Below, piece by piece: positions 1 through 53,726 of a stretch of 53,726 bases of DNA. Within the stretch, counting starts at the first letter, position 1; each line of letters opens with the position of its first letter. Origin of the DNA: an uncultured Bacteroidales bacterium. GTDB taxonomy: Bacteria; Bacteroidota; Bacteroidia; Bacteroidales; Bacteroidaceae. A program made the translations under genes and the position numbers. The notes beneath the pieces are model-generated. The model worked only from the letters and a program-made list of their open reading frames with translations, had not been told where the DNA came from and searched no databases. The stretch is from assembly GCA_902779315.1 (NCBI GenBank), contig CACZBC010000032.1, positions 1 through 53,726 on the forward strand, read 5' to 3'.

Positions 1-1
1 C

Positions 2-121
2 GGACTGGAGTTCAAGAACCTCCGCAGCGTCGCCGAGTTCAACCTCGTACCCAGCCGAAAGGCCCAGGCCGACGCCATCGAAGTGATTCGAAATGAGGAG
101 ACAATTCAAGGCTTGGAATAG
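2..121 (+). CDS. C-terminal fragment of an unrecognised protein
   Basis: An open frame runs in from the left edge and ends at TAG (119-121), giving 39 residues that finish NEETIQGLE. Codon use fits a real gene: most codons end in G or C and there is no internal stop. I do not recognise the family, since only the tail is present. It is co-oriented with nothing downstream; the next gene is convergent, and two GC-rich hairpins lie between them. Confidence 0.5.
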   Translation, partial: GLEFKNLRSVAEFNLVPSRKAQADAIEVIRNEETIQGLE

Positions 122-133
122 ACCCACCCCCGA

Positions 134-153
134 CCCCTCCCTGAAAGGAGGGG
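134..153. repeat. GC-rich stem-loop, REP-like (CCCCTCC...GGAGGGG)
   Basis: CCCCTCC (134-140) pairs with GGAGGGG (147-153) around a six-base loop, just after the stop of the left-edge gene. A closely similar palindrome lies at 17421-17442. There is no clean T-tract after the stem, so it is either a dispersed palindromic repeat or a weak terminator. Confidence 0.5.
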
Positions 154-208
154 GGAAGGGTGTTGTTCCGCCAGAACGGGACTATGAAGCTTTAGCTCGA
201 CGTAAGTC

Positions 209-236
209 AACTATGAACTATGAACTATGAACTAAG
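209..236. repeat. Heptanucleotide tandem repeat AACTATG x4
   Basis: Three perfect AACTATG units (209-229) are followed by AACTAAG (230-236). The same heptamer recurs at 32731-32743. It sits between the REP-like hairpin and the terminator of the protease gene. Confidence 0.75.
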
Positions 237-263
237 AAAAGCCCCTCCTTGCTTGGGAGAGGC
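237..263 (-). terminator. Intrinsic terminator of the protease gene
   Basis: Read on the minus strand, GCCTCTCCC and AAGGAGGGGC form a stem with a short loop, followed by TTTTCTT. It lies about 30 bases past the stop of the 291-4793 gene. Confidence 0.65.
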
Positions 264-290
264 TTTACTGTAAGCTAATAAGCTTTTAAG

Positions 291-3200
291 CTAATAAGCT
301 ATTTTTTTGCCGTTCTGGATGTAGATGCCGTGCTTGAGGGTCTGGACTTTGCGGCCCGAGAGGTCGTAGACATCCTTACATTGAACATTGAGGATTGAAG
401 ATTGAGGACTTTCAACTGCCTTGATTCCGGTGGGGTCTTCGGGCGTGAGGGGCTCGATGGTGACGCCCTCCAGCTTGAAGGCGTGGATGCCGAAGCTGGC
501 TTGGCCGGTCAGGTTCACGATGATGCCCAGACTGACTTCCTTCTCCTCGTCGAGCTCGAAATTGATGGTCGGGTTGCCCATCGGCGCTTTGGCGAGTATC
601 TGCAGGCTGTCCTCCTCGCTCACCATGGTGTTGCCCTCGCAAGCCATGACGACGCTGGTCTGCGGGTCGTCCACATCGCCCATGACGAGGCTGAAGCGGT
701 AGCGGCCTGCGGGCAGGGTGACGGCTTGCCAGAGGCGGTAGTCGAGCAGAGGCGTGGCAAAGCCGCTCCATTGCGTCTCGAACTGGATGTCGCTGTGATG
801 GCTGGTGTCGATGTGCGCTCCGGTGGTGATGTTGCCTCGCACGATGGCGTTCTTGTCCTGCCACTTCGAACGGGTGGTCCGCATCTGGAGCTTCAGGAAG
901 CGGCTGCTGTTGTTGGGATTGACGGTGCCCGAGGTGGTGAGGTACGGGTTCTTGTAGTTCGTCAGGTACTGGCTGGAGATGTCGCCATGCATGAGGGCTT
1001 CCGTGTCGAGCGTGAAGACGCCGAGCGCAGAGTTCCAGGCGTCGCCATCAGGTCCGAAGCCTATGCGCTGGGCATCGAAGCCGCCCGAACTGCGGTCCGC
1101 CACATCGCCTCCGTTCTGATTGAAGTCGTAGTAGAGCAGCAGAGCGTCGTCGGTCTCGGCCTGAGCGATGTCCTCGATGTGCTGGTTGCAGTAGCCCTTC
1201 ACCTTCTCGGCACTGAGCGTGGAGGCCCACAAACGGACTTCGTCGAGCTGCCCCTTGAAGCCTTCGCCCACGGTAATCGTCTCCAAGGCTGGGAAAACGG
1301 TGGGCCACTTTGTGGAGGAGGTGCTGAAGAGCTGTCCGTCGCGATAGAACTTGACGGTGCCAGCGCCGTAGGCGACGGCATAGTGGTGCCACTCGCCGCG
1401 GACGATGTACCCCTCGTCGGACGTTACAGACCTCGATCCCAACAAGAGGGTGAGCATGCCCGTGTTGTCGACGGAGCTGGTGAGGTTACCCTGGGTGGAA
1501 CGGATGCTGACGCTGCCCTGATACTCCGTGGGACGCATCCACCAGTCGAGGGTGAGTTTCTTCTGCGTCTCGGTGAAGGGACACGTCAGCTGCAAGGTCT
1601 CGGCACCCGTGAAATTGAGGCACGACAGGGGGTCGTCGTTGCTGACTATGAGGTAGCGCTTGCGCGTCAACGTATTGTCGCCCAATGCGTTAGTCACATT
1701 CAGGCTGATGTCGTAGATGCCCGGAGCGGTGGGTGTGACGTAGGGCGACTGGTCGTCGACAGCCAAGGCACGGCAGCCATTGTTCAGCTCCCAATGCCAC
1801 GAGAGGGGACTGTAGCGGCTGTCGTCGATGAGCTGGACATAATCGCCCAACATGATGGCCGTAGCTGAGACATCGAAACGGGCTGCAGGAGCCGACTCGC
1901 GCACCACAACCTGCTTCGTCACGCTGCTCTGGCCGTTGGGATTGGTGGCGGTAAGCGTCACCTGGAAGACGCCCGTGGTGGGATAGAGGGCCGTGGCGTT
2001 GGTGCCTCCCAGCTCCTCGACTTCCGCGCCTGGCATGCTCCACAGATAGGTGCATCCGCTGCCCTCGGTGTGATTGATGAAACTGAAGCGGTCGCCTGCG
2101 GGAAGGGTGTCGCAGAGCACCTCGAAAGCAGCTACGGGAGCCTCGCCCTGGGAAACCGTAATCTCCTTCCCGGCCGAAAGCTTGGTGCTATCGGCAAAGG
2201 TCGCCGTGCAAGTCACATTGTACGTTCCAGCCTCAGCAAAGGTGAAGGACGGACTCATGCCGTGCAGGACTGGCATCGAGGTGTCAGCCACGCTCCAAGC
2301 CCAGTCCGTCACGTCCAGCAAGGTGTTGGCCGTCATGCGGAACGGGATGCCTGCCAGATGCGTCCCCGACTCCTCGACGATGGAGAGCCTGGGCGTCGGC
2401 GTACTTCCCTTGAAAGGACTGTCGTCCTCGGCAACTTCCCAAGTGCCGATGGAACGGAAATAGGCGTGCTTGCCATTCACATACTCGCGCAGACGGGTCT
2501 CACCATCCACCTGGACGGGTTCCATAGGAACATACACCAGCAGGTCGGGCTGAAGGGCAGGCGAAGCGATACGTACGCGCATGTTGTTCCTTATCTCCAA
2601 CTGCGTGCGGGCCGTACGCCATACGCGTATCTCGTCCAGTCCGCCTATCCACCACTGGTTGATGTCCGATGTGCGGCCGAACTGGAGGTCTCCGAAAGCA
2701 GTCAGCCCCGAGTATGAGCTGGACGTTATCTGTCCCTTGTTGGTACCGTTCACGTAGAGCGTCAGGACATTCCCGTTGATGACAATCGCTATGTGGTTCC
2801 ACTTCTTCAGGGTGGAGAAGACACCCGACACGTTCAGTCGGTCCGAACCGCTGCTGTTCCACCCTACGGAAAGCGTGCCGTTGCTGCTATTGTGGAAGAG
2901 GAACGTGCCCCATCCGGGACCTACCTGATGCGTGTAGTTGGTGTTCCTGTCGTTGCGCATCCAGAACTCTATCGTGGCCTTTCCCAACATCTCGGAAATG
3001 GCATTGGGGATGACGATGCTGCCCTCGTCCAGATTGACGATTTGATTGGCTCCCTGTGCGGGAATCTGGAGCACTACGGCATTCGACGAAGCCGACTCCT
3101 GAGCGTACTGGCCTGCCAGATAAACCGCCCTGACAGTGAAGGCGTCGGAGGCTCCCTCGGCAGGAGTGTAATAAGTCTGGCTCACAGGCAACTGGGCCAC

Positions 3201-4793
3201 AAGCTTCGTGCCCTCATAAACATGGTAACCCGTCAGCGTAAGGCTGGAAGCCTGAGGAGCCGTCCATACCAGCACGCCATCCTCCAGGGCAAGATTCGTG
3301 GGAGGATAGAGCTGCTCGCCAGGCACAACGACGCTGATAACGGTCTCGCGCCCACTGTTGCGAATCTCCACATCGTGCTGGTCGAAAGGTATCTCCACAC
3401 CCTCGTTCTCCACTTCATAATTGATGATAGAGGCGTTGTAGATGTGTCCGTTGCCTATGGCGCCACTCTTCGTCTTGACAATGAAGAAGTACTTCAGGGG
3501 CTTTGTGCGGTCCACAGAGAAGGTGAGGTCCGTCAGGTCGTAGCCGAACTCCATCGGCTCGGAGTGAATACCGTCCACCCATCGCCCCAGCATGGGAACT
3601 TCGGGAGCGGGATTGGCATTCAGGGTGTTGCCTGCATAGCGGAAATGCTCGAAGGGAATGGTCTTCTCGGGCTTCGCGGCATTCACATTCTCGGCAATGC
3701 CTGCAGAAAGCAAAAGCTCGCTTCGGCGCGAATAGTCCATCAGAATCTTTATGGTACGCAGGGGGCGGTAGTCCTGACGGATGACGTATGCTCCAGGCGT
3801 CCAAGTCCACGTGTCGTTGTTGACGGCAAAGCTGTACTTGTAGGGACAATAGATGAAGCCCTTGTTCTCCCATCCGTCGCCCCACGAATTGGCAATAATC
3901 CAAGCGCCTACCTCATCCTCTTCCACCTCGCCTACAATGCCGTCCTCGTCCAGGTCGAACTCGATTCGGTCATCATATCCGCAAACAGTGAGGGCATGAT
4001 TGAACGTATCGCCCCACTTCTTCACATACTTCATGCCGACAACTCCCGCTTCACGGTTCGCAGCAGAAGTGGGAATGGCAGCCCATGTGCCATAAGCCGC
4101 CACGCCGATACCTGCCACTCCACCGCCGTGCATGGTCTCGTCGCCACTGTGATTGTAGAGCCATTCCTTCAGCTCCTGACGGCCCTCGGGCGTGTTCGTC
4201 GGGGAAAGCTGGAAGTCGTAGGCCGACTTGTTCCACATGGCACTGTACCACTTGTCGTAGCCCTGCATCCAGCCATAATCGGGGTCGTCGTGAGTCTGCG
4301 GTCCGAAGAGCCTGCTATAAGTACGTCCGCCATAAGTGGGGACATTGGGGATGCCTATCGCCTTTGCCATGCCCTCCGTCGTGCTCGTCTGATAAGCCAT
4401 CAGCCAAGTGAAGTGCGAAGGATACTGGTTCTCGGGCAAAGAAGCATCGGCATCGCGATAACTGTTTATCTCGTGCGTGAACTGATAGCCGACACCAGCT
4501 GCGGAACCACAACTGCCGCCATCCTGATTGAAGATGGGCGGGAAATACTTGTCCTGCCCGTTGTAGACATAGGGAGGCAAAGCCGTACGCCCCATCGCCT
4601 TGCGTGCCTTTCGGCGAGCCACATAATCGGCGGGCTTGGCCTTGGGCGTCGCGTCGTACCGGAGGTCGGGGAAGACACTGCGGTCTATCTTCACCACCTT
4701 GCCGTCAGGCAGTTTATACTCTTCTATCTGTGCCAATGTGCCCAGAGAAGGCACAATGCTTGCTATCAAGAGCAGACTCTTCAGGTTTTTCAT
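291..4793 (-). CDS. Secreted papain-like (C1) cysteine protease with Fn3, LamG and PKD modules
   Basis: A 1500-residue secreted multidomain protein. A signal peptide (residues 1-21, ending LGTLA) precedes a C1-type peptidase domain (about 60-345). Visible catalytic residues are Q90 and C95 in NQDGGSCGSA, H266 in DTFNHALTVCG and N302 in ANSWGDGW. The Gln-to-Cys spacing is five rather than papain's six. Then follow an Fn3-like module (about 495-575), a LamG/concanavalin-like domain (590-760), three PKD-like repeats (800-1045, each with a YxVTxT-type strand), a second LamG (1050-1210), a beta-sandwich region and a C-terminal tail (VYDLSGRKVQ...GIYIQNGKK). The tail resembles those on six other proteins here and suggests a shared export or anchoring route. 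Heptamer repeats encode the residues just before it. The substrate is unknown; a secreted protease with carbohydrate-binding modules could act on glycoproteins or process neighbouring secreted proteins. Confidence 0.9.
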   Translation of the reverse strand: MKNLKSLLLIASIVPSLGTLAQIEEYKLPDGKVVKIDRSVFPDLRYDATPKAKPADYVARRKARKAMGRTALPPYVYNGQDKYFPPIFNQDGGSCGSAAGVGYQFTHEINSYRDADASLPENQYPSHFTWLMAYQTSTTEGMAKAIGIPNVPTYGGRTYSRLFGPQTHDDPDYGWMQGYDKWYSAMWNKSAYDFQLSPTNTPEGRQELKEWLYNHSGDETMHGGGVAGIGVAAYGTWAAIPTSAANREAGVVGMKYVKKWGDTFNHALTVCGYDDRIEFDLDEDGIVGEVEEDEVGAWIIANSWGDGWENKGFIYCPYKYSFAVNNDTWTWTPGAYVIRQDYRPLRTIKILMDYSRRSELLLSAGIAENVNAAKPEKTIPFEHFRYAGNTLNANPAPEVPMLGRWVDGIHSEPMEFGYDLTDLTFSVDRTKPLKYFFIVKTKSGAIGNGHIYNASIINYEVENEGVEIPFDQHDVEIRNSGRETVISVVVPGEQLYPPTNLALEDGVLVWTAPQASSLTLTGYHVYEGTKLVAQLPVSQTYYTPAEGASDAFTVRAVYLAGQYAQESASSNAVVLQIPAQGANQIVNLDEGSIVIPNAISEMLGKATIEFWMRNDRNTNYTHQVGPGWGTFLFHNSSNGTLSVGWNSSGSDRLNVSGVFSTLKKWNHIAIVINGNVLTLYVNGTNKGQITSSSYSGLTAFGDLQFGRTSDINQWWIGGLDEIRVWRTARTQLEIRNNMRVRIASPALQPDLLVYVPMEPVQVDGETRLREYVNGKHAYFRSIGTWEVAEDDSPFKGSTPTPRLSIVEESGTHLAGIPFRMTANTLLDVTDWAWSVADTSMPVLHGMSPSFTFAEAGTYNVTCTATFADSTKLSAGKEITVSQGEAPVAAFEVLCDTLPAGDRFSFINHTEGSGCTYLWSMPGAEVEELGGTNATALYPTTGVFQVTLTATNPNGQSSVTKQVVVRESAPAARFDVSATAIMLGDYVQLIDDSRYSPLSWHWELNNGCRALAVDDQSPYVTPTAPGIYDISLNVTNALGDNTLTRKRYLIVSNDDPLSCLNFTGAETLQLTCPFTETQKKLTLDWWMRPTEYQGSVSIRSTQGNLTSSVDNTGMLTLLLGSRSVTSDEGYIVRGEWHHYAVAYGAGTVKFYRDGQLFSTSSTKWPTVFPALETITVGEGFKGQLDEVRLWASTLSAEKVKGYCNQHIEDIAQAETDDALLLYYDFNQNGGDVADRSSGGFDAQRIGFGPDGDAWNSALGVFTLDTEALMHGDISSQYLTNYKNPYLTTSGTVNPNNSSRFLKLQMRTTRSKWQDKNAIVRGNITTGAHIDTSHHSDIQFETQWSGFATPLLDYRLWQAVTLPAGRYRFSLVMGDVDDPQTSVVMACEGNTMVSEEDSLQILAKAPMGNPTINFELDEEKEVSLGIIVNLTGQASFGIHAFKLEGVTIEPLTPEDPTGIKAVESPQSSILNVQCKDVYDLSGRKVQTLKHGIYIQNGKKIAY
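380..407. repeat. In-frame heptamer repeat in the protease gene
   Basis: Four seven-base units, ATTGAAC, ATTGAGG, ATTGAAG and ATTGAGG, lie inside the coding sequence and encode part of SPQSSILNVQ just upstream of the C-terminal tail. On the other strand they read AATGTTC / AATCTTC / AATCCTC, the same family as the arrays at 38527 and 40197. Gain or loss of one unit would shift the frame and remove the tail. Confidence 0.65.
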
Positions 4794-4801
4794 GTTCGAA
4801 C

Positions 4802-4847
4802 AAATAAAAGAGGGAGCCCCCAGGTTAACTCCCGGAAAACTCCCTCT
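4802..4847 (-). terminator. Intrinsic terminator after the 4865-9424 gene
   Basis: AGAGGGAG (4809-4816) pairs with CTCCCTCT (4840-4847). Read on the minus strand, the stem is followed by TTTTATTTG. It lies in the 71-base gap between two co-directional genes, so the protease gene may get only read-through transcription or have its own promoter, which I could not see. Confidence 0.75.
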
Positions 4848-4864
4848 ATTGACAGATTAAGATT

Positions 4865-7800
4865 TTACTTTACAGATACCTTTACACCATTGAGGATGTA
4901 CATGCCACGACCCAAGGTCTTCAAACTGTTGAGGTTTGCACCAGTCATGAGCAGTTTGCCATCCATGCTGTAAACATTGCCGCGCTGGCTGACCTTCTCG
5001 ATTACAGAAGAAACGTCCTTTATGCCATCGGCAGCGTCCTTAGCAGCTCCACCGAGGAAGATGCTGAAGTCGTAAGTTCCGAACGGATCAACCTCTGGGC
5101 AGTTGTCGATATCCAATACTGCGCAAGGAGCAGATACATAGTAACCAGTCTTACCTATGCACTTAGCAACGTTGCCAGAGAAGTAAATCTCGTGTGGAAT
5201 AAGTGTGTGGTTGGCAAGGTAGCCAGTCACGCCATTCAGCATAGCACCCTTCGTTACCACCTTAGAATCACCTGGGATGGTGAACTGCATGGGCTCTACA
5301 TACTCGTCTTCTGCATCATAGTTCGTTGTATCGGAGAAGATGTAGAATGCGGGGTCGCCAGCAGGAATGGTCTCAACCTCGTTCAGAGCAAGGAATGTGC
5401 CCTCGTCCTCAGTGGTGTACTGACCAACCGGTGTGTAAGCGATGCCTTCACCCTTGTTGACAAGGTCTACACTGCTGCACCAGTCGTTGATTGCACCGGG
5501 TTTGATGTCCCTGAAGAAGGTGAACTCAGCGGGAGCTGCATACTCTTCGTCAGCCTCGCAGATAACGAGACCAGAGTTAGTGGCGGGATCTGTAGTACCC
5601 CATGTGCAGAATCTGCGGTTAGACTCACCTGCATGCAGGTTATTGCAGCTTGTGCCTTCAACATTCTTGGCAATGAGCAAGCTTCTCTGATATCCGATAG
5701 CCTTCCAATTAATGAGGGTAGGAACGGCTGTCATATATAGGTTGTTCTGGTTGCCTGTACCGTCAACATATACGAACAGACCTGTAGCCTTGTTCTGGAT
5801 TGCATAGGTGGGCTGAGCCTTGTCGATACCGTAAGGCAGGATGTCCTTACCTTCAGCTGCATTGACCTCTGTACGATAAGCTCTGTAGGCCTGTGCAGCA
5901 GCAGCGAGATCCTCGGCGGTAGCGTCCTTGAGGACAACCTTGTTGGCTGTGGTGTAAGCCTGCTGGAGAGCCTTACCGCTTGCGCTCAGTTCAGCATCGG
6001 CAGTCACAGGATAAATCTGGAACTCAGAAGCATGGAAGTATGTGAACTTCGTGTTGTAGTCAGCAGCAGTCAGGTTCTCAGCAAACGGATCGAATTCGAT
6101 GTTGCTGCCACCATCAGTACCATATCTGTTCGTCATAGAGAAGCGCAGGTGGCTAAATGTGCCGCCCAGGTCAAGAGCCTGGCTGGTTGCAGGAGTAGTG
6201 GCATTGGTGTAAGGAAGCTCGATGTAACCGATGTTGGTCCATGTCTCTGCATCGTTACTACCCTGTACATACATACGTGTAACGTGACCATTAGCAGTAT
6301 TACGACGGCCTACATAAACCTGAATGAGACCAGATACGGGCTCGTTGAGTGCAACCTGCAGATAAGGAATTACACAGAATTGCTTCGAGTAGTCACTGTG
6401 CCAGTAGGTTGAGAAGTTATTGTCGATAAGACAGCCTGTCTCGAGCTTCTGACCGTCGTTGCCTGGGTAAGAGGCGTTACTTGAGAACTGAGAAGCCTGA
6501 GTGATCAGAGGTTCGCCCTGAGTGTAGGTTGTGTTCATGTCGAGAGCCAAAGCCATGTTCTCCTTGGTGTCGGCGAAGGGAGCTACATAGTCATTTGCTC
6601 CTTCTGCCGGCTCAACTTCAACGAAACGGAACATGCTGAGATCCGGTTCCTCGATTTCTTCGTCTGCTGCGAAGAACATACGAGTATCCTCGCGAACGTC
6701 TTCCAGAGCAACTGGTACAATGTGTTTCACACTGGTGGTAACTTCTTCGCCATCTTCGTTGATTTCTGTATTTTCCTCGGTAACTTCAGCACCTACAGTA
6801 ACGAAGGTACCCCACATGGTACGCTGGTCGTCACCAAGTTCGTTACAATTGTCACCGCCATCTTTACCGAAGCCGTATTTGTCGTACATTTCCTCTGTCG
6901 GGAACATGATGCGATACCACTTGTCGGTTTCAACAGGATTAGCCTTCTCCATAACGCTCTTTTCCATAGCCTTGAGCATTACGGCATACTTGTGAATCTG
7001 TACGGCATTGTAACGGCCTGCCTTGTCGTATGCATTGACTTCTGCACGCAGAGCGTCGAAGTCTGCAGCAACACTGGCGTCTGCCCAATAGCCAGGATTT
7101 GTACCTTCCTCTATGCCCTTAGTGACATTGACGGTAGCAGCCATTGCATTACGCATTTCTGCAGGATCGACCATAGCAGCCATGAATGCCCTGAATGCAT
7201 CCAGCAGTGCATCGTAAATGGCCTTAGTGATCTGGTCGTCGGGAGTAGCTACGTTAGCATCGTAAGTTGCCTCCAGTGTTTCAGCCACTTCGCCAAGAGC
7301 TGCGAACTGAGAGTTTGGATTCTCCTGTACTGTGTTGAAGTGAATCTCGGCTGCATGCCAGAACTGACGGAAGGCAAAACTGTTTGATGCAGTCTCGATA
7401 ACGAAGAGACGCCAGTAAGGATAAGCTGTGTCAACAGTGAAGGGAACAGTGTTCTCTTGGCCCTTATCTGTGTTGGGCAGAGTGATTTTTGCAATAACTT
7501 CCCAATCTTCGTCTGCTGTCTTCAGGTTGTCAGCACCCACGATTACCAATGTCTTTACGCGGTCGTCGTCGGCACCGGCTCTTTCACGAAGGTAGAGTTC
7601 CATGTCGCCAACAGCGTTCTCCATGTCAGAATACTGGATGTAGTGGCATTCGAGGCCTTCTTCGTAGCCGTCACCATAGTAGTAGAAGGGATCTACGCCT
7701 TCAGCCAAGCCGTGCCAAGTGGTATGCCAGAATGTGTCTGCATTGTTATCAATCAGGTACTCAATGTGCTGACCTTCAGAAGGATCGCTGTAGGGAGAAG

Positions 7801-9424
7801 ACATCTGTTCGGCAGAAGTAACAATCTGTGTTCTGATAAGGTCCTTAGCAGTTGTCATAGCTGCCAGAACTTCAGCGCGGAGTGCATTGTTCTCTGCAAC
7901 CAGGAGGTCGTGGTTCTTGATGAGTTCGAACTCTTCAAGGAGCTGAGCTACTTCCTCATCAGGAACTTTCTCGAGGTACCATTCGCTGGTGTTCTTGTCA
8001 GTTGTTCTTTCTGCGTCGAAAGTTCTAATCCAGAAGCTAAGTTCCTTGTCTTGACCACTATCTACGCCTACGTTGCCCCAAGGTGCTATATTTTCATCAG
8101 CTTCAGCGACAGAACTATGCCCATCCTGATGGATATATCTGTTGTCAAGGAATTTCTTGCCGGCAAGACGGATAGCGAAGATGTCCTTATAGTCTTCTTC
8201 TCCATTAGGCTTTACGATGTCTTCGTATGCATAATCGAATATCACGTGACTTGCCTCTTCAGGATTTTCGGTCATGATGACCTTGCTGTCTGGATTGTCG
8301 GAAGCGAAGCTGATGTATGTTTCCATACCAGCATTCTGGATGGCGATGCTGTCGCCATGCTGCTCAAGCTTCCAGATGTAGTTGGCCAAATCTCTTCTGA
8401 TTGTGCCATATATACCCTTGTCCTTATGGTCTGGGCTGAAGGAAGCTGCCATAGCCTTATCCACGAAACCACGCTCGGAAAGTGTGGATCTGTATGGGTT
8501 ATGGGCGATGATGCGATAGTAACCGTCGCCATCAGGAAGAGTATAAGGAGCCACGCTGTTGCGAACGACCGAAAGCAGAGAGTCAATTTCCGCCTTCATT
8601 GCATCGACAGCCGCCATATTAAGTCCTTCTGCTATTGGATCGAAATCGGGATCCTCGAGGAGTTTGTAATAGTAAGTGTCAAGCTGGTCGAGGACCGCCA
8701 GGAACTTTGCATAAGTTTCTGCATCGCGGCACTGACCTGGGTCTGTTCCGAGATTAACCATATCACCGAATTCGTCACCTATGTATCCGCTATAGGTATC
8801 GTACAAATTGGAAATGTTCATCGAAACGAGCAACTCCTCTGCTGGTGGTTCAAACGACCAAACGTATGCAGGTTCATAGCTGTAGCAGGGATCGAGGTAG
8901 AAAGTGCCATCTGTATCGACAATGTCGTATGTCCAAAAAGCGCGGCCTGCATCAGCCCAGCTGCTTTCGCCATAAGCGGTATTGCAGGAACGGATGGCAA
9001 TCTTGCCTTCTTCGTTCATGAAGGGCACCTGTCTTTCCCAGTCATTACGGTCGTTACTGCCGTCTTGACGGTATTTACCAGTTCCAGGTTTCAGCAAAGC
9101 CTTGTTGTCAGTCAATGTGGTGTTGGAGAAGCGTTGTTTTGGATCTGTTCCTGGGTCAATGAGGAGGCCGATGTTATACAGCGCACCTCCAGAAACCTTT
9201 GAGATTTTGAACATTCCGGCAGAAGCATCGTCGGATGTCAAATCGCCACTGAGACCCAAGTAGAACTTGGTACCATTCACCTCTGTGGTAACGTAATAAA
9301 GACCATCAGTAATGGCAGCCATAGCTGCGTCGTACTCTGATTGTGGTGGATCAGCTGCAAATGCACTGCCACCCACGATGAGTTGAACGAACAACGTCAT
9401 CAGGAATAAGTAACATTTTCTCAT
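4865..9424 (-). CDS. Giant secreted discoidin-domain protein (paralogue of 13124-17398)
   Basis: A 1519-residue protein with a signal peptide (MRKCYLFLMTLFVQ...AFA). The first 170 residues match the N-terminus of the 13124-17398 product: both have EYxAAxAAIxDG, GTKxY, a DAGRxFWTY motif and PAYVW in the same order. Two F5/8C (discoidin)-like modules are visible at about 540-690 and 985-1150, each with a LIDNNxxTxWH signature, separated by mostly helical linkers. The last residues (VYSMDGKLLM...GRGMYILNGVK) are a divergent form of the C-terminal tail shared with other proteins here. I see no catalytic domain; a cell-surface or released glycan-binding role is inference. A TATATTTG -7 box lies at 9491-9498. 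The long open frames on the opposite strand are shadows of codon bias. Confidence 0.85.
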   Translation of the reverse strand: MRKCYLFLMTLFVQLIVGGSAFAADPPQSEYDAAMAAITDGLYYVTTEVNGTKFYLGLSGDLTSDDASAGMFKISKVSGGALYNIGLLIDPGTDPKQRFSNTTLTDNKALLKPGTGKYRQDGSNDRNDWERQVPFMNEEGKIAIRSCNTAYGESSWADAGRAFWTYDIVDTDGTFYLDPCYSYEPAYVWSFEPPAEELLVSMNISNLYDTYSGYIGDEFGDMVNLGTDPGQCRDAETYAKFLAVLDQLDTYYYKLLEDPDFDPIAEGLNMAAVDAMKAEIDSLLSVVRNSVAPYTLPDGDGYYRIIAHNPYRSTLSERGFVDKAMAASFSPDHKDKGIYGTIRRDLANYIWKLEQHGDSIAIQNAGMETYISFASDNPDSKVIMTENPEEASHVIFDYAYEDIVKPNGEEDYKDIFAIRLAGKKFLDNRYIHQDGHSSVAEADENIAPWGNVGVDSGQDKELSFWIRTFDAERTTDKNTSEWYLEKVPDEEVAQLLEEFELIKNHDLLVAENNALRAEVLAAMTTAKDLIRTQIVTSAEQMSSPYSDPSEGQHIEYLIDNNADTFWHTTWHGLAEGVDPFYYYGDGYEEGLECHYIQYSDMENAVGDMELYLRERAGADDDRVKTLVIVGADNLKTADEDWEVIAKITLPNTDKGQENTVPFTVDTAYPYWRLFVIETASNSFAFRQFWHAAEIHFNTVQENPNSQFAALGEVAETLEATYDANVATPDDQITKAIYDALLDAFRAFMAAMVDPAEMRNAMAATVNVTKGIEEGTNPGYWADASVAADFDALRAEVNAYDKAGRYNAVQIHKYAVMLKAMEKSVMEKANPVETDKWYRIMFPTEEMYDKYGFGKDGGDNCNELGDDQRTMWGTFVTVGAEVTEENTEINEDGEEVTTSVKHIVPVALEDVREDTRMFFAADEEIEEPDLSMFRFVEVEPAEGANDYVAPFADTKENMALALDMNTTYTQGEPLITQASQFSSNASYPGNDGQKLETGCLIDNNFSTYWHSDYSKQFCVIPYLQVALNEPVSGLIQVYVGRRNTANGHVTRMYVQGSNDAETWTNIGYIELPYTNATTPATSQALDLGGTFSHLRFSMTNRYGTDGGSNIEFDPFAENLTAADYNTKFTYFHASEFQIYPVTADAELSASGKALQQAYTTANKVVLKDATAEDLAAAAQAYRAYRTEVNAAEGKDILPYGIDKAQPTYAIQNKATGLFVYVDGTGNQNNLYMTAVPTLINWKAIGYQRSLLIAKNVEGTSCNNLHAGESNRRFCTWGTTDPATNSGLVICEADEEYAAPAEFTFFRDIKPGAINDWCSSVDLVNKGEGIAYTPVGQYTTEDEGTFLALNEVETIPAGDPAFYIFSDTTNYDAEDEYVEPMQFTIPGDSKVVTKGAMLNGVTGYLANHTLIPHEIYFSGNVAKCIGKTGYYVSAPCAVLDIDNCPEVDPFGTYDFSIFLGGAAKDAADGIKDVSSVIEKVSQRGNVYSMDGKLLMTGANLNSLKTLGRGMYILNGVKVSVK

Positions 9425-9490
9425 TGAATAAATAGTTTAAAGGTTTTGTTGGTTAATAGTATTTTAATACTTTTATATAATTTCGCTTTG

Positions 9491-9498
9491 CAAATATA
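9491..9498 (-). promoter_or_regulatory. -7 box (TATATTTG) for the 4865-9424 gene
   Basis: Minus-strand TATATTTG fits TAnnTTTG and lies about 67 bases before the start codon. No TTTG is found 19 bases upstream, so only the -7 element is clear. Confidence 0.55.
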
Positions 9499-9633
9499 AC
9501 TTTTTCGCCCGAACTTTCCACGTATATAATAACAGAAATTTCATCTTCTAAACGTTTTTTAACACAAAAAGGCAAATAATAAGAAGTTTAGGTTAAATAA
9601 AGAATAGGGAAACGTCTGCATTGACCTTTGAAA

Positions 9634-9721
9634 ACATCACACGTGAAGTTGGCAATTGTCACACGTGAAGTTTGCAATCGTAACACTATACGTTTTCCGA
9701 TACACTGTGGCGCGTTTGCCC
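9634..9721 (+). repeat. 22-bp repeat array A (4 units)
   Basis: Units begin at 9634, 9656, 9678 and 9700, all exactly 22 bases long with no spacers. Units 1 and 2 carry CACACGTGAAGTT(G/T)GCAA; units 3 and 4 are diverged but in phase (AACACTATACGTT, ACTGTGGCGCGTTTGC). The array ends at base 9721, one base before the stop codon of the esterase gene. The rest of this 297-base gap holds the promoter of the 4865-9424 gene and AT-rich sequence. Confidence 0.8.
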
Positions 9722-12700
9722 CTACCTGACCAGAACCTTTTTGTTGCCAGTAATGAAGATGCCGTGCTGAGGAGTGCCAACACGCTGTCCTGCAAGGTTA
9801 TAGACAGCCGAGGAACTGCTGCCCTCTGGTTGCTGGCCAGGCACAGAACCTATGCCGTCTATGAGGTCTTCAAGTCCCAAAAGCCATTCCTTCAGGTCTT
9901 TGAGCATCACATTGTGGAAGGAAAAACTGGTGTTGAAGCCGAATCCATGACCTCCTGTTGAGAACGTCTTGCTTTTAACAGGCACACCTGCATTCGTCAA
10001 AGCCCTTTTGTACATCGTACTGTTTGCGGGTTTCACGGTATTGTCATTGCTTGCCCAGCTAAGATATGCAGGAGGTGTCTCAGCAGTCACTTGCTGGTCG
10101 CTGCTGTAAAGCGTCACGAGTTCTTCACTTGGATCGCTGCCAAGCAGATTCTGACGGGAGCCGGCATGCGTGTAGCGTGTATCCATGGAAATGACCGGAT
10201 AGTACAGAATCTGAAAGGCTGGCAACTCATCACCCGTAAGATGCGTGGCTATGGTACTAGCCAGATGACCTCCTGCACTGAAGCCCATCACACCTACTCT
10301 GTCCGTGTCCAACATCAGATTCTCAGCATTGTCGCGCAAATACTGCAGGGCAGCCCGACCATCGGCTAAGGGTACTTCCGGATTCCCATTTGGGAGGTTG
10401 TAGGTAAGTACTGCGACTGTGAAGCCGAGGTCAAGGAAAAAAGGGGCCCAATCGGAACCTTCATAGCTGCCTGCGACATAAGAATAGCCTCCACCAGGAA
10501 TGATGATGACAGACATTCCATTGGCATTCTCCTCCGAAGCACAGAAAACCTTGAGTTTCGCACCCGTAGAAAGTGTTTCCTCATAAACTGTAGGTTGCTT
10601 CTCAACATAATTTGCCAGAATCTCCAAGGCTTCAGTCGGATCGAACTCACCTTCTTCCGTGATGGCTGTCTGATTGCCTGCATCGTGAGGCGCATAAGTG
10701 TTGGCACAAATACCTGTCTGCGTACTGGAGGCACTGTTGAAGACATATTCGCCCATCGTCAGGTAGTAAGGATAGCCTTCAGGAACTCCTGTATAGTTCA
10801 CCTTGACGGGTTGCAAGTATTCGTTGGAACAGATGATGTTGCTCCAATCATCGCTGTAAGAAACGGGGTCGCGATACATAAACGAATGGTCAGCAACACT
10901 ATAAAGGTAGAGTTGACCTTCGTGAGTGATGAACGCGAACTCTCCCTTCGTCGCTCCAATGCCTGTCTTTACGGTACTGGTCATCTTTCCGTCGAGTGTT
11001 CCCATATCACCACGAGCGGTCTTCATGCTGTACTTCTTGTTGTTCTGGGGTTTGAAGACGTTCCACTCTGGCAGGGGATGCTTCACCTCTATGCTGTCAG
11101 CCTCGATGAGTTCCAGCAGACTCTTGGCCCATATCTCAGCCAGACGTTTGGCACCATTCGCATTGGGATGCAGATAGAAGTAGCCTGCATTACCACTCTC
11201 GCGAGTGAAGAGCGCCCTGTTGTTCTCGAAGTATTCCCATACACCACGATTGCCTGCATAGACCTGGTCGTACTCTTCCACAATGGCATCAAGCATGGGA
11301 TAGTAGCTGTGAAGGCGGTCCAAACCTTCCTGCAAATACTTCGCGCCATTATACGTACTGGGGCTGTACCAGATGGGATAGTTGAGCAAAATCTTGCAAG
11401 TAGGCACTTCCTGTATGAGTTTATTGATAATTGCCTTGATGTTGTCGCGATAGACATCTGGCGCCACAGGTGCTCCTTCCGTTCCTGTGCAGGCACTGTC
11501 GTTCGTGCCTAACATTATACTTATATATATATGTCCGCCATTCTGCTTGTAAAACGCCTTTGCATTGTTGACAACACGAGTGAAATCGTCTCTTCCCGGC
11601 AGATATCCGAAAGTGGTAATGCCGGAATGGCCTCCATTGTAAACATTCGTGGTGACCTCTGTTGCCTCTTCAATCAGAGCACGGCACACGATGGGCGGAG
11701 CCTGTGTGGATGCATTACCGAGGGTAGCTCCTGCAGTAATACTGTTACCTATGAACAGAAGATTGATGTTGTCCTTCGGATCAATAGGATCCGGCTCACC
11801 TTCTACGGCACGATAAACTTGGAAACGGCCAAGTGCCACGAACGGATTGCCATTGCTGTCGTAGCGGTCACTCTTGTTTGCATTGACGGTCTTCTTCACC
11901 ACAAAACGGATGTCAGTATAAGGCGCTCCGAGTGCAATGTGGGGCGACTGATAGCGATCCGGCGAATAACTGGTAAAGTCGACGTTCATGTTTGTCAAGT
12001 GTTCCACTTCCGTCCAAGTCTCGTCTGGCAGATTTGCAGCTTCGATGATGACCTCAGTAGGTGTGTCATTGGCACTGCCCCAAGTGGTACCTAACATAGT
12101 GAAGATAATGTCTGTTTCCGCTTGATTGAGATGGACTTGCAGATAAGGGTCAGTATTGGCTGGCAATGGCGCAGGGTTGCTCCAAGCCGTATGCCATATG
12201 TATTCGTTCGTTCCCACGCCATCACTTTCAGGACGCAACAAGTTGCTTGGAGGGAAACCATTCTGCCAACTGTTTGCCGTTATTTGCGAAGCATTGGTCA
12301 GCAAGGCGATATCCTTCTTCCAAGACGGGCCGACAGGATCAGGTTCGCCCTCGTAAGCCTCATAAATCTGGAAACGTCCCAACGAAAGCAACAAACCTCC
12401 CGCAGTCTGACGACGGTTGGCATAGGTCTTCTTCACAAGGAATTTCACATCTGTATATTCTGCACCAAGGTCGATGTGAGGCGAAGTATAACGCTCTGGC
12501 GTATAGGAAGTGAAGTCATCCTGCATATTCGCGAGCGTCGTGACAGTTGTCCATTCGCCAGGCAGATTGGCTGCTTGAATCACCACCTCTGTAGGTGTGT
12601 CGTAAGTAGCTTGCCAGGCCGAACCAATCATCGAGAAAATGAGGTGCTGCTCGGCTTTTGGAAGATGGAACTGCAGGAAGGGGTCAACAGCTGCAGTAAT

Positions 12701-12931
12701 CATGTCCGAACCTGACCACGCTGTATGATAGATGTACTGATTCGTACCTACTCCATCGCTTTCTGGACGGATCAAGTTGGCAACTGTAAAGCGGGAATCT
12801 TGCGGCGCAGTTCCAATAATCTGCGAGGCACTTGTAATGAGGGCTTCACCCCTCTTCCATATCAGCTCTGCATGCATGGGCAGACAATGCAGGGTACCTA
12901 GCAACAGGAAAAAAGTATAGAATTTCTTCAT
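9722..12931 (-). CDS. Secreted double esterase: two discoidin-like modules, SGNH hydrolase, alpha/beta hydrolase
   Basis: A 1069-residue protein with a signal peptide (1-21). Two tandem discoidin-like modules follow (about 25-195 and 205-375, both with LIRPESDGVGTN), then an SGNH/GDSL esterase domain (about 388-610): GNSIT with S397, a block II glycine near 434, GTND with N487, and LHPN with H588. The Asp normally three residues before that His is Phe585. Residues 630-760 hold a module ending LYLYSVAD that recurs in the 13124 product. An alpha/beta-hydrolase esterase of the acetyl-xylan/BD-FAE type follows (about 785-1020) with GGGY as oxyanion loop, S885 in GFSAGG, D963 and H995. The tail (VYNLAGQRVG...HGIFITGNKK) is the shared C-terminal signal. 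It probably removes acetyl or other acyl groups from plant polysaccharides, with two active sites on one chain. Confidence 0.9.
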   Translation of the reverse strand: MKKFYTFFLLLGTLHCLPMHAELIWKRGEALITSASQIIGTAPQDSRFTVANLIRPESDGVGTNQYIYHTAWSGSDMITAAVDPFLQFHLPKAEQHLIFSMIGSAWQATYDTPTEVVIQAANLPGEWTTVTTLANMQDDFTSYTPERYTSPHIDLGAEYTDVKFLVKKTYANRRQTAGGLLLSLGRFQIYEAYEGEPDPVGPSWKKDIALLTNASQITANSWQNGFPPSNLLRPESDGVGTNEYIWHTAWSNPAPLPANTDPYLQVHLNQAETDIIFTMLGTTWGSANDTPTEVIIEAANLPDETWTEVEHLTNMNVDFTSYSPDRYQSPHIALGAPYTDIRFVVKKTVNANKSDRYDSNGNPFVALGRFQVYRAVEGEPDPIDPKDNINLLFIGNSITAGATLGNASTQAPPIVCRALIEEATEVTTNVYNGGHSGITTFGYLPGRDDFTRVVNNAKAFYKQNGGHIYISIMLGTNDSACTGTEGAPVAPDVYRDNIKAIINKLIQEVPTCKILLNYPIWYSPSTYNGAKYLQEGLDRLHSYYPMLDAIVEEYDQVYAGNRGVWEYFENNRALFTRESGNAGYFYLHPNANGAKRLAEIWAKSLLELIEADSIEVKHPLPEWNVFKPQNNKKYSMKTARGDMGTLDGKMTSTVKTGIGATKGEFAFITHEGQLYLYSVADHSFMYRDPVSYSDDWSNIICSNEYLQPVKVNYTGVPEGYPYYLTMGEYVFNSASSTQTGICANTYAPHDAGNQTAITEEGEFDPTEALEILANYVEKQPTVYEETLSTGAKLKVFCASEENANGMSVIIIPGGGYSYVAGSYEGSDWAPFFLDLGFTVAVLTYNLPNGNPEVPLADGRAALQYLRDNAENLMLDTDRVGVMGFSAGGHLASTIATHLTGDELPAFQILYYPVISMDTRYTHAGSRQNLLGSDPSEELVTLYSSDQQVTAETPPAYLSWASNDNTVKPANSTMYKRALTNAGVPVKSKTFSTGGHGFGFNTSFSFHNVMLKDLKEWLLGLEDLIDGIGSVPGQQPEGSSSSAVYNLAGQRVGTPQHGIFITGNKKVLVR

Positions 12932-12975
12932 GGTTAATGGTATTTGACAGTTGTTAGTGTAACGTTTTTCGATTG

Positions 12976-12983
12976 CAAAGATA
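12976..12983 (-). promoter_or_regulatory. -7 box (TATCTTTG) for the esterase gene
   Basis: Minus-strand TATCTTTG lies 44 bases before the start codon; the -33 is not clear. A possible lone degenerate copy of the 22-bp unit (TTAGTGTAACGTTT, 12954-12967) lies between it and the start. Confidence 0.6.
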
Positions 12984-13023
12984 ATAAAAATTAAATTTAA
13001 GAATTATTTTTGAGGCGTTTTTG

Positions 13024-13054
13024 TTTGCAATATAATAAATAATGTATATATTTG
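13024..13054 (+). promoter_or_regulatory. Promoter of the 13124-17398 gene
   Basis: TTTG (13024-13027), exactly 19 bases, then TATATTTG (13047-13054): a full match to the Bacteroidota -33/-7 promoter. The 5' leader is about 60 bases and A-rich. Confidence 0.8.
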
Positions 13055-13123
13055 CCATGCGTAAAACGTAAACAAATAACATTTTTTTAAATAACCACTA
13101 TTATTAACCTAAAAAAAAACATC

Positions 13124-16100
13124 ATGAGAAAAATCAAACTTCTCTTTGCTGCTGTGTTATCAATGATAGCATGGACAGGCGTGATGGCGCAGACAGCTGC
13201 AGAATATGAAGCTGCTCTTGCTGCCATTTCTGATGGTGCTTGCTATCGCATTTCCGTAAATGTCGATGGAACCAAGTACTATGTAACCAGCGACGGCACT
13301 TTATCAAGTTCCTTAGGTGAAAATGGCCTCTTCATCTTTAATAAGATTACAGAGACCTCGGGAGATGGTCCTTACGTGGTGGCAGAAGGTCTCCCAGCTG
13401 TTGGCATTCAAATGACCAGCACCGCAGGCAAGAGATTCACAAATGCTCCTCTGAGCAACAACAAGGCTGTTCTTGACGTTACGAACTTCAGCACTTCAAC
13501 GAACAACCGAGCCCCTTGGGAATCTCAAGTATTATTCCTGAAAGACGGCAAGTTTGCCATCCGCGCCTGCAACACCATATATGAAGAAAGCGGTTGGAAA
13601 GACGCAGGCAGAGTATTCTGGACTTATAAAGTTGCAGAGGCTGCTGTTACTCCTCAGTATACCTACGACCCTGCTTATGTTTGGAATATAGAACAGGATG
13701 AATTTGCTACCTCACAATATGCAGCTAAGAATACTGTTCAGGCATGGCCCGTATATATTCAGAGTGCCGCAGGCCTTGTAAAGGATGCATCTAAGTATAT
13801 TAGTAATGCCAAGTCTTCTGCTGAAGGTTCTTACGAGGCACTGTTGGATGGAGATTACGCTACCTACTTCCATTCCACCTATAGCAATGGCCCTGATGCA
13901 GACCACTATCTGCAGGCCGAGTTGTCTGAGGCTACTCAGAAGTTCGAGTTCTACTACAAGAAGCGCTCACAGAACAACAACAACCGTCCTACCAAGATTG
14001 TCATCTCTGGCGGCAACAGCGCAGACGGTGAGTTCACAGACGTCAAGACTATTGATTCCGGACTTCCCACTGAGGAATCCACTATTGACTATATGTCCAG
14101 TCAGATTGACCTCGGAGCTGCTTATAAGTTTGTCCGCTTTACCATCCCAGAGACAAACAATAATGCACAGAACAACAACCATGTGTTCTTCACCTTCTCG
14201 GAGTTCTACATGTTCCCAGGTGAAGATGCAGCTGTTGCTGTTGCAAATAAATACAACGAGTATTCAGCAAAGGCATGGACAGAGTTCACAGAAGCAGATG
14301 TCGAACAAATCAATACTATTGATAGGAATTTGAAGTCTGCCATCTCTACAATAAATGTTACTTACGCTCTCTACGAAGCCGATGGAACAACATTAGTTAG
14401 CAAGCAAACAGTTGTCCAGAAGCCTTACAGCGAAATAAATGTTCCTTCTACTTTGGTATCACAGCCATTGTTCTACGACTATAATGTAACTGGAACTATC
14501 GGCGAAACAGATTGTGAAATCAAGATTGTCCGCACCCTCAAGCCTGAAGTTGTCGGTGCATTGGCAGAACTTTCTAATGCAAAGGCTTACACTATTGCCT
14601 GCGATCGTGGTAAGCTCCTCACCAAGGACGGCTACCTGGCTTCTACGGCACACAGCAGCCTCACAACTGCCGAGCCTTCCAACTTCGCCATCATCAGCTA
14701 CGAAGGCAACTACTATCTCTACAGCGTAGCAGACGGCAAGTTCGTGCAGAACAATGGCGCATTGGCCGACAAGCCCTCCAATGGTGTCTTTGATGCCCTC
14801 AAGATGGATCCCAAGAGCGTTCCTTACTTCATGTACTACTTCACAGTTTCAGAAGGAACAAACTATGGTTTGAACACCAACGGTAACGATCCTTACGGTT
14901 ATGTCATCAACAATTGGATGAACGCAGATCCAGGCAACCAGTACTACATGATTGCTGCCGCTGACTTCGATGCAACTAGTGCTCTGGCTGCTTTGGACGC
15001 TCAGTTCCATCCTGCATACTCTGTAATATATGTAGTGAAGGACGCCTTTGGCAACACCATCTTCACATCTGATCCCGAACCAGTTGAGCAAGGTGCCAAA
15101 ATTACCACTCTGCCCGAAAAGTATCATCGTGCATACTACACCTACAACAATGTAGACGTAACTGTTTCCGAACCTGGTGGAACCCAAGCTGTGTTCACCG
15201 CTACATGGGGAGGTCCCTTCGTGATTTCCGAGAACTTCGCAAAGGCACACTGGTACGACATGACTATGCGTGGCAACTACTATGTAACCAGTGCTGAAAA
15301 GGATCCCGCTGACGGCGCATACGTAACCCAGAAGGACGCTCCGAAGGGAAGTCTCGTTGAGGATTCCTACCAGTGGGCATTCATTGGCGATGGCTACAAC
15401 GGCTTCAAGATTGTCAACAAGGCTGAAGGCGAAGGCAAGAGCTTCGGTTGGACCGATGAGAACCAAAAGGATGCTGGTATTCCTACCGTCATGGCTGACA
15501 GCGAAGGAAATCACACATGGAAAATCGTTGCCAGCACCAACACAAGTGTTCCCGCTGGTTCATTCGTCCTGAATGTTGCTGGCACAAACCTCTACCCCAA
15601 CCAGTATGGTGGTGAAGGCAGGCCAATGAAGTTCTGGAATAGCGCCAACAACCTTGGTGATGCAGGTGCTGCCTTCACAGTATACGATGTTCCCACCTTT
15701 GCAGAAGTCGTAACTGCAGAAATTGCTCCTGCTCTTGAGGCTACAGGTTACTTCGCATTCACCGACGCTGTAAAGGCAACCTTCGGTTACGATCCCGCAT
15801 ACAAGACCGAGTGCCCCTTCGAAACTTACAAGAGCATGAAGGAAAAGTTGGATGCTATAGACATGAGCGACCTCACCAACTTCGTTCTTCCTGAAACTGG
15901 TTACTACACATTGAAGAACAAACAATATGGCACATACATGGGCATCGATCCCAGTGACGCCAACCTCTATGGCAACTACAAGACTGCAGCTGCAGCCAAG
16001 CAGATTGTGAAGCTGATCAAGACTGGCGACAAGTACAGCATTGGCCTGATGGGCAAGTTCGCTCCTGCCGCCGTAGCACAAAGCGCACAAGTTACCGCCA

Positions 16101-17398
16101 CCGCAGAAGCAGGCATCTACACACTCGTCATTCCTGTTGTAGGTTATGCAGCATTCCAGGCTGATCCCGAGAACAACATGTCCGTACTGCACTGTGCAGG
16201 TGGCGGCAGCATCGTAGGTTGGGAAGCTCCTGCTGAAGCATCTCAGTGGGCTGTTGAAGACGCTCAAAGCATTACGCTCTCTGTCGGTGAAGAAGGCTAT
16301 GCAACTGCATACCTGCCCTTCCCCGTTGAAGTTGGCAAGACCATCTCTATTCCTGCAGCCAAGGGTGCTTGGACATTCGAAGACGGCACAACCGGCTCTA
16401 TGACAGCCACTGAAGGTGTAACCGTAGCTGACGGCGTTGCAACTGTTCCTGCTGGCGACAACCTGAAGGTAACACACGGATTTACAGATCCAGGCAACTA
16501 CTCCTTCATGATGGACGTTAAGATTCTCAACGAGAATCCTAGTAATGGATACACATCACTCTTTATGTCTGGCGACAACCGCGAGGACGGCGGCTTGTTC
16601 TTCTACTACAATAAGAAGAACGGCAGCAGAACGATTGGCATCAATCTCGGAGGCATGAAATACGGCGGCAGCTATGAGTTGAATACCTGGTACCGCGTAG
16701 TATTCTCCTGCGAGAACTATATTCCTACTGTTTATGTTGACGGTGTTAAGGTCGTAGCTGCCACACAGGCAGTTAATCCCACCAGACTTCACTGGACACT
16801 GAGCGACGTGATTTACTTCTTCGCCGACAACGATGGAGAAGAGAACGATGTTCAGGCATCTGAGATCCGCCTCTGGGATGTTGCTCTGACGGCTGACGAA
16901 GTTGCAATGCTCGGTGCAGCAGGTGCTGAGGTTCCCGAACCCACAAGCGTAGTTGCATACACTGGCAAGGCTGCCAAGACTTATCTGGCACTGACACCGG
17001 TTGAAGGCACCATTCCTGCTCTCACAGGTGTTGTCCTGAAGGGTGATCCCGGCGTTTACGAGTTTGCTATCGCTGCCGAGGCTGCTCCCATCGAGGATAA
17101 CGACCTGAAGGGTACACTCGAGCCCATCGAAGCTGCCGGCAAGTACATCCTTGCTAAGCCCGAAGGCGAAGAGATTGGCTTCTATCAGGCTACAACCGGC
17201 AACATCGCTGCTGGCAAGGCATACCTGGATGTCGCTTCCGACATTAAGGGCTTCCTCTTCAGCGAGGATGGCGCTACTGGCATCGCTAATGTTGAGAAGG
17301 CTGCCGAGAACGGTCCTATCTACAACCTCGCAGGCCAGCGCCTGAGCAAGGTTCAGAAGGGCATCAATATCGTTAACGGCAAGAAGGTGCTTTACTAA
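13124..17398 (+). CDS. Giant secreted protein with discoidin and LamG modules (paralogue of 4865-9424)
   Basis: A 1424-residue protein with a signal peptide (ending TGVMA). The N-terminal 170 residues match those of the 4865-9424 product. A discoidin-like module follows (about 205-365, with LLDGDYATYFHSTY), then a module around 485-620 with NYYLYSVADGKFV that resembles the central module of the esterase at 9722-12931. Further beta-rich repeats follow, with a LamG-like domain near 1105-1270 (NTWYRVVFSCENYIPTVYVD) and the tail IYNLAGQRLSKVQKGI. No catalytic motif was found. A glycan- or surface-binding scaffold is the best guess. Its codons are strongly biased and repetitive (GCT, AAG, GGC), as in a highly expressed gene. 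It has its own promoter and is followed by a hairpin and then a small peptide gene. Confidence 0.85.
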   Translation: MRKIKLLFAAVLSMIAWTGVMAQTAAEYEAALAAISDGACYRISVNVDGTKYYVTSDGTLSSSLGENGLFIFNKITETSGDGPYVVAEGLPAVGIQMTSTAGKRFTNAPLSNNKAVLDVTNFSTSTNNRAPWESQVLFLKDGKFAIRACNTIYEESGWKDAGRVFWTYKVAEAAVTPQYTYDPAYVWNIEQDEFATSQYAAKNTVQAWPVYIQSAAGLVKDASKYISNAKSSAEGSYEALLDGDYATYFHSTYSNGPDADHYLQAELSEATQKFEFYYKKRSQNNNNRPTKIVISGGNSADGEFTDVKTIDSGLPTEESTIDYMSSQIDLGAAYKFVRFTIPETNNNAQNNNHVFFTFSEFYMFPGEDAAVAVANKYNEYSAKAWTEFTEADVEQINTIDRNLKSAISTINVTYALYEADGTTLVSKQTVVQKPYSEINVPSTLVSQPLFYDYNVTGTIGETDCEIKIVRTLKPEVVGALAELSNAKAYTIACDRGKLLTKDGYLASTAHSSLTTAEPSNFAIISYEGNYYLYSVADGKFVQNNGALADKPSNGVFDALKMDPKSVPYFMYYFTVSEGTNYGLNTNGNDPYGYVINNWMNADPGNQYYMIAAADFDATSALAALDAQFHPAYSVIYVVKDAFGNTIFTSDPEPVEQGAKITTLPEKYHRAYYTYNNVDVTVSEPGGTQAVFTATWGGPFVISENFAKAHWYDMTMRGNYYVTSAEKDPADGAYVTQKDAPKGSLVEDSYQWAFIGDGYNGFKIVNKAEGEGKSFGWTDENQKDAGIPTVMADSEGNHTWKIVASTNTSVPAGSFVLNVAGTNLYPNQYGGEGRPMKFWNSANNLGDAGAAFTVYDVPTFAEVVTAEIAPALEATGYFAFTDAVKATFGYDPAYKTECPFETYKSMKEKLDAIDMSDLTNFVLPETGYYTLKNKQYGTYMGIDPSDANLYGNYKTAAAAKQIVKLIKTGDKYSIGLMGKFAPAAVAQSAQVTATAEAGIYTLVIPVVGYAAFQADPENNMSVLHCAGGGSIVGWEAPAEASQWAVEDAQSITLSVGEEGYATAYLPFPVEVGKTISIPAAKGAWTFEDGTTGSMTATEGVTVADGVATVPAGDNLKVTHGFTDPGNYSFMMDVKILNENPSNGYTSLFMSGDNREDGGLFFYYNKKNGSRTIGINLGGMKYGGSYELNTWYRVVFSCENYIPTVYVDGVKVVAATQAVNPTRLHWTLSDVIYFFADNDGEENDVQASEIRLWDVALTADEVAMLGAAGAEVPEPTSVVAYTGKAAKTYLALTPVEGTIPALTGVVLKGDPGVYEFAIAAEAAPIEDNDLKGTLEPIEAAGKYILAKPEGEEIGFYQATTGNIAAGKAYLDVASDIKGFLFSEDGATGIANVEKAAENGPIYNLAGQRLSKVQKGINIVNGKKVLY

Positions 17399-17420
17399 AA
17401 AAGACATTGTCCCCTCGCAT

Positions 17421-17442
17421 CCCTCCCCTCCTTTGGGGAGGG
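17421..17442. repeat. GC-rich stem-loop, REP-like
   Basis: CCCTCCCC (17421-17428) pairs with GGGGAGGG (17435-17442). No T-tract follows. It resembles the hairpin at 134-153 when read on the opposite strand and lies 23 bases after a stop codon. Confidence 0.5.
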
Positions 17443-17492
17443 AGAAGGGACTCTTCCGAATAATTAATTACTAACACTTAATTATAAAAGCA

Positions 17493-17642
17493 ATGAAATA
17501 TATAGCACCCGCAATGAAGATAGAAGAGGCTCAGGTTGTCAGCATGCTGGCAGAGAGCCTGATCATCAACTCCGAAAAACCCGTTGACGGCGCTGATGCA
17601 CTCACTAAGGAACAATACGCTTGGGACATTTGGAGCGACTAA
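17493..17642 (+). CDS. 49-residue peptide, MKYIAPAMKIEE...WDIWSD
   Basis: An open frame of 50 codons starts at ATG 17493 after an A-rich leader and ends at TAA, followed within 45 bases by a strong terminator. The peptide begins MKYIAPAMKIEEAQ and ends QYAWDIWSD; it is acidic, lacks a signal peptide and has no Cys. Short Bacteroidales proteins with an MKxxxPxxxI start and a Trp/Asp-rich end are common and uncharacterised; this resemblance is from memory, not a search. It may share a transcript with the 13124-17398 gene. Coding status rests on the clean frame, the start context and the dedicated terminator. Confidence 0.6.
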   Translation: MKYIAPAMKIEEAQVVSMLAESLIINSEKPVDGADALTKEQYAWDIWSD

Positions 17643-17662
17643 CACACTCCATCTCCCCTACT

Positions 17663-17676
17663 CTGTCAGCTGACAG
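17663..17676. promoter_or_regulatory. Perfect 14-bp palindrome CTGTCAGCTGACAG
   Basis: A perfect inverted repeat just after the peptide gene and before its terminator. It could be an operator-like site or chance; no second copy was noticed. Confidence 0.3.
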
Positions 17677-17683
17677 AACATAG

Positions 17684-17724
17684 GACATCCCCGACATGCG
17701 AACAGTGTGTCGGGGATGTCTTTT
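17684..17724 (+). terminator. Intrinsic terminator of the peptide gene
   Basis: GACATCCCCGACA (17684-17696) pairs perfectly with TGTCGGGGATGTC (17708-17720), followed by TTTT. A 13-bp stem. Confidence 0.85.
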
Positions 17725-17738
17725 GGGGAAGAGAAGAA

Positions 17739-17914
17739 ACACAGGCAGTGTCGTTGGCAAACATCACGTGTGACGTTTGCAATTTACTAGTGTGACGTTT
17801 GCGATTTACTAGTGTGACGATTGCAATTATCACGTGCCACGTTGGCAAACTAAGCACGTCTAGTTTAGCATCTAGGCGTTGCTAATTTACAAACTAGTGC
17901 CAGTTGCGGAAATA
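17739..17914 (+). repeat. 22-bp repeat array B (about 8 units, 4-5 well conserved)
   Basis: In-phase units start at 17739, 17761, 17783, 17805, 17827, 17849, 17871 and 17893. The best are 17761 (ACAT + CACGTGTGACGTTTGCAA), 17783 and 17805 (TTTA + CTAGTGTGACG...). Units at both ends decay but keep the register. The 368-base gap holding it contains only the terminator, this array and the promoter of the alpha-galactosidase gene. Confidence 0.85.
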
Positions 17915-17927
17915 ATATCGCGTTTTC

Positions 17928-17959
17928 TTTGTGAATATGGGAAATATTTAGTAATTTCG
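17928..17959 (+). promoter_or_regulatory. Probable promoter of the GH27 gene
   Basis: TTTG (17928-17931), 20 bases, then TAATTTCG (17952-17959), one mismatch from the consensus -7. The array ends 13 bases upstream. Confidence 0.5.
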
Positions 17960-18010
17960 CCCTACAATTTTGACTAAATAACAACTATAACCTTATATAT
18001 TATTATAAAG

Positions 18011-20215
18011 ATGAAAAGACACTTTTTACTGGTCCTTTTGACCTTTGTGGGCATCTGTGTTGAAGCCCAAAACGTAAGCGTTAGCAAGGCCCGTTTCCAG
18101 AAGGGAGACGACCTGAGTTGGGCAAAGCCCGAAACCAATGATGCCGCTTGGGGCGAAATAGACATGACAAAGAACTGGGACGACCAGGGCTATGCCATCA
18201 ACAACGCCTATGGTTGGTATCGCGTACACCTCAACATTCCAAGCAGCCTGCTCAAGGGCGCAAAGCAAGAGAAGTTCGTCATCTTCGACCTGCCCAAGGC
18301 CGACGATACCGACGAATGCTACCTGAACGGCAAACTCATTGGCAAGACTGGCGGTATGCCTGGTGATGCAGGAGGCTACAAGTCTGCCTGGAGTGTTCCT
18401 CGCAGTTATCCTGTCGACATCAAGACAGGCGGCATCCGATGGGATCAGGACAACGTCATCGCCATTCGTGTCTATAATGCAGGCGAGCCTGGAGGCCTCT
18501 TCGAGCGTCCTCTCTCAATCCGCGTTCCAAGCGCTTTGGACGGACTGAAGATGAACTTCACAGATGTCAATGACGGTAATGCACATTGCAACATCGAATT
18601 GAACAACGTCTATCCCGTCGTTCAGAATGGCAAACTCGACGTCAGCATCATCGACCGCGAAAGCGGAGCCGTGCTCTCGAAGCTCTCCAAGAAGATGAGC
18701 ATCAAGCAGAACAAGCCCGTACGCCTCACTGTTCCCTACGACAAGAAGAAAGTGTGCGTGCTTACGACACAATACACCGACTCGAAGACTGGAAAGACAA
18801 TCACAAAGCGTCTGCCCTTGAAGTACATCCTTACGCCTGCAGCTCCAGCCACTCCGCGATTCAACGCCGCTCCTTTGTTCGGCGTACGCCCAGGCTCACC
18901 AGTCATCTACCGCTTCCCCGTATCTGGAGAACGCCCAATGAAATTCACCTGCGCTGACCTGCCTGCAGGCCTCAACCTCAAGGAAGCCGACGGTGTGCTC
19001 AGCGGAAAGATTGACAGACCTGGCGACTATACCTTCACCGTTGTTGCTGAGAACGCCAAAGGCAAGGCATCGCAGAAGTTCACCCTGAAAGTAGGCGACC
19101 GCATGATAGCTCTCACTCCTCCGATGGGTTGGAACTCATGGAACTGCTGGGCACTGAGCGTGTCGCAGGAGAAAGTCATGTCTTCTGCACAAGCGCTCCT
19201 CGACAAAGGACTTGCCGACTACGGCTATTGCTACATGAACATCGACGATGGTTGGGAAGCTGAAAAGCGCAACCCCGATGGCACCATTGCTGTAAACAAT
19301 AAGTTCCCATCGATGAAAGCCCTTGGCGACTGGCTCCACGAGCGCGGTCTGAAGTTTGGCATCTACTCATCTCCTGGCGACTATACCTGCGGTGGATACC
19401 TCGGAAGTATCGACCACGAGCTGCAGGACGCCGAAAGCTACAACAGCTGGGGCATCGACTACCTGAAATATGACTGGTGCGGCTACGGTCGTGAACATGC
19501 GAAAGAGAAGGACAAAGGCGTTGCCTCCTATGTACGTCCCTACCTGCTCATGCAGAAGTTCCTGCGCGAACAGCCTCGCGACATCTTCTACAGCCTCTGC
19601 CAATATGGTATGGCTAACGTATGGGAATGGGGTCGCTTTGTCGATGCCAACAGTTGGCGCACCACAGGCGACATCACAGATACTTGGCGCTCAATGTACG
19701 ACATAGGTTTCCGCCGTCAGGCCGGTTTGGCAGAATATGCCGCTCCCGGACATTGGAACGACCCCGACATGCTCATCGTGGGCAAAGTGGGATGGAGCAG
19801 TAACCTTCGCGACAGCCGTCTCACACCCGACGAGCAATACACCCACATCACGCTTTGGACGCTTCTTGCCTCCAATATGCTCATTGGTTGCGACATCGCT
19901 CAGATGGATGACTTCACCATCGGTCTTCTCTGCAATCACGAGGTCAACCTCATCAATCAGGACATCCTTGGCAAGCAGGCCGACCGTGTCGCCAAAGATG
20001 GTGACATCGAAGTGTGGGCACGTCCGCTTGCAGACGGCAGCCAAGCCTTCGGCATCTTCAACGTTGGCGAAGAAGACAAACAGGTTGACATCAAGAAATA
20101 CATCTCACCGAACTTCAAGTTCCGTGACCTCTGGAGGCAAAAAGACCTCTCTGCCGACGAGTTGATTTGCACCATTCCCACGCACGGATGCAAATATCTG
20201 AAAGTAACCAAATAA
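18011..20215 (+). CDS. GH27 alpha-galactosidase with N-terminal beta-sandwich domains
   Basis: A 734-residue secreted enzyme expected to release terminal alpha-galactose from plant oligosaccharides or galactomannan. The signal peptide ends near VEAQ. Residues 25-170 form a galactose-binding-like jelly roll (GWYRVHLNIP), followed by an Ig-like module (about 280-360). The GH27 barrel starts at LTPPMGWNSWNCW (about 368). YLKYDWCGY carries the nucleophile D488 and WRTTGDI the likely acid/base D554; NIDDGWE and WNDPDML are further family motifs. The C-terminal beta domain ends YLKVTK. It has no C-terminal tail of the kind carried by its neighbours, so it may stay periplasmic or use another route. 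The DUF3472 gene starts 24 bases downstream, so the two are probably co-transcribed. Confidence 0.93.
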   Translation: MKRHFLLVLLTFVGICVEAQNVSVSKARFQKGDDLSWAKPETNDAAWGEIDMTKNWDDQGYAINNAYGWYRVHLNIPSSLLKGAKQEKFVIFDLPKADDTDECYLNGKLIGKTGGMPGDAGGYKSAWSVPRSYPVDIKTGGIRWDQDNVIAIRVYNAGEPGGLFERPLSIRVPSALDGLKMNFTDVNDGNAHCNIELNNVYPVVQNGKLDVSIIDRESGAVLSKLSKKMSIKQNKPVRLTVPYDKKKVCVLTTQYTDSKTGKTITKRLPLKYILTPAAPATPRFNAAPLFGVRPGSPVIYRFPVSGERPMKFTCADLPAGLNLKEADGVLSGKIDRPGDYTFTVVAENAKGKASQKFTLKVGDRMIALTPPMGWNSWNCWALSVSQEKVMSSAQALLDKGLADYGYCYMNIDDGWEAEKRNPDGTIAVNNKFPSMKALGDWLHERGLKFGIYSSPGDYTCGGYLGSIDHELQDAESYNSWGIDYLKYDWCGYGREHAKEKDKGVASYVRPYLLMQKFLREQPRDIFYSLCQYGMANVWEWGRFVDANSWRTTGDITDTWRSMYDIGFRRQAGLAEYAAPGHWNDPDMLIVGKVGWSSNLRDSRLTPDEQYTHITLWTLLASNMLIGCDIAQMDDFTIGLLCNHEVNLINQDILGKQADRVAKDGDIEVWARPLADGSQAFGIFNVGEEDKQVDIKKYISPNFKFRDLWRQKDLSADELICTIPTHGCKYLKVTK

Positions 20216-20239
20216 TCCGTCTTAAAAGATAATCAGGCA

Positions 20240-23200
20240 ATGAAGAAAGGTTTATTGTTAGCATGTCTGGCACTGGTTTCTATCCTGCCGACACATGCAA
20301 CTGATTGGCAAGCAAAGACTGATACAATTTGGCCTGCGCGCCACTATCGCGAACTTAATGGTGAAGCGACAGGCAGCCAGCGTTCGGACACGTACATCAA
20401 CTGGAGCTATCCCGCAGGCACAGTCCTGGTCTATGGCATCCACTTCCCAACGGGACATGTTCGCGCCGACGCCGTATTCAAGACATCGGGCAAAAGGCTT
20501 TCCTTCGGTGTCCGCATCGTACATCCCGCCACTGGAACCGTCGTTCTTGAAAAAACCACGACAAGCACAACTACCACGTCGGCAGAGCAACGAATGGAGA
20601 TAATGCCCGACACGGAAATGCCCTATGACGGCTGGTACCGTTTTGAACTAACCTGTCCAAATGGTTCAAGTTCAGACCGACTCAACTCGCTCCTCTTCCA
20701 ACGTACTTCCACGCTCAGCATCACAGACTCCGAGATATTCATGGCTCCAAGTGTTCACCTTTGGTGGAGCACTGAGGTCCCTGGAGCGCCTTCGGGCCAA
20801 AGCTACAACTGGACGTACTTAGAAGTGATGTACCCAAGCGCTTACAAACAGCCGGCAACCTATCAAATGGCAATCGGCACTGACGGTATGTACTCCGGCA
20901 TACAGATGCCTAACCGCAGTGACGGCAGTTACGGACATACTGTTCTCTTCTCTGTTTGGGACAATGGCGACGTGGACGAGGACAAGACATTGCCCGACAT
21001 CATGCGTTCCGCTGCCGTTGACTTAGGTCCGGAAGCCTATGCCACACGTTTCGGAGGCGAGGGCACAGGCTCAAGCATACGTTACAACCGCGACGATTTC
21101 TGGGAGTTCGACCATTGGGTACAGTTCCTTTACAATGTCCGCCCGGACATCATCAGTGTCAAAGACTCACTCGGTAACGTCAAGGAATACGAGAGTACCT
21201 TGCAGTCGGTTTGGTTCAAGCAAGCCGAAGAGGCTGACTGGCACTACATGGGTACGCTTCGTATGGCGGGAGCCAACCGACTCACAAGCGGCATCTACAG
21301 CTTCCTGGAGAACTTCGGTGATAAGGGTGGCAACCTGATGAGACGCTGCTACTTCCGCAACGGAGCCATGCGCTCTGCTGCAAATGGCAAGTGGTACGCG
21401 CTGAACCATGCAGGCTACGGCCATACGCAAGGCAAGAACCAACGCAATTCACGTTATGATTACGGACACGGGCTCACGGGACTTTATGACAAGACCTTCT
21501 ATCTGGAGACGGGAGGTTACATGGGAACACGAGACAGCGCGAGCACCTGTGAGCCTCCTGTCATGGGCGAGATGCCTTGGGTGGATACCATCAACATTGC
21601 ACGCCTGGAACATCGCGTCGACGAAGGCATCCTTCATTACCAAGCATGGACCATGCAATCGCGCATTGAGTTGACACGCACCGTCTCCGACCCTTCCACA
21701 TGGAAAGTCATCAGTTGGAGTGACGAAGAGACTGTGGGTGAAGGCGATTACGGACGTGCTACCATGCTACTCGACGGCAACAGGAGCGCCTATTACCACA
21801 ACAAGTGGAAGAATGGTTCGGTGGCATATCCTCATACTTTTGTCTTCGAAGCACCCGATACCGTTACCATCAGGTCAATTGAACTTTACCAAAGCCGCGA
21901 GAGCAAGTATCGCGCAAAACAGATGATGCTCTCCGTTTCCGACAATGGCACGCGTTGGACGACTGTCGAAACGCGCCTCAACATTGAGGATTCCACCTCA
22001 CCCACCATTTATTTGTCGGAGCCTGTTACTGCCAAATACTTCCGCATACGCTTCTTGGCAGGCTATGGTACAGACCTTGTCATCAACGAGCTCTACTTCA
22101 AGAATGAGTACAGGCTTGACGACATGCTCGACCTTGCCCGGCAGATCATTGACGAATCCGACAACTGGGGTGGCTATGCTCCTGCCGACCTTGAGCCCAT
22201 GCTTGCTGTTTACGCCAACGGAACCTGCACCGACATTGATGCCTTGAGACAAGCCATTGAGGATCTTGGCGAGACAGCCCAGCCGCTTAACTACGGCATC
22301 GTAGCCAAAGCTGAGTCTTTCACGCCGAAAGCAGTTTATCAGATTCACAACATTTCGGGACGTGGAGACATCATCGCGACCACAGACAATATGCCTTCCA
22401 TCGTGGGTTCAAGTGTCGCCAATGCAGCCGAAGCATACAAGCAACCTTGCCATGTCTCCGATCCTTACTGCAATTGGATGGTCCTCCATTCAGACAAGTA
22501 CAACGAGTACTATCTCTACAACCTCGGAGCGAAGAAGTATCTTCGTGTCGAAGGAACTTCCTTGGTGCTTTCCGACATGCCCATGCCCATCAGCATCAAG
22601 AAGACTGGCGACGGATTCTCAATCGGCATCAGTGGCAAGTTTGTTGGTGTCAACGCCAATTCCGAAACGCCTGTCATCCTCTTGACCTCTGCCGGTGTCA
22701 ACGCCATCTACCAGTTGCGCACCAATCATTACTTGAGGCCCGACGAGGTTACATTGCAGGAATTGACGGACGAAGCAGAGAAAGCACTCCACGAGAACTC
22801 GCCAGAGAACCTCTTCATGCAAGCCTTACAGACTTATTCGAAGGCGTTTGTCGCGCAACCGAATACGAGTTCCAGGCTTGTTCTCAACGCTTCGACTCTT
22901 TCCTCGAATGCCAATAATGCACAACAAGAAGCACACAGTCTGGCCAAGCTCATCGACAGAAAGACCGACACATACTACGAGACCTGGTACAGCGGCATTA
23001 CTTGGCCAGATGAGATGTCTTACATTCAGGCACGCATAACAGGCGGCATCGGTGCTTTTGCCTTCAGTTTCAAGCCCTCGCAGAACCCCGATTATGGTTT
23101 GCCTGACACGCCTTCGGACATCGTTGTCTCAACCTCGTCAACCGTAAGAAACTTCCTGCCGATTGCCCGACTCACGGAAGGCATGCCGACGACAGTCAGC

Positions 23201-23638
23201 GAAGAGTATGTTTCGCCAGTCCTCTTTTCCGATGACGCCTCGCGTTTCTTGCGCTTTCAGGTCATGGAAACCATCGGCAAACGTGCTGACAGTCACATCT
23301 TTGCCATGAGTGAGTTTCAGGTGCACAATGTCACCATCGACGAAGAAGCCTCGCCTTATTACATGAAGCCTACGGTCAAGGAAGCTTTCGACGCGTTGAT
23401 GGCGGAGACTCAAGCCATGCGTTCGCTCATCGTGGCAGGCACCGTCTCAGCCGAGAGCATGAGTTCTTTGCGCCAAGCTATCGAGCGAGCAGAGCAAGCA
23501 CTCAAAAACGCGACTGAGATAAAGACTGTTTATGCGCCCTCGTTTAAGCCAGAGACTATCTACAACCTTAGTGGCCAAAGAGTCAGCAAGGCACAAAAGG
23601 GCATCTACATTATCAATGGAAAGAAGATTCTCTTCTGA
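20240..23638 (+). CDS. Secreted DUF5077/DUF3472 protein with discoidin modules
   Basis: An 1132-residue protein. A signal peptide (ending PTHA) is followed by a DUF5077-like region (about 25-165; ELNGEATGSQRSDTYINW) and a DUF3472 domain (about 170-345; VHLWWSTEVPG, RFGGEGTGSS, FLYNVRP). These two domains often occur together in Bacteroidota glycan-utilisation proteins and have no firmly known activity. Discoidin-like modules lie at about 495-640 (LLDGNRSAYYHNKW) and 880-1040 (LIDRKTDTYYETWY). Between them is a module with EYYLYNLGAKKYL similar to those in the esterase and the 13124 product. The tail IYNLSGQRVSKAQKGIYI is the cleanest example of the shared signal here. Its place behind GH27 suggests a role in binding or trimming galactose-bearing glycans, which is inference. 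Confidence 0.85.
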   Translation: MKKGLLLACLALVSILPTHATDWQAKTDTIWPARHYRELNGEATGSQRSDTYINWSYPAGTVLVYGIHFPTGHVRADAVFKTSGKRLSFGVRIVHPATGTVVLEKTTTSTTTTSAEQRMEIMPDTEMPYDGWYRFELTCPNGSSSDRLNSLLFQRTSTLSITDSEIFMAPSVHLWWSTEVPGAPSGQSYNWTYLEVMYPSAYKQPATYQMAIGTDGMYSGIQMPNRSDGSYGHTVLFSVWDNGDVDEDKTLPDIMRSAAVDLGPEAYATRFGGEGTGSSIRYNRDDFWEFDHWVQFLYNVRPDIISVKDSLGNVKEYESTLQSVWFKQAEEADWHYMGTLRMAGANRLTSGIYSFLENFGDKGGNLMRRCYFRNGAMRSAANGKWYALNHAGYGHTQGKNQRNSRYDYGHGLTGLYDKTFYLETGGYMGTRDSASTCEPPVMGEMPWVDTINIARLEHRVDEGILHYQAWTMQSRIELTRTVSDPSTWKVISWSDEETVGEGDYGRATMLLDGNRSAYYHNKWKNGSVAYPHTFVFEAPDTVTIRSIELYQSRESKYRAKQMMLSVSDNGTRWTTVETRLNIEDSTSPTIYLSEPVTAKYFRIRFLAGYGTDLVINELYFKNEYRLDDMLDLARQIIDESDNWGGYAPADLEPMLAVYANGTCTDIDALRQAIEDLGETAQPLNYGIVAKAESFTPKAVYQIHNISGRGDIIATTDNMPSIVGSSVANAAEAYKQPCHVSDPYCNWMVLHSDKYNEYYLYNLGAKKYLRVEGTSLVLSDMPMPISIKKTGDGFSIGISGKFVGVNANSETPVILLTSAGVNAIYQLRTNHYLRPDEVTLQELTDEAEKALHENSPENLFMQALQTYSKAFVAQPNTSSRLVLNASTLSSNANNAQQEAHSLAKLIDRKTDTYYETWYSGITWPDEMSYIQARITGGIGAFAFSFKPSQNPDYGLPDTPSDIVVSTSSTVRNFLPIARLTEGMPTTVSEEYVSPVLFSDDASRFLRFQVMETIGKRADSHIFAMSEFQVHNVTIDEEASPYYMKPTVKEAFDALMAETQAMRSLIVAGTVSAESMSSLRQAIERAEQALKNATEIKTVYAPSFKPETIYNLSGQRVSKAQKGIYIINGKKILF

Positions 23639-23654
23639 ACCTGATCTGAGAACG

Positions 23655-23696
23655 AATAAGGCAGCCCCGCGATAAGGAGCTGCCTTATTTGTTTTT
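23655..23696 (+). terminator. Strong bidirectional terminator
   Basis: AATAAGGCAGC (23655-23665) pairs perfectly with GCTGCCTTATT (23679-23689), followed by TGTTTTTT. It separates the DUF3472 gene from the convergent PspC gene. Confidence 0.85.
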
Positions 23697-23702
23697 TCTC
23701 AC

Positions 23703-24530
23703 CTAAAAGTCTGAGATAACCTCCCAGATTATATTGCCCCAAAGGATAAAGAAGAAGATGAGAGGCAGTATGCAACAGATGACAATAGTGATGAGAAAGG
23801 CCTTCAGGCAGCCTTTGTTCTCGTCCTTCACGATGACCGGCTCCGAGTCGTATTTCACCTGTTGGGCGAGGCTGTCAGGTGTGACGTCCATGCCTTTCTG
23901 ACGCAAACGGTCTTCTGCAGTAAGGGCTGCAGGCGTCACAAGCCACATTACAATATATATTATAGGTAGGGGCAGACCGATGCCAATCAGGGTGAGAGCG
24001 ACGGCTCCGAGTCGCCAAATGACTGGTTCTCCCCTTTCGAAATAGACGGCGAGGCCAGAGCAAACGCCGCCCAGGACTTTGTCGTCGGCACAACGATAGA
24101 AGCGATGTGAGCGGACATGCGCTTTTCCTCTGATATAGGCATCGTTTGCAAACTTGCCTGCTTCTTCGCTGAAATGCTTGAAGTCCTCTTTGAAGCCCGT
24201 TTCCTGACCGTTTCCACTCTCCCTCTTATTGTAGTTTGCAAAGGCACTTTCCGACTTGCTTTCACCTTCTCCGGCAATGTCTTCGGCATTTCCGATAGTG
24301 TCGATAATTCCCTTTACCGTCTCGATATTGACTGCTGTCATGCCTGCCTCGCGCTTTTTCCAAAGGAGTTCGGCCACTCGATGCTCAATGTCGTCGGCAA
24401 TCTCCTCTCCTCCTTCCTGACGGGAGAAGTAGCGTTTCATACTGTCCAGATAGTTCTCGAGGAGGTTGTAGGCATCCTCATCTATATTATATAAGGTGCC
24501 AAACAGGTTGATGCTGATGTTCTTTTTCAT
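23703..24530 (-). CDS. PspC-domain membrane protein
   Basis: A 275-residue inner-membrane protein. The N-terminal 115 residues are a soluble acidic domain (MKKNISINLFGTLYNIDEDA). A PspC domain follows (about 145-205): YRCADDKVLGGVCSGLAVYF and a hydrophobic stretch GIGLPLPIIYIVMWLV. A second membrane segment lies near the C-terminus (FLITIVICCILPLIFFFIL). In enterobacteria PspC signals envelope stress to the phage-shock system; in Bacteroidota, PspC proteins next to PadR regulators are common and their role is not established. It lies 20 bases behind the PadR gene and is almost certainly co-transcribed from the operator-bearing promoter at 24910-24949. Confidence 0.88.
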   Translation of the reverse strand: MKKNISINLFGTLYNIDEDAYNLLENYLDSMKRYFSRQEGGEEIADDIEHRVAELLWKKREAGMTAVNIETVKGIIDTIGNAEDIAGEGESKSESAFANYNKRESGNGQETGFKEDFKHFSEEAGKFANDAYIRGKAHVRSHRFYRCADDKVLGGVCSGLAVYFERGEPVIWRLGAVALTLIGIGLPLPIIYIVMWLVTPAALTAEDRLRQKGMDVTPDSLAQQVKYDSEPVIVKDENKGCLKAFLITIVICCILPLIFFFILWGNIIWEVISDF

Positions 24531-24550
24531 TGTTTTATTTGTTTAAGTGT

Positions 24551-24880
24551 TTATTCTTCGAGTTTCAGGATGTTTACGGTTCGCAGGATTTCCTCCCAAT
24601 TTGCGTCGAGTTGGGCAAGCGCCTCCTGCCCTTCATCGGTCAGGATGTAGTATTTGCGAGGAGGGCCTTGCGTGCTTTCACGCCACTCATACCCAAGGAT
24701 GCCGTCGCGCTTCAAGCGCGAAAGCAGCGGATAGAGCGTGCCTTCCATCACAATCATCTCAGCTTCGTGGAGACGCTGGATGATGTCGTTAGCATAGCAA
24801 GGCTGATGCCTGAGCAAGAGCATGATGCAGTACTCGAGCATCCCTTTGCGCATCTGCGATTTCGTGTTGTCCGTATTCAT
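24551..24880 (-). CDS. PadR-family transcriptional regulator
   Basis: A 109-residue winged-helix regulator of normal PadR length. The sequence RKGMLEYCIMLLLRHQPCYANDIIQRLHE is the HTH, EGTLYPLLSRLKRDGILGYEW is the recognition helix and wing, and GPPRKYYILTDEGQEAL is the classic PadR wing motif. It leads a two-gene operon with the PspC protein. A perfect inverted repeat (TACCTTG, 5 bases, CAAGGTA) overlaps the upstream end of its own promoter, so autorepression is likely. Confidence 0.92.
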   Translation of the reverse strand: MNTDNTKSQMRKGMLEYCIMLLLRHQPCYANDIIQRLHEAEMIVMEGTLYPLLSRLKRDGILGYEWRESTQGPPRKYYILTDEGQEALAQLDANWEEILRTVNILKLEE

Positions 24881-24909
24881 TTTTTATAAAATATCGAGTT
24901 TTGATACTG

Positions 24910-24949
24910 CAAAGGTAGGCATTATTTGAATACCTTGTATCGCAAGGTA
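24910..24949 (-). promoter_or_regulatory. PadR operon promoter with palindromic operator
   Basis: The minus-strand -7 box TACCTTTG lies at 24910-24917. The perfect palindrome TACCTTG-N5-CAAGGTA (24931-24949) covers the -33 region. A palindrome there next to a PadR gene is most simply the regulator's own binding site. Confidence 0.75.
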
Positions 24950-25096
24950 CTGAAATTTAACATTATTTAAGACGCGCAGAGTCTGCCAAGACGAGGCGAA
25001 ACGGGGAGCGAAAGTGCAAAAAACGCCCATTTCATCGAGAAATACACTCTATGGCAAAGAGAAATTCCGGGAAACTAGAGGTGATAAGGGCAACAT

Positions 25097-25124
25097 TGTA
25101 ACCTGTAACCTGTAACATGTTACT
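25097..25124. repeat. Heptanucleotide repeat TGTAACC x4 (last two diverged)
   Basis: Units TGTAACC, TGTAACC, TGTAACA and TGTTACT are consecutive. The surrounding 24950-25230 holds no gene that I can support. Confidence 0.6.
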
Positions 25125-25234
25125 TGAACACACACCCAATACAAGGGAAAAGAAATTCTATTATTATAAAATAATAATAGACCTCCTAGAAGAGGGGCAG
25201 GGAAGAAATCAAACATAGCATGGCAACTCCAGCA

Positions 25235-25322
25235 ACTTAACACATTAAGATGGCAAACGTCACACGTTAAGTTCGTCATCGTAACGTATTACGTTTGCAA
25301 TCATCACTGGGGTTGTTCGGCC
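25235..25322 (+). repeat. 22-bp repeat array C (3-4 diverged units)
   Basis: In-phase units start at 25235, 25257, 25279 and 25301. The second has ACGT + CACACGTTAAGTTCGTCA; the third ends TTACGTTTGCAA. More decayed than arrays B, D and F. It lies in the divergent gap between the PadR and alkaline phosphatase genes. Confidence 0.65.
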
Positions 25323-25413
25323 TCCAGGTGGGCAAGTCGAGGGGTTCATAAAGAAAAAGCAATTTCTTTTTAAAATTTCAATTTTAACACTTGCATTTCT
25401 CAAATATTTTTCG

Positions 25414-25421
25414 TACCTTTG
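25414..25421 (+). promoter_or_regulatory. -7 box (TACCTTTG) of the alkaline phosphatase gene
   Basis: TACCTTTG places transcription start near 25428. This excludes an in-frame ATG at 25419 and supports translation from ATG 25452. A TTG lies about 20 bases upstream. Confidence 0.7.
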
Positions 25422-25451
25422 TACCAGAATTCAAACCAACTAAAAACTATA

Positions 25452-26846
25452 ATGAATATGAAGAATCGATTCTTTTCCACGCTGAGCATCCTATTGTTTA
25501 CTCTCGCATGTCTTGCAGAAGGTAAGGCTAAGTATGTGTTCTATTTCATCGGTGATGGAATGGGTGTGAACCAAGTCAACGCAGCCGAAACTTACCTCGG
25601 CGCCCTCGAAGGTCGAATTGGCATCAAGGAACTTTGCTTCCCCAGCTTCCCCTACGTAGGCCTCGTCAACACTCAGAGCGCCACGAATGGCGTGACCGAC
25701 TCGGCTGCCGGAGGTACTGCTCTGGCTAGCGGAAACAAGACGAAGAACGGCGCTCTTGGCGTCCTGAAGGACCTGGAGACTCCCGTGAACTGCATCGCAC
25801 ATTGGGCAAAAGATGCTGGAGCTGCAGTCGGTGTATCGACCAGCGTGAGCATCGATCACGCTACTCCCGCAGCCTTCTACTCGCATGTTCCCAAGCGCAG
25901 CATGGCTTACGAGATTGGCGCTCAACTGCCAGGTTCGGGCTTCGACTTCTTTGCAGGAAGCGATTTCGTGAAGCCTCAGAACCCCGATGGAGGCCCAGAT
26001 CTCTATGCACAGGCTCAAGCAGGAGGCTACACGATTGCCCGCGGCTACAAAGATTACCTGAAGAAAGCCAAGAAGGCCGACAAGATGATCCTCTTCCAGA
26101 CTGAAGCAGCCAGCAAGATCGACAACAGCTGCATCCCCTATGCCCTTGATCGCACGAAGGACGACCTTACCTTGCAGGACATCACTCGCGCAGGTATCAA
26201 CTTCCTAATGAAGAAGCAAGGCCTTCGCGACGGCTTCTTCCTGATGGTGGAAGGCGGCAAAATCGACTGGGCTTGCCACGCTAACGACCCCACATTCATT
26301 ACCGAACTCATCGACATGGACAATGCCGTGAAGGTGGCATACGAGTTCTATCAGCAACATCCGGACGAGACACTCATCGTCATCACTGCCGACCACGAAA
26401 CAGGCGGACTGGTGCTCGGTCGTGGAGCCTATGAGTTGAACCTCAAGGCAGTTGCCTCTCAGCGAATGAGCATGGTGAAGCTTGAGCGCGAACTTAAGGC
26501 CATGAAGGAGAAGATGGGCGACAAGTTCACTTGGGCTGAAGGCAAGAAATTCCTCACCGACAACTTCGGATTCTGGGGCGACGTGAAGGTTAGCGACGAT
26601 CAGGCAAGCCGTCTGGAGAAGTCCTTCAACGAGTTCATGGAAAAGAACGACCCGGGTCGTCTGTCCGGCACCGTGAAGCGCGTCATCTCCGAATGTGCCA
26701 TGATTGGCTGGCAAAGCGGCGGTCACAGCAACGGTTACGTTCCTGCATTCGCAATTGGCGTAGGTGCAGAACAGTTCCACGGTCGCTTCGACAACACCGA
26801 AATCTGCAAGAAGATGGCCAAGGCCGCAGGTTGGGAAGTGAAATAA
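25452..26846 (+). CDS. Alkaline phosphatase (PhoA superfamily)
   Basis: A 464-residue exported phosphomonoesterase that releases phosphate in the periplasm. The start at 25452 is chosen because the promoter lies just before it and the product then opens with MNMKNRFFSTLSILLF, a signal peptide. Metal and catalytic motifs are present: FIGDGMG (D35), TDSAAGGTALASG with nucleophile S84, VEGGKIDWACHAND and TADHETGG. Length and motif order fit the alkaline phosphatase family. It is followed 31 bases later by the GH43 gene. Control by phosphate is possible but no Pho-type box is recognisable. Confidence 0.93.
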   Translation: MNMKNRFFSTLSILLFTLACLAEGKAKYVFYFIGDGMGVNQVNAAETYLGALEGRIGIKELCFPSFPYVGLVNTQSATNGVTDSAAGGTALASGNKTKNGALGVLKDLETPVNCIAHWAKDAGAAVGVSTSVSIDHATPAAFYSHVPKRSMAYEIGAQLPGSGFDFFAGSDFVKPQNPDGGPDLYAQAQAGGYTIARGYKDYLKKAKKADKMILFQTEAASKIDNSCIPYALDRTKDDLTLQDITRAGINFLMKKQGLRDGFFLMVEGGKIDWACHANDPTFITELIDMDNAVKVAYEFYQQHPDETLIVITADHETGGLVLGRGAYELNLKAVASQRMSMVKLERELKAMKEKMGDKFTWAEGKKFLTDNFGFWGDVKVSDDQASRLEKSFNEFMEKNDPGRLSGTVKRVISECAMIGWQSGGHSNGYVPAFAIGVGAEQFHGRFDNTEICKKMAKAAGWEVK

Positions 26847-26877
26847 ACAAAGGATAACATAAATAAGGTAAAAGGAC

Positions 26878-29556
26878 ATGAATCGAAAACTAATACTGTC
26901 CCTGCTATTCTTCCTCCCTCTCCTCGCTCTGGCAGAGGGAGGCAAGAGCCAGGTTCCGCTGGCAGACCCGTACATTCTGCTCGACGGAGACACTTACTAT
27001 GCTTATGGCACAAACGATGCCAACGGCATCCGATGCTATACGAGCGACGACTTGCGCGTCTGGAAATACGAAGGTCTGGCCCTCAACAAAGCGAACACTA
27101 CCGAGACACAATGGTTTTGGGCGCCCGAGGTCTATCACATCGGTGACAAGTACATCATGTATTTCTCGGCCAACGAACACCTCTATGCCGCCACAGCCTC
27201 CTCTCCGAAAGGACCTTTCGTACAGGTTGGAACCTATCAGATGAACAATCTCATCGGCAACGAGAAGTGCATCGACTCGCATGTCTTCATTGACGAGGAC
27301 AGCACGGCATACATCTTCTTCGTTCGCTTCACCGACGGCAATTGCATCTGGCAAGCAAAGCTGAGCGAAGATTTCATTACTCCCGTTGCAGGAACCTTGC
27401 GCAAATGCTTCGCCGTATCGCAGGATTGGGAGAACAAGATGGGCAGAGTAAACGAAGGGCCAAACGTCATCAAGTCGGGCCGTCGCTATTTCCTCACCTA
27501 TTCGGGCAACGACTATCAGAGCAAAGACTATGCCGTGGGTTATGCCACGACCAACAATATCGCCTCAGGAACTTGGACAAAATACGGAAGCAACCCCATC
27601 CTTCGCCGTTGGGACGACCTCGTCGGCACGGGCCATCACTCGCTCTTCTACGACAAGGACGGCGTCCTGCGCATCGTCTTTCATGCCCACAACAGCACGG
27701 AGACCATTCATCCCCGACTGATGTACATCGGCACGATGCAGCTACGCAGCAACAACCTCGTGATGCTCAACGACCCCATTATCCGCCCGACGCTTTCCAC
27801 TTCTGCTCCTTACAATCCCGAGCTTGTCACGAAGAAATGGGGTTTCGTGAACGGCGGAGCGGTCACCGTAGATATGAACAATGATGGCAACCAAGACATC
27901 GTGACCGGTGGGTTGACCATCGTTCAGAACTCCGCCACAACCGAAACAACACATAAACGCATCTCATACATTGCACAATTCATACCCTCTACCCACAAAT
28001 GGACAAAGGTCTCGACGGCCACGCCATTCGAGGTAGCAGAAACGCCCTCGTTTGTTCCCTGCGACATTAACAATGACGGCAACATGGATCTCATTGCCTT
28101 CGACCAGACAGCTGACGACGCAGAGAACATCACCGAAGGTATCTTCCTGGGCAAAGGCAACGGGACCTTCACCAGGGCAGAGTTTACGATTCTCAACATC
28201 GATGGGACTTCCGCCTCATTCGACATGAAGGCTCCTTGTAACGCAGAAATCATAGACATCGACAACGACGCTCGGCTCGATATCATCCTCGTTGGGCATC
28301 AGGAAGGAGCAAACTACAACGTCATCCTCCACAATCAATCTATCGATGCAGCAAATCTATGTTTTGTAGTCGAACCATACGAGCAAGAGTTTCTGCTCCG
28401 CGAAGCTATTATCAAACCTGCCGATTTCAACAACGACGGCCTGCAAGACTTCGCCATCTCAGCTCTCGTGGATGGACGGGAAGACCAACTGCGCTTCACA
28501 GATGTCTTCCTCAACAATCCGGAACAGATTGGACAATTCATCCGCTTGGGATTGGGTGAAAGAGAAGCCGACATAAAGCGCAAATCCAACGGAGCCCTTC
28601 AAGTGGCCGACTTTAACAACGACGGCTGGCTCGACATCATGCTTGCAGGACTGGGCGAAACTTCTTCGGGAGAATCGTCTACCCGACAGCGCATCTACAT
28701 CAACCAGCAGACTGAAGTTCCCAGTTTCAAAGCAATCAGTTGTGAATTCCAATCAGACATCTACAACATATCCTCTGCCGCAAGCAACTCGGCTGGCGTG
28801 ATAGATTGGAATGGTGATGGTTTTTATGACATTCTCATAGGTGGGATAAAGTCGAATGTCTATGGGGGGATGCTTTACCTCAACGACGGGAATGGACGGC
28901 TCAAACGCAATATTGCCATTCCTGGTGCTACAGGAGCCAGCATCATCTTCCCAGACTATAATGGTGACGGACGCAAGGACTTCGTGCTCATTGGGCATTC
29001 AGAGGATAAGAACTACCTGACCACAGAACAATACGGAGACAATGCCACCCTCTGTTACAACCTGCTATCCAAGCCATCGCGACCTGAAGCTCCTCTTGCT
29101 CCAACAGCAAACATTCAGGATGGTGTCGTGACACTCTCTTGGCAATCACCCGAGACCGCACGACCTGGCTTTACCTATGAAATCTATCTTAAAGACGAAG
29201 CCGGCAATCTTCTGAACAGCGTACCATCCATCGTGGGTGGGGCAAACGACGGCATTCGCAAGGTGAACTGCCTCGGTCGAGTCGGTTGCCTAACGGAATG
29301 GGCATTCCATCCCACAAAGGCAGGCACATATTCTTGGGGCGTGCAAACTGTCGATGCTGCCTACAATGGCTCAGTTTTCACAGAAGGCCCGCAGTTTACT
29401 GTCACAGAAGAGGACATCGGAACTGGTCTCGCTCCTGCCTTATCCAACAATGAACGAGTCATATACAACCTTGTTGGCCAGCAGATCCCAAAGCCACAAA
29501 GAGGGGTTAACATCATAAAAGGACAGAAGAAAACTTACAAAACCATAATGCAATGA
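26878..29556 (+). CDS. GH43-family glycosidase with FG-GAP/VCBS repeats
   Basis: An 892-residue secreted enzyme. After a signal peptide (ending LALA), a five-bladed GH43-type domain (about 25-310) shows the base D30 in LADPYI, the pKa modulator D133 in IDSHVFID and the acid E193 in VNEGPNV. Likely substrates are arabinan, xylan or galactan side chains; the subfamily cannot be told by eye. Residues 330-720 hold at least seven Ca-binding FG-GAP-like repeats (DMNNDGNQD, DINNDGNMD, DFNNDGLQD, DWNGDGFYD, DYNGDGRKD). An Fn3-like module and the tail IYNLVGQQIPKPQRGVNII follow. The stop codon overlaps the ATG of the coiled-coil gene (ATGA), so translation is coupled. Confidence 0.9.
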   Translation: MNRKLILSLLFFLPLLALAEGGKSQVPLADPYILLDGDTYYAYGTNDANGIRCYTSDDLRVWKYEGLALNKANTTETQWFWAPEVYHIGDKYIMYFSANEHLYAATASSPKGPFVQVGTYQMNNLIGNEKCIDSHVFIDEDSTAYIFFVRFTDGNCIWQAKLSEDFITPVAGTLRKCFAVSQDWENKMGRVNEGPNVIKSGRRYFLTYSGNDYQSKDYAVGYATTNNIASGTWTKYGSNPILRRWDDLVGTGHHSLFYDKDGVLRIVFHAHNSTETIHPRLMYIGTMQLRSNNLVMLNDPIIRPTLSTSAPYNPELVTKKWGFVNGGAVTVDMNNDGNQDIVTGGLTIVQNSATTETTHKRISYIAQFIPSTHKWTKVSTATPFEVAETPSFVPCDINNDGNMDLIAFDQTADDAENITEGIFLGKGNGTFTRAEFTILNIDGTSASFDMKAPCNAEIIDIDNDARLDIILVGHQEGANYNVILHNQSIDAANLCFVVEPYEQEFLLREAIIKPADFNNDGLQDFAISALVDGREDQLRFTDVFLNNPEQIGQFIRLGLGEREADIKRKSNGALQVADFNNDGWLDIMLAGLGETSSGESSTRQRIYINQQTEVPSFKAISCEFQSDIYNISSAASNSAGVIDWNGDGFYDILIGGIKSNVYGGMLYLNDGNGRLKRNIAIPGATGASIIFPDYNGDGRKDFVLIGHSEDKNYLTTEQYGDNATLCYNLLSKPSRPEAPLAPTANIQDGVVTLSWQSPETARPGFTYEIYLKDEAGNLLNSVPSIVGGANDGIRKVNCLGRVGCLTEWAFHPTKAGTYSWGVQTVDAAYNGSVFTEGPQFTVTEEDIGTGLAPALSNNERVIYNLVGQQIPKPQRGVNIIKGQKKTYKTIMQ

Positions 29557-30407
29557 AAAAAATACTACTTTCTGCGTTGGTGCTCATGGCATCGGCTCTC
29601 GCTGCCCAGGCACAGGGATTCAGAGTTTATCGCAGTGATGGAGCCGTTTATCAGTTCCGTTGGGTCGCAGACAGCATTGCCTTCTTTGAGGGAGAAGGCG
29701 ACCCAGACTACCAAGAACCTGTTCCCGAGTCAGTACAAAATGCGCTGAACGAGTTGAGAGCTTACGTGGCAAACAATGCCGCAAGCATTGCCGCGGTAAA
29801 CAATCTGACCAGCGAAAACAAGATGAACATCCAGTCTTTGCAGTCGCTCGTTGCGGCCTTGCAAGCAAGCGGTCAACAGAATCAGAACAACATTGCCTCG
29901 CTTCAATCGTCAATTAGTGAAATTCAAACCAGCGTTACGGCCATGAATGCTAAGGTCGACATGGTGCAAGGATTGATCTCGGCATTACAGCAGGATGTTC
30001 AGCGTAACAAGCAGAGCATTGAAACACTTCAAGCCATAAGTGCCGACCTCCAAGCATCAATCGCTGCTTCTGTCAATAGGATTGGGGCATTGGAGAGTGC
30101 TATTAGCGCCCTTCAGACTAATAGCGACAGCCATGCTGAACTGATTGGAACGCTTCAGTCACGAGTTATTGACATTCAAGACCAGAATCAAGTTCAGGGA
30201 AACGACATTGCTGTGCTGCAAGGGAGAGCAAACACGGCGGAAGAAACCATTGCAGATCTTCGACAGCGAAACTCGGATCTGGAAAGGGTTAACGCTGCCT
30301 TAAGCGATCGAGTCGACGCTAACACATCTACAATTGAAAATCTTACACAAAAGATTTTATTGCTCTCGGATCGACTCGATATGCTTGAAAATCAGCTGAA
30401 TCAATAG
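29553..30407 (+). CDS. Exported long coiled-coil protein
   Basis: A 284-residue protein with a signal peptide (MKKILLSALVLMASALAAQA). A short N-terminal motif (FRVYRSDGAVYQFRWVADSI) resembles the segment found at the start of many Bacteroidales surface proteins. Almost all the rest (about 60-284) is an Ala/Gln/Asn-rich coiled coil with recurring NIASLQSSI, IGALESAISALQ and IADLRQRN blocks, and no globular domain. It starts inside the stop codon of the GH43 gene, so it probably acts with that enzyme, perhaps as a stalk or oligomerisation partner; that is inference. No family is recognised. Confidence 0.8.
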   Translation: MKKILLSALVLMASALAAQAQGFRVYRSDGAVYQFRWVADSIAFFEGEGDPDYQEPVPESVQNALNELRAYVANNAASIAAVNNLTSENKMNIQSLQSLVAALQASGQQNQNNIASLQSSISEIQTSVTAMNAKVDMVQGLISALQQDVQRNKQSIETLQAISADLQASIAASVNRIGALESAISALQTNSDSHAELIGTLQSRVIDIQDQNQVQGNDIAVLQGRANTAEETIADLRQRNSDLERVNAALSDRVDANTSTIENLTQKILLLSDRLDMLENQLNQ

Positions 30408-30423
30408 CTTCAGAGCCTCTCCC

Positions 30424-32664
30424 TTATTTTGTCGGAGCTGAGGGAGGCGTGGCATCATCGGCGCTACCCCATTGTTTGTTGGGTTTGTTGCCCATTTCAA
30501 GCACAAGGGTTGCGCCGTTCTTTATGTCGTCGTGACTGAACCAGGGCTTGTTCCAAGGCTTTCCGTTGAGGGTGGCACTCTGGATGTATTTGTTCTCGCG
30601 GCTGCTTCCCTTGGCAATGATATGCAGTTCCTTTCCGCCTGGCAGCTTGACACGAGCGTCCGTGAAGAGTGGCGAGCCGATGTTGTAAGCAGGGAAACCT
30701 GGTGTAACAGGATAGAAGCCAAGTGAAGAGAAGACCACGAAAGAGGTCATTCCGCCACCGTCTTCGTCGCCAGGCATACCCATAACATCGTTGCGGAACC
30801 ACGCGTCGAGGCATTGGCGAATGCGTTTCTGCGTCTTCCAGGGAGCACCAGCATAGTTATATATATAAGGTATATGAAGCGAAGGCTCGTTTGCCATCGT
30901 GAATTGTCCCATGTTGCCTGTCTGATCGGGGAACTCTCCGAAGAACTGCCACTTGCTTTTGCCTAAGGGTTCTGCAAAGGTGCGATCGAGTTCGCGGGCC
31001 ATTGCTTCTTTGCCTCCCATCAGCTTCGCGAGGTCAGCAAGGTTGTGTTGTACGTCCCAACGATAGGTCCATCCGTTGTTTTCGCCATAAGCGGCACGTG
31101 CTCCGATACCTCCACTGAAGCGATAATCAAAGTCGGAGAGGAAGTTGCCGCTCTCGTCTTTGGGATGGAAGAAAAGTGTCTCAGCATTCCAAACATTGCG
31201 ATAATTGTAGCTAAGGGCAAGGTATTTGGCTGCTTCTGCCTTATTGCCCATGAATTCTGCTATGCGAGAGAGGCACCACTCGTCATAGGCTGTACCAAGC
31301 GTGACTGCGATAGGTTGCCTTTGTTCGAAGCCATTCACGTTGGGGACATCTTCCTTTTGACCCGCTCCCAGAGCAGGAAAGTAGCCGTGATCCTTGTAGA
31401 ATTGGTCGAGACGGCCAGCCGGATCGCCACTCCAGGGCACGAGCGTCTTCTCTTCTATGCCTCGACGACAGTACTCGAAGCCGCGTTTGGCATCCACTTT
31501 GAGACCCTTCCAGAGCGCATCTGCCACCATAGCAACACCATGATTACTGTTCATCCTTCGCGTATCGCCCGTCATTTCCGGGAAAGTCGGCATCCATTTC
31601 GTACCCATTTGCTCTGCCATTCGGAGGTAACTTTCGATGATATCTTCTTCCTTCCAGGGTTGAATGAGAGCGCGAAGAGGGTGTGCTGCGCGATAAGTAT
31701 CCCAGATCCAGTCGTCGGTATAGAAGGGATGGCCGTCATCCTCGTGCACCTGGCCGTCGAAAGCCGAGAAGTAACATCCGTCTTCGCTCAAGCAGACGGG
31801 ACGCTCGAAGGTACGATAATAAGAGGTATAGAGCACAGCCTTCTGGTCCTCGGTGCCGCCTTTGACGCGAATGTTGCTGAGTGTCTCGTTCCATTCCTTG
31901 CGGCCATCCTTGATGACTTTGGCCATGTTGAACGCATCTGCTTGCTCGCGTTTGAGGTTCTTCTCCGCTTGTTCTTGACTGATGAGGGAGATGCCGTAGC
32001 GGAAGGAAACCTTCTTTGTGCCGGCAGGGAAGCGCAGGGCGGCACAGGCCCGAGGTTCCTCGGTAATCCACTTGTCGCCTATCTTTCCGTCTTGAAGAAG
32101 GCCAACTTTCTCTGGTTGCACATCGAACTCGCCCGAGAAGTAAATCTTCATGTTCTTGCTGAGCCGCTGGCTGCCCGAAGCATGTTTGCCATCGGCTTGC
32201 ATCCTGCCGTTCTCCGTGAAGAGGAGTATTGTGGCAGGCTTGCTTGGGTCGGCAAACGTGAGCTCGTAGATGGCACTCTGATGGCAGACGGCCAGATGCG
32301 CGTCGATGGTGTTGTCGGCAATCGAGACCTGATAGTCGTAGGGTGTCACACGCTCATGATCCCAGCTTGTAGAGATGATGGGACGCAACTCGTCGACTTG
32401 TGTGACACTCAGTCGGAAAGCACTTCGCTCGCGATGGTTGGTGACGACGATGGGCAGACCGTCGAGGTACTCTGTGATATATTCGTTTCGCGTCGGGTAG
32501 ATGCGCATCAGACTGTTGGGCAACTGAATGGTCGGGAAACAGGGAACCAGCAGATGACTGATGCTTCCAATGTAAGGATTCACGTAGTCGACGGGCTCTG
32601 CAGCTTGACTGGCAAGGGGTGCAAACAGGGCTGCAAAGAGGAGTTTCTTGAGCAAATGGTTCAT
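30424..32664 (-). CDS. GH92 alpha-mannosidase
   Basis: A 746-residue exported Ca-dependent exo-alpha-mannosidase. The signal peptide ends near LASQA, followed by the family start DYVNPYIGS. Other GH92 landmarks are the beta-sandwich NEYITEYLDGLPIVV, DDWIWDTYRAAHPL in the barrel, the catalytic-site loop GMPGDEDGGGMTSF and the end block YNIGSPLFTDARV. GH92 enzymes remove alpha-1,2/1,3/1,4/1,6-linked mannose from N-glycans or yeast mannan; linkage cannot be read from sequence. It is convergent with the coiled-coil gene (16-base gap). Unlike many family members, no carbohydrate-binding modules are added. Confidence 0.95.
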   Translation of the reverse strand: MNHLLKKLLFAALFAPLASQAAEPVDYVNPYIGSISHLLVPCFPTIQLPNSLMRIYPTRNEYITEYLDGLPIVVTNHRERSAFRLSVTQVDELRPIISTSWDHERVTPYDYQVSIADNTIDAHLAVCHQSAIYELTFADPSKPATILLFTENGRMQADGKHASGSQRLSKNMKIYFSGEFDVQPEKVGLLQDGKIGDKWITEEPRACAALRFPAGTKKVSFRYGISLISQEQAEKNLKREQADAFNMAKVIKDGRKEWNETLSNIRVKGGTEDQKAVLYTSYYRTFERPVCLSEDGCYFSAFDGQVHEDDGHPFYTDDWIWDTYRAAHPLRALIQPWKEEDIIESYLRMAEQMGTKWMPTFPEMTGDTRRMNSNHGVAMVADALWKGLKVDAKRGFEYCRRGIEEKTLVPWSGDPAGRLDQFYKDHGYFPALGAGQKEDVPNVNGFEQRQPIAVTLGTAYDEWCLSRIAEFMGNKAEAAKYLALSYNYRNVWNAETLFFHPKDESGNFLSDFDYRFSGGIGARAAYGENNGWTYRWDVQHNLADLAKLMGGKEAMARELDRTFAEPLGKSKWQFFGEFPDQTGNMGQFTMANEPSLHIPYIYNYAGAPWKTQKRIRQCLDAWFRNDVMGMPGDEDGGGMTSFVVFSSLGFYPVTPGFPAYNIGSPLFTDARVKLPGGKELHIIAKGSSRENKYIQSATLNGKPWNKPWFSHDDIKNGATLVLEMGNKPNKQWGSADDATPPSAPTK

Positions 32665-32695
32665 AGTTGAAGGTAATAATTCGTTATATTTAATG

Positions 32696-32703
32696 CAAAG
32701 TTA
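32696..32703 (-). promoter_or_regulatory. -7 box (TAACTTTG) of the GH92 gene
   Basis: Minus-strand TAACTTTG lies 31 bases before the start codon; the -33 is not clear. It shares the divergent gap with the promoter of the 32786 gene and heptamer repeats. Confidence 0.6.
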
Positions 32704-32726
32704 CAAAATAATTATGAACTAATGGC

Positions 32727-32757
32727 TATGAACTATGAACTATTTTTCATATCTTTG
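32727..32757 (+). promoter_or_regulatory. Promoter of the double discoidin gene, with -33 in a heptamer repeat
   Basis: TATG (32727-32730, one mismatch from TTTG), exactly 19 bases, then TATCTTTG (32750-32757). The region 32717-32743 contains AACTATG heptamer copies, and the -33 falls inside them. This promoter shows that ATG 32786, not ATG 32735, is the start. Confidence 0.65.
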
Positions 32758-32785
32758 CACTACGAAAACAATAAAAACTACAGAT

Positions 32786-33712
32786 ATGAGACATCTTACT
32801 TTCATTCTTATGTCCTTTCTCGCCTTGAGCGAAGCGCTTGCTCAGGCTCCCGTCAAGACAACTTTCGTGAGCGGCTCAGGTCGCGGCGGCCAGGAAGGTC
32901 CTGCCATGATTTGCGACGACCAGCTCTCCACGAAATGGTGTATCGACTTCCCTCGCCTGATGCCCTACTCGATTGTCCTGGATGCAGGACAGCAGACAAG
33001 CATCGTGGAGTACGGACTTGTGACGGGAGACGACACGAATGCCTATCCTGAACGCAATCCCGTGACTTGGAGCGTGAGCGGAAGCAACGACAAGGAGAAC
33101 TGGACGACCATCGACGAGCAGAAGAACAACCGCAGCCTCCCAGCCGAAGGTCTGCAGGAATACCGCTTCAAACCCAAAGCTGCAGGGGCTAAGGGAAAGT
33201 TCCGCTACTACCGCTTCGAGTTCAGCAAGATGGCTGGCGGCACACGCATCCAGCTCAGCGAAATCTACCTCTACGACAAGGTTCAAATGCCCGTGAAAGC
33301 CACTTTCGTGAGCGGTTCGGGTCGTGACGGCAAGGAGGGAGCGGCAATGGCTGCAGACGGATGGCTCTTTACGAAATGGTGCATCGACGAACCCCGCCAG
33401 ATGCCCTACTCCATCATCCTCGACGCAGGCGAAGCGGCACCTGTTACGGAATACCGTTTTGTGACGGGAGACGATACGCACGACTATCCTGACCGCAATC
33501 CCGTCTCGTGGAAAATGAGCGGTTCGAACGACCAAAAGAGTTGGACAGTCCTCGACGAGCAGAAAGGCAACCGCCTTCTTCGCGACGAGAACGAGCAGGA
33601 ATATCGCTTCAGGCCGGCAACTTCAGGCAACTATCGCTACTATCGCTTCGAATTCCTCAAAATGGCTGGAGGCACCAGGCTGCAGCTTAGCGAAATCAAG
33701 CTCTTCAAGTAA
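32786..33712 (+). CDS. Exported protein of two tandem discoidin (F5/8C) domains
   Basis: A 308-residue protein starting MRHLTFILMSFLALSEALAQ, a signal peptide; the start is fixed by the promoter at 32727-32757. Two near-identical modules fill the rest, each with the order TFVSGSGRxGxEG, FTKWCID or STKWCID, MPYSIxLDAG, FVTGDDTxxYPxRNP and FRYYRFEF or YRYYRFEF. They end QLSEIYLYD and QLSEIKLFK. The repeats indicate a recent internal duplication. There is no enzyme domain and no C-terminal tail. It probably binds carbohydrate at the cell surface or in the periplasm. A terminator follows. Confidence 0.85.
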   Translation: MRHLTFILMSFLALSEALAQAPVKTTFVSGSGRGGQEGPAMICDDQLSTKWCIDFPRLMPYSIVLDAGQQTSIVEYGLVTGDDTNAYPERNPVTWSVSGSNDKENWTTIDEQKNNRSLPAEGLQEYRFKPKAAGAKGKFRYYRFEFSKMAGGTRIQLSEIYLYDKVQMPVKATFVSGSGRDGKEGAAMAADGWLFTKWCIDEPRQMPYSIILDAGEAAPVTEYRFVTGDDTHDYPDRNPVSWKMSGSNDQKSWTVLDEQKGNRLLRDENEQEYRFRPATSGNYRYYRFEFLKMAGGTRLQLSEIKLFK

Positions 33713-33750
33713 AAAGCCTCGTATAGGAAGCCGAATAATATGCCGAACAG

Positions 33751-33776
33751 GGGGAGCAGAACGCTCCCCTCGTTTT
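33751..33776 (+). terminator. Terminator after the double discoidin gene
   Basis: GGGGAGC (33751-33757) pairs with GCTCCCC (33763-33769), followed by TCGTTTT. Array D begins 11 bases further on. Confidence 0.7.
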
Positions 33777-33786
33777 GCATTCCAAA

Positions 33787-33896
33787 ACATCTAGTGTGAC
33801 GAAGCCAAACATCTAGTGTGACATTTGCAATTTACTAGTGTGACGTTTGAGATTTACTAGTGCCACGTTTGAAATCGTATAGTGTCACGTTTGGAA
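33787..33896 (+). repeat. 22-bp repeat array D (5 units)
   Basis: Units start at 33787, 33809, 33831, 33853 and 33875, all 22 bases. The first two begin ACAT, the next two TTTA and the last TCGT; the core is CTAGTGTGACG or a close variant. The rest of the 33713-34028 gap holds the terminator and the promoter of the lipoprotein gene. Confidence 0.85.
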
Positions 33897-33969
33897 GTAC
33901 GACCTGAAAGGCGAGGTCACAAGCGAGCGAAACAATAGGGATTTCCCCCTCAACAATTCGTGTTTTCCC

Positions 33970-34000
33970 TTTGCCGGGTCGCAAACATCCCGTACCTTTG
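33970..34000 (+). promoter_or_regulatory. Promoter of the 34029-35485 operon
   Basis: TTTG (33970-33973), exactly 19 bases, then TACCTTTG (33993-34000): a full consensus match, 28 bases before the ATG. Confidence 0.8.
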
Positions 34001-34028
34001 CATCGTACAAACCTAAAAAACTACAGTT

Positions 34029-34679
34029 ATGAAACGCGCAATGTTACTCTCAAAAGGCAAGGCCGCAGTTCATCACCTCCTTGCTATCATATTTATAATG
34101 TCGGCATTTGTGTTCACCTCATGCTTTGACCGTATGGATATCGACCAGTCGATGGCTCTTTCAGGACAATGGAAAGGCGACTTCGGAATGTTCTACGACT
34201 ACATAGACGGCCACGGAAGACGCTATACTTTCGAGTCCTACAACACCTATCTGACCTTCATTCCCGCCTATTCACACGCGAATTATGGCAGAGGAACGCA
34301 GGTTGACTACTACGACTACGGACCCTACGAGTACCAGTACTACAAGTTCAGTTGGTCGGTAGAGAACGGATACATCTACCTTTCCTATGACTACGACCAC
34401 GAACTCGATGTGCGTATCAGCAACTATCGGATGACGAACGACTACTTCTCGGGCATCTTCTACGAGACCGGAACCTCGTTCCGTCTGCGCAAGATTGCTG
34501 ACTACTACAACTGGACGCCATACGTGAACATCTATGGATACGGCAGTCGCTACGATTGGGACTACGGCTATCCCTACTACGCACCAGCCACTCGTAGCGA
34601 TGTCGAAGCGCCAAGCGACAGCATCCCCAACGAAGGCAAAATCCTCAGGATGGGCCGCAGACAGGAACTTAAACAATGA
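34029..34679 (+). CDS. Tyr-rich putative lipoprotein, unknown function
   Basis: A 216-residue protein with an N-terminal hydrophobic segment (LLAIIFIMSAFVFTSC) ending in a lipobox-like FTSC, so it is probably a lipoprotein. The mature part is extremely rich in Tyr and Asp (DYYDYGPYEYQYYKFSW, YLSYDYDHELD) and looks like a small beta-barrel of lipocalin-like character (SGQWKGDFGMFYDY...FSGIFYETGTSF), ending in a Tyr/Pro-rich low-complexity stretch. I do not recognise a family. Its stop overlaps the ATG of the next gene by four bases, so the two are translationally coupled. Confidence 0.75.
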   Translation: MKRAMLLSKGKAAVHHLLAIIFIMSAFVFTSCFDRMDIDQSMALSGQWKGDFGMFYDYIDGHGRRYTFESYNTYLTFIPAYSHANYGRGTQVDYYDYGPYEYQYYKFSWSVENGYIYLSYDYDHELDVRISNYRMTNDYFSGIFYETGTSFRLRKIADYYNWTPYVNIYGYGSRYDWDYGYPYYAPATRSDVEAPSDSIPNEGKILRMGRRQELKQ

Positions 34680-35485
34680 TGAGACGGTTCTTTGTCCTTA
34701 TCCTAATCCTCTTAACCACGGCACTTGAGTCCTTCACCCAGGTGCCGTGGGACTTTGCATATCCCGACGAGAAAGAGGACAGCATCAGTGCCCTCTCCAT
34801 CAAGCCTGTCCCGAAACCAGATAAACTGCTGAAACAAATCATACAAAGGCTGAAGCTCGACTTGCAGCAAAAGCACAAAGTCAGGAAGTACAAAGTGGAA
34901 GCAACCTTCTGGCAAGAAGCCCTTACCCCCTTTTCCTTTGGTTGCACGCTCTCTGCAGAAGCAGGCGTCGGCCTCAACAAAGTAAAGCTGGAAGATTTGT
35001 GGTACGAAGGGCCATACGAACTGAACAACCAAGACACCATCCAACTCAGGGCCTTCCTTTACCAGTTCGCAACCTTGAGCCCCATCCATGCACACAAAAC
35101 CTATTCGGAACGAAGCCTGGCAAACTCTCCACTCCTGAAATATAGAGACACCAAGGACAACTATAACGTCTCGGCATACACCATTAGTGATGAGACAGGA
35201 CGAGGAGTCCATCGCTTTCAGTTTGCCTGGAAGAAGGAACACGACAAGGATTTCCGCTCGATATTCCACACAGGAGAGATTTCCGGCACAGCATATTTCG
35301 ACTGCCCCACCTTGCGTCTGACACAATTCAAGGGCGAAGCGTTTCTTCCCTCAAGCTACGATACTCGCCTCCGCTACCAGGTTGATTACTACGAAAAGAG
35401 CGGGACACCTATCCTGAAGCAAACAAAGATAGTGGGGACAAAGGATGACATGATTATGCAGGCAACTGTTAAACCCGCCCTATAA
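34676..35485 (+). CDS. Exported protein of unknown function, coupled to the Tyr-rich lipoprotein
   Basis: A 269-residue protein with a signal peptide (MMRRFFVLILILLTTALESFTQ). The mature part has an amphipathic helical stretch (LLKQIIQRLKLDLQQKHK) and then a mainly beta region (YKVEATFWQEALTPFSF; TLRLTQFKGEAFLPSSY). No family is recognised. It overlaps the preceding gene by four bases (ATGA) and its end overlaps the convergent GH32 gene by six bases. Its partner is probably the lipoprotein. Confidence 0.75.
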   Translation: MMRRFFVLILILLTTALESFTQVPWDFAYPDEKEDSISALSIKPVPKPDKLLKQIIQRLKLDLQQKHKVRKYKVEATFWQEALTPFSFGCTLSAEAGVGLNKVKLEDLWYEGPYELNNQDTIQLRAFLYQFATLSPIHAHKTYSERSLANSPLLKYRDTKDNYNVSAYTISDETGRGVHRFQFAWKKEHDKDFRSIFHTGEISGTAYFDCPTLRLTQFKGEAFLPSSYDTRLRYQVDYYEKSGTPILKQTKIVGTKDDMIMQATVKPAL

Positions 35486-37108
35486 CCAGCAACTCTCGAC
35501 GGCATCGAGTTGAAGGCTGCTGACAGTTATATCGTTTCCCCAGAACTCCAGATTATCCCCTTGGGGAAGTGGAAGAGGGGCTGAGAAGCTATACAAACCG
35601 TCGTCAATGAAGACTTCAACTGAGGTGCAGTCGATGTAAACGTCCATCGTGAGCGAAAGGCTGGTTGGGTCTTGGGGTGAATAAAACTGGCCATTCAAGG
35701 TGTTGCGGTTGAGGTCGTAGTCGATAATGTTGTGTCCGTTGAACCGCAGCCCTGCGCTTGTGGCGTAGGTGAGGTTAAGCGTGGCACGAAGATGCAAGCA
35801 GGCCAGATGGCGATATGGACGCAGAGCTTGGTTGACTTCACGCTCACTTAAAGCTTTTTGGCTGGAATAAAGAGGTTTAAGCAAAGAGGCGACTTCCTTG
35901 ATTGGCTTGCTTACGAGGCGAACGCCGTCCTTCGTGGTGCGCAAGTTCAGTTCGGTCGGCAGGAGCATCTGCCCCCGGAAAGGCATCCCGCGATGCTCGA
36001 TGTTGGCCCATCCTATCTGTATGCGTCGTCCGTCCGGCACGTCGTTGAACGTCTGGGCGGCATAGATAGTGCCCGTCGAGAAACGGTGTTTGCCGCTTTC
36101 TGGCGTGAAGACTTTGCCATCGAAACTGCCTATCATATACGTATTGCTTGCCCCATACATCACCCATCGCACATCATTCGGGTTACCGTCAACAGCCAGA
36201 GGGAAGAGGTCAGGGCACTCCCAGAAACCGTTCACATGGCTCTGATAGGTCCAGTCGCGAAGGTTGTCGGATGTATAGATGCTGTGTCCGTTGCGTTCAT
36301 TCAGGACGAGAACCCAATGGCCCCCAGACTCGTACCAGAACAACCTCGGGTCTCTCGTGTCGTGAGTCTGCCACTTTTCGTGCGAATCAATAACAGGATT
36401 GCCTTCGTACTTGTGTAATGTCATGCCCCCATCCAGGCTGTATGCGATACATTGTGTTTCCTTGTCGCTTCTGTCGGCAGTATAGGCATAGACGAGTGGC
36501 GGGTTCTTCTTGGTACCGAAACCAGATGTGTTGTCCTTGTCGAAGACTGCCGAACCGCTGAACATTGTGCCGATTGTGTCAGGAAAAAGCACTGGGGCTT
36601 GCTCCGTCCAATGCAGGAGGTCGGGACTCGTAGCGTGTCCCCACGTCATATTCTCCCATTCGCGCTCAAAAGGATTGTGCTGATAATAGAGATGATACAG
36701 CCCGTCATGCCAAATGCAACCATTCGGGTCATTGATCCATCCACGCCTCGTCGTAAAGTGGAACTGCGGACGATTTCTCTCTCGATACATCTTCTGAGCG
36801 TCACGAATAGTGTCCGCCTGATAGACCAGCGAGAGTGCTTCCTCTGGTCCGTCAAAGGTAATGGTCAACGTCTTGCCCTTATAAGCCGTCAAGTCCTTGA
36901 AGACCCAGTAATCAGGCTCTGTCGAGAGTCGTGCCACGACGTTGAGATCATCCACACCTTTCGCTTGGAAAGTCAACTTGCGACGCTCTGCATCTTGAGA
37001 GATAGGCAGATTCAGGTACTTGCTCTTCACTTTGAAGCTCAGTTCTGCGGACTGAGCGACAACAGACAACAGGCAACAGATAACAGAAAAGATAACGCGT
37101 TTCATCAT
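35480..37108 (-). CDS. GH32 fructan hydrolase (levanase/inulinase type)
   Basis: A 542-residue exported enzyme. I place the start at ATG 37108 (or 37105): the product then begins MMKRVIFSVICCLLSVVAQS, a signal peptide, and the ATGATGA overlaps the stop of the NhaC gene; the longer open frame upstream is shadow. The five-bladed propeller has the nucleophile D127 in WINDPNG, the RDP motif in HDTRDPRLFW and the acid/base Glu in FWECPDLF. QHNPFEREWENMTWGHATS is a conserved substrate loop. The C-terminal beta-sandwich ends VESCWL. It should release fructose from beta-fructans or sucrose. Residues 20-110 are an extra N-terminal beta region. It is the last gene of the POT-NhaC-GH32 operon. Confidence 0.93.
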   Translation of the reverse strand: MMKRVIFSVICCLLSVVAQSAELSFKVKSKYLNLPISQDAERRKLTFQAKGVDDLNVVARLSTEPDYWVFKDLTAYKGKTLTITFDGPEEALSLVYQADTIRDAQKMYRERNRPQFHFTTRRGWINDPNGCIWHDGLYHLYYQHNPFEREWENMTWGHATSPDLLHWTEQAPVLFPDTIGTMFSGSAVFDKDNTSGFGTKKNPPLVYAYTADRSDKETQCIAYSLDGGMTLHKYEGNPVIDSHEKWQTHDTRDPRLFWYESGGHWVLVLNERNGHSIYTSDNLRDWTYQSHVNGFWECPDLFPLAVDGNPNDVRWVMYGASNTYMIGSFDGKVFTPESGKHRFSTGTIYAAQTFNDVPDGRRIQIGWANIEHRGMPFRGQMLLPTELNLRTTKDGVRLVSKPIKEVASLLKPLYSSQKALSEREVNQALRPYRHLACLHLRATLNLTYATSAGLRFNGHNIIDYDLNRNTLNGQFYSPQDPTSLSLTMDVYIDCTSVEVFIDDGLYSFSAPLPLPQGDNLEFWGNDITVSSLQLDAVESCWL

Positions 37109-38532
37109 CTTATAAGGTTTTTCTTTGGCAACAAAGTCGCTGCCAATATGGTCATTATGGGGCTTAAGTAGCAGAAGAAGCAATAGGGCGCATAGACGAG
37201 CGTGCTGACTCCCAAGACGTTGGCTTGTGTCATACCGCATGTGTTCCAAGGAATCAAAACGGAAGTCACCGTTGCGCTGTCCTCGCAAGTACGGCTCAAA
37301 AGGCGCGACTCGAAACCGTTCTTCTTGTAAGTATCGCTGAACATCGTTGCCGTCAGGATAATGCTGAGGTACTGGTCGGCACAGATGGTATTGAGGAACA
37401 TGCCGGAGAAGGCTGTGCTGGCAACGAGGCTGACTGTGCCGCGAACCAGTCGAAGCAGGGCTTGCATAATGCTGTCGAGCATCCTTGTCGCTGTCATGGC
37501 TGCTCCGAAAGCCATAGCACAAAGGATAATCCAAATGGTGTTGAGCATGCCGGCCATACCTCTTGTCGCAACCAAAGCATTGAGGTCGGGCACGCCTGTA
37601 TCGAGGTCTGTGCTGCCATAAACTATGATGAAAGCGCCACGAATGCGTTGTGCGAGCCCTTCATGGTCGGTGCCGGCTATCACGTCGAGCAAATGCGTCT
37701 GACACCAAACAGCAGCCACAACGCCCAACAACGTCGCGAGGAAGAGCACAACCATCGACGGCAAACGCGTCATGATGAGGATAAGTGTCAGCACAGGTAC
37801 AATGATGAGCCAAGGAGAGATGAAGAATGTCTGTTGCAAGGCTTGCTGAACTGTGGCGACATGCGAGGTGACAGCCTCTCCTTGCCCCAGTCCTACGATG
37901 GTAAAGATTGTGAGGGTGATGAGGAAAGTCGGCACTGTCGTGTAGAGCATATAACGGATATGCGTGAAAAGTGGCGTGCCAACTGTACTGGAAGCAAGCA
38001 CTGTGGTGTCGCTCATGGGCGATATCTTGTCGCCGAAGTAAGCGCCACTAATGACTGCACCTGCAATCCAAGCCTCTGAGAAGCCGAGTGCTTTGCCTAT
38101 GCCCATCAAGGCAATACCGATGGTAGCTACCGTTGTCCATGAAGAACCCGTCAGCACACTCACCAAGGCACTGATGAGGCAAGCGGAGACGAGGAACCAC
38201 TTGGGGCTCATCATCTCCATACCATAATATATTATAGTCGGCACAACACCACTCACCATCCATGCTCCGCCAAGTGCTCCGATAAGCAGCAGGATGATGA
38301 TGGCCGAGCTGACACCTCCCACCTTGTCGCTTATGGCTCGCTCGAAATCGTTCCAACAAATGAGACGCGAAGCAATGCCGATGCAGACGCAAAATGCCGT
38401 TGCCACAAGCAATGCCATCTGCGATGCACCAGCCAGCGTCTCGTCACCAAAGATGCTGACAACGAGAGCTACGAGTGCCACCAGTATTACCAGTGGCACA
38501 CACGATAGCCAAAGAGGAGGAAGGCGCTTCAA
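37105..38532 (-). CDS. NhaC-family Na+/H+ antiporter (TTG start)
   Basis: A 475-residue inner-membrane protein with about 11-12 hydrophobic segments, starting MKRLPPLWLSCVPLVILVAL. Family motifs include GSSWTTVATIGIALMGIG, GAYFGDKISPMSDTTVLA and PWNTCGM. NhaC proteins exchange Na+ (sometimes with malate/lactate) for H+. The reading frame is closed by TGA two codons upstream, so the only start giving the full first helix is TTG (38530-38532), which lies inside a heptamer repeat array. The next ATG would lose that helix. It is 40 bases behind the POT gene, and its stop overlaps the GH32 start. Confidence 0.9.
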   Translation of the reverse strand: MKRLPPLWLSCVPLVILVALVALVVSIFGDETLAGASQMALLVATAFCVCIGIASRLICWNDFERAISDKVGGVSSAIIILLLIGALGGAWMVSGVVPTIIYYGMEMMSPKWFLVSACLISALVSVLTGSSWTTVATIGIALMGIGKALGFSEAWIAGAVISGAYFGDKISPMSDTTVLASSTVGTPLFTHIRYMLYTTVPTFLITLTIFTIVGLGQGEAVTSHVATVQQALQQTFFISPWLIIVPVLTLILIMTRLPSMVVLFLATLLGVVAAVWCQTHLLDVIAGTDHEGLAQRIRGAFIIVYGSTDLDTGVPDLNALVATRGMAGMLNTIWIILCAMAFGAAMTATRMLDSIMQALLRLVRGTVSLVASTAFSGMFLNTICADQYLSIILTATMFSDTYKKNGFESRLLSRTCEDSATVTSVLIPWNTCGMTQANVLGVSTLVYAPYCFFCYLSPIMTILAATLLPKKNLIR

Positions 38533-38568
38533 TTTTCAATCTTCAATCTTCAATCTTCAATCTTCAAT
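38527..38568. repeat. Heptanucleotide array CTTCAAT x6 spanning the NhaC start
   Basis: Six seven-base units (five perfect CTTCAAT; TTTCAAT at 38534) fill the gap between the POT stop and the NhaC coding region. The TTG start codon and the whole ribosome-binding region of NhaC lie in this array. Confidence 0.85.
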
Positions 38569-38572
38569 GAAC

Positions 38573-40150
38573 CTACGCCACCTTGTTCAGCTTCTTTATA
38601 ATCGAGAAGATGAAGATAGCAGCGAGCAGACAGATTGCCATCAGCGTACCCCAAACGATGGTGAGGTTCATGCCCCACATGTGGCCGGGAATGCTGACGA
38701 GCTTGTTGCCGATAGCCGTTGCGACGAACCATCCGCCCATCATCATGCCTTTGTACTTGACAGGAGAAACTTTCGTCACGAACGAGATACCGATTGGGCT
38801 CAACAGCAACTCGGCAAAGGTGAGGATGAGGTAGGTCCTAACCAACAGCGAAGGACCAACGTTTGCCTGATGTATATGATTCACGGGATCTGCAGCGGGA
38901 AGTCCTACTGAATCCAACGTAAGCCACAGATAAGCGCAGGCTGCAACAAGCATACCCAAGCCAATCTTGACGGGAGCCTTAGGCTCTTTACCTATGCTTG
39001 CCAGCCAACCGAAGAGGGCTACGCTGACAGGTGTCAGGATAACGACAAAGCAGGGGTTGAAGTGCTGGAAGATAGGAGCAGAGATAGCCGTCTCGACACC
39101 TGCAGCAGGCACCATATTATAGAGGAAGAACGCGCCTGCAACAATCATGATTGCTGCAAGGATGCGAGGCAAACCCTTCGACTGGAAGATGCCGAACAGA
39201 CCATAAACGATGAAGATGAGAGCCAAGAGGTTGCGCACATCGAACATCATGCTCTCAATGCCTGTAGAGGTTGTTGCAGTATATTCATCTGCGAACCAAG
39301 TCAAAGTCAAGCCGTTCTGATGGAATGCCATCCAGAAGAAGATGACCACAGCAAAGACGAGGCAGAGGCAAACGATGCGCTCTTTGGTGTCATTCTCGGC
39401 AGGAACTTCCGATTCTTTGGTCTCAACAGCCTTGTCAGCCTTCTTCGTTGTGCCAATCACATGAGCGAAGGTCTTCTTGCCCAAATAATAGATAAGGATA
39501 GAGGCAATCACGCTGACGCAGGCAACGGCAAAGGCAAAGTGATAGGAGTCGGCTTTGCTGTAACCAAGCGATGTCTGTGCCCAGTTCATAATGGCAATGG
39601 CAGCCGTAGGTGCAAACAGAGCGCCAATGTTGATGGCCATGTAGAAGAGCGAGAAACCAGAGTCGCGCTTGTCGGCAAACTCAGGAGCGTTGTAGAGGTC
39701 GCCCACCATGACTTGCAGGTTGCCCTTGAAGAGACCTGTTCCCAGAGAGACAAGCAAGAGGCCTGCGCCCATTGCGATAATGGCAGGAGTGGCGCCACCC
39801 AAAGGCACAGACAGGATGAGGTAACCGATGAACATTATCATAATGCCCAACACAACCATCTTGCTGTAACCGTACTTGTCGGCAAGCATACCGCCAAACA
39901 AGGGCAGCAGATATACGACGAACAGGAAGTTGGAGAACGTCTCGCTGGCCCAACCCGAGTCGAAGCCAAAGTTGTCATGAAGGAAAAGGACAAAGACGGC
40001 CAGCATGGTGTAGTAACCGAAACGCTCGCCTGTATTGGCAAGAGCCAACGTCCAAAGTCCTTTAGGCTGCCCCTTGTAAGATAGCAGAAGGAAGCAGAAC
40101 CAGATTGCAAACAAGCCCACGATAATGGGGGTAGATAACATTTCGAACAT
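38573..40150 (-). CDS. POT-family proton-dependent oligopeptide transporter
   Basis: A 525-residue inner-membrane symporter of 12-14 helices. The signature TGERFGYYTMLAVFVLFL (family ExxER region) is near residue 40, with GGMLADKYGYSK after helix 2 and LFKGNLQVMVGDLY, the second POT signature, near residue 140. SPIGISFVTKVSPVKYKGMMMG is in the C-terminal half. It imports di- and tripeptides with protons. It leads the operon POT-NhaC-GH32, with a -7 box at 40183-40190 and is divergent from the SulP gene. Confidence 0.93.
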   Translation of the reverse strand: MFEMLSTPIIVGLFAIWFCFLLLSYKGQPKGLWTLALANTGERFGYYTMLAVFVLFLHDNFGFDSGWASETFSNFLFVVYLLPLFGGMLADKYGYSKMVVLGIMIMFIGYLILSVPLGGATPAIIAMGAGLLLVSLGTGLFKGNLQVMVGDLYNAPEFADKRDSGFSLFYMAINIGALFAPTAAIAIMNWAQTSLGYSKADSYHFAFAVACVSVIASILIYYLGKKTFAHVIGTTKKADKAVETKESEVPAENDTKERIVCLCLVFAVVIFFWMAFHQNGLTLTWFADEYTATTSTGIESMMFDVRNLLALIFIVYGLFGIFQSKGLPRILAAIMIVAGAFFLYNMVPAAGVETAISAPIFQHFNPCFVVILTPVSVALFGWLASIGKEPKAPVKIGLGMLVAACAYLWLTLDSVGLPAADPVNHIHQANVGPSLLVRTYLILTFAELLLSPIGISFVTKVSPVKYKGMMMGGWFVATAIGNKLVSIPGHMWGMNLTIVWGTLMAICLLAAIFIFSIIKKLNKVA

Positions 40151-40182
40151 ACTTTATTTGATTTAAGTTAATAATTTGCCGA

Positions 40183-40213
40183 CAAAGATATAAAAAAATG
40201 TTCAATGTTCAAT
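40183..40213 (-). promoter_or_regulatory. Promoter of the POT operon, -33 inside a heptamer array
   Basis: On the minus strand the -7 is TATCTTTG (40183-40190). Exactly 19 bases upstream is ATTG (40210-40213), one mismatch from TTTG, formed by the AATGTTC repeats. Confidence 0.65.
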
Positions 40214-40224
40214 GTTCAATGTTC
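40197..40224. repeat. Heptanucleotide array AATGTTC x4 between divergent promoters
   Basis: Four perfect AATGTTC units lie between the -7 boxes of the POT operon and the SulP gene. An open frame starting in the array (ATG 40198) is not the SulP start, because it precedes that promoter. Confidence 0.85.
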
Positions 40225-40233
40225 AATTTGTTG

Positions 40234-40241
40234 TACTTTTG
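40234..40241 (+). promoter_or_regulatory. -7 box (TACTTTTG) of the SulP gene
   Basis: TACTTTTG lies 20 bases before ATG 40261. Its -33 position falls inside the AATGTTC array and matches poorly (AATG). Confidence 0.65.
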
Positions 40242-40260
40242 CAACGCAAAAAGAAGAAAC

Positions 40261-41994
40261 ATGAAAGGATTGACACCAAGAATTATTGACAGCATGAAGG
40301 GTTATAGCCGCGAAACCTTCATGAAAGACCTCATGGCGGGCATCATCGTTGGCATCGTCGCTTTGCCCTTAGCCATCGCTTTCGGCATAGCAAGCGGCGT
40401 AACCCCCGAAAAAGGCATTATAACAGCCATTGTGGCAGGTTTCCTCATCTCCCTGCTTGGAGGTACCAAAGTGCAAATTGGAGGCCCTACAGGAGCCTTT
40501 ATCGTCATCATCTACGGCATTGTCAACAACCCTGAATACGGCTTGCAAGGCTTGCTGATTGCGACCATTCTGGCAGGCATCATACTCATCGCACTTGGTG
40601 CTTTCAGGTTGGGCGTCGTCATCAAGTTCATCCCCTATCCTATCATCATAGGCTTCACGGCAGGTATCGCGCTGACCATCTTCACGACGCAAATCAGCGA
40701 CATACTCGGCTTGACGCAAACCGCCATCAGTACGACTGGCGAAGTCATCCGCATTCCCCTCAAGACGCCTGGCGACTTTGTGGGCAAATGGATTAGTTAT
40801 GCCGAGAACATTAGTACGTTCAACCTCTGGAACTTCATCGTTGCCATCGGTTCTTTGCTGGTCATCATCTTCTCGCCTAAGGCATTGAAGAAAGTGCCAG
40901 GCTTGGGCAAGATACCTGGTTCGCTATGGGGCATCCTGATTGGAACCATAGCCGTTCTCATCATGAAACAGTACGGCATCGAGGGCATCGACACCATCGG
41001 CGACCGCTTCCACATACAAGCCCAACTGCCTAAAATGGTCGTGCCGAGCATCACTTTCGAGCTCTTCCAGCAACTCATGCCCGTTGCCTTCACGATTGCC
41101 ATCCTTGGAGCCATCGAAAGCCTGCTCTCAGCAACGGTTGCAGACGGTGTTATCAGCGACAAGCACGACTCGAACATGGAACTCATTGCACAAGGTGTGG
41201 CGAACATGGTGACGCCGCTCTTCGGAGGCATTCCTGCAACGGGAGCCATCGCTCGCACCATGACGAACATCAACAACGGCGGCAAGACACCCATAGCAGG
41301 CATCATTCACGCCGTTGTGCTGCTTGCCATCCTGCTTCTTTTGATGCCTTATGCCGAATATATTCCGATGGCTTCGCTGGCAGCAGTACTCGTCATTGTG
41401 GCTTACAATATGAGCGGTTGGCGCACGATTCGAGGCTTACTGAAGAACCCGAAGAGCGACGTTATAGTTCTCTGCGTGACCTTCTTCTTGACGGTTGTCT
41501 TCGACCTCACTATCGCGATTGAAGTCGGCCTCATCCTTGCCTGCGCCCTCTTCATGAAGCGCATCATGGAGACCACCGAAATCTCTGTCATCAAGGACGA
41601 AATAGACCTTGGCGACGCCTCGGATATGGCAGTCAACGAGGAGCATTTGGTCATCCCCAAAGGCTGCGCTGTCTATGAAATCAACGGCCCCTACTTCTTC
41701 GGCATTGCCAACAAGTTCGACGATTTGATGAAGAACATCGGGCACGAGAAGCCGAAGGTTCGCATCATTCGAATGAGGAAAGTGCCCTTCATCGACTCAA
41801 CAGGCATCCATAACCTGCAGACACTCATCGAGATGAACCACGAGGAAGGCATCCACGTCATTCTCTCTGGCGTTAACCCGAAAGTGCATAGCCAACTGCA
41901 GAAAGCACGCTTCTACGACCTGATGGACAGCGACCACATCTGTCCGCACATCGACGTAGCCCTCCAAAAAGCACGCGAATTCTTAGAAAAATAA
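40261..41994 (+). CDS. SulP-family anion transporter with STAS domain
   Basis: A 577-residue inner-membrane protein starting MKGLTPRIIDSMKGYSRETF; this ATG is chosen because it follows the -7 box and an A-rich RBS (AAAAAGAAGAAAC). The transport domain has LMAGIIVGIVALPLAIAFGIASG and GGTKVQIGGPTGAF, typical of SLC26/SulP carriers of sulfate, bicarbonate or dicarboxylates; which anion is not visible. A cytosolic STAS domain fills the last 130 residues, with the conserved FIDSTGIHNLQTL. It is single in its transcription unit and ends in array E. Confidence 0.92.
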   Translation: MKGLTPRIIDSMKGYSRETFMKDLMAGIIVGIVALPLAIAFGIASGVTPEKGIITAIVAGFLISLLGGTKVQIGGPTGAFIVIIYGIVNNPEYGLQGLLIATILAGIILIALGAFRLGVVIKFIPYPIIIGFTAGIALTIFTTQISDILGLTQTAISTTGEVIRIPLKTPGDFVGKWISYAENISTFNLWNFIVAIGSLLVIIFSPKALKKVPGLGKIPGSLWGILIGTIAVLIMKQYGIEGIDTIGDRFHIQAQLPKMVVPSITFELFQQLMPVAFTIAILGAIESLLSATVADGVISDKHDSNMELIAQGVANMVTPLFGGIPATGAIARTMTNINNGGKTPIAGIIHAVVLLAILLLLMPYAEYIPMASLAAVLVIVAYNMSGWRTIRGLLKNPKSDVIVLCVTFFLTVVFDLTIAIEVGLILACALFMKRIMETTEISVIKDEIDLGDASDMAVNEEHLVIPKGCAVYEINGPYFFGIANKFDDLMKNIGHEKPKVRIIRMRKVPFIDSTGIHNLQTLIEMNHEEGIHVILSGVNPKVHSQLQKARFYDLMDSDHICPHIDVALQKAREFLEK

Positions 41995-42038
41995 GCAAAA
42001 AAAGCCGATTTTTCAAATTTCTCCTGCGTCGTCAGCAA

Positions 42039-42148
42039 ATGACTGCAGCGACGATGGCAAATATGACGTGTGACGATGGCAATTGTATAGTGTGACGATG
42101 GCAAACGTAATGTGTTATGATGGCAAACGTAAAGTGTTACGTTTATAC
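42039..42148 (+). repeat. 22-bp repeat array E (5 units)
   Basis: Units start at 42039, 42061, 42083, 42105 and 42127, each 22 bases. The first four all end GATGGCAA, a variant not seen in the other arrays; core forms include GACGTGTGACGATGGCAA and ATAGTGTGACGATGGCAA. The array lies between convergent genes and ends four bases before the stop of the PL11 gene. Confidence 0.8.
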
Positions 42149-42152
42149 CTTA

Positions 42153-45100
42153 CTACTTGCTGCGGCCACCTACCATAATCTTCTTCCCCTTGTACAAGTA
42201 GATTCCTCTTTGCAAATTGGCTGTGAATTCATCGGCCACCCTGCGACCGTTAAGGTCGAAGACAGAAGCGGGCTGGCCTGCTCCGGAAGCCTGAACAGAC
42301 CGAATGCCTGTAGGGTCAAACAAAACGCGAAGGATGCCGCTTGCCAGGTCGCTGCTGTCCCAACAAAGGCCCCTCTCAGCGTCAATAACTTCAGTAAGCA
42401 GAACGGGCGTTCCTTTGACGGTAGTGACGTCCTTCCACAACACGATGCTGTCGCCTGCAGAGAGCGTATGAGACTCTGGAACAAAGATTTCGATATTGCC
42501 ATTCATGGTGAGCGTGCCAATGTTCTGCAAGCAAGTACAGCCTGTGCTGCCTTCCGTGGCTGAGCAATTCGCTCCAAGCTGTAATGTGGAGCCCTTGGAG
42601 AAGGTGACATTGTTGCCGCCGAAGTCCATCTGGCCAGAGGCTTCGACGCCTGAGCCAACACGCAGAATTCCGCCGTTGTTGATGGCAACAGAGGCATTGG
42701 TGAGCGGCACAGCAGCGGAGGTAAAGCCGGAAAGGACAGCATCCCTCTGAACCGTGAGTTTGCCTGTGCCAAGCTGTGCACCCGTCTTCAGACAAAGTTC
42801 GCCAGCCTTGACGGTAGTGGTGCCGCTATGACGGCTCTTACCTCCAACGGTCATCTTGCACGTTCCCACCTTATTGAAAATACACTTGTTGGCTCCGCCT
42901 CCATCGGTAAACACACCGTCGAAGGTAAAGTCTCCGCCTTCCTCCCAACTGTTACCCACTTCCCATGTGTTGTTGCCGCTGACGCTATTCTGGCTTCTGA
43001 AATCGTGTACTGGTTCATTTAGCATTCCCCTGCCCACGAGTTTGCCTATGGCGAACGTCTTGGCAACATTGCTTACGGTGCAGCCATCAGCGATATTGAG
43101 TGTCGCGTTGGGCATTCCCCCTGCCATATCAAGTGGCAGCCAAATGCTCTTGGTGGTATGCTTGACGGTTCCTTCAAATCGCGACCAGTCTCCAGTGATG
43201 CGCACACGGCTCTTATCGTTACGAGGGACAATGGTTAGGACACCTTCGCCCGTCAGCTTGTTGGCATAGGCGGTATAGTATTCCCAAGTAAGTTGCCAAG
43301 TTGCCGATTTCCCTTTGGGCACGTGGATGGCATGGGAAGTGGCCTGCACATCATCCCAAAGCGTGCCCGTCTGCATCTCGACAGCACGAACAGCCGTATT
43401 GTTTTGTATGGCTACGTCGCCACCAGCCATAATGAGGCTGTCGAGTGTGCCAGCCTTCATCAGATACATACATCCGTTGCCTTTCTTGGTGAGTTTTGTG
43501 CCAGAAAGGGCCGCATTCATCTTGAAGTCCGCAGCAGCACTGAGCACACCACCCTTCTCTCCCACCATCTTCATAGGCGACCCCATCTCTACAGCCTTCT
43601 GCGCTTGTAGTGTGGCGCCGTTCTCCATAGTGAACAAGTCGGCGCTGTCTGTCAGTCCGCCAAGGTTTCCCGTCGAAGAATACTGGTTGGACAAGGTGTT
43701 GACACGCACAATGCCACCACAGAGATGGTTGCCGCCAGTGTAGGCATTCTCGACGTTCATCGCCACAGCTCCTGCATTCTCTTTCGTGAAAACCGCGTCA
43801 CCGCCAATACTGCCAGAGCCTTTGAAAGTATAACTTGCGGTATTGTCAACGGTGACGGAAGCGGGATATACGTTGTCCGTGATGTTTACCGACTTCGTCT
43901 GGGCTTCATCGTTGAACACCACATGGTCGCCTGCCACAAAAGGGGTGCTCTCACCATTTAGGACAAAATTGTCTGTTTCTGCTTCGTCCCAAGCACTACT
44001 GCTGCCACCCATCCACATTACCGTAGCGGCATCACGCAGTCCCACAATCTCCAGGACCAGTTTCCCGTCTTCAACATAGAGCTGCTTCTTCGCAGTCTCC
44101 ATCCCTTCGACGATGATATCATCAACAGAGCCGTAGAAGCTTCCCATCTCTGCTATAATGTATTTGCCTGCAGGCATGGACGTCTGTCCCTCAGCAGGAT
44201 GCCCCTTCAACTCGATGACTGGCATCAAGTACTGAGGACCGCCCTTCGTCCAGGCTGTGCCAGTCTTGCGTTCCACGAGGAGGGCACGGGTTCGGATGGT
44301 GTCGCTGCATTGCCCTTCTCCAAAGAGGTCAAGGACGAGACGCGAGCCGAAACCAAGCGATATGGAATCGGCTGTGACTGTGCCTAAACAATCTCTGCCA
44401 CCAGGCACGATGGACGAACCGTAGGTAGCAGTTATGGAGCGGAACTCGCCGCCATTGCTCTCTAAGCGTGTGAAGCGATTCAACCATAGGGGACTGGCCG
44501 TCAAGCGTCCGTCAAAGCGCAATGTGCCGCCCCATACGTTCGTCTCGCCTGTGTGGGTAAAGTCGGCTTTGGGCAGGATGAGCATGCCGTCGCCCTGCTT
44601 CACCAAACGGCCATCGCCACTGATACCGCCCCCCGTCACGTTGCAAGTATAATAGGTGTAGTTAATCGCAGTATTCTGGGATGCACATTCGCTGGCAGCA
44701 GTTCCTTGCACGAAAGAAGGCACATTGAAGGTAAGTACGGCTGGCTGCGGATTGTCGGCTATGCTTACGTTCGTATCTGCATAACCGGAGACCAACACAT
44801 GCTGTCCGTCCTGACTGGCATCGATGACAGAGTTGTCTGCGATTGGAACGCGTCCTGAAGTGGTGAGAGGGGGCGGAGCAATGGTGATGCCCTCCAGTTC
44901 GCCAAGGAAATAGCTGGGACGAGGCGGCTGGTTGTATCCGCACATTTGCCATACCATAGCGTTACGGTACTGATGGTCGTGCCAAAGGGTATAGTTGCGC
45001 CATTTCGTTGCAGTAGGCGTAGAGTAAATGCGGATGTTGCCATTTGCGGTACGCATGATGATTTCCTCGCGCCAATCGCCGAGGATGTCGCCTTGGAAAC

Positions 45101-46721
45101 AAGGAGTTCCCTTCGTGTCGTTATTGGTCAGGGAACCTACGCAAGTGTATATGGGACTCCACGAGCCGTACTTGGCGATGCATCCCGCTGTGTTCTTGCC
45201 ATCCACGTAGTTGAAGCTTTCTTCGCAGAGGTCACCATCCCAATAGATGCGGAAGTTCTGGTTCACACCTGTATCGCCCAGTCCGCTTATAGCTCCAGCC
45301 GTAACAGTGCTGATAGGCCCTATGTCTGTAGGTGTGCAGAGAGAGCCAGGGAAACTGTTGGAGAAGTTGCCTGCCATACAGCGCCCCACATCCCTCGCTG
45401 CTGTGTAGCGATAGTAAACCTTCGATGTGGTGGCATCTCGGTAGTTCGTGCCGGGGTTGTCCTCCATGCAGGCGAATATCTCATGCCCATGACGATAGGG
45501 GTCCAAATCGCCCACTTGCTCAGCATCTCCGTGCCCAAAGCCTGTCGTAGAAAGCCCTTTGCCATTGTCATCAATGACCATCGAGCCGAAGACAATCTCG
45601 TCGCGACCGTCCCAATCGACATCTGCCACGCAGTAATTGTGGTAGCCCTGCCCTTTCCACGGGCCGTCGGTATTGCATGTCCAACGCCAACGCTCAGTCA
45701 GTCGATGAGTGGTTGGATTAATGTCGTAGGCAATCATCTTGTGTCGGGTATAGATGCCGCGAGCCAGAAAGAGGCAGGGATGCTGTCCGTCGAAGTATGG
45801 AGCGCCAAGGAAATGCTTCGATGCTCGATGTCCGTAGCCATCGCCCCAAGCTCGATTCAGGTCAGTTTCATTCGATTCCAAGCGCTTCAAAGGATAGGGA
45901 ATGCATTGATAGGGTTGTCCTGTCAGTCCGTCCATGTATAGGAGGTATTCTCCGTCAGTAGTGACAAACCAGTTGGTACCTCCGCCTGTAGCAGGGCGCA
46001 CATTCTTCGTAGAATCGCCCACAGTATAGGTCGAGCCGTCGGACATGTGGATAACGGTACCATCGGCAGCTCGCATCACAGCCTCAGCTCGCCCGTCTTC
46101 GTCCCAATCGTATGCTATGATGTTCTGCTCGTTGTTCTGGAAGTCTCCCATGTTCGGCCCGCAATTCACCCACCAAAGGCGTGTGCCGTCCTGCTTCAGG
46201 CACTCGATGATGGAGTATTCCTTTGTGTCCACACCATCTATCTTAGGTCCGTTCTTGGGGTAAGACTGCTCTATCTCGCTCTGGTTGTCGAACTTCATCA
46301 GGATTTCCAGTTCTCCGTCGCCATCCACATCGGCGCATGTGGCATCATTAGGGACGAGGCTGCTCTTGATGCCTTCGTGCTTCAGTGTGATTTCCTTGTA
46401 GCTCGTGCTCCAAGGTGTGGCAGGATTACAGTCGGCCTGCTCCTCGCCGTTGATGATGGCCCGAACGGTGTACTGGTTGTCTGTCGCACCACTCGTATCC
46501 TGATAATTCGAGACGCTGAGTGGAACGTCATTCAGCTTCTCTCCGTCGCGATAGACGTTATAAGTCACATCATAGTATTCTTCGGCCGTGATGCGCCAAC
46601 TCAAGAAGACGCCTCCATTCGCCTTCATGGCCACAAGTCCGCGGTCCAAGCGGTCTGTGTAGCGCTGTGCGAGGGCAATCATCGGCATGATGAACAGCAG
46701 GAAAGCAAGAAACTTTTTCAT
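42153..46721 (-). CDS. PL11 rhamnogalacturonan lyase fused to autotransporter-type beta repeats
   Basis: A 1522-residue secreted enzyme for pectin backbone cleavage. A signal peptide (ending IALA) precedes a PL11 module (about 20-620): GLVAMKANGGVFLSWR, TCADVDGDGELEILMKFDNQ, YDWDEDGRAEAVMRAADGT and a propeller with several Ca-binding Asp motifs. Residues 650-1440 are beta-helix-like repeats of the autotransporter-associated type (GGTLRFDGRLTAS, GTTTVKAGELCLKTGAQLGTG, NNGGILRVGSG). The C-terminal tail is VFDLNGRRVADEF...RGIYLYKGKK, not a beta-barrel, so export cannot be by autotransport. It is divergent from the GH29 fucosidase, with paired full-consensus promoters, so the two may be induced together. 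PL11 family length is normally about 600, so the repeats add some 900 residues. Confidence 0.92.
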   Translation of the reverse strand: MKKFLAFLLFIMPMIALAQRYTDRLDRGLVAMKANGGVFLSWRITAEEYYDVTYNVYRDGEKLNDVPLSVSNYQDTSGATDNQYTVRAIINGEEQADCNPATPWSTSYKEITLKHEGIKSSLVPNDATCADVDGDGELEILMKFDNQSEIEQSYPKNGPKIDGVDTKEYSIIECLKQDGTRLWWVNCGPNMGDFQNNEQNIIAYDWDEDGRAEAVMRAADGTVIHMSDGSTYTVGDSTKNVRPATGGGTNWFVTTDGEYLLYMDGLTGQPYQCIPYPLKRLESNETDLNRAWGDGYGHRASKHFLGAPYFDGQHPCLFLARGIYTRHKMIAYDINPTTHRLTERWRWTCNTDGPWKGQGYHNYCVADVDWDGRDEIVFGSMVIDDNGKGLSTTGFGHGDAEQVGDLDPYRHGHEIFACMEDNPGTNYRDATTSKVYYRYTAARDVGRCMAGNFSNSFPGSLCTPTDIGPISTVTAGAISGLGDTGVNQNFRIYWDGDLCEESFNYVDGKNTAGCIAKYGSWSPIYTCVGSLTNNDTKGTPCFQGDILGDWREEIIMRTANGNIRIYSTPTATKWRNYTLWHDHQYRNAMVWQMCGYNQPPRPSYFLGELEGITIAPPPLTTSGRVPIADNSVIDASQDGQHVLVSGYADTNVSIADNPQPAVLTFNVPSFVQGTAASECASQNTAINYTYYTCNVTGGGISGDGRLVKQGDGMLILPKADFTHTGETNVWGGTLRFDGRLTASPLWLNRFTRLESNGGEFRSITATYGSSIVPGGRDCLGTVTADSISLGFGSRLVLDLFGEGQCSDTIRTRALLVERKTGTAWTKGGPQYLMPVIELKGHPAEGQTSMPAGKYIIAEMGSFYGSVDDIIVEGMETAKKQLYVEDGKLVLEIVGLRDAATVMWMGGSSSAWDEAETDNFVLNGESTPFVAGDHVVFNDEAQTKSVNITDNVYPASVTVDNTASYTFKGSGSIGGDAVFTKENAGAVAMNVENAYTGGNHLCGGIVRVNTLSNQYSSTGNLGGLTDSADLFTMENGATLQAQKAVEMGSPMKMVGEKGGVLSAAADFKMNAALSGTKLTKKGNGCMYLMKAGTLDSLIMAGGDVAIQNNTAVRAVEMQTGTLWDDVQATSHAIHVPKGKSATWQLTWEYYTAYANKLTGEGVLTIVPRNDKSRVRITGDWSRFEGTVKHTTKSIWLPLDMAGGMPNATLNIADGCTVSNVAKTFAIGKLVGRGMLNEPVHDFRSQNSVSGNNTWEVGNSWEEGGDFTFDGVFTDGGGANKCIFNKVGTCKMTVGGKSRHSGTTTVKAGELCLKTGAQLGTGKLTVQRDAVLSGFTSAAVPLTNASVAINNGGILRVGSGVEASGQMDFGGNNVTFSKGSTLQLGANCSATEGSTGCTCLQNIGTLTMNGNIEIFVPESHTLSAGDSIVLWKDVTTVKGTPVLLTEVIDAERGLCWDSSDLASGILRVLFDPTGIRSVQASGAGQPASVFDLNGRRVADEFTANLQRGIYLYKGKKIMVGGRSK

Positions 46722-46747
46722 AGTATCGGATTATTCGAAATTCACTG

Positions 46748-46778
46748 CAAAGATACGAATAAGCGAGAGATAAACAAA
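46748..46778 (-). promoter_or_regulatory. Promoter of the PL11 gene
   Basis: On the minus strand, TTTG (46775-46778), exactly 19 bases, then TATCTTTG (46748-46755): full consensus. Confidence 0.85.
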
Positions 46779-46861
46779 ACAGATTGTTTGTTTTTATCCC
46801 AAATCTGAATGATTGCGAACAGGAGTTCCCCCATTTCGGCTCACGAAAAAGTGTAAAATAA

Positions 46862-46892
46862 TTTGACTCTTGCAAACTTTTTTGTAACTTTG
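46862..46892 (+). promoter_or_regulatory. Promoter of the GH29 gene
   Basis: TTTG (46862-46865), exactly 19 bases, then TAACTTTG (46885-46892): full consensus, 45 bases before the ATG. Confidence 0.85.
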
Positions 46893-46937
46893 TAAAGGAA
46901 TTGACGACAAAACTATAATAAATAACGATAAGAACAC

Positions 46938-48551
46938 ATGAGAAAGGCCTTTTTATTCACCTTTGTCTGTGCTGCAATACTGGTTGCTGCGCAGGAGACA
47001 TACAGAATACCTGTCAGCGAGAAGAACGAAAAGATGCAGACGGGACGGTTTGAACCGACTTGGCAGTCATTGGAGCAGCACGAGACGCCTGAGTGGTTCC
47101 GTAACGCCAAGTTCGGCATCTGGGCTCATTGGGGAGCACAATGCGTGGAAGGCAGCGGCGACTGGATGGCTCGTGAGATGTACATGGAGGGCAGTCACAA
47201 ATACAAGTTCCACCGCGAGCACTACGGACACCCTTCCGAGTTCGGATACAAGGACATCCTGCCTCTGTTCAAGGCCGAGCGTTGGCAGCCCGACAGCCTT
47301 GTAGCACGCTACAAACGTTGCGGCGCCCAGTACTTCTTTGTCCTTGGCAATCATCATGACAACTTCGACCTTTGGGACTCACAATACCAGCCTTGGAACA
47401 GCAAGAACATCGGCCCGAAGCGAGACATCCTGGGAGAGTGGGCGGCAGCTGCCAAGAAGTACGGGCTTCCACTTGGCATCTCCTTTCATGCCGATCATGC
47501 CTGGACGTGGTTCGAGCCTTCGCAGCGCTATGACCTCGAAGGCGAGATGGCTGGCGTCTATTATGACGGCAACCTCCGAAAGGAAGACGGCAAAGGCAAG
47601 TGGTGGGAAGGTCTCGACCCGCAGATGCTCTATCAGCAGAACCACCCGATGAGCAAGGGCTCGTGGGATAACGGCGCCATTCACGGGCAATGGGACTGGA
47701 GTCATGGAGCCTGTCCGCCCTCGCAGGAGTTTGTCAACAATTTCTTCAACCGCACCATCGACGCCATAAACCGCTACAATCCCGACCTCATCTACTTCGA
47801 TGTGACGGTGCTGCCCTTCTATCCCTTGAGCGATTGCGGTCTCAAGATAGCCACACATCTATATAATAAGAACCCACGAGGCGTGGTGTTCGGTAAGATT
47901 CTGGGTGAGGAACAGAAGAAGGCGCTGACATGGGATGTGGAGCGAGGCGCTCCCAATCAGATGGTGGAGCGGCCTTGGCAGACGTGCAACTGCATTGGCG
48001 ATTGGCACTACAACACAGACACTTACAACAGAGGCTACCGCTCGGCAACCAATATGGTGAAACAACTGGTCGATATCGTCTCGAAGAACGGCAACCTGCT
48101 GCTCAACATTCCTTTGCGAGCCGATGGGACGTATGACGAGAAGGCCGCTCGTTTCCTCGATGAACTGGAAGCATGGATGACGCAGAACGGAGAAAGCATC
48201 TTTGGCACCCGACCTTGGGTGAAGTTCGGCGAAGGACCTGTTGCCGAAAAGGACATCAAGATTAACTCGCAGGGCTTCAACGAAGGGCAGTACAACAACA
48301 TGGACCATCGCGACATCCGCTTCAACCAGACAGAGAAGCACCTCTATGTCACCGCGATGGGCTGGCCTGAGGAAGGCAAGCTTCTCATCAAATCACTTGC
48401 AAAGGGCAACCCAGACTTCAAGAAACCAATCTCCTCTGTCCTGCTCTTAGGTTATGGCAGACTCAAAGCACGTCAGACAAAAGAAGGTCTGGAGGTACAG
48501 CTTCCCCAGCCTTGTAACAAGATTGCTCCTGTGCTGAAGATTAAAAAGTAA
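46938..48551 (+). CDS. GH29 alpha-L-fucosidase
   Basis: A 537-residue exported enzyme. The signal peptide ends near LVAAQ. The barrel begins WFRNAKFGIWAHWGAQCVEG (about 53), with NHHDNFDLWDSQYQPWNS and PKRDILGEW (the usual motif is KHHDGF). The likely nucleophile is D288 in NPDLIYFDVTVLP. GNLLLNIPLRADGTYDEKA is another family motif, and a C-terminal beta-sandwich follows. It should remove alpha-L-fucose from pectin (for example RG-II or fucosylated side chains) or host glycans. The pairing with a rhamnogalacturonan lyase favours the pectin role; that is inference. No acid/base can be assigned by eye. Some GH29-like proteins with these motif changes act on other deoxy-sugars. Confidence 0.88.
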   Translation: MRKAFLFTFVCAAILVAAQETYRIPVSEKNEKMQTGRFEPTWQSLEQHETPEWFRNAKFGIWAHWGAQCVEGSGDWMAREMYMEGSHKYKFHREHYGHPSEFGYKDILPLFKAERWQPDSLVARYKRCGAQYFFVLGNHHDNFDLWDSQYQPWNSKNIGPKRDILGEWAAAAKKYGLPLGISFHADHAWTWFEPSQRYDLEGEMAGVYYDGNLRKEDGKGKWWEGLDPQMLYQQNHPMSKGSWDNGAIHGQWDWSHGACPPSQEFVNNFFNRTIDAINRYNPDLIYFDVTVLPFYPLSDCGLKIATHLYNKNPRGVVFGKILGEEQKKALTWDVERGAPNQMVERPWQTCNCIGDWHYNTDTYNRGYRSATNMVKQLVDIVSKNGNLLLNIPLRADGTYDEKAARFLDELEAWMTQNGESIFGTRPWVKFGEGPVAEKDIKINSQGFNEGQYNNMDHRDIRFNQTEKHLYVTAMGWPEEGKLLIKSLAKGNPDFKKPISSVLLLGYGRLKARQTKEGLEVQLPQPCNKIAPVLKIKK

Positions 48552-48589
48552 AAGACTGCTTTCACTACAACTCGCCATTAAAGTCCCAA

Positions 48590-48677
48590 ACTTCACACGT
48601 GTAATTGGCAAACATCACGTGTGACGTTGGCAATTTACTAGTGTGACGTTGGCAATTTACTAGTGTGACGTTGGCCT
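48590..48677 (+). repeat. 22-bp repeat array F (4 units)
   Basis: Units start at 48590, 48612, 48634 and 48656, each 22 bases. They begin ACTT, ACAT, TTTA, TTTA; the last three have GTGTGACGTTGGC, with GG where array B has TG. It lies 38 bases after the fucosidase stop. Confidence 0.85.
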
Positions 48678-48750
48678 ACGAATTTTGGGGCAACTTTTTT
48701 TGTTCTTCAGTATGTTTTTGAGGGGTCCGCAGCACATCGTTTTGTGTTTT

Positions 48751-48776
48751 GCTACAGTGCTACAGTTGCTACAGTT
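48751..48776. repeat. GCTACAGT tandem repeat x3
   Basis: GCTACAGT (8), GCTACAGTT (9), GCTACAGTT (9) in a row. Part of a roughly 500-base non-coding stretch (48552-49059) that otherwise holds array F and the TGAYGAG repeats. Confidence 0.6.
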
Positions 48777-48815
48777 CATTTTGGGTCAAAATCATAATGA
48801 CTTAAATGGCATTGG

Positions 48816-49030
48816 TGACGAGTGATGAGTGTTTTTAATTTTGTTTTGCGTTTCACTCGTCACTCATCATGTTTCGTCCTAATCGTTTGACAATCAAAAG
48901 GTAACACCCTGACGAGTGATTGACGACTCATCATCACTCATCAGGGCACTCATCAGGTTCTATATTGCTGATACTCTTTGCATTAACCCCCAAACCTGAC
49001 GAGTGATGAGTGTTTTTGATTTTGTTTGAA
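48816..49030. repeat. Direct and inverted TGACGAG/TGATGAG repeats
   Basis: TGACGAGTGATGAGTGTTTTT occurs at 48816 and 48998, followed by ATTTTGTTT in both. Inverted copies (CACTCGTCACTCATCA at 48854; further ACTCATCA copies at 48927-48956) lie between them. The units are heptamers (TGACGAG TGATGAG). The whole can fold into several stem-loops. No gene is visible in it. Confidence 0.7.
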
Positions 49031-49038
49031 ACTTTTTT

Positions 49039-49050
49039 CGAGATATCTCG
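49039..49050. promoter_or_regulatory. Perfect 12-bp palindrome CGAGATATCTCG
   Basis: Lies ten bases past the stop of the small HTH frame and next to TTTTTT on the plus strand. Its role is unknown. Confidence 0.3.
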
Positions 49051-49059
49051 ATGGACAAG

Positions 49060-49218
49060 TCATTCCGATACGGCCAGCAGGTCTCCGCATGTCTCTTCCG
49101 CACGCTTCACCCTGTTCCAGACGGTTTGTATCTTGGCATCCATCACCTTGGCAATTTGGGCATGACTATGCATTAAAGAAGTTAAAAATATTATGACAAG
49201 ACAAATACGTTCATTCAT
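49060..49218 (-). CDS. 52-residue helix-turn-helix peptide, possibly a gene remnant
   Basis: A minus-strand frame ATG 49218 to TGA 49060 encodes 52 residues. SHAQIAKVMDAKIQTVWNRVKRAEE looks like a sigma-4/LuxR-type helix-turn-helix, as found at the C-terminus of larger Bacteroidota regulators. The N-terminus (NERICLVIIFLTSLM) fits the helix that usually precedes such an HTH. An in-frame TAA lies six codons upstream of the ATG, so the larger protein is absent: either a broken gene fragment or a tiny free-standing DNA-binding protein. It lies between repeat-rich DNA and the receptor operon. The region 49219-49368 holds only a GC-rich hairpin (49307-49337). Confidence 0.4.
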   Translation of the reverse strand: MNERICLVIIFLTSLMHSHAQIAKVMDAKIQTVWNRVKRAEETCGDLLAVSE

Positions 49219-49306
49219 TTGGTTACTATGATTTTATTCATATAAATCATTCCAGACAGCAGAGAAATCTCCCTGACATTTGTCTGACATTTGGTGTTAT
49301 GGATGG

Positions 49307-49337
49307 GGCAGCGTCGGCACAGAGGCCGACGGCTGCC
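49307..49337. other. GC-rich imperfect hairpin downstream of the receptor operon
   Basis: GGCAGCGTCGGC (49307-49318) pairs with GCCGACGGCTGCC (49325-49337) with one bulged G. There is no T-tract on the minus side, so it may protect the 3' end rather than terminate. Confidence 0.45.
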
Positions 49338-49368
49338 TATCGGAACGAGAGAGTATTTATGGTCAGTT

Positions 49369-51894
49369 CTAATATCCCATTCGCGAGGTGTCCACCTGCT
49401 TCTTCTGCTTCTCCTTGAAGTTTCCGATGCGGTAGATGGCGGTGAGAGAGTAGTTGGTGTAGGGCATCCAGACGCGCATGGTATAGTCCTGATGGGCGAT
49501 GGTGGAGCTGGTGCTTATGTAGGCATTCAGGATATTCTCGCCCTTGGCCACCAGGCTCCACTTGCCGTTCTTCGAGGTGTAGCGGAGCGTAGCATTGAGC
49601 TGCAGGAATGGGTTAATGTCGTAGAGACCCTGAATGGACTTGGTCTGGAAGAAGGGATTGAGGATGAGCTGGATGTTGTGCCGCTGGGAGAACTTCACCA
49701 CAGCCATACCGCCAAGGATGCCTGAGAGACGGGTGCGGTCAATGGGCAGGTCGAAGAATTGTGTCTTGTCGTGACGATAGAGGGCAGTGGCATTGACGTT
49801 ACCGTTGAGCCACTGGCCGACACGGAACTGCGCCGAAGCCTGCAGCCCGAAGTAGTTGGAGTAGTCGAAGTTGGTTTCCTTCATGATGACGGCCATGCGG
49901 TCCGTAGGCTGGTAGGCCATCTGCACGAAGTAGTCGGGCTCCAGCATAGCGAAGGCGGTGAAGGTGTATTTGCGGTTCAGCTGCCACATCAAGTTGATGT
50001 CGTATTTCGACATGGGCTTCAAGTCAGGATTGCCCCATATCTCGCTGTAGGCCGAGGCGTAATAGATGCTGCTCATGGTGCTCCAGTAGCTGGGGTAGAT
50101 GGCTTCGCTGCTGAACGAGAGGTTGAGCATATTTTTCTCGTTGATGTTCCACATCGCATTGAATTGCGGATAAATACGCCACTCGTTCCACTTAGTAGCA
50201 TGATATTGTTCGGCAGTCAGTGAGGCATCAAGACTTAAAGACTGGCCTATTTGCTTGCTGAAACCTGCGTAGGCGTTCAATATGCGTTCGTTGTAATCTA
50301 CGTATGATGTGGCATCGGGCAGGGGCTGGTGATCAGCGTTGAAGGTAGTCTGATAACTATTGTTGTTTGTAAACTGCGCCTTTCCACCATAGTTCAGTTC
50401 CCAACCTTTAGGCAGTGAATGAGTCTGGTCGGCTGTGAAGAGCCATTTGCTGACCTCCTGGCGGCTGTCGACATAGAGGTTTCGGCTCATTTCATTCAAC
50501 TGCCCGTCGAGATTTTGCGTGCGAGGCTCCTGATAATTGGTATAGGATGCTCCGAGTTGCAGACCGAAGGGAGCAGAATAATTAGCATCCACATTGTGGA
50601 GGTAGGTATGCTGTCGGGAGTTTTGTATAGACTGCGCCGTGCCTGTTGTGGTATTGGTGGAGCGGGTGCTGTTCCACTGACCGGTATATGCCAGACTGAG
50701 GTTGTGATTTTCGCTGATGGCATAGTCCATACCGATATGGTATTCGTGGTCGGTGCCGTCGCTGCGGTTGCGGGTCTTGTCGCTGTAGGGTATGCGCTGG
50801 TCATTAAGAGGATGGTTTGCCTCGTGCTCCACCTGCCCGTAGCCCGTGCCGTCGGTAAACATGTATGATGCGTCTATGCCCAGTTTACCGTGATTATAGA
50901 TGATGCTTCCGCCCGCATATCCAGTACCGTATTTTTGCTGTCGCCAACCGCCCATCAGTTGTCCTGAGAGTTGGTTTGTTCCAGTAAAGTCCTTCGTCAC
51001 AATGTTGATGGCCATGCCTCGCACGTGATATTTTGCAGGTGCCGACGGCATCACCTCGGCCTTGGCCAGCATGGCTGCGGGCATCTGTTTAAGCCGTTCC
51101 ACCACCTTGTCGGCACTCAGCGTGGTGGGCTTGCCGTTGATAATGAGCGTCACGGCCCGGCCAGAGAACATGACGTTACCGCCCATCTCGCTCACACCGG
51201 GGATGCTGACGAGCGCGTCGTAGGCATTGTCGGCAGGGTAGACTTGTAGGAGCATAGGCATGTTATAGACAAGATGCCCGTTCTCCGTACCAGATACGAT
51301 GCGCTCGCCCGTCACCTGAACGCCGTTCAGTTTGATGGTCTCTGGTTGTAAACGAATTGTTCCCACTTCGGGCTGGTCGCAAATCTTGTATATGGTCTTG
51401 TAGCCGACGTAGGAGATGCGGGCGAGAATTTTGTTTTGCTCGTATGGAATGGCGAAGTAACCGCTCTCGTTCGACACACCACCGCCAAGGAGGGCGCTGT
51501 CTGCAGGATTGAGAATAGCTACATTGGCATAGCCCACGGGCTGATCCTGTTCGTCAACGATGGTGCCTGTCAAGTGGCGGTCGGTCTTGTGGGTACACTC
51601 CACATAGATTTCGCGGTCGTCGGGCTTCACGGTCATGCGGACGGGGTAGAAGCCTATCATCTGCTGGATGGCATCGGGCAGTTTCTTATTCTTGATGGTG
51701 GCTGTGATGCGGAAGTCCTCCAGTTCGTTGTAGAGGAAGTTGACGACGTATTCCTTCTGCTCGTTGTTTAACTGGAGTAGGGCTTCGCTGAGCGACACAT
51801 TATTATATATGTGGCTGACACGCTGTGCGAAGGTTTCAAGTGGCATGCAGAGGATGCAGGCCATGAGCGTTAAAATATATAGCGTGCTTCTCAT
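49369..51894 (-). CDS. TonB-dependent receptor-like outer-membrane beta-barrel with STN domain
   Basis: An 841-residue outer-membrane protein. The signal peptide ends ETFA. Residues 25-110 are an STN (secretin/TonB short N-terminal) domain (ALLQLNNEQKEYVVNFLYN) used for sigma signalling. Residues 110-195 are a carboxypeptidase-regulatory-like domain (LTGTIVDEQDQPVGYANVAI). A short plug follows (YDALVSIPGVSEMGGNVMFSGRAVTLIINGKP) and then a beta-barrel of many aromatic-rich strands. The last residues (QKKQVDTSRMGY) do not end in a typical barrel Phe. No SusD-like partner is present. It overlaps the anti-sigma-like gene by four bases and is the last gene of a sigma/anti-sigma/receptor operon. 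Confidence 0.87.
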   Translation of the reverse strand: MRSTLYILTLMACILCMPLETFAQRVSHIYNNVSLSEALLQLNNEQKEYVVNFLYNELEDFRITATIKNKKLPDAIQQMIGFYPVRMTVKPDDREIYVECTHKTDRHLTGTIVDEQDQPVGYANVAILNPADSALLGGGVSNESGYFAIPYEQNKILARISYVGYKTIYKICDQPEVGTIRLQPETIKLNGVQVTGERIVSGTENGHLVYNMPMLLQVYPADNAYDALVSIPGVSEMGGNVMFSGRAVTLIINGKPTTLSADKVVERLKQMPAAMLAKAEVMPSAPAKYHVRGMAINIVTKDFTGTNQLSGQLMGGWRQQKYGTGYAGGSIIYNHGKLGIDASYMFTDGTGYGQVEHEANHPLNDQRIPYSDKTRNRSDGTDHEYHIGMDYAISENHNLSLAYTGQWNSTRSTNTTTGTAQSIQNSRQHTYLHNVDANYSAPFGLQLGASYTNYQEPRTQNLDGQLNEMSRNLYVDSRQEVSKWLFTADQTHSLPKGWELNYGGKAQFTNNNSYQTTFNADHQPLPDATSYVDYNERILNAYAGFSKQIGQSLSLDASLTAEQYHATKWNEWRIYPQFNAMWNINEKNMLNLSFSSEAIYPSYWSTMSSIYYASAYSEIWGNPDLKPMSKYDINLMWQLNRKYTFTAFAMLEPDYFVQMAYQPTDRMAVIMKETNFDYSNYFGLQASAQFRVGQWLNGNVNATALYRHDKTQFFDLPIDRTRLSGILGGMAVVKFSQRHNIQLILNPFFQTKSIQGLYDINPFLQLNATLRYTSKNGKWSLVAKGENILNAYISTSSTIAHQDYTMRVWMPYTNYSLTAIYRIGNFKEKQKKQVDTSRMGY

Positions 51895-52574
51895 CTTACC
51901 ACCAGCGTTTTGTCTTCCATGCCGATGTTCACGGCCTCGAAAGTGTTCAACTTTTCTAATACTCGCGTAAGACTGTCTTCACGCTTCCATACAAAGTGGA
52001 AACGAAGCTGGCGAGCCGCTTCATTCTCAAACTCCACGCCGACACCGTGGGCTGCAGCAATGGCTGTGAGCATAGAGTCAAGTGGCACATTATTGAAAAT
52101 GTATGGCTCAACGGGAATTGTATCGGCCTTAACCGTATCTGCGGGCAGGGACGTGACAGACTCGATGTTGGTCGTTTGCTCCGTCGTAGGCAGTTGCGGT
52201 TTAGGCTTGCTGATATTTCGCACAACTTGGATAGCGGCAAAGGCAATGCCCGAAGCTAAAAGTACACCGATAAAAGATGCAGCAATCTTGCGAGGTGCGA
52301 GGTAAGCGCGAAGACGGGGCTTATATTCTCCTTCGTCGAGGATTTCCAACTCTTCTGAATGGCTGGCTGCAAACTTCTCCCATTCAGCATCCACATCGGG
52401 TGTATCGTTCTTAAGTGCATCGTGTTTGAAGGCACGCTTAGCGAAGCCAAGTTGCTTTACAAGTTGGCGCATCTCGTCGTCGGCGAGTATCTGCTGCAAC
52501 TGCTCGTCGGTCAGTTGCTCAGGGTGGTCTTGTAATTCCAGAAGCCACTCAATGCGCTTTTCTTCGGTCATCAT
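51891..52574 (-). CDS. Anti-sigma-factor-like membrane protein with C-terminal DUF4974/STN-like domain
   Basis: A 227-residue single-pass protein. The N-terminal cytosolic part (about 1-115; EEKRIEWLLELQDHPEQLTDEQ) should hold the sigma factor. One membrane segment follows (IAASFIGVLLASGIAFAAI, about 118-140). The periplasmic part ends in a DUF4974/STN-like fold (YIFNNVPLDSMLTAIAAAHGVGVEFE...DSLTRVLEKLNTFEAVNI). The FecR domain usually found between these parts is missing. The C-terminal fold resembles the STN domain of the adjacent receptor, suggesting direct periplasmic contact. It overlaps both neighbours by four bases. Confidence 0.8.
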   Translation of the reverse strand: MMTEEKRIEWLLELQDHPEQLTDEQLQQILADDEMRQLVKQLGFAKRAFKHDALKNDTPDVDAEWEKFAASHSEELEILDEGEYKPRLRAYLAPRKIAASFIGVLLASGIAFAAIQVVRNISKPKPQLPTTEQTTNIESVTSLPADTVKADTIPVEPYIFNNVPLDSMLTAIAAAHGVGVEFENEAARQLRFHFVWKREDSLTRVLEKLNTFEAVNIGMEDKTLVVR

Positions 52575-53146
52575 ATTGCTTTTGAGTTTGAATTGAAATA
52601 CTTTCTTATTTTCCCCACCGACTGCTTCAGGTGGGTGTGGACGGTCTGGCGACTGACATTCAGCACTTCGGCCACTTCCTGGCAGGTCATCTCTCGTAGG
52701 TAACGCAACCGGAAGACATTCTGCTCCATCGGTGACAGGTTGTCCTGCACGTAGCGCATCAGTTCTTCCATCTGCATTTGCTCTACCGCTGTATTGTCGC
52801 TAATAAGTGTATCAGCATCCTCGGTAAGCAGGCGTGCAAAGCGTTCTCGCACCTGTTTGTGCTGCAACACATTCAAACAACGATGATGCACACTCGCCAA
52901 GAGGAATGCTTTTGCATTGTCTGCCCTCATCACTACCTTGCCGCTAAGCAGACTGGCGAACACATCACTCACTACATCCTTGCTCTCCGCTTCATCGAAG
53001 AGCAACGTGAGTGCCAGATGATACATCTGCGTGTAGTGTGTCTTGAACAGACTTTCGATTTGACTCCGTCCAATTCCTCCTTGCTCGGCAGAGTTGATGC
53101 GAACATCACTCTGCGCTCGCTCGTTCGTCATTTCTTTTCGTGTCAT
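52571..53146 (-). CDS. ECF RNA polymerase sigma factor
   Basis: A 191-residue sigma-70 family protein with region 2 (LFKTHYTQMYHLALTLLFDEAESKDVVSDVFASL) and region 4 HTH (MTCQEVAEVLNVSRQTVHTHLKQSVGKI). Length and layout match the Bacteroidota ECF sigma factors that drive receptor operons in response to an imported ligand. It is the first gene of the operon; I could not find a clear TAnnTTTG box upstream (TACATTTT near 53173 is one mismatch away), which fits autoregulation by its own product. Confidence 0.93.
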   Translation of the reverse strand: MTRKEMTNERAQSDVRINSAEQGGIGRSQIESLFKTHYTQMYHLALTLLFDEAESKDVVSDVFASLLSGKVVMRADNAKAFLLASVHHRCLNVLQHKQVRERFARLLTEDADTLISDNTAVEQMQMEELMRYVQDNLSPMEQNVFRLRYLREMTCQEVAEVLNVSRQTVHTHLKQSVGKIRKYFNSNSKAI

Positions 53147-53247
53147 ACACTTATAATACAGTTCAGACGAAGAAAATGTAAAGCGGAAATGTGATTATTT
53201 TCAATTCAAACTCAAAATTCCTTTATTTTGGGGCGTATTTTCAACTA

Positions 53248-53269
53248 AATCGGGCGAAGATGCCCGATT
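53248..53269 (-). terminator. Hairpin after the Abi gene
   Basis: AATCGGGC and GCCCGATT form an 8-bp stem around a six-base loop about 30 bases past the Abi stop. The T-tract is weak (TTTAGTT), so this is only a probable terminator. Confidence 0.5.
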
Positions 53270-53299
53270 ATCATCCTCGCCCGTCTTGTATAATTGTGT

Positions 53300-53725
53300 C
53301 TATTGCCATAGCGGTTCATTTTCCCACCCACGAGGGAAGCCCATTGCGTTGATGTCAATGGACGGGTAGGAACTGAGTAGGGCATCAATCTTTGCCTTCA
53401 TGTCGTTGTTCGGAGAAATGATGTCAAGGAAGTATTTAATGATACAGAGACTGAAATAGGCTTTCTTTTGGTTGACTGGAATTGCGATCCAAGGACGCGC
53501 CATACGTCGCTGAGTCAAAACCCTCAAAGCAAATGTACGGTTCCATACGCGAGCGTGATGACCGCAGTTGTTTCTGGCAACAGTGATAATCGTCATCCAT
53601 GAGTTAAAGACTGGCACTCCCAGGGAGAACTCTTGTGCTATCTTCTTTCGAATCTGGTTGCTCCTGATGTTATCGTATATCCTTGTCAGCACACCTAATG
53701 GAAGTATCTCAGCCAACATCCAAGA
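53300..53725 (-). CDS. Abi_2-family (AbiD/AbiF-like) protein, truncated at the window edge
   Basis: The C-terminal 142 residues of an Abi_2 protein; the frame runs off the right edge, so the ATG at 53719 is internal, not the start. Family features are WMLAEILPLGVLTRIYDNIRSN, the NCGHHARVWNR block (usually N-x-x-AHHxRLWN), SLCIIKYFLDIISPNN and the end YPSIDINAMGFPRGWENEPLW. Members are linked to phage abortive infection in Lactococcus, and the HEPN-like fold with RxxxxH-type residues suggests RNA cleavage. It is oriented with the sigma operon but separated by 150 bases and a hairpin. Confidence 0.85.
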   Translation of the reverse strand, partial: SWMLAEILPLGVLTRIYDNIRSNQIRKKIAQEFSLGVPVFNSWMTIITVARNNCGHHARVWNRTFALRVLTQRRMARPWIAIPVNQKKAYFSLCIIKYFLDIISPNNDMKAKIDALLSSYPSIDINAMGFPRGWENEPLWQ

Positions 53726-53726
53726 A

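Follow-up and report, generated by a model that had tools for sequence, protein, structure and literature searches.

Plasmid iteron and centromere arrays, such as the 22-bp iterons of R6K and parC, consist of tandem dimer-bound sites at helical-turn spacing, and are found at one locus per replicon, beside its rep or par gene. By contrast, the 22-bp arrays described here are dispersed over the chromosome at gene ends. In being high-copy, short, palindrome-like and intergenic, and in lying by 3' ends and between convergent genes, they resemble the GTAG- and CGTC-tagged REP/BIME elements as characterized in the available part of one report (PMC3733652). In the two species diagrammed there, most REPs lie no more than ~20 bp away from the 3' ends of convergent genes, and REPs of the CGTC type are described in the same part as not transposase-associated (PMC3733652). 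The present arrays differ from the elements so described in being spacerless 22-bp head-to-tail repeats with halves that are mostly not complementary, in that no RAYT was found, and in the replacement of the core between related species at the same junction.

According to the available text of a second report, the BrickBuilt MITE of Porphyromonas gingivalis has a 23-nt repeat and 19 copies, many with a leader or tail and IS5-like terminal repeats, and 22-nt repeats are also mentioned for strain W83 (PMC4596501). It shares with the present arrays a Bacteroidales host, an intergenic location, and a spacerless short tandem repeat with imperfect units and variable copy number (PMC4596501, same text). 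The present family differs in its hundreds of 22-bp units, its bias to transcription-unit ends, its core turnover, and the lack of a recognised leader or tail, no shared flank being seen by eye in 47 listed arrays. PINSR, a 188-bp repeat of Prevotella intermedia and P. nigrescens with 177 and 184 copies, is likewise lineage-specific and intergenic, without terminal inverted repeats, and about three-quarters of its places are common to two strains; the available part of that report describes no 22-bp array for PINSR, and the 188-bp repeat contrasts with the 22-bp arrays here (PMC4755523). A search of open-licence papers retrieved the BrickBuilt, PINSR and REP work and no description of 22-bp arrays with core turnover. 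No earlier bacterial description of such a satellite-like pattern, here in one rumen Bacteroidales genus, was found in that literature; the proposal of an unnamed family is supported, no named family fitting.

Arrays in the window and across the genome

The window, the whole 53,726-nucleotide stretch of DNA that was analysed, is contig C32 of a 2.83-Mb, 107-contig, 84%-complete genome (G000). The six arrays predicted in it lie at the positions claimed (Table 1), and their 22-bp register was confirmed, although the limits first given include decayed edge units that the profile chain partly leaves out (for array 2, 17755-17870 against 17739-17914). Tandem Repeats Finder (TRF) reports a period of 22 at five of the six, the array at 25235-25322 being too decayed for it. 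The 18-nt core of the original prediction, scanned at 14 or more matches of 18, gave 15 sites in the window and none in the controls, three first-order Markov sequences of equal length.

Table 1. Positions of the 22-bp arrays and terminator-like sites in the window, and of the 76-bp blocks in the relative G076
Feature	Position	Strand	Description
Array 1	9628-9721	.	3 clear units (AC centres) and a decayed edge unit; 3' of - strand gene ending 9722
Terminator-like inverted repeat then TTTT	17685-17724	+	Upstream of array 2; by eye
Array 2	17739-17914	.	5 clear units (17755-17870) and decayed edge units in register; downstream of + strand gene ending 17398 and of terminator-like site
Array 3	25229-25322	.	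4 units; divergent genes either side (PadR-like regulator, alkaline phosphatase)
Terminator-like inverted repeat then TTTT	33750-33776	+	Upstream of array 4; by eye
Array 4	33781-33896	.	5 units, GT-centred throughout
Array 5	42011-42148	.	4 clear units (42055-42148) and decayed edge units; convergent: sulfate permease gene ending 41994, - strand gene ending 42153
Array 6	48584-48677	.	4 units, first in opposite orientation; convergent, 3' of alpha-L-fucosidase gene ending 48551
76-bp blocks in G076	C1:47289, 56637, 90677, 138874, 148451; C5:120506, 130740, 139446		Three CATG-centred units between cap units

The motif is not confined to the window, as a search of the whole 2.83-Mb genome with a 15-nt core (at most two mismatches) gave 683 sites, against 6 for the reversed pattern. 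A 22-position unit profile was built on 428 kb of this genome, and unit chaining on 800,287 bp of it, window included, gave 437 units in 95 arrays of two or more, besides 15 units that stand singly. In the same 800 kb, 22 is the commonest TRF period (109 rows), the next being 7 bp (53 rows). The earlier claim that no copy occurs in coding sequence needs a qualification, seven of the 95 arrays lying outside predicted gaps: three are near contig ends and four overlap ORFs of the simple gene caller, which may be wrong gene calls.

Separately, heptamer tandem repeats occur in the window at 209-238, 25097-25120, 37058-37087, 38527-38568 and 40197-40227 (AACTATG, TGTAACC, GACAACA, CTTCAAT, AATGTTC). 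Period 7, second commonest in the 800-kb sample, is present in relatives too; 15 of 70 TRF rows of period 7 or 14 fall in divergent gaps, and ~40 bp at the CTTCAAT repeats (38569) are absent from a sister species.

Several known identities were rejected. CRISPR is excluded by the spacerless structure without unique spacers, and a phage or plasmid origin was set aside, two exact motifs having no match in viral contigs and one array none in plasmids. A link to ParB sites, based solely on the motif CACGTG and its presumed likeness to parS, was dropped.

Anatomy of the 22-bp unit

The unit was originally described as four variable bases followed by a core, a division that did not stand: it is a polar, imperfect dyad made of a 6-nt TTGCAA-like node and a 16-nt core centred on AC or GT. 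Of the 437 units in the 800-kb sample, 406 have AC or GT at the core centre, and the commonest nodes are TTGCAA (101), TGGCAA (35), TTGCGA (33) and TCGCAA (31), among others. When cores are turned to AC, their alphabets are restricted (position 1: A283/T117/G4/C2; position 3: G270/T79/A57/C0; position 5: C276/A78/G50/T2; position 12: G259/T124/C23/A0), and the restrictions mirror each other across the dyad. Variants differ from the unit consensus by 1515 transversions and 377 transitions. A de novo palindrome test on the unit consensus gave p<0.05 in 10 of 69 G000 arrays and in 22 of 53 arrays of relatives; the palindrome signal is weak in G000 itself, and near-perfect dyad units occur in some relatives.

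The strict two-turn period proposed at the outset is supported, unit-to-unit spacing being exactly 22 bp in 340 of 342 steps under a chaining rule that penalises other steps. Adjacent units have the same orientation (head-to-tail) in 263 of 310 cases.

Placement relative to genes

Arrays were placed against the calls of a simple codon-based gene caller, in which several predicted gaps of 1.5-3.2 kb at ~69-89 kb of G000 contig C1 are possibly genes of foreign codon usage. In the 800-kb sample, 26 of the 71 convergent gaps contain an array, as do 54 of the 425 co-directional and 7 of the 67 divergent ones. In 45 of the 54 co-directional cases the array is closer to the stop upstream of it (median distance 24 bp) than to the start downstream (median 176 bp; p=7e-7), and these gaps are long even when the array is subtracted (median 240 bp against 28 bp), so that they look like transcription-unit ends. 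Array orientation is random with respect to transcription (27 to 25 in co-directional gaps, with 2 ties). In the relative G076 (440 kb, 53 arrays), an array is present in 16 of the 32 convergent gaps, compared with 31 of 248 co-directional and 5 of 32 divergent ones, and 27 of 31 co-directional arrays are nearer the stop. Because arrays occur in all gene arrangements, they had been considered not simply promoters or terminators; that argument is overtaken by the strong bias to transcription-unit 3' ends in two species.

Close relatives with the same core type

Relatives also contain 22-bp arrays. Across 139 genomes of the genus, the CGTCACACTAGTAAATTGCAA core type (at most 3 mismatches) has 405 sites in the window's own genome, 224 in G114 and 141 in G116, with 1-5 sites in 11 of the rest and none in 125. 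An exact 20-mer search of 84,980 species genomes of the named collection, informative for one core type, matched only RGIG9745 and RGIG10220 (yak omasum and rumen) and Tb.RUG.125, all of them rumen MAGs labelled Bacteroidaceae bacterium. Array 4 occupies a place common to RGIG9745 (L152), RGIG10220 (L183) and G005 (L095), with differing unit numbers. Among 15 relatives listed for the window gene at 34029, G005 retains an array of the same type, G027 has a 22-bp array with another core (TTGATTTATCATGATG / TTGATTTATCATGATGAAGCAA) upstream of its relative of this gene (L092, ~1234-1300), and the other 13 have none by eye. For the alpha-L-fucosidase junction, no comparable junction was found in 14 relatives (15 loci listed).

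At 15 collinear sister-species loci with 17 array groups, an array is present in both genomes in 16, the 17th region being not collinear, and unit numbers change mostly in 22-bp steps; between close relatives, the suggestion that the arrays are targets of a mobile system thus finds no support. No clear empty site was seen at these aligned loci, which were selected for the motif in the relative, so that array loss in the relative cannot show there. Gap comparisons (45 of 49 aligned well, 4 skipped) gave array indels of 22 bp in 11 cases, of 44 and 66 bp in one case each, and of 1 bp in three. None of the long indels elsewhere with lengths in multiples of 22 (66, 66, 176 and 220 bp) proved to be an array. 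The small-indel rate of arrays is no lower than that of other intergenic DNA (3 of 2443 against 10 of 5715 columns, p=0.77), and the two do not differ in substitution rate (0.132 in arrays, 0.126 in other intergenic DNA), so that purifying selection on register or sequence is not directly evident. In one sister-species comparison (L164 against G000 C3:43577-43702), the whole array interior is inverted between collinear flanks.

Shared junctions with different cores

A motif-free autocorrelation scan (lags 13-45) of 45-100 kb from each of 15 relatives assigned, pooled, 53 arrays to lag 22, 19 to lag 44 and no more than 4 to any of the other lags, part of the scanned stretches lying around motif matches, which can raise the density of arrays but cannot fix the period of other cores. 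Arrays at lag 22 were found in 12 of the 15, with none in the samples of G001, G004 and G011, and a few of the 53 resemble slippage products of shorter repeats. The cores of relatives differ, examples being CCGCACGCGG, TTAACACGTTAA, TACACGTGTA, CCCACCGGTGGG and ATACATGTAT. Twenty genomes of other families, sampled over 264 kb in all, yielded a single array at lag 22 and two at lag 23. As a side observation, G054, from another family of the order, has two neighbouring arrays of one 23-bp spacerless unit (L255 8227-8301 and 9626-9761), a period reminiscent of BrickBuilt.

In G076, 440 kb contain 53 arrays at lag 22, 15 at lag 44 and at most 2 elsewhere, and at least six core families coexist by reading. 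The GC core occurs 108 times in this sample and not in 800 kb of G000, and ACTAGTGTGACG 82 times in the G000 sample and not in that of G076. In GC-family units the CG slot is usually found on the A side (80 of 108, as against 31 of 108). At 110 orthologous junctions between the two genomes (median flank identity 80%), arrays are present in both at 11, in G000 only at 4, in G076 only at 6, and in neither at 89 (p=3e-8); for the subset of junctions with convergent or long co-directional gaps, they are 7, 3, 2 and 27 in the same order (p=2e-4). Among 15 G000 arrays with both flanks mapped, a G076 22-bp array was found by reading at 12, two of them absent from the list of the autocorrelation detector, and none at 3. 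The best core match at the 12 shared junctions has a mean of 4.9 mismatches in 16, against 5.1 (sd 1.06, 132 pairs) between junctions, and the nearest shared-junction match, which involves an edge unit, has 3 differences (array 29). Place is therefore shared and core likeness is not: place and the 22-bp period persist while the core sequence changes between related species.

Proposed phased binding sites for a dimeric protein

Phased binding sites, suggested from the window, are still the preferred reading of this genome-wide family with its strict two-turn period. We tentatively propose, at somewhat less than an even chance, that the arrays are putative protein-binding sites that insulate gene ends and whose recognition sequence turns over. 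An array would be a row of sites bound by a dimeric protein, or by a few dimeric proteins of one small family; the nucleoid or segregation protein suggested at the outset is one conceivable occupant. With each 22-bp unit forming one imperfect dyad, neighbouring dimers would occupy one face of the DNA at intervals of two helical turns and could bind cooperatively. A bound array just past the stop codons, above all between convergent genes, might act as a two-way insulator or roadblock, shielding each unit from the read-through transcription or supercoiling of the next. Should the protein recognise a short core that changes readily, the sites could drift together with it, new core types spreading through the arrays of a species, interior first, while period and place stay.

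The exact register between unrelated cores, the mirrored alphabets, the lack of an RNA strand signature and the shared junctions all fit phased dimer sites, for which the presence of two unrelated core types in one register (the 76-bp blocks of G076), the 3'-end placement in two species and the transversion excess in unit variants were also counted. Against them, this excess is smaller within true orthologues, where sister-species arrays have 94 transversions and 71 transitions and other intergenic DNA 255 and 320. Several core families per genome would require several proteins or one of loose specificity, and vertical inheritance with homogenisation would give the same junction conservation without function. 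The small-indel and substitution rates, which match those of other intergenic DNA, and the folding of 42 of 88 arrays as RNA with z below -2 also weigh against this reading. No candidate binding protein was found.

Interior and edges of the arrays

In G000 arrays of four or more units, the profile score is 17.2 at the edge, climbs to 22.6-24.4 in the interior, and is -21 one step outside the array, a drop that is partly due to the construction of the chain. The interior is also more uniform: differences between the cores of different arrays fall from 6.65 of 16 at the edge to 4.80 at depth 2. Adjacent cores differ at 4.0 of 16 positions, non-adjacent cores of the same array at 5.7, and those of other arrays at 6.15. 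Each of the eight 76-bp blocks found by pattern in G076 (Table 1) lies between cap units with an expected centre-to-centre distance of 88 bp (4 x 22), and AC or GT stands at 12 of these 16 centres; two more arrays are of the CATG-block type besides the eight measured. The block itself is constant, with terminal inverted repeats like GTTCGTTATA/TATAACGAAC, and looks like a miniature element adapted to arrays.

The strongest rival, possible though on balance doubtful, is a selfish or neutral minisatellite that homogenises itself and is tolerated at 3' ends. Units would multiply by 22-bp slippage or unequal exchange, and cores spread by in-register recombination anchored on the shared node; place would be conserved by descent and sequence homogenised by molecular drive, with survival only where harm is slight. 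The mostly whole-unit indels between sister species, the greater likeness of adjacent cores and of interior units, the array inverted in place, and substitution and small-indel rates equal to those of the surroundings all favour this explanation. By contrast, slippage alone leaves the exact 22 bp of unrelated cores across species unexplained, and the restricted, dyad-mirrored alphabets, the transversion excess and the lack of a clear empty site at the motif-selected loci also count against it. Phased dimer sites and a self-homogenising minisatellite could both be true together.

Folding of array RNA and terminator-like sites

RNA hairpins, serving as bidirectional transcription terminators or mRNA 3'-end stabilisers, are an improbable explanation, in spite of the 3'-end placement in two species and of some G076 units that resemble terminator hairpins, such as CGCCGCACGCGGCG followed by TTTT. 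Array RNA folds with z below -2 on one strand in 42 of 88 arrays, and core positions 5 and 12, alone among the pairs, covary (z 6.9, distinct cores). However, over all 406 units, five of the seven position pairs (1/16, 2/15, 4/13, 6/11 and 7/10) show less complementarity between the unit halves than chance pairing would give, with pairs 1/16 and 7/10 staying clearly below chance in the 242 distinct cores, and outer slots of GC-family units match at 0.056 against 0.186 expected. Relative to dinucleotide shuffles, the two strands of co-directional arrays fold alike (median z -1.97 sense, -1.95 antisense), and pairs across the dyad on the sense strand show no G.U excess (128 G.U against 137 A.C). 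The lack of a sense/antisense difference and of a G.U excess favours a role as double-stranded DNA, hairpins in some arrays being still allowed, and an RNA element was rejected, there being also no match above the gathering score of Rfam 15 in the window.

Terminator-like sites were counted by a crude scan in which scanned lengths differ between ends with and without arrays. Among ends with arrays, 17 of 52 convergent and 9 of 41 co-directional ones have such a site within the array or at its end, in favour of hairpins, whereas separate sites that follow the stop and precede the array (15 of 52 and 9 of 41, respectively) speak against them. At convergent ends, with these unequal lengths, 42 of 90 ends without arrays have a canonical terminator-like site, and 25 of 52 with arrays have one neither before nor inside the array.

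A REP/BIME-like gyrase-binding system at transcription-unit ends, spread by a REP-associated transposase, is highly improbable: high copy number and extragenic placement near 3' ends were found, as for REPs near convergent 3' ends in the available text (PMC3733652), but not a stem-loop per unit or inverted pairing of units, no match to the Y1 transposase domain (Y1_Tnp, PF01797) was found in the 84%-complete genome by a search positive in 5 of 14 control genomes, and the head-to-tail arrangement of units is one that REP dimers, according to the same text, lack or rarely show in most genomes (PMC3733652).

Implications

Dispersed bacterial repeats are usually defined by conserved sequence, whereas here geometry and place persist while the sequence changes, so that similarity searches miss the system. 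A bolder and rather unlikely possibility is that the arrays are a bacterial counterpart of eukaryotic satellite and centromere evolution, with fixed gene-end places and 22-bp geometry and a sequence repeatedly replaced genome-wide; new types would arise from the array interior, old ones would persist as caps, and the replacement would be driven by joint evolution with a rapidly changing DNA-binding protein that organises transcription-unit boundaries. If the arrays are protein-bound, they would reveal that rumen Bacteroidales have a machinery for transcription-unit boundaries or for organising the chromosome. If they are selfish, they would provide an unusually clear case of bacterial concerted evolution, traceable species by species.
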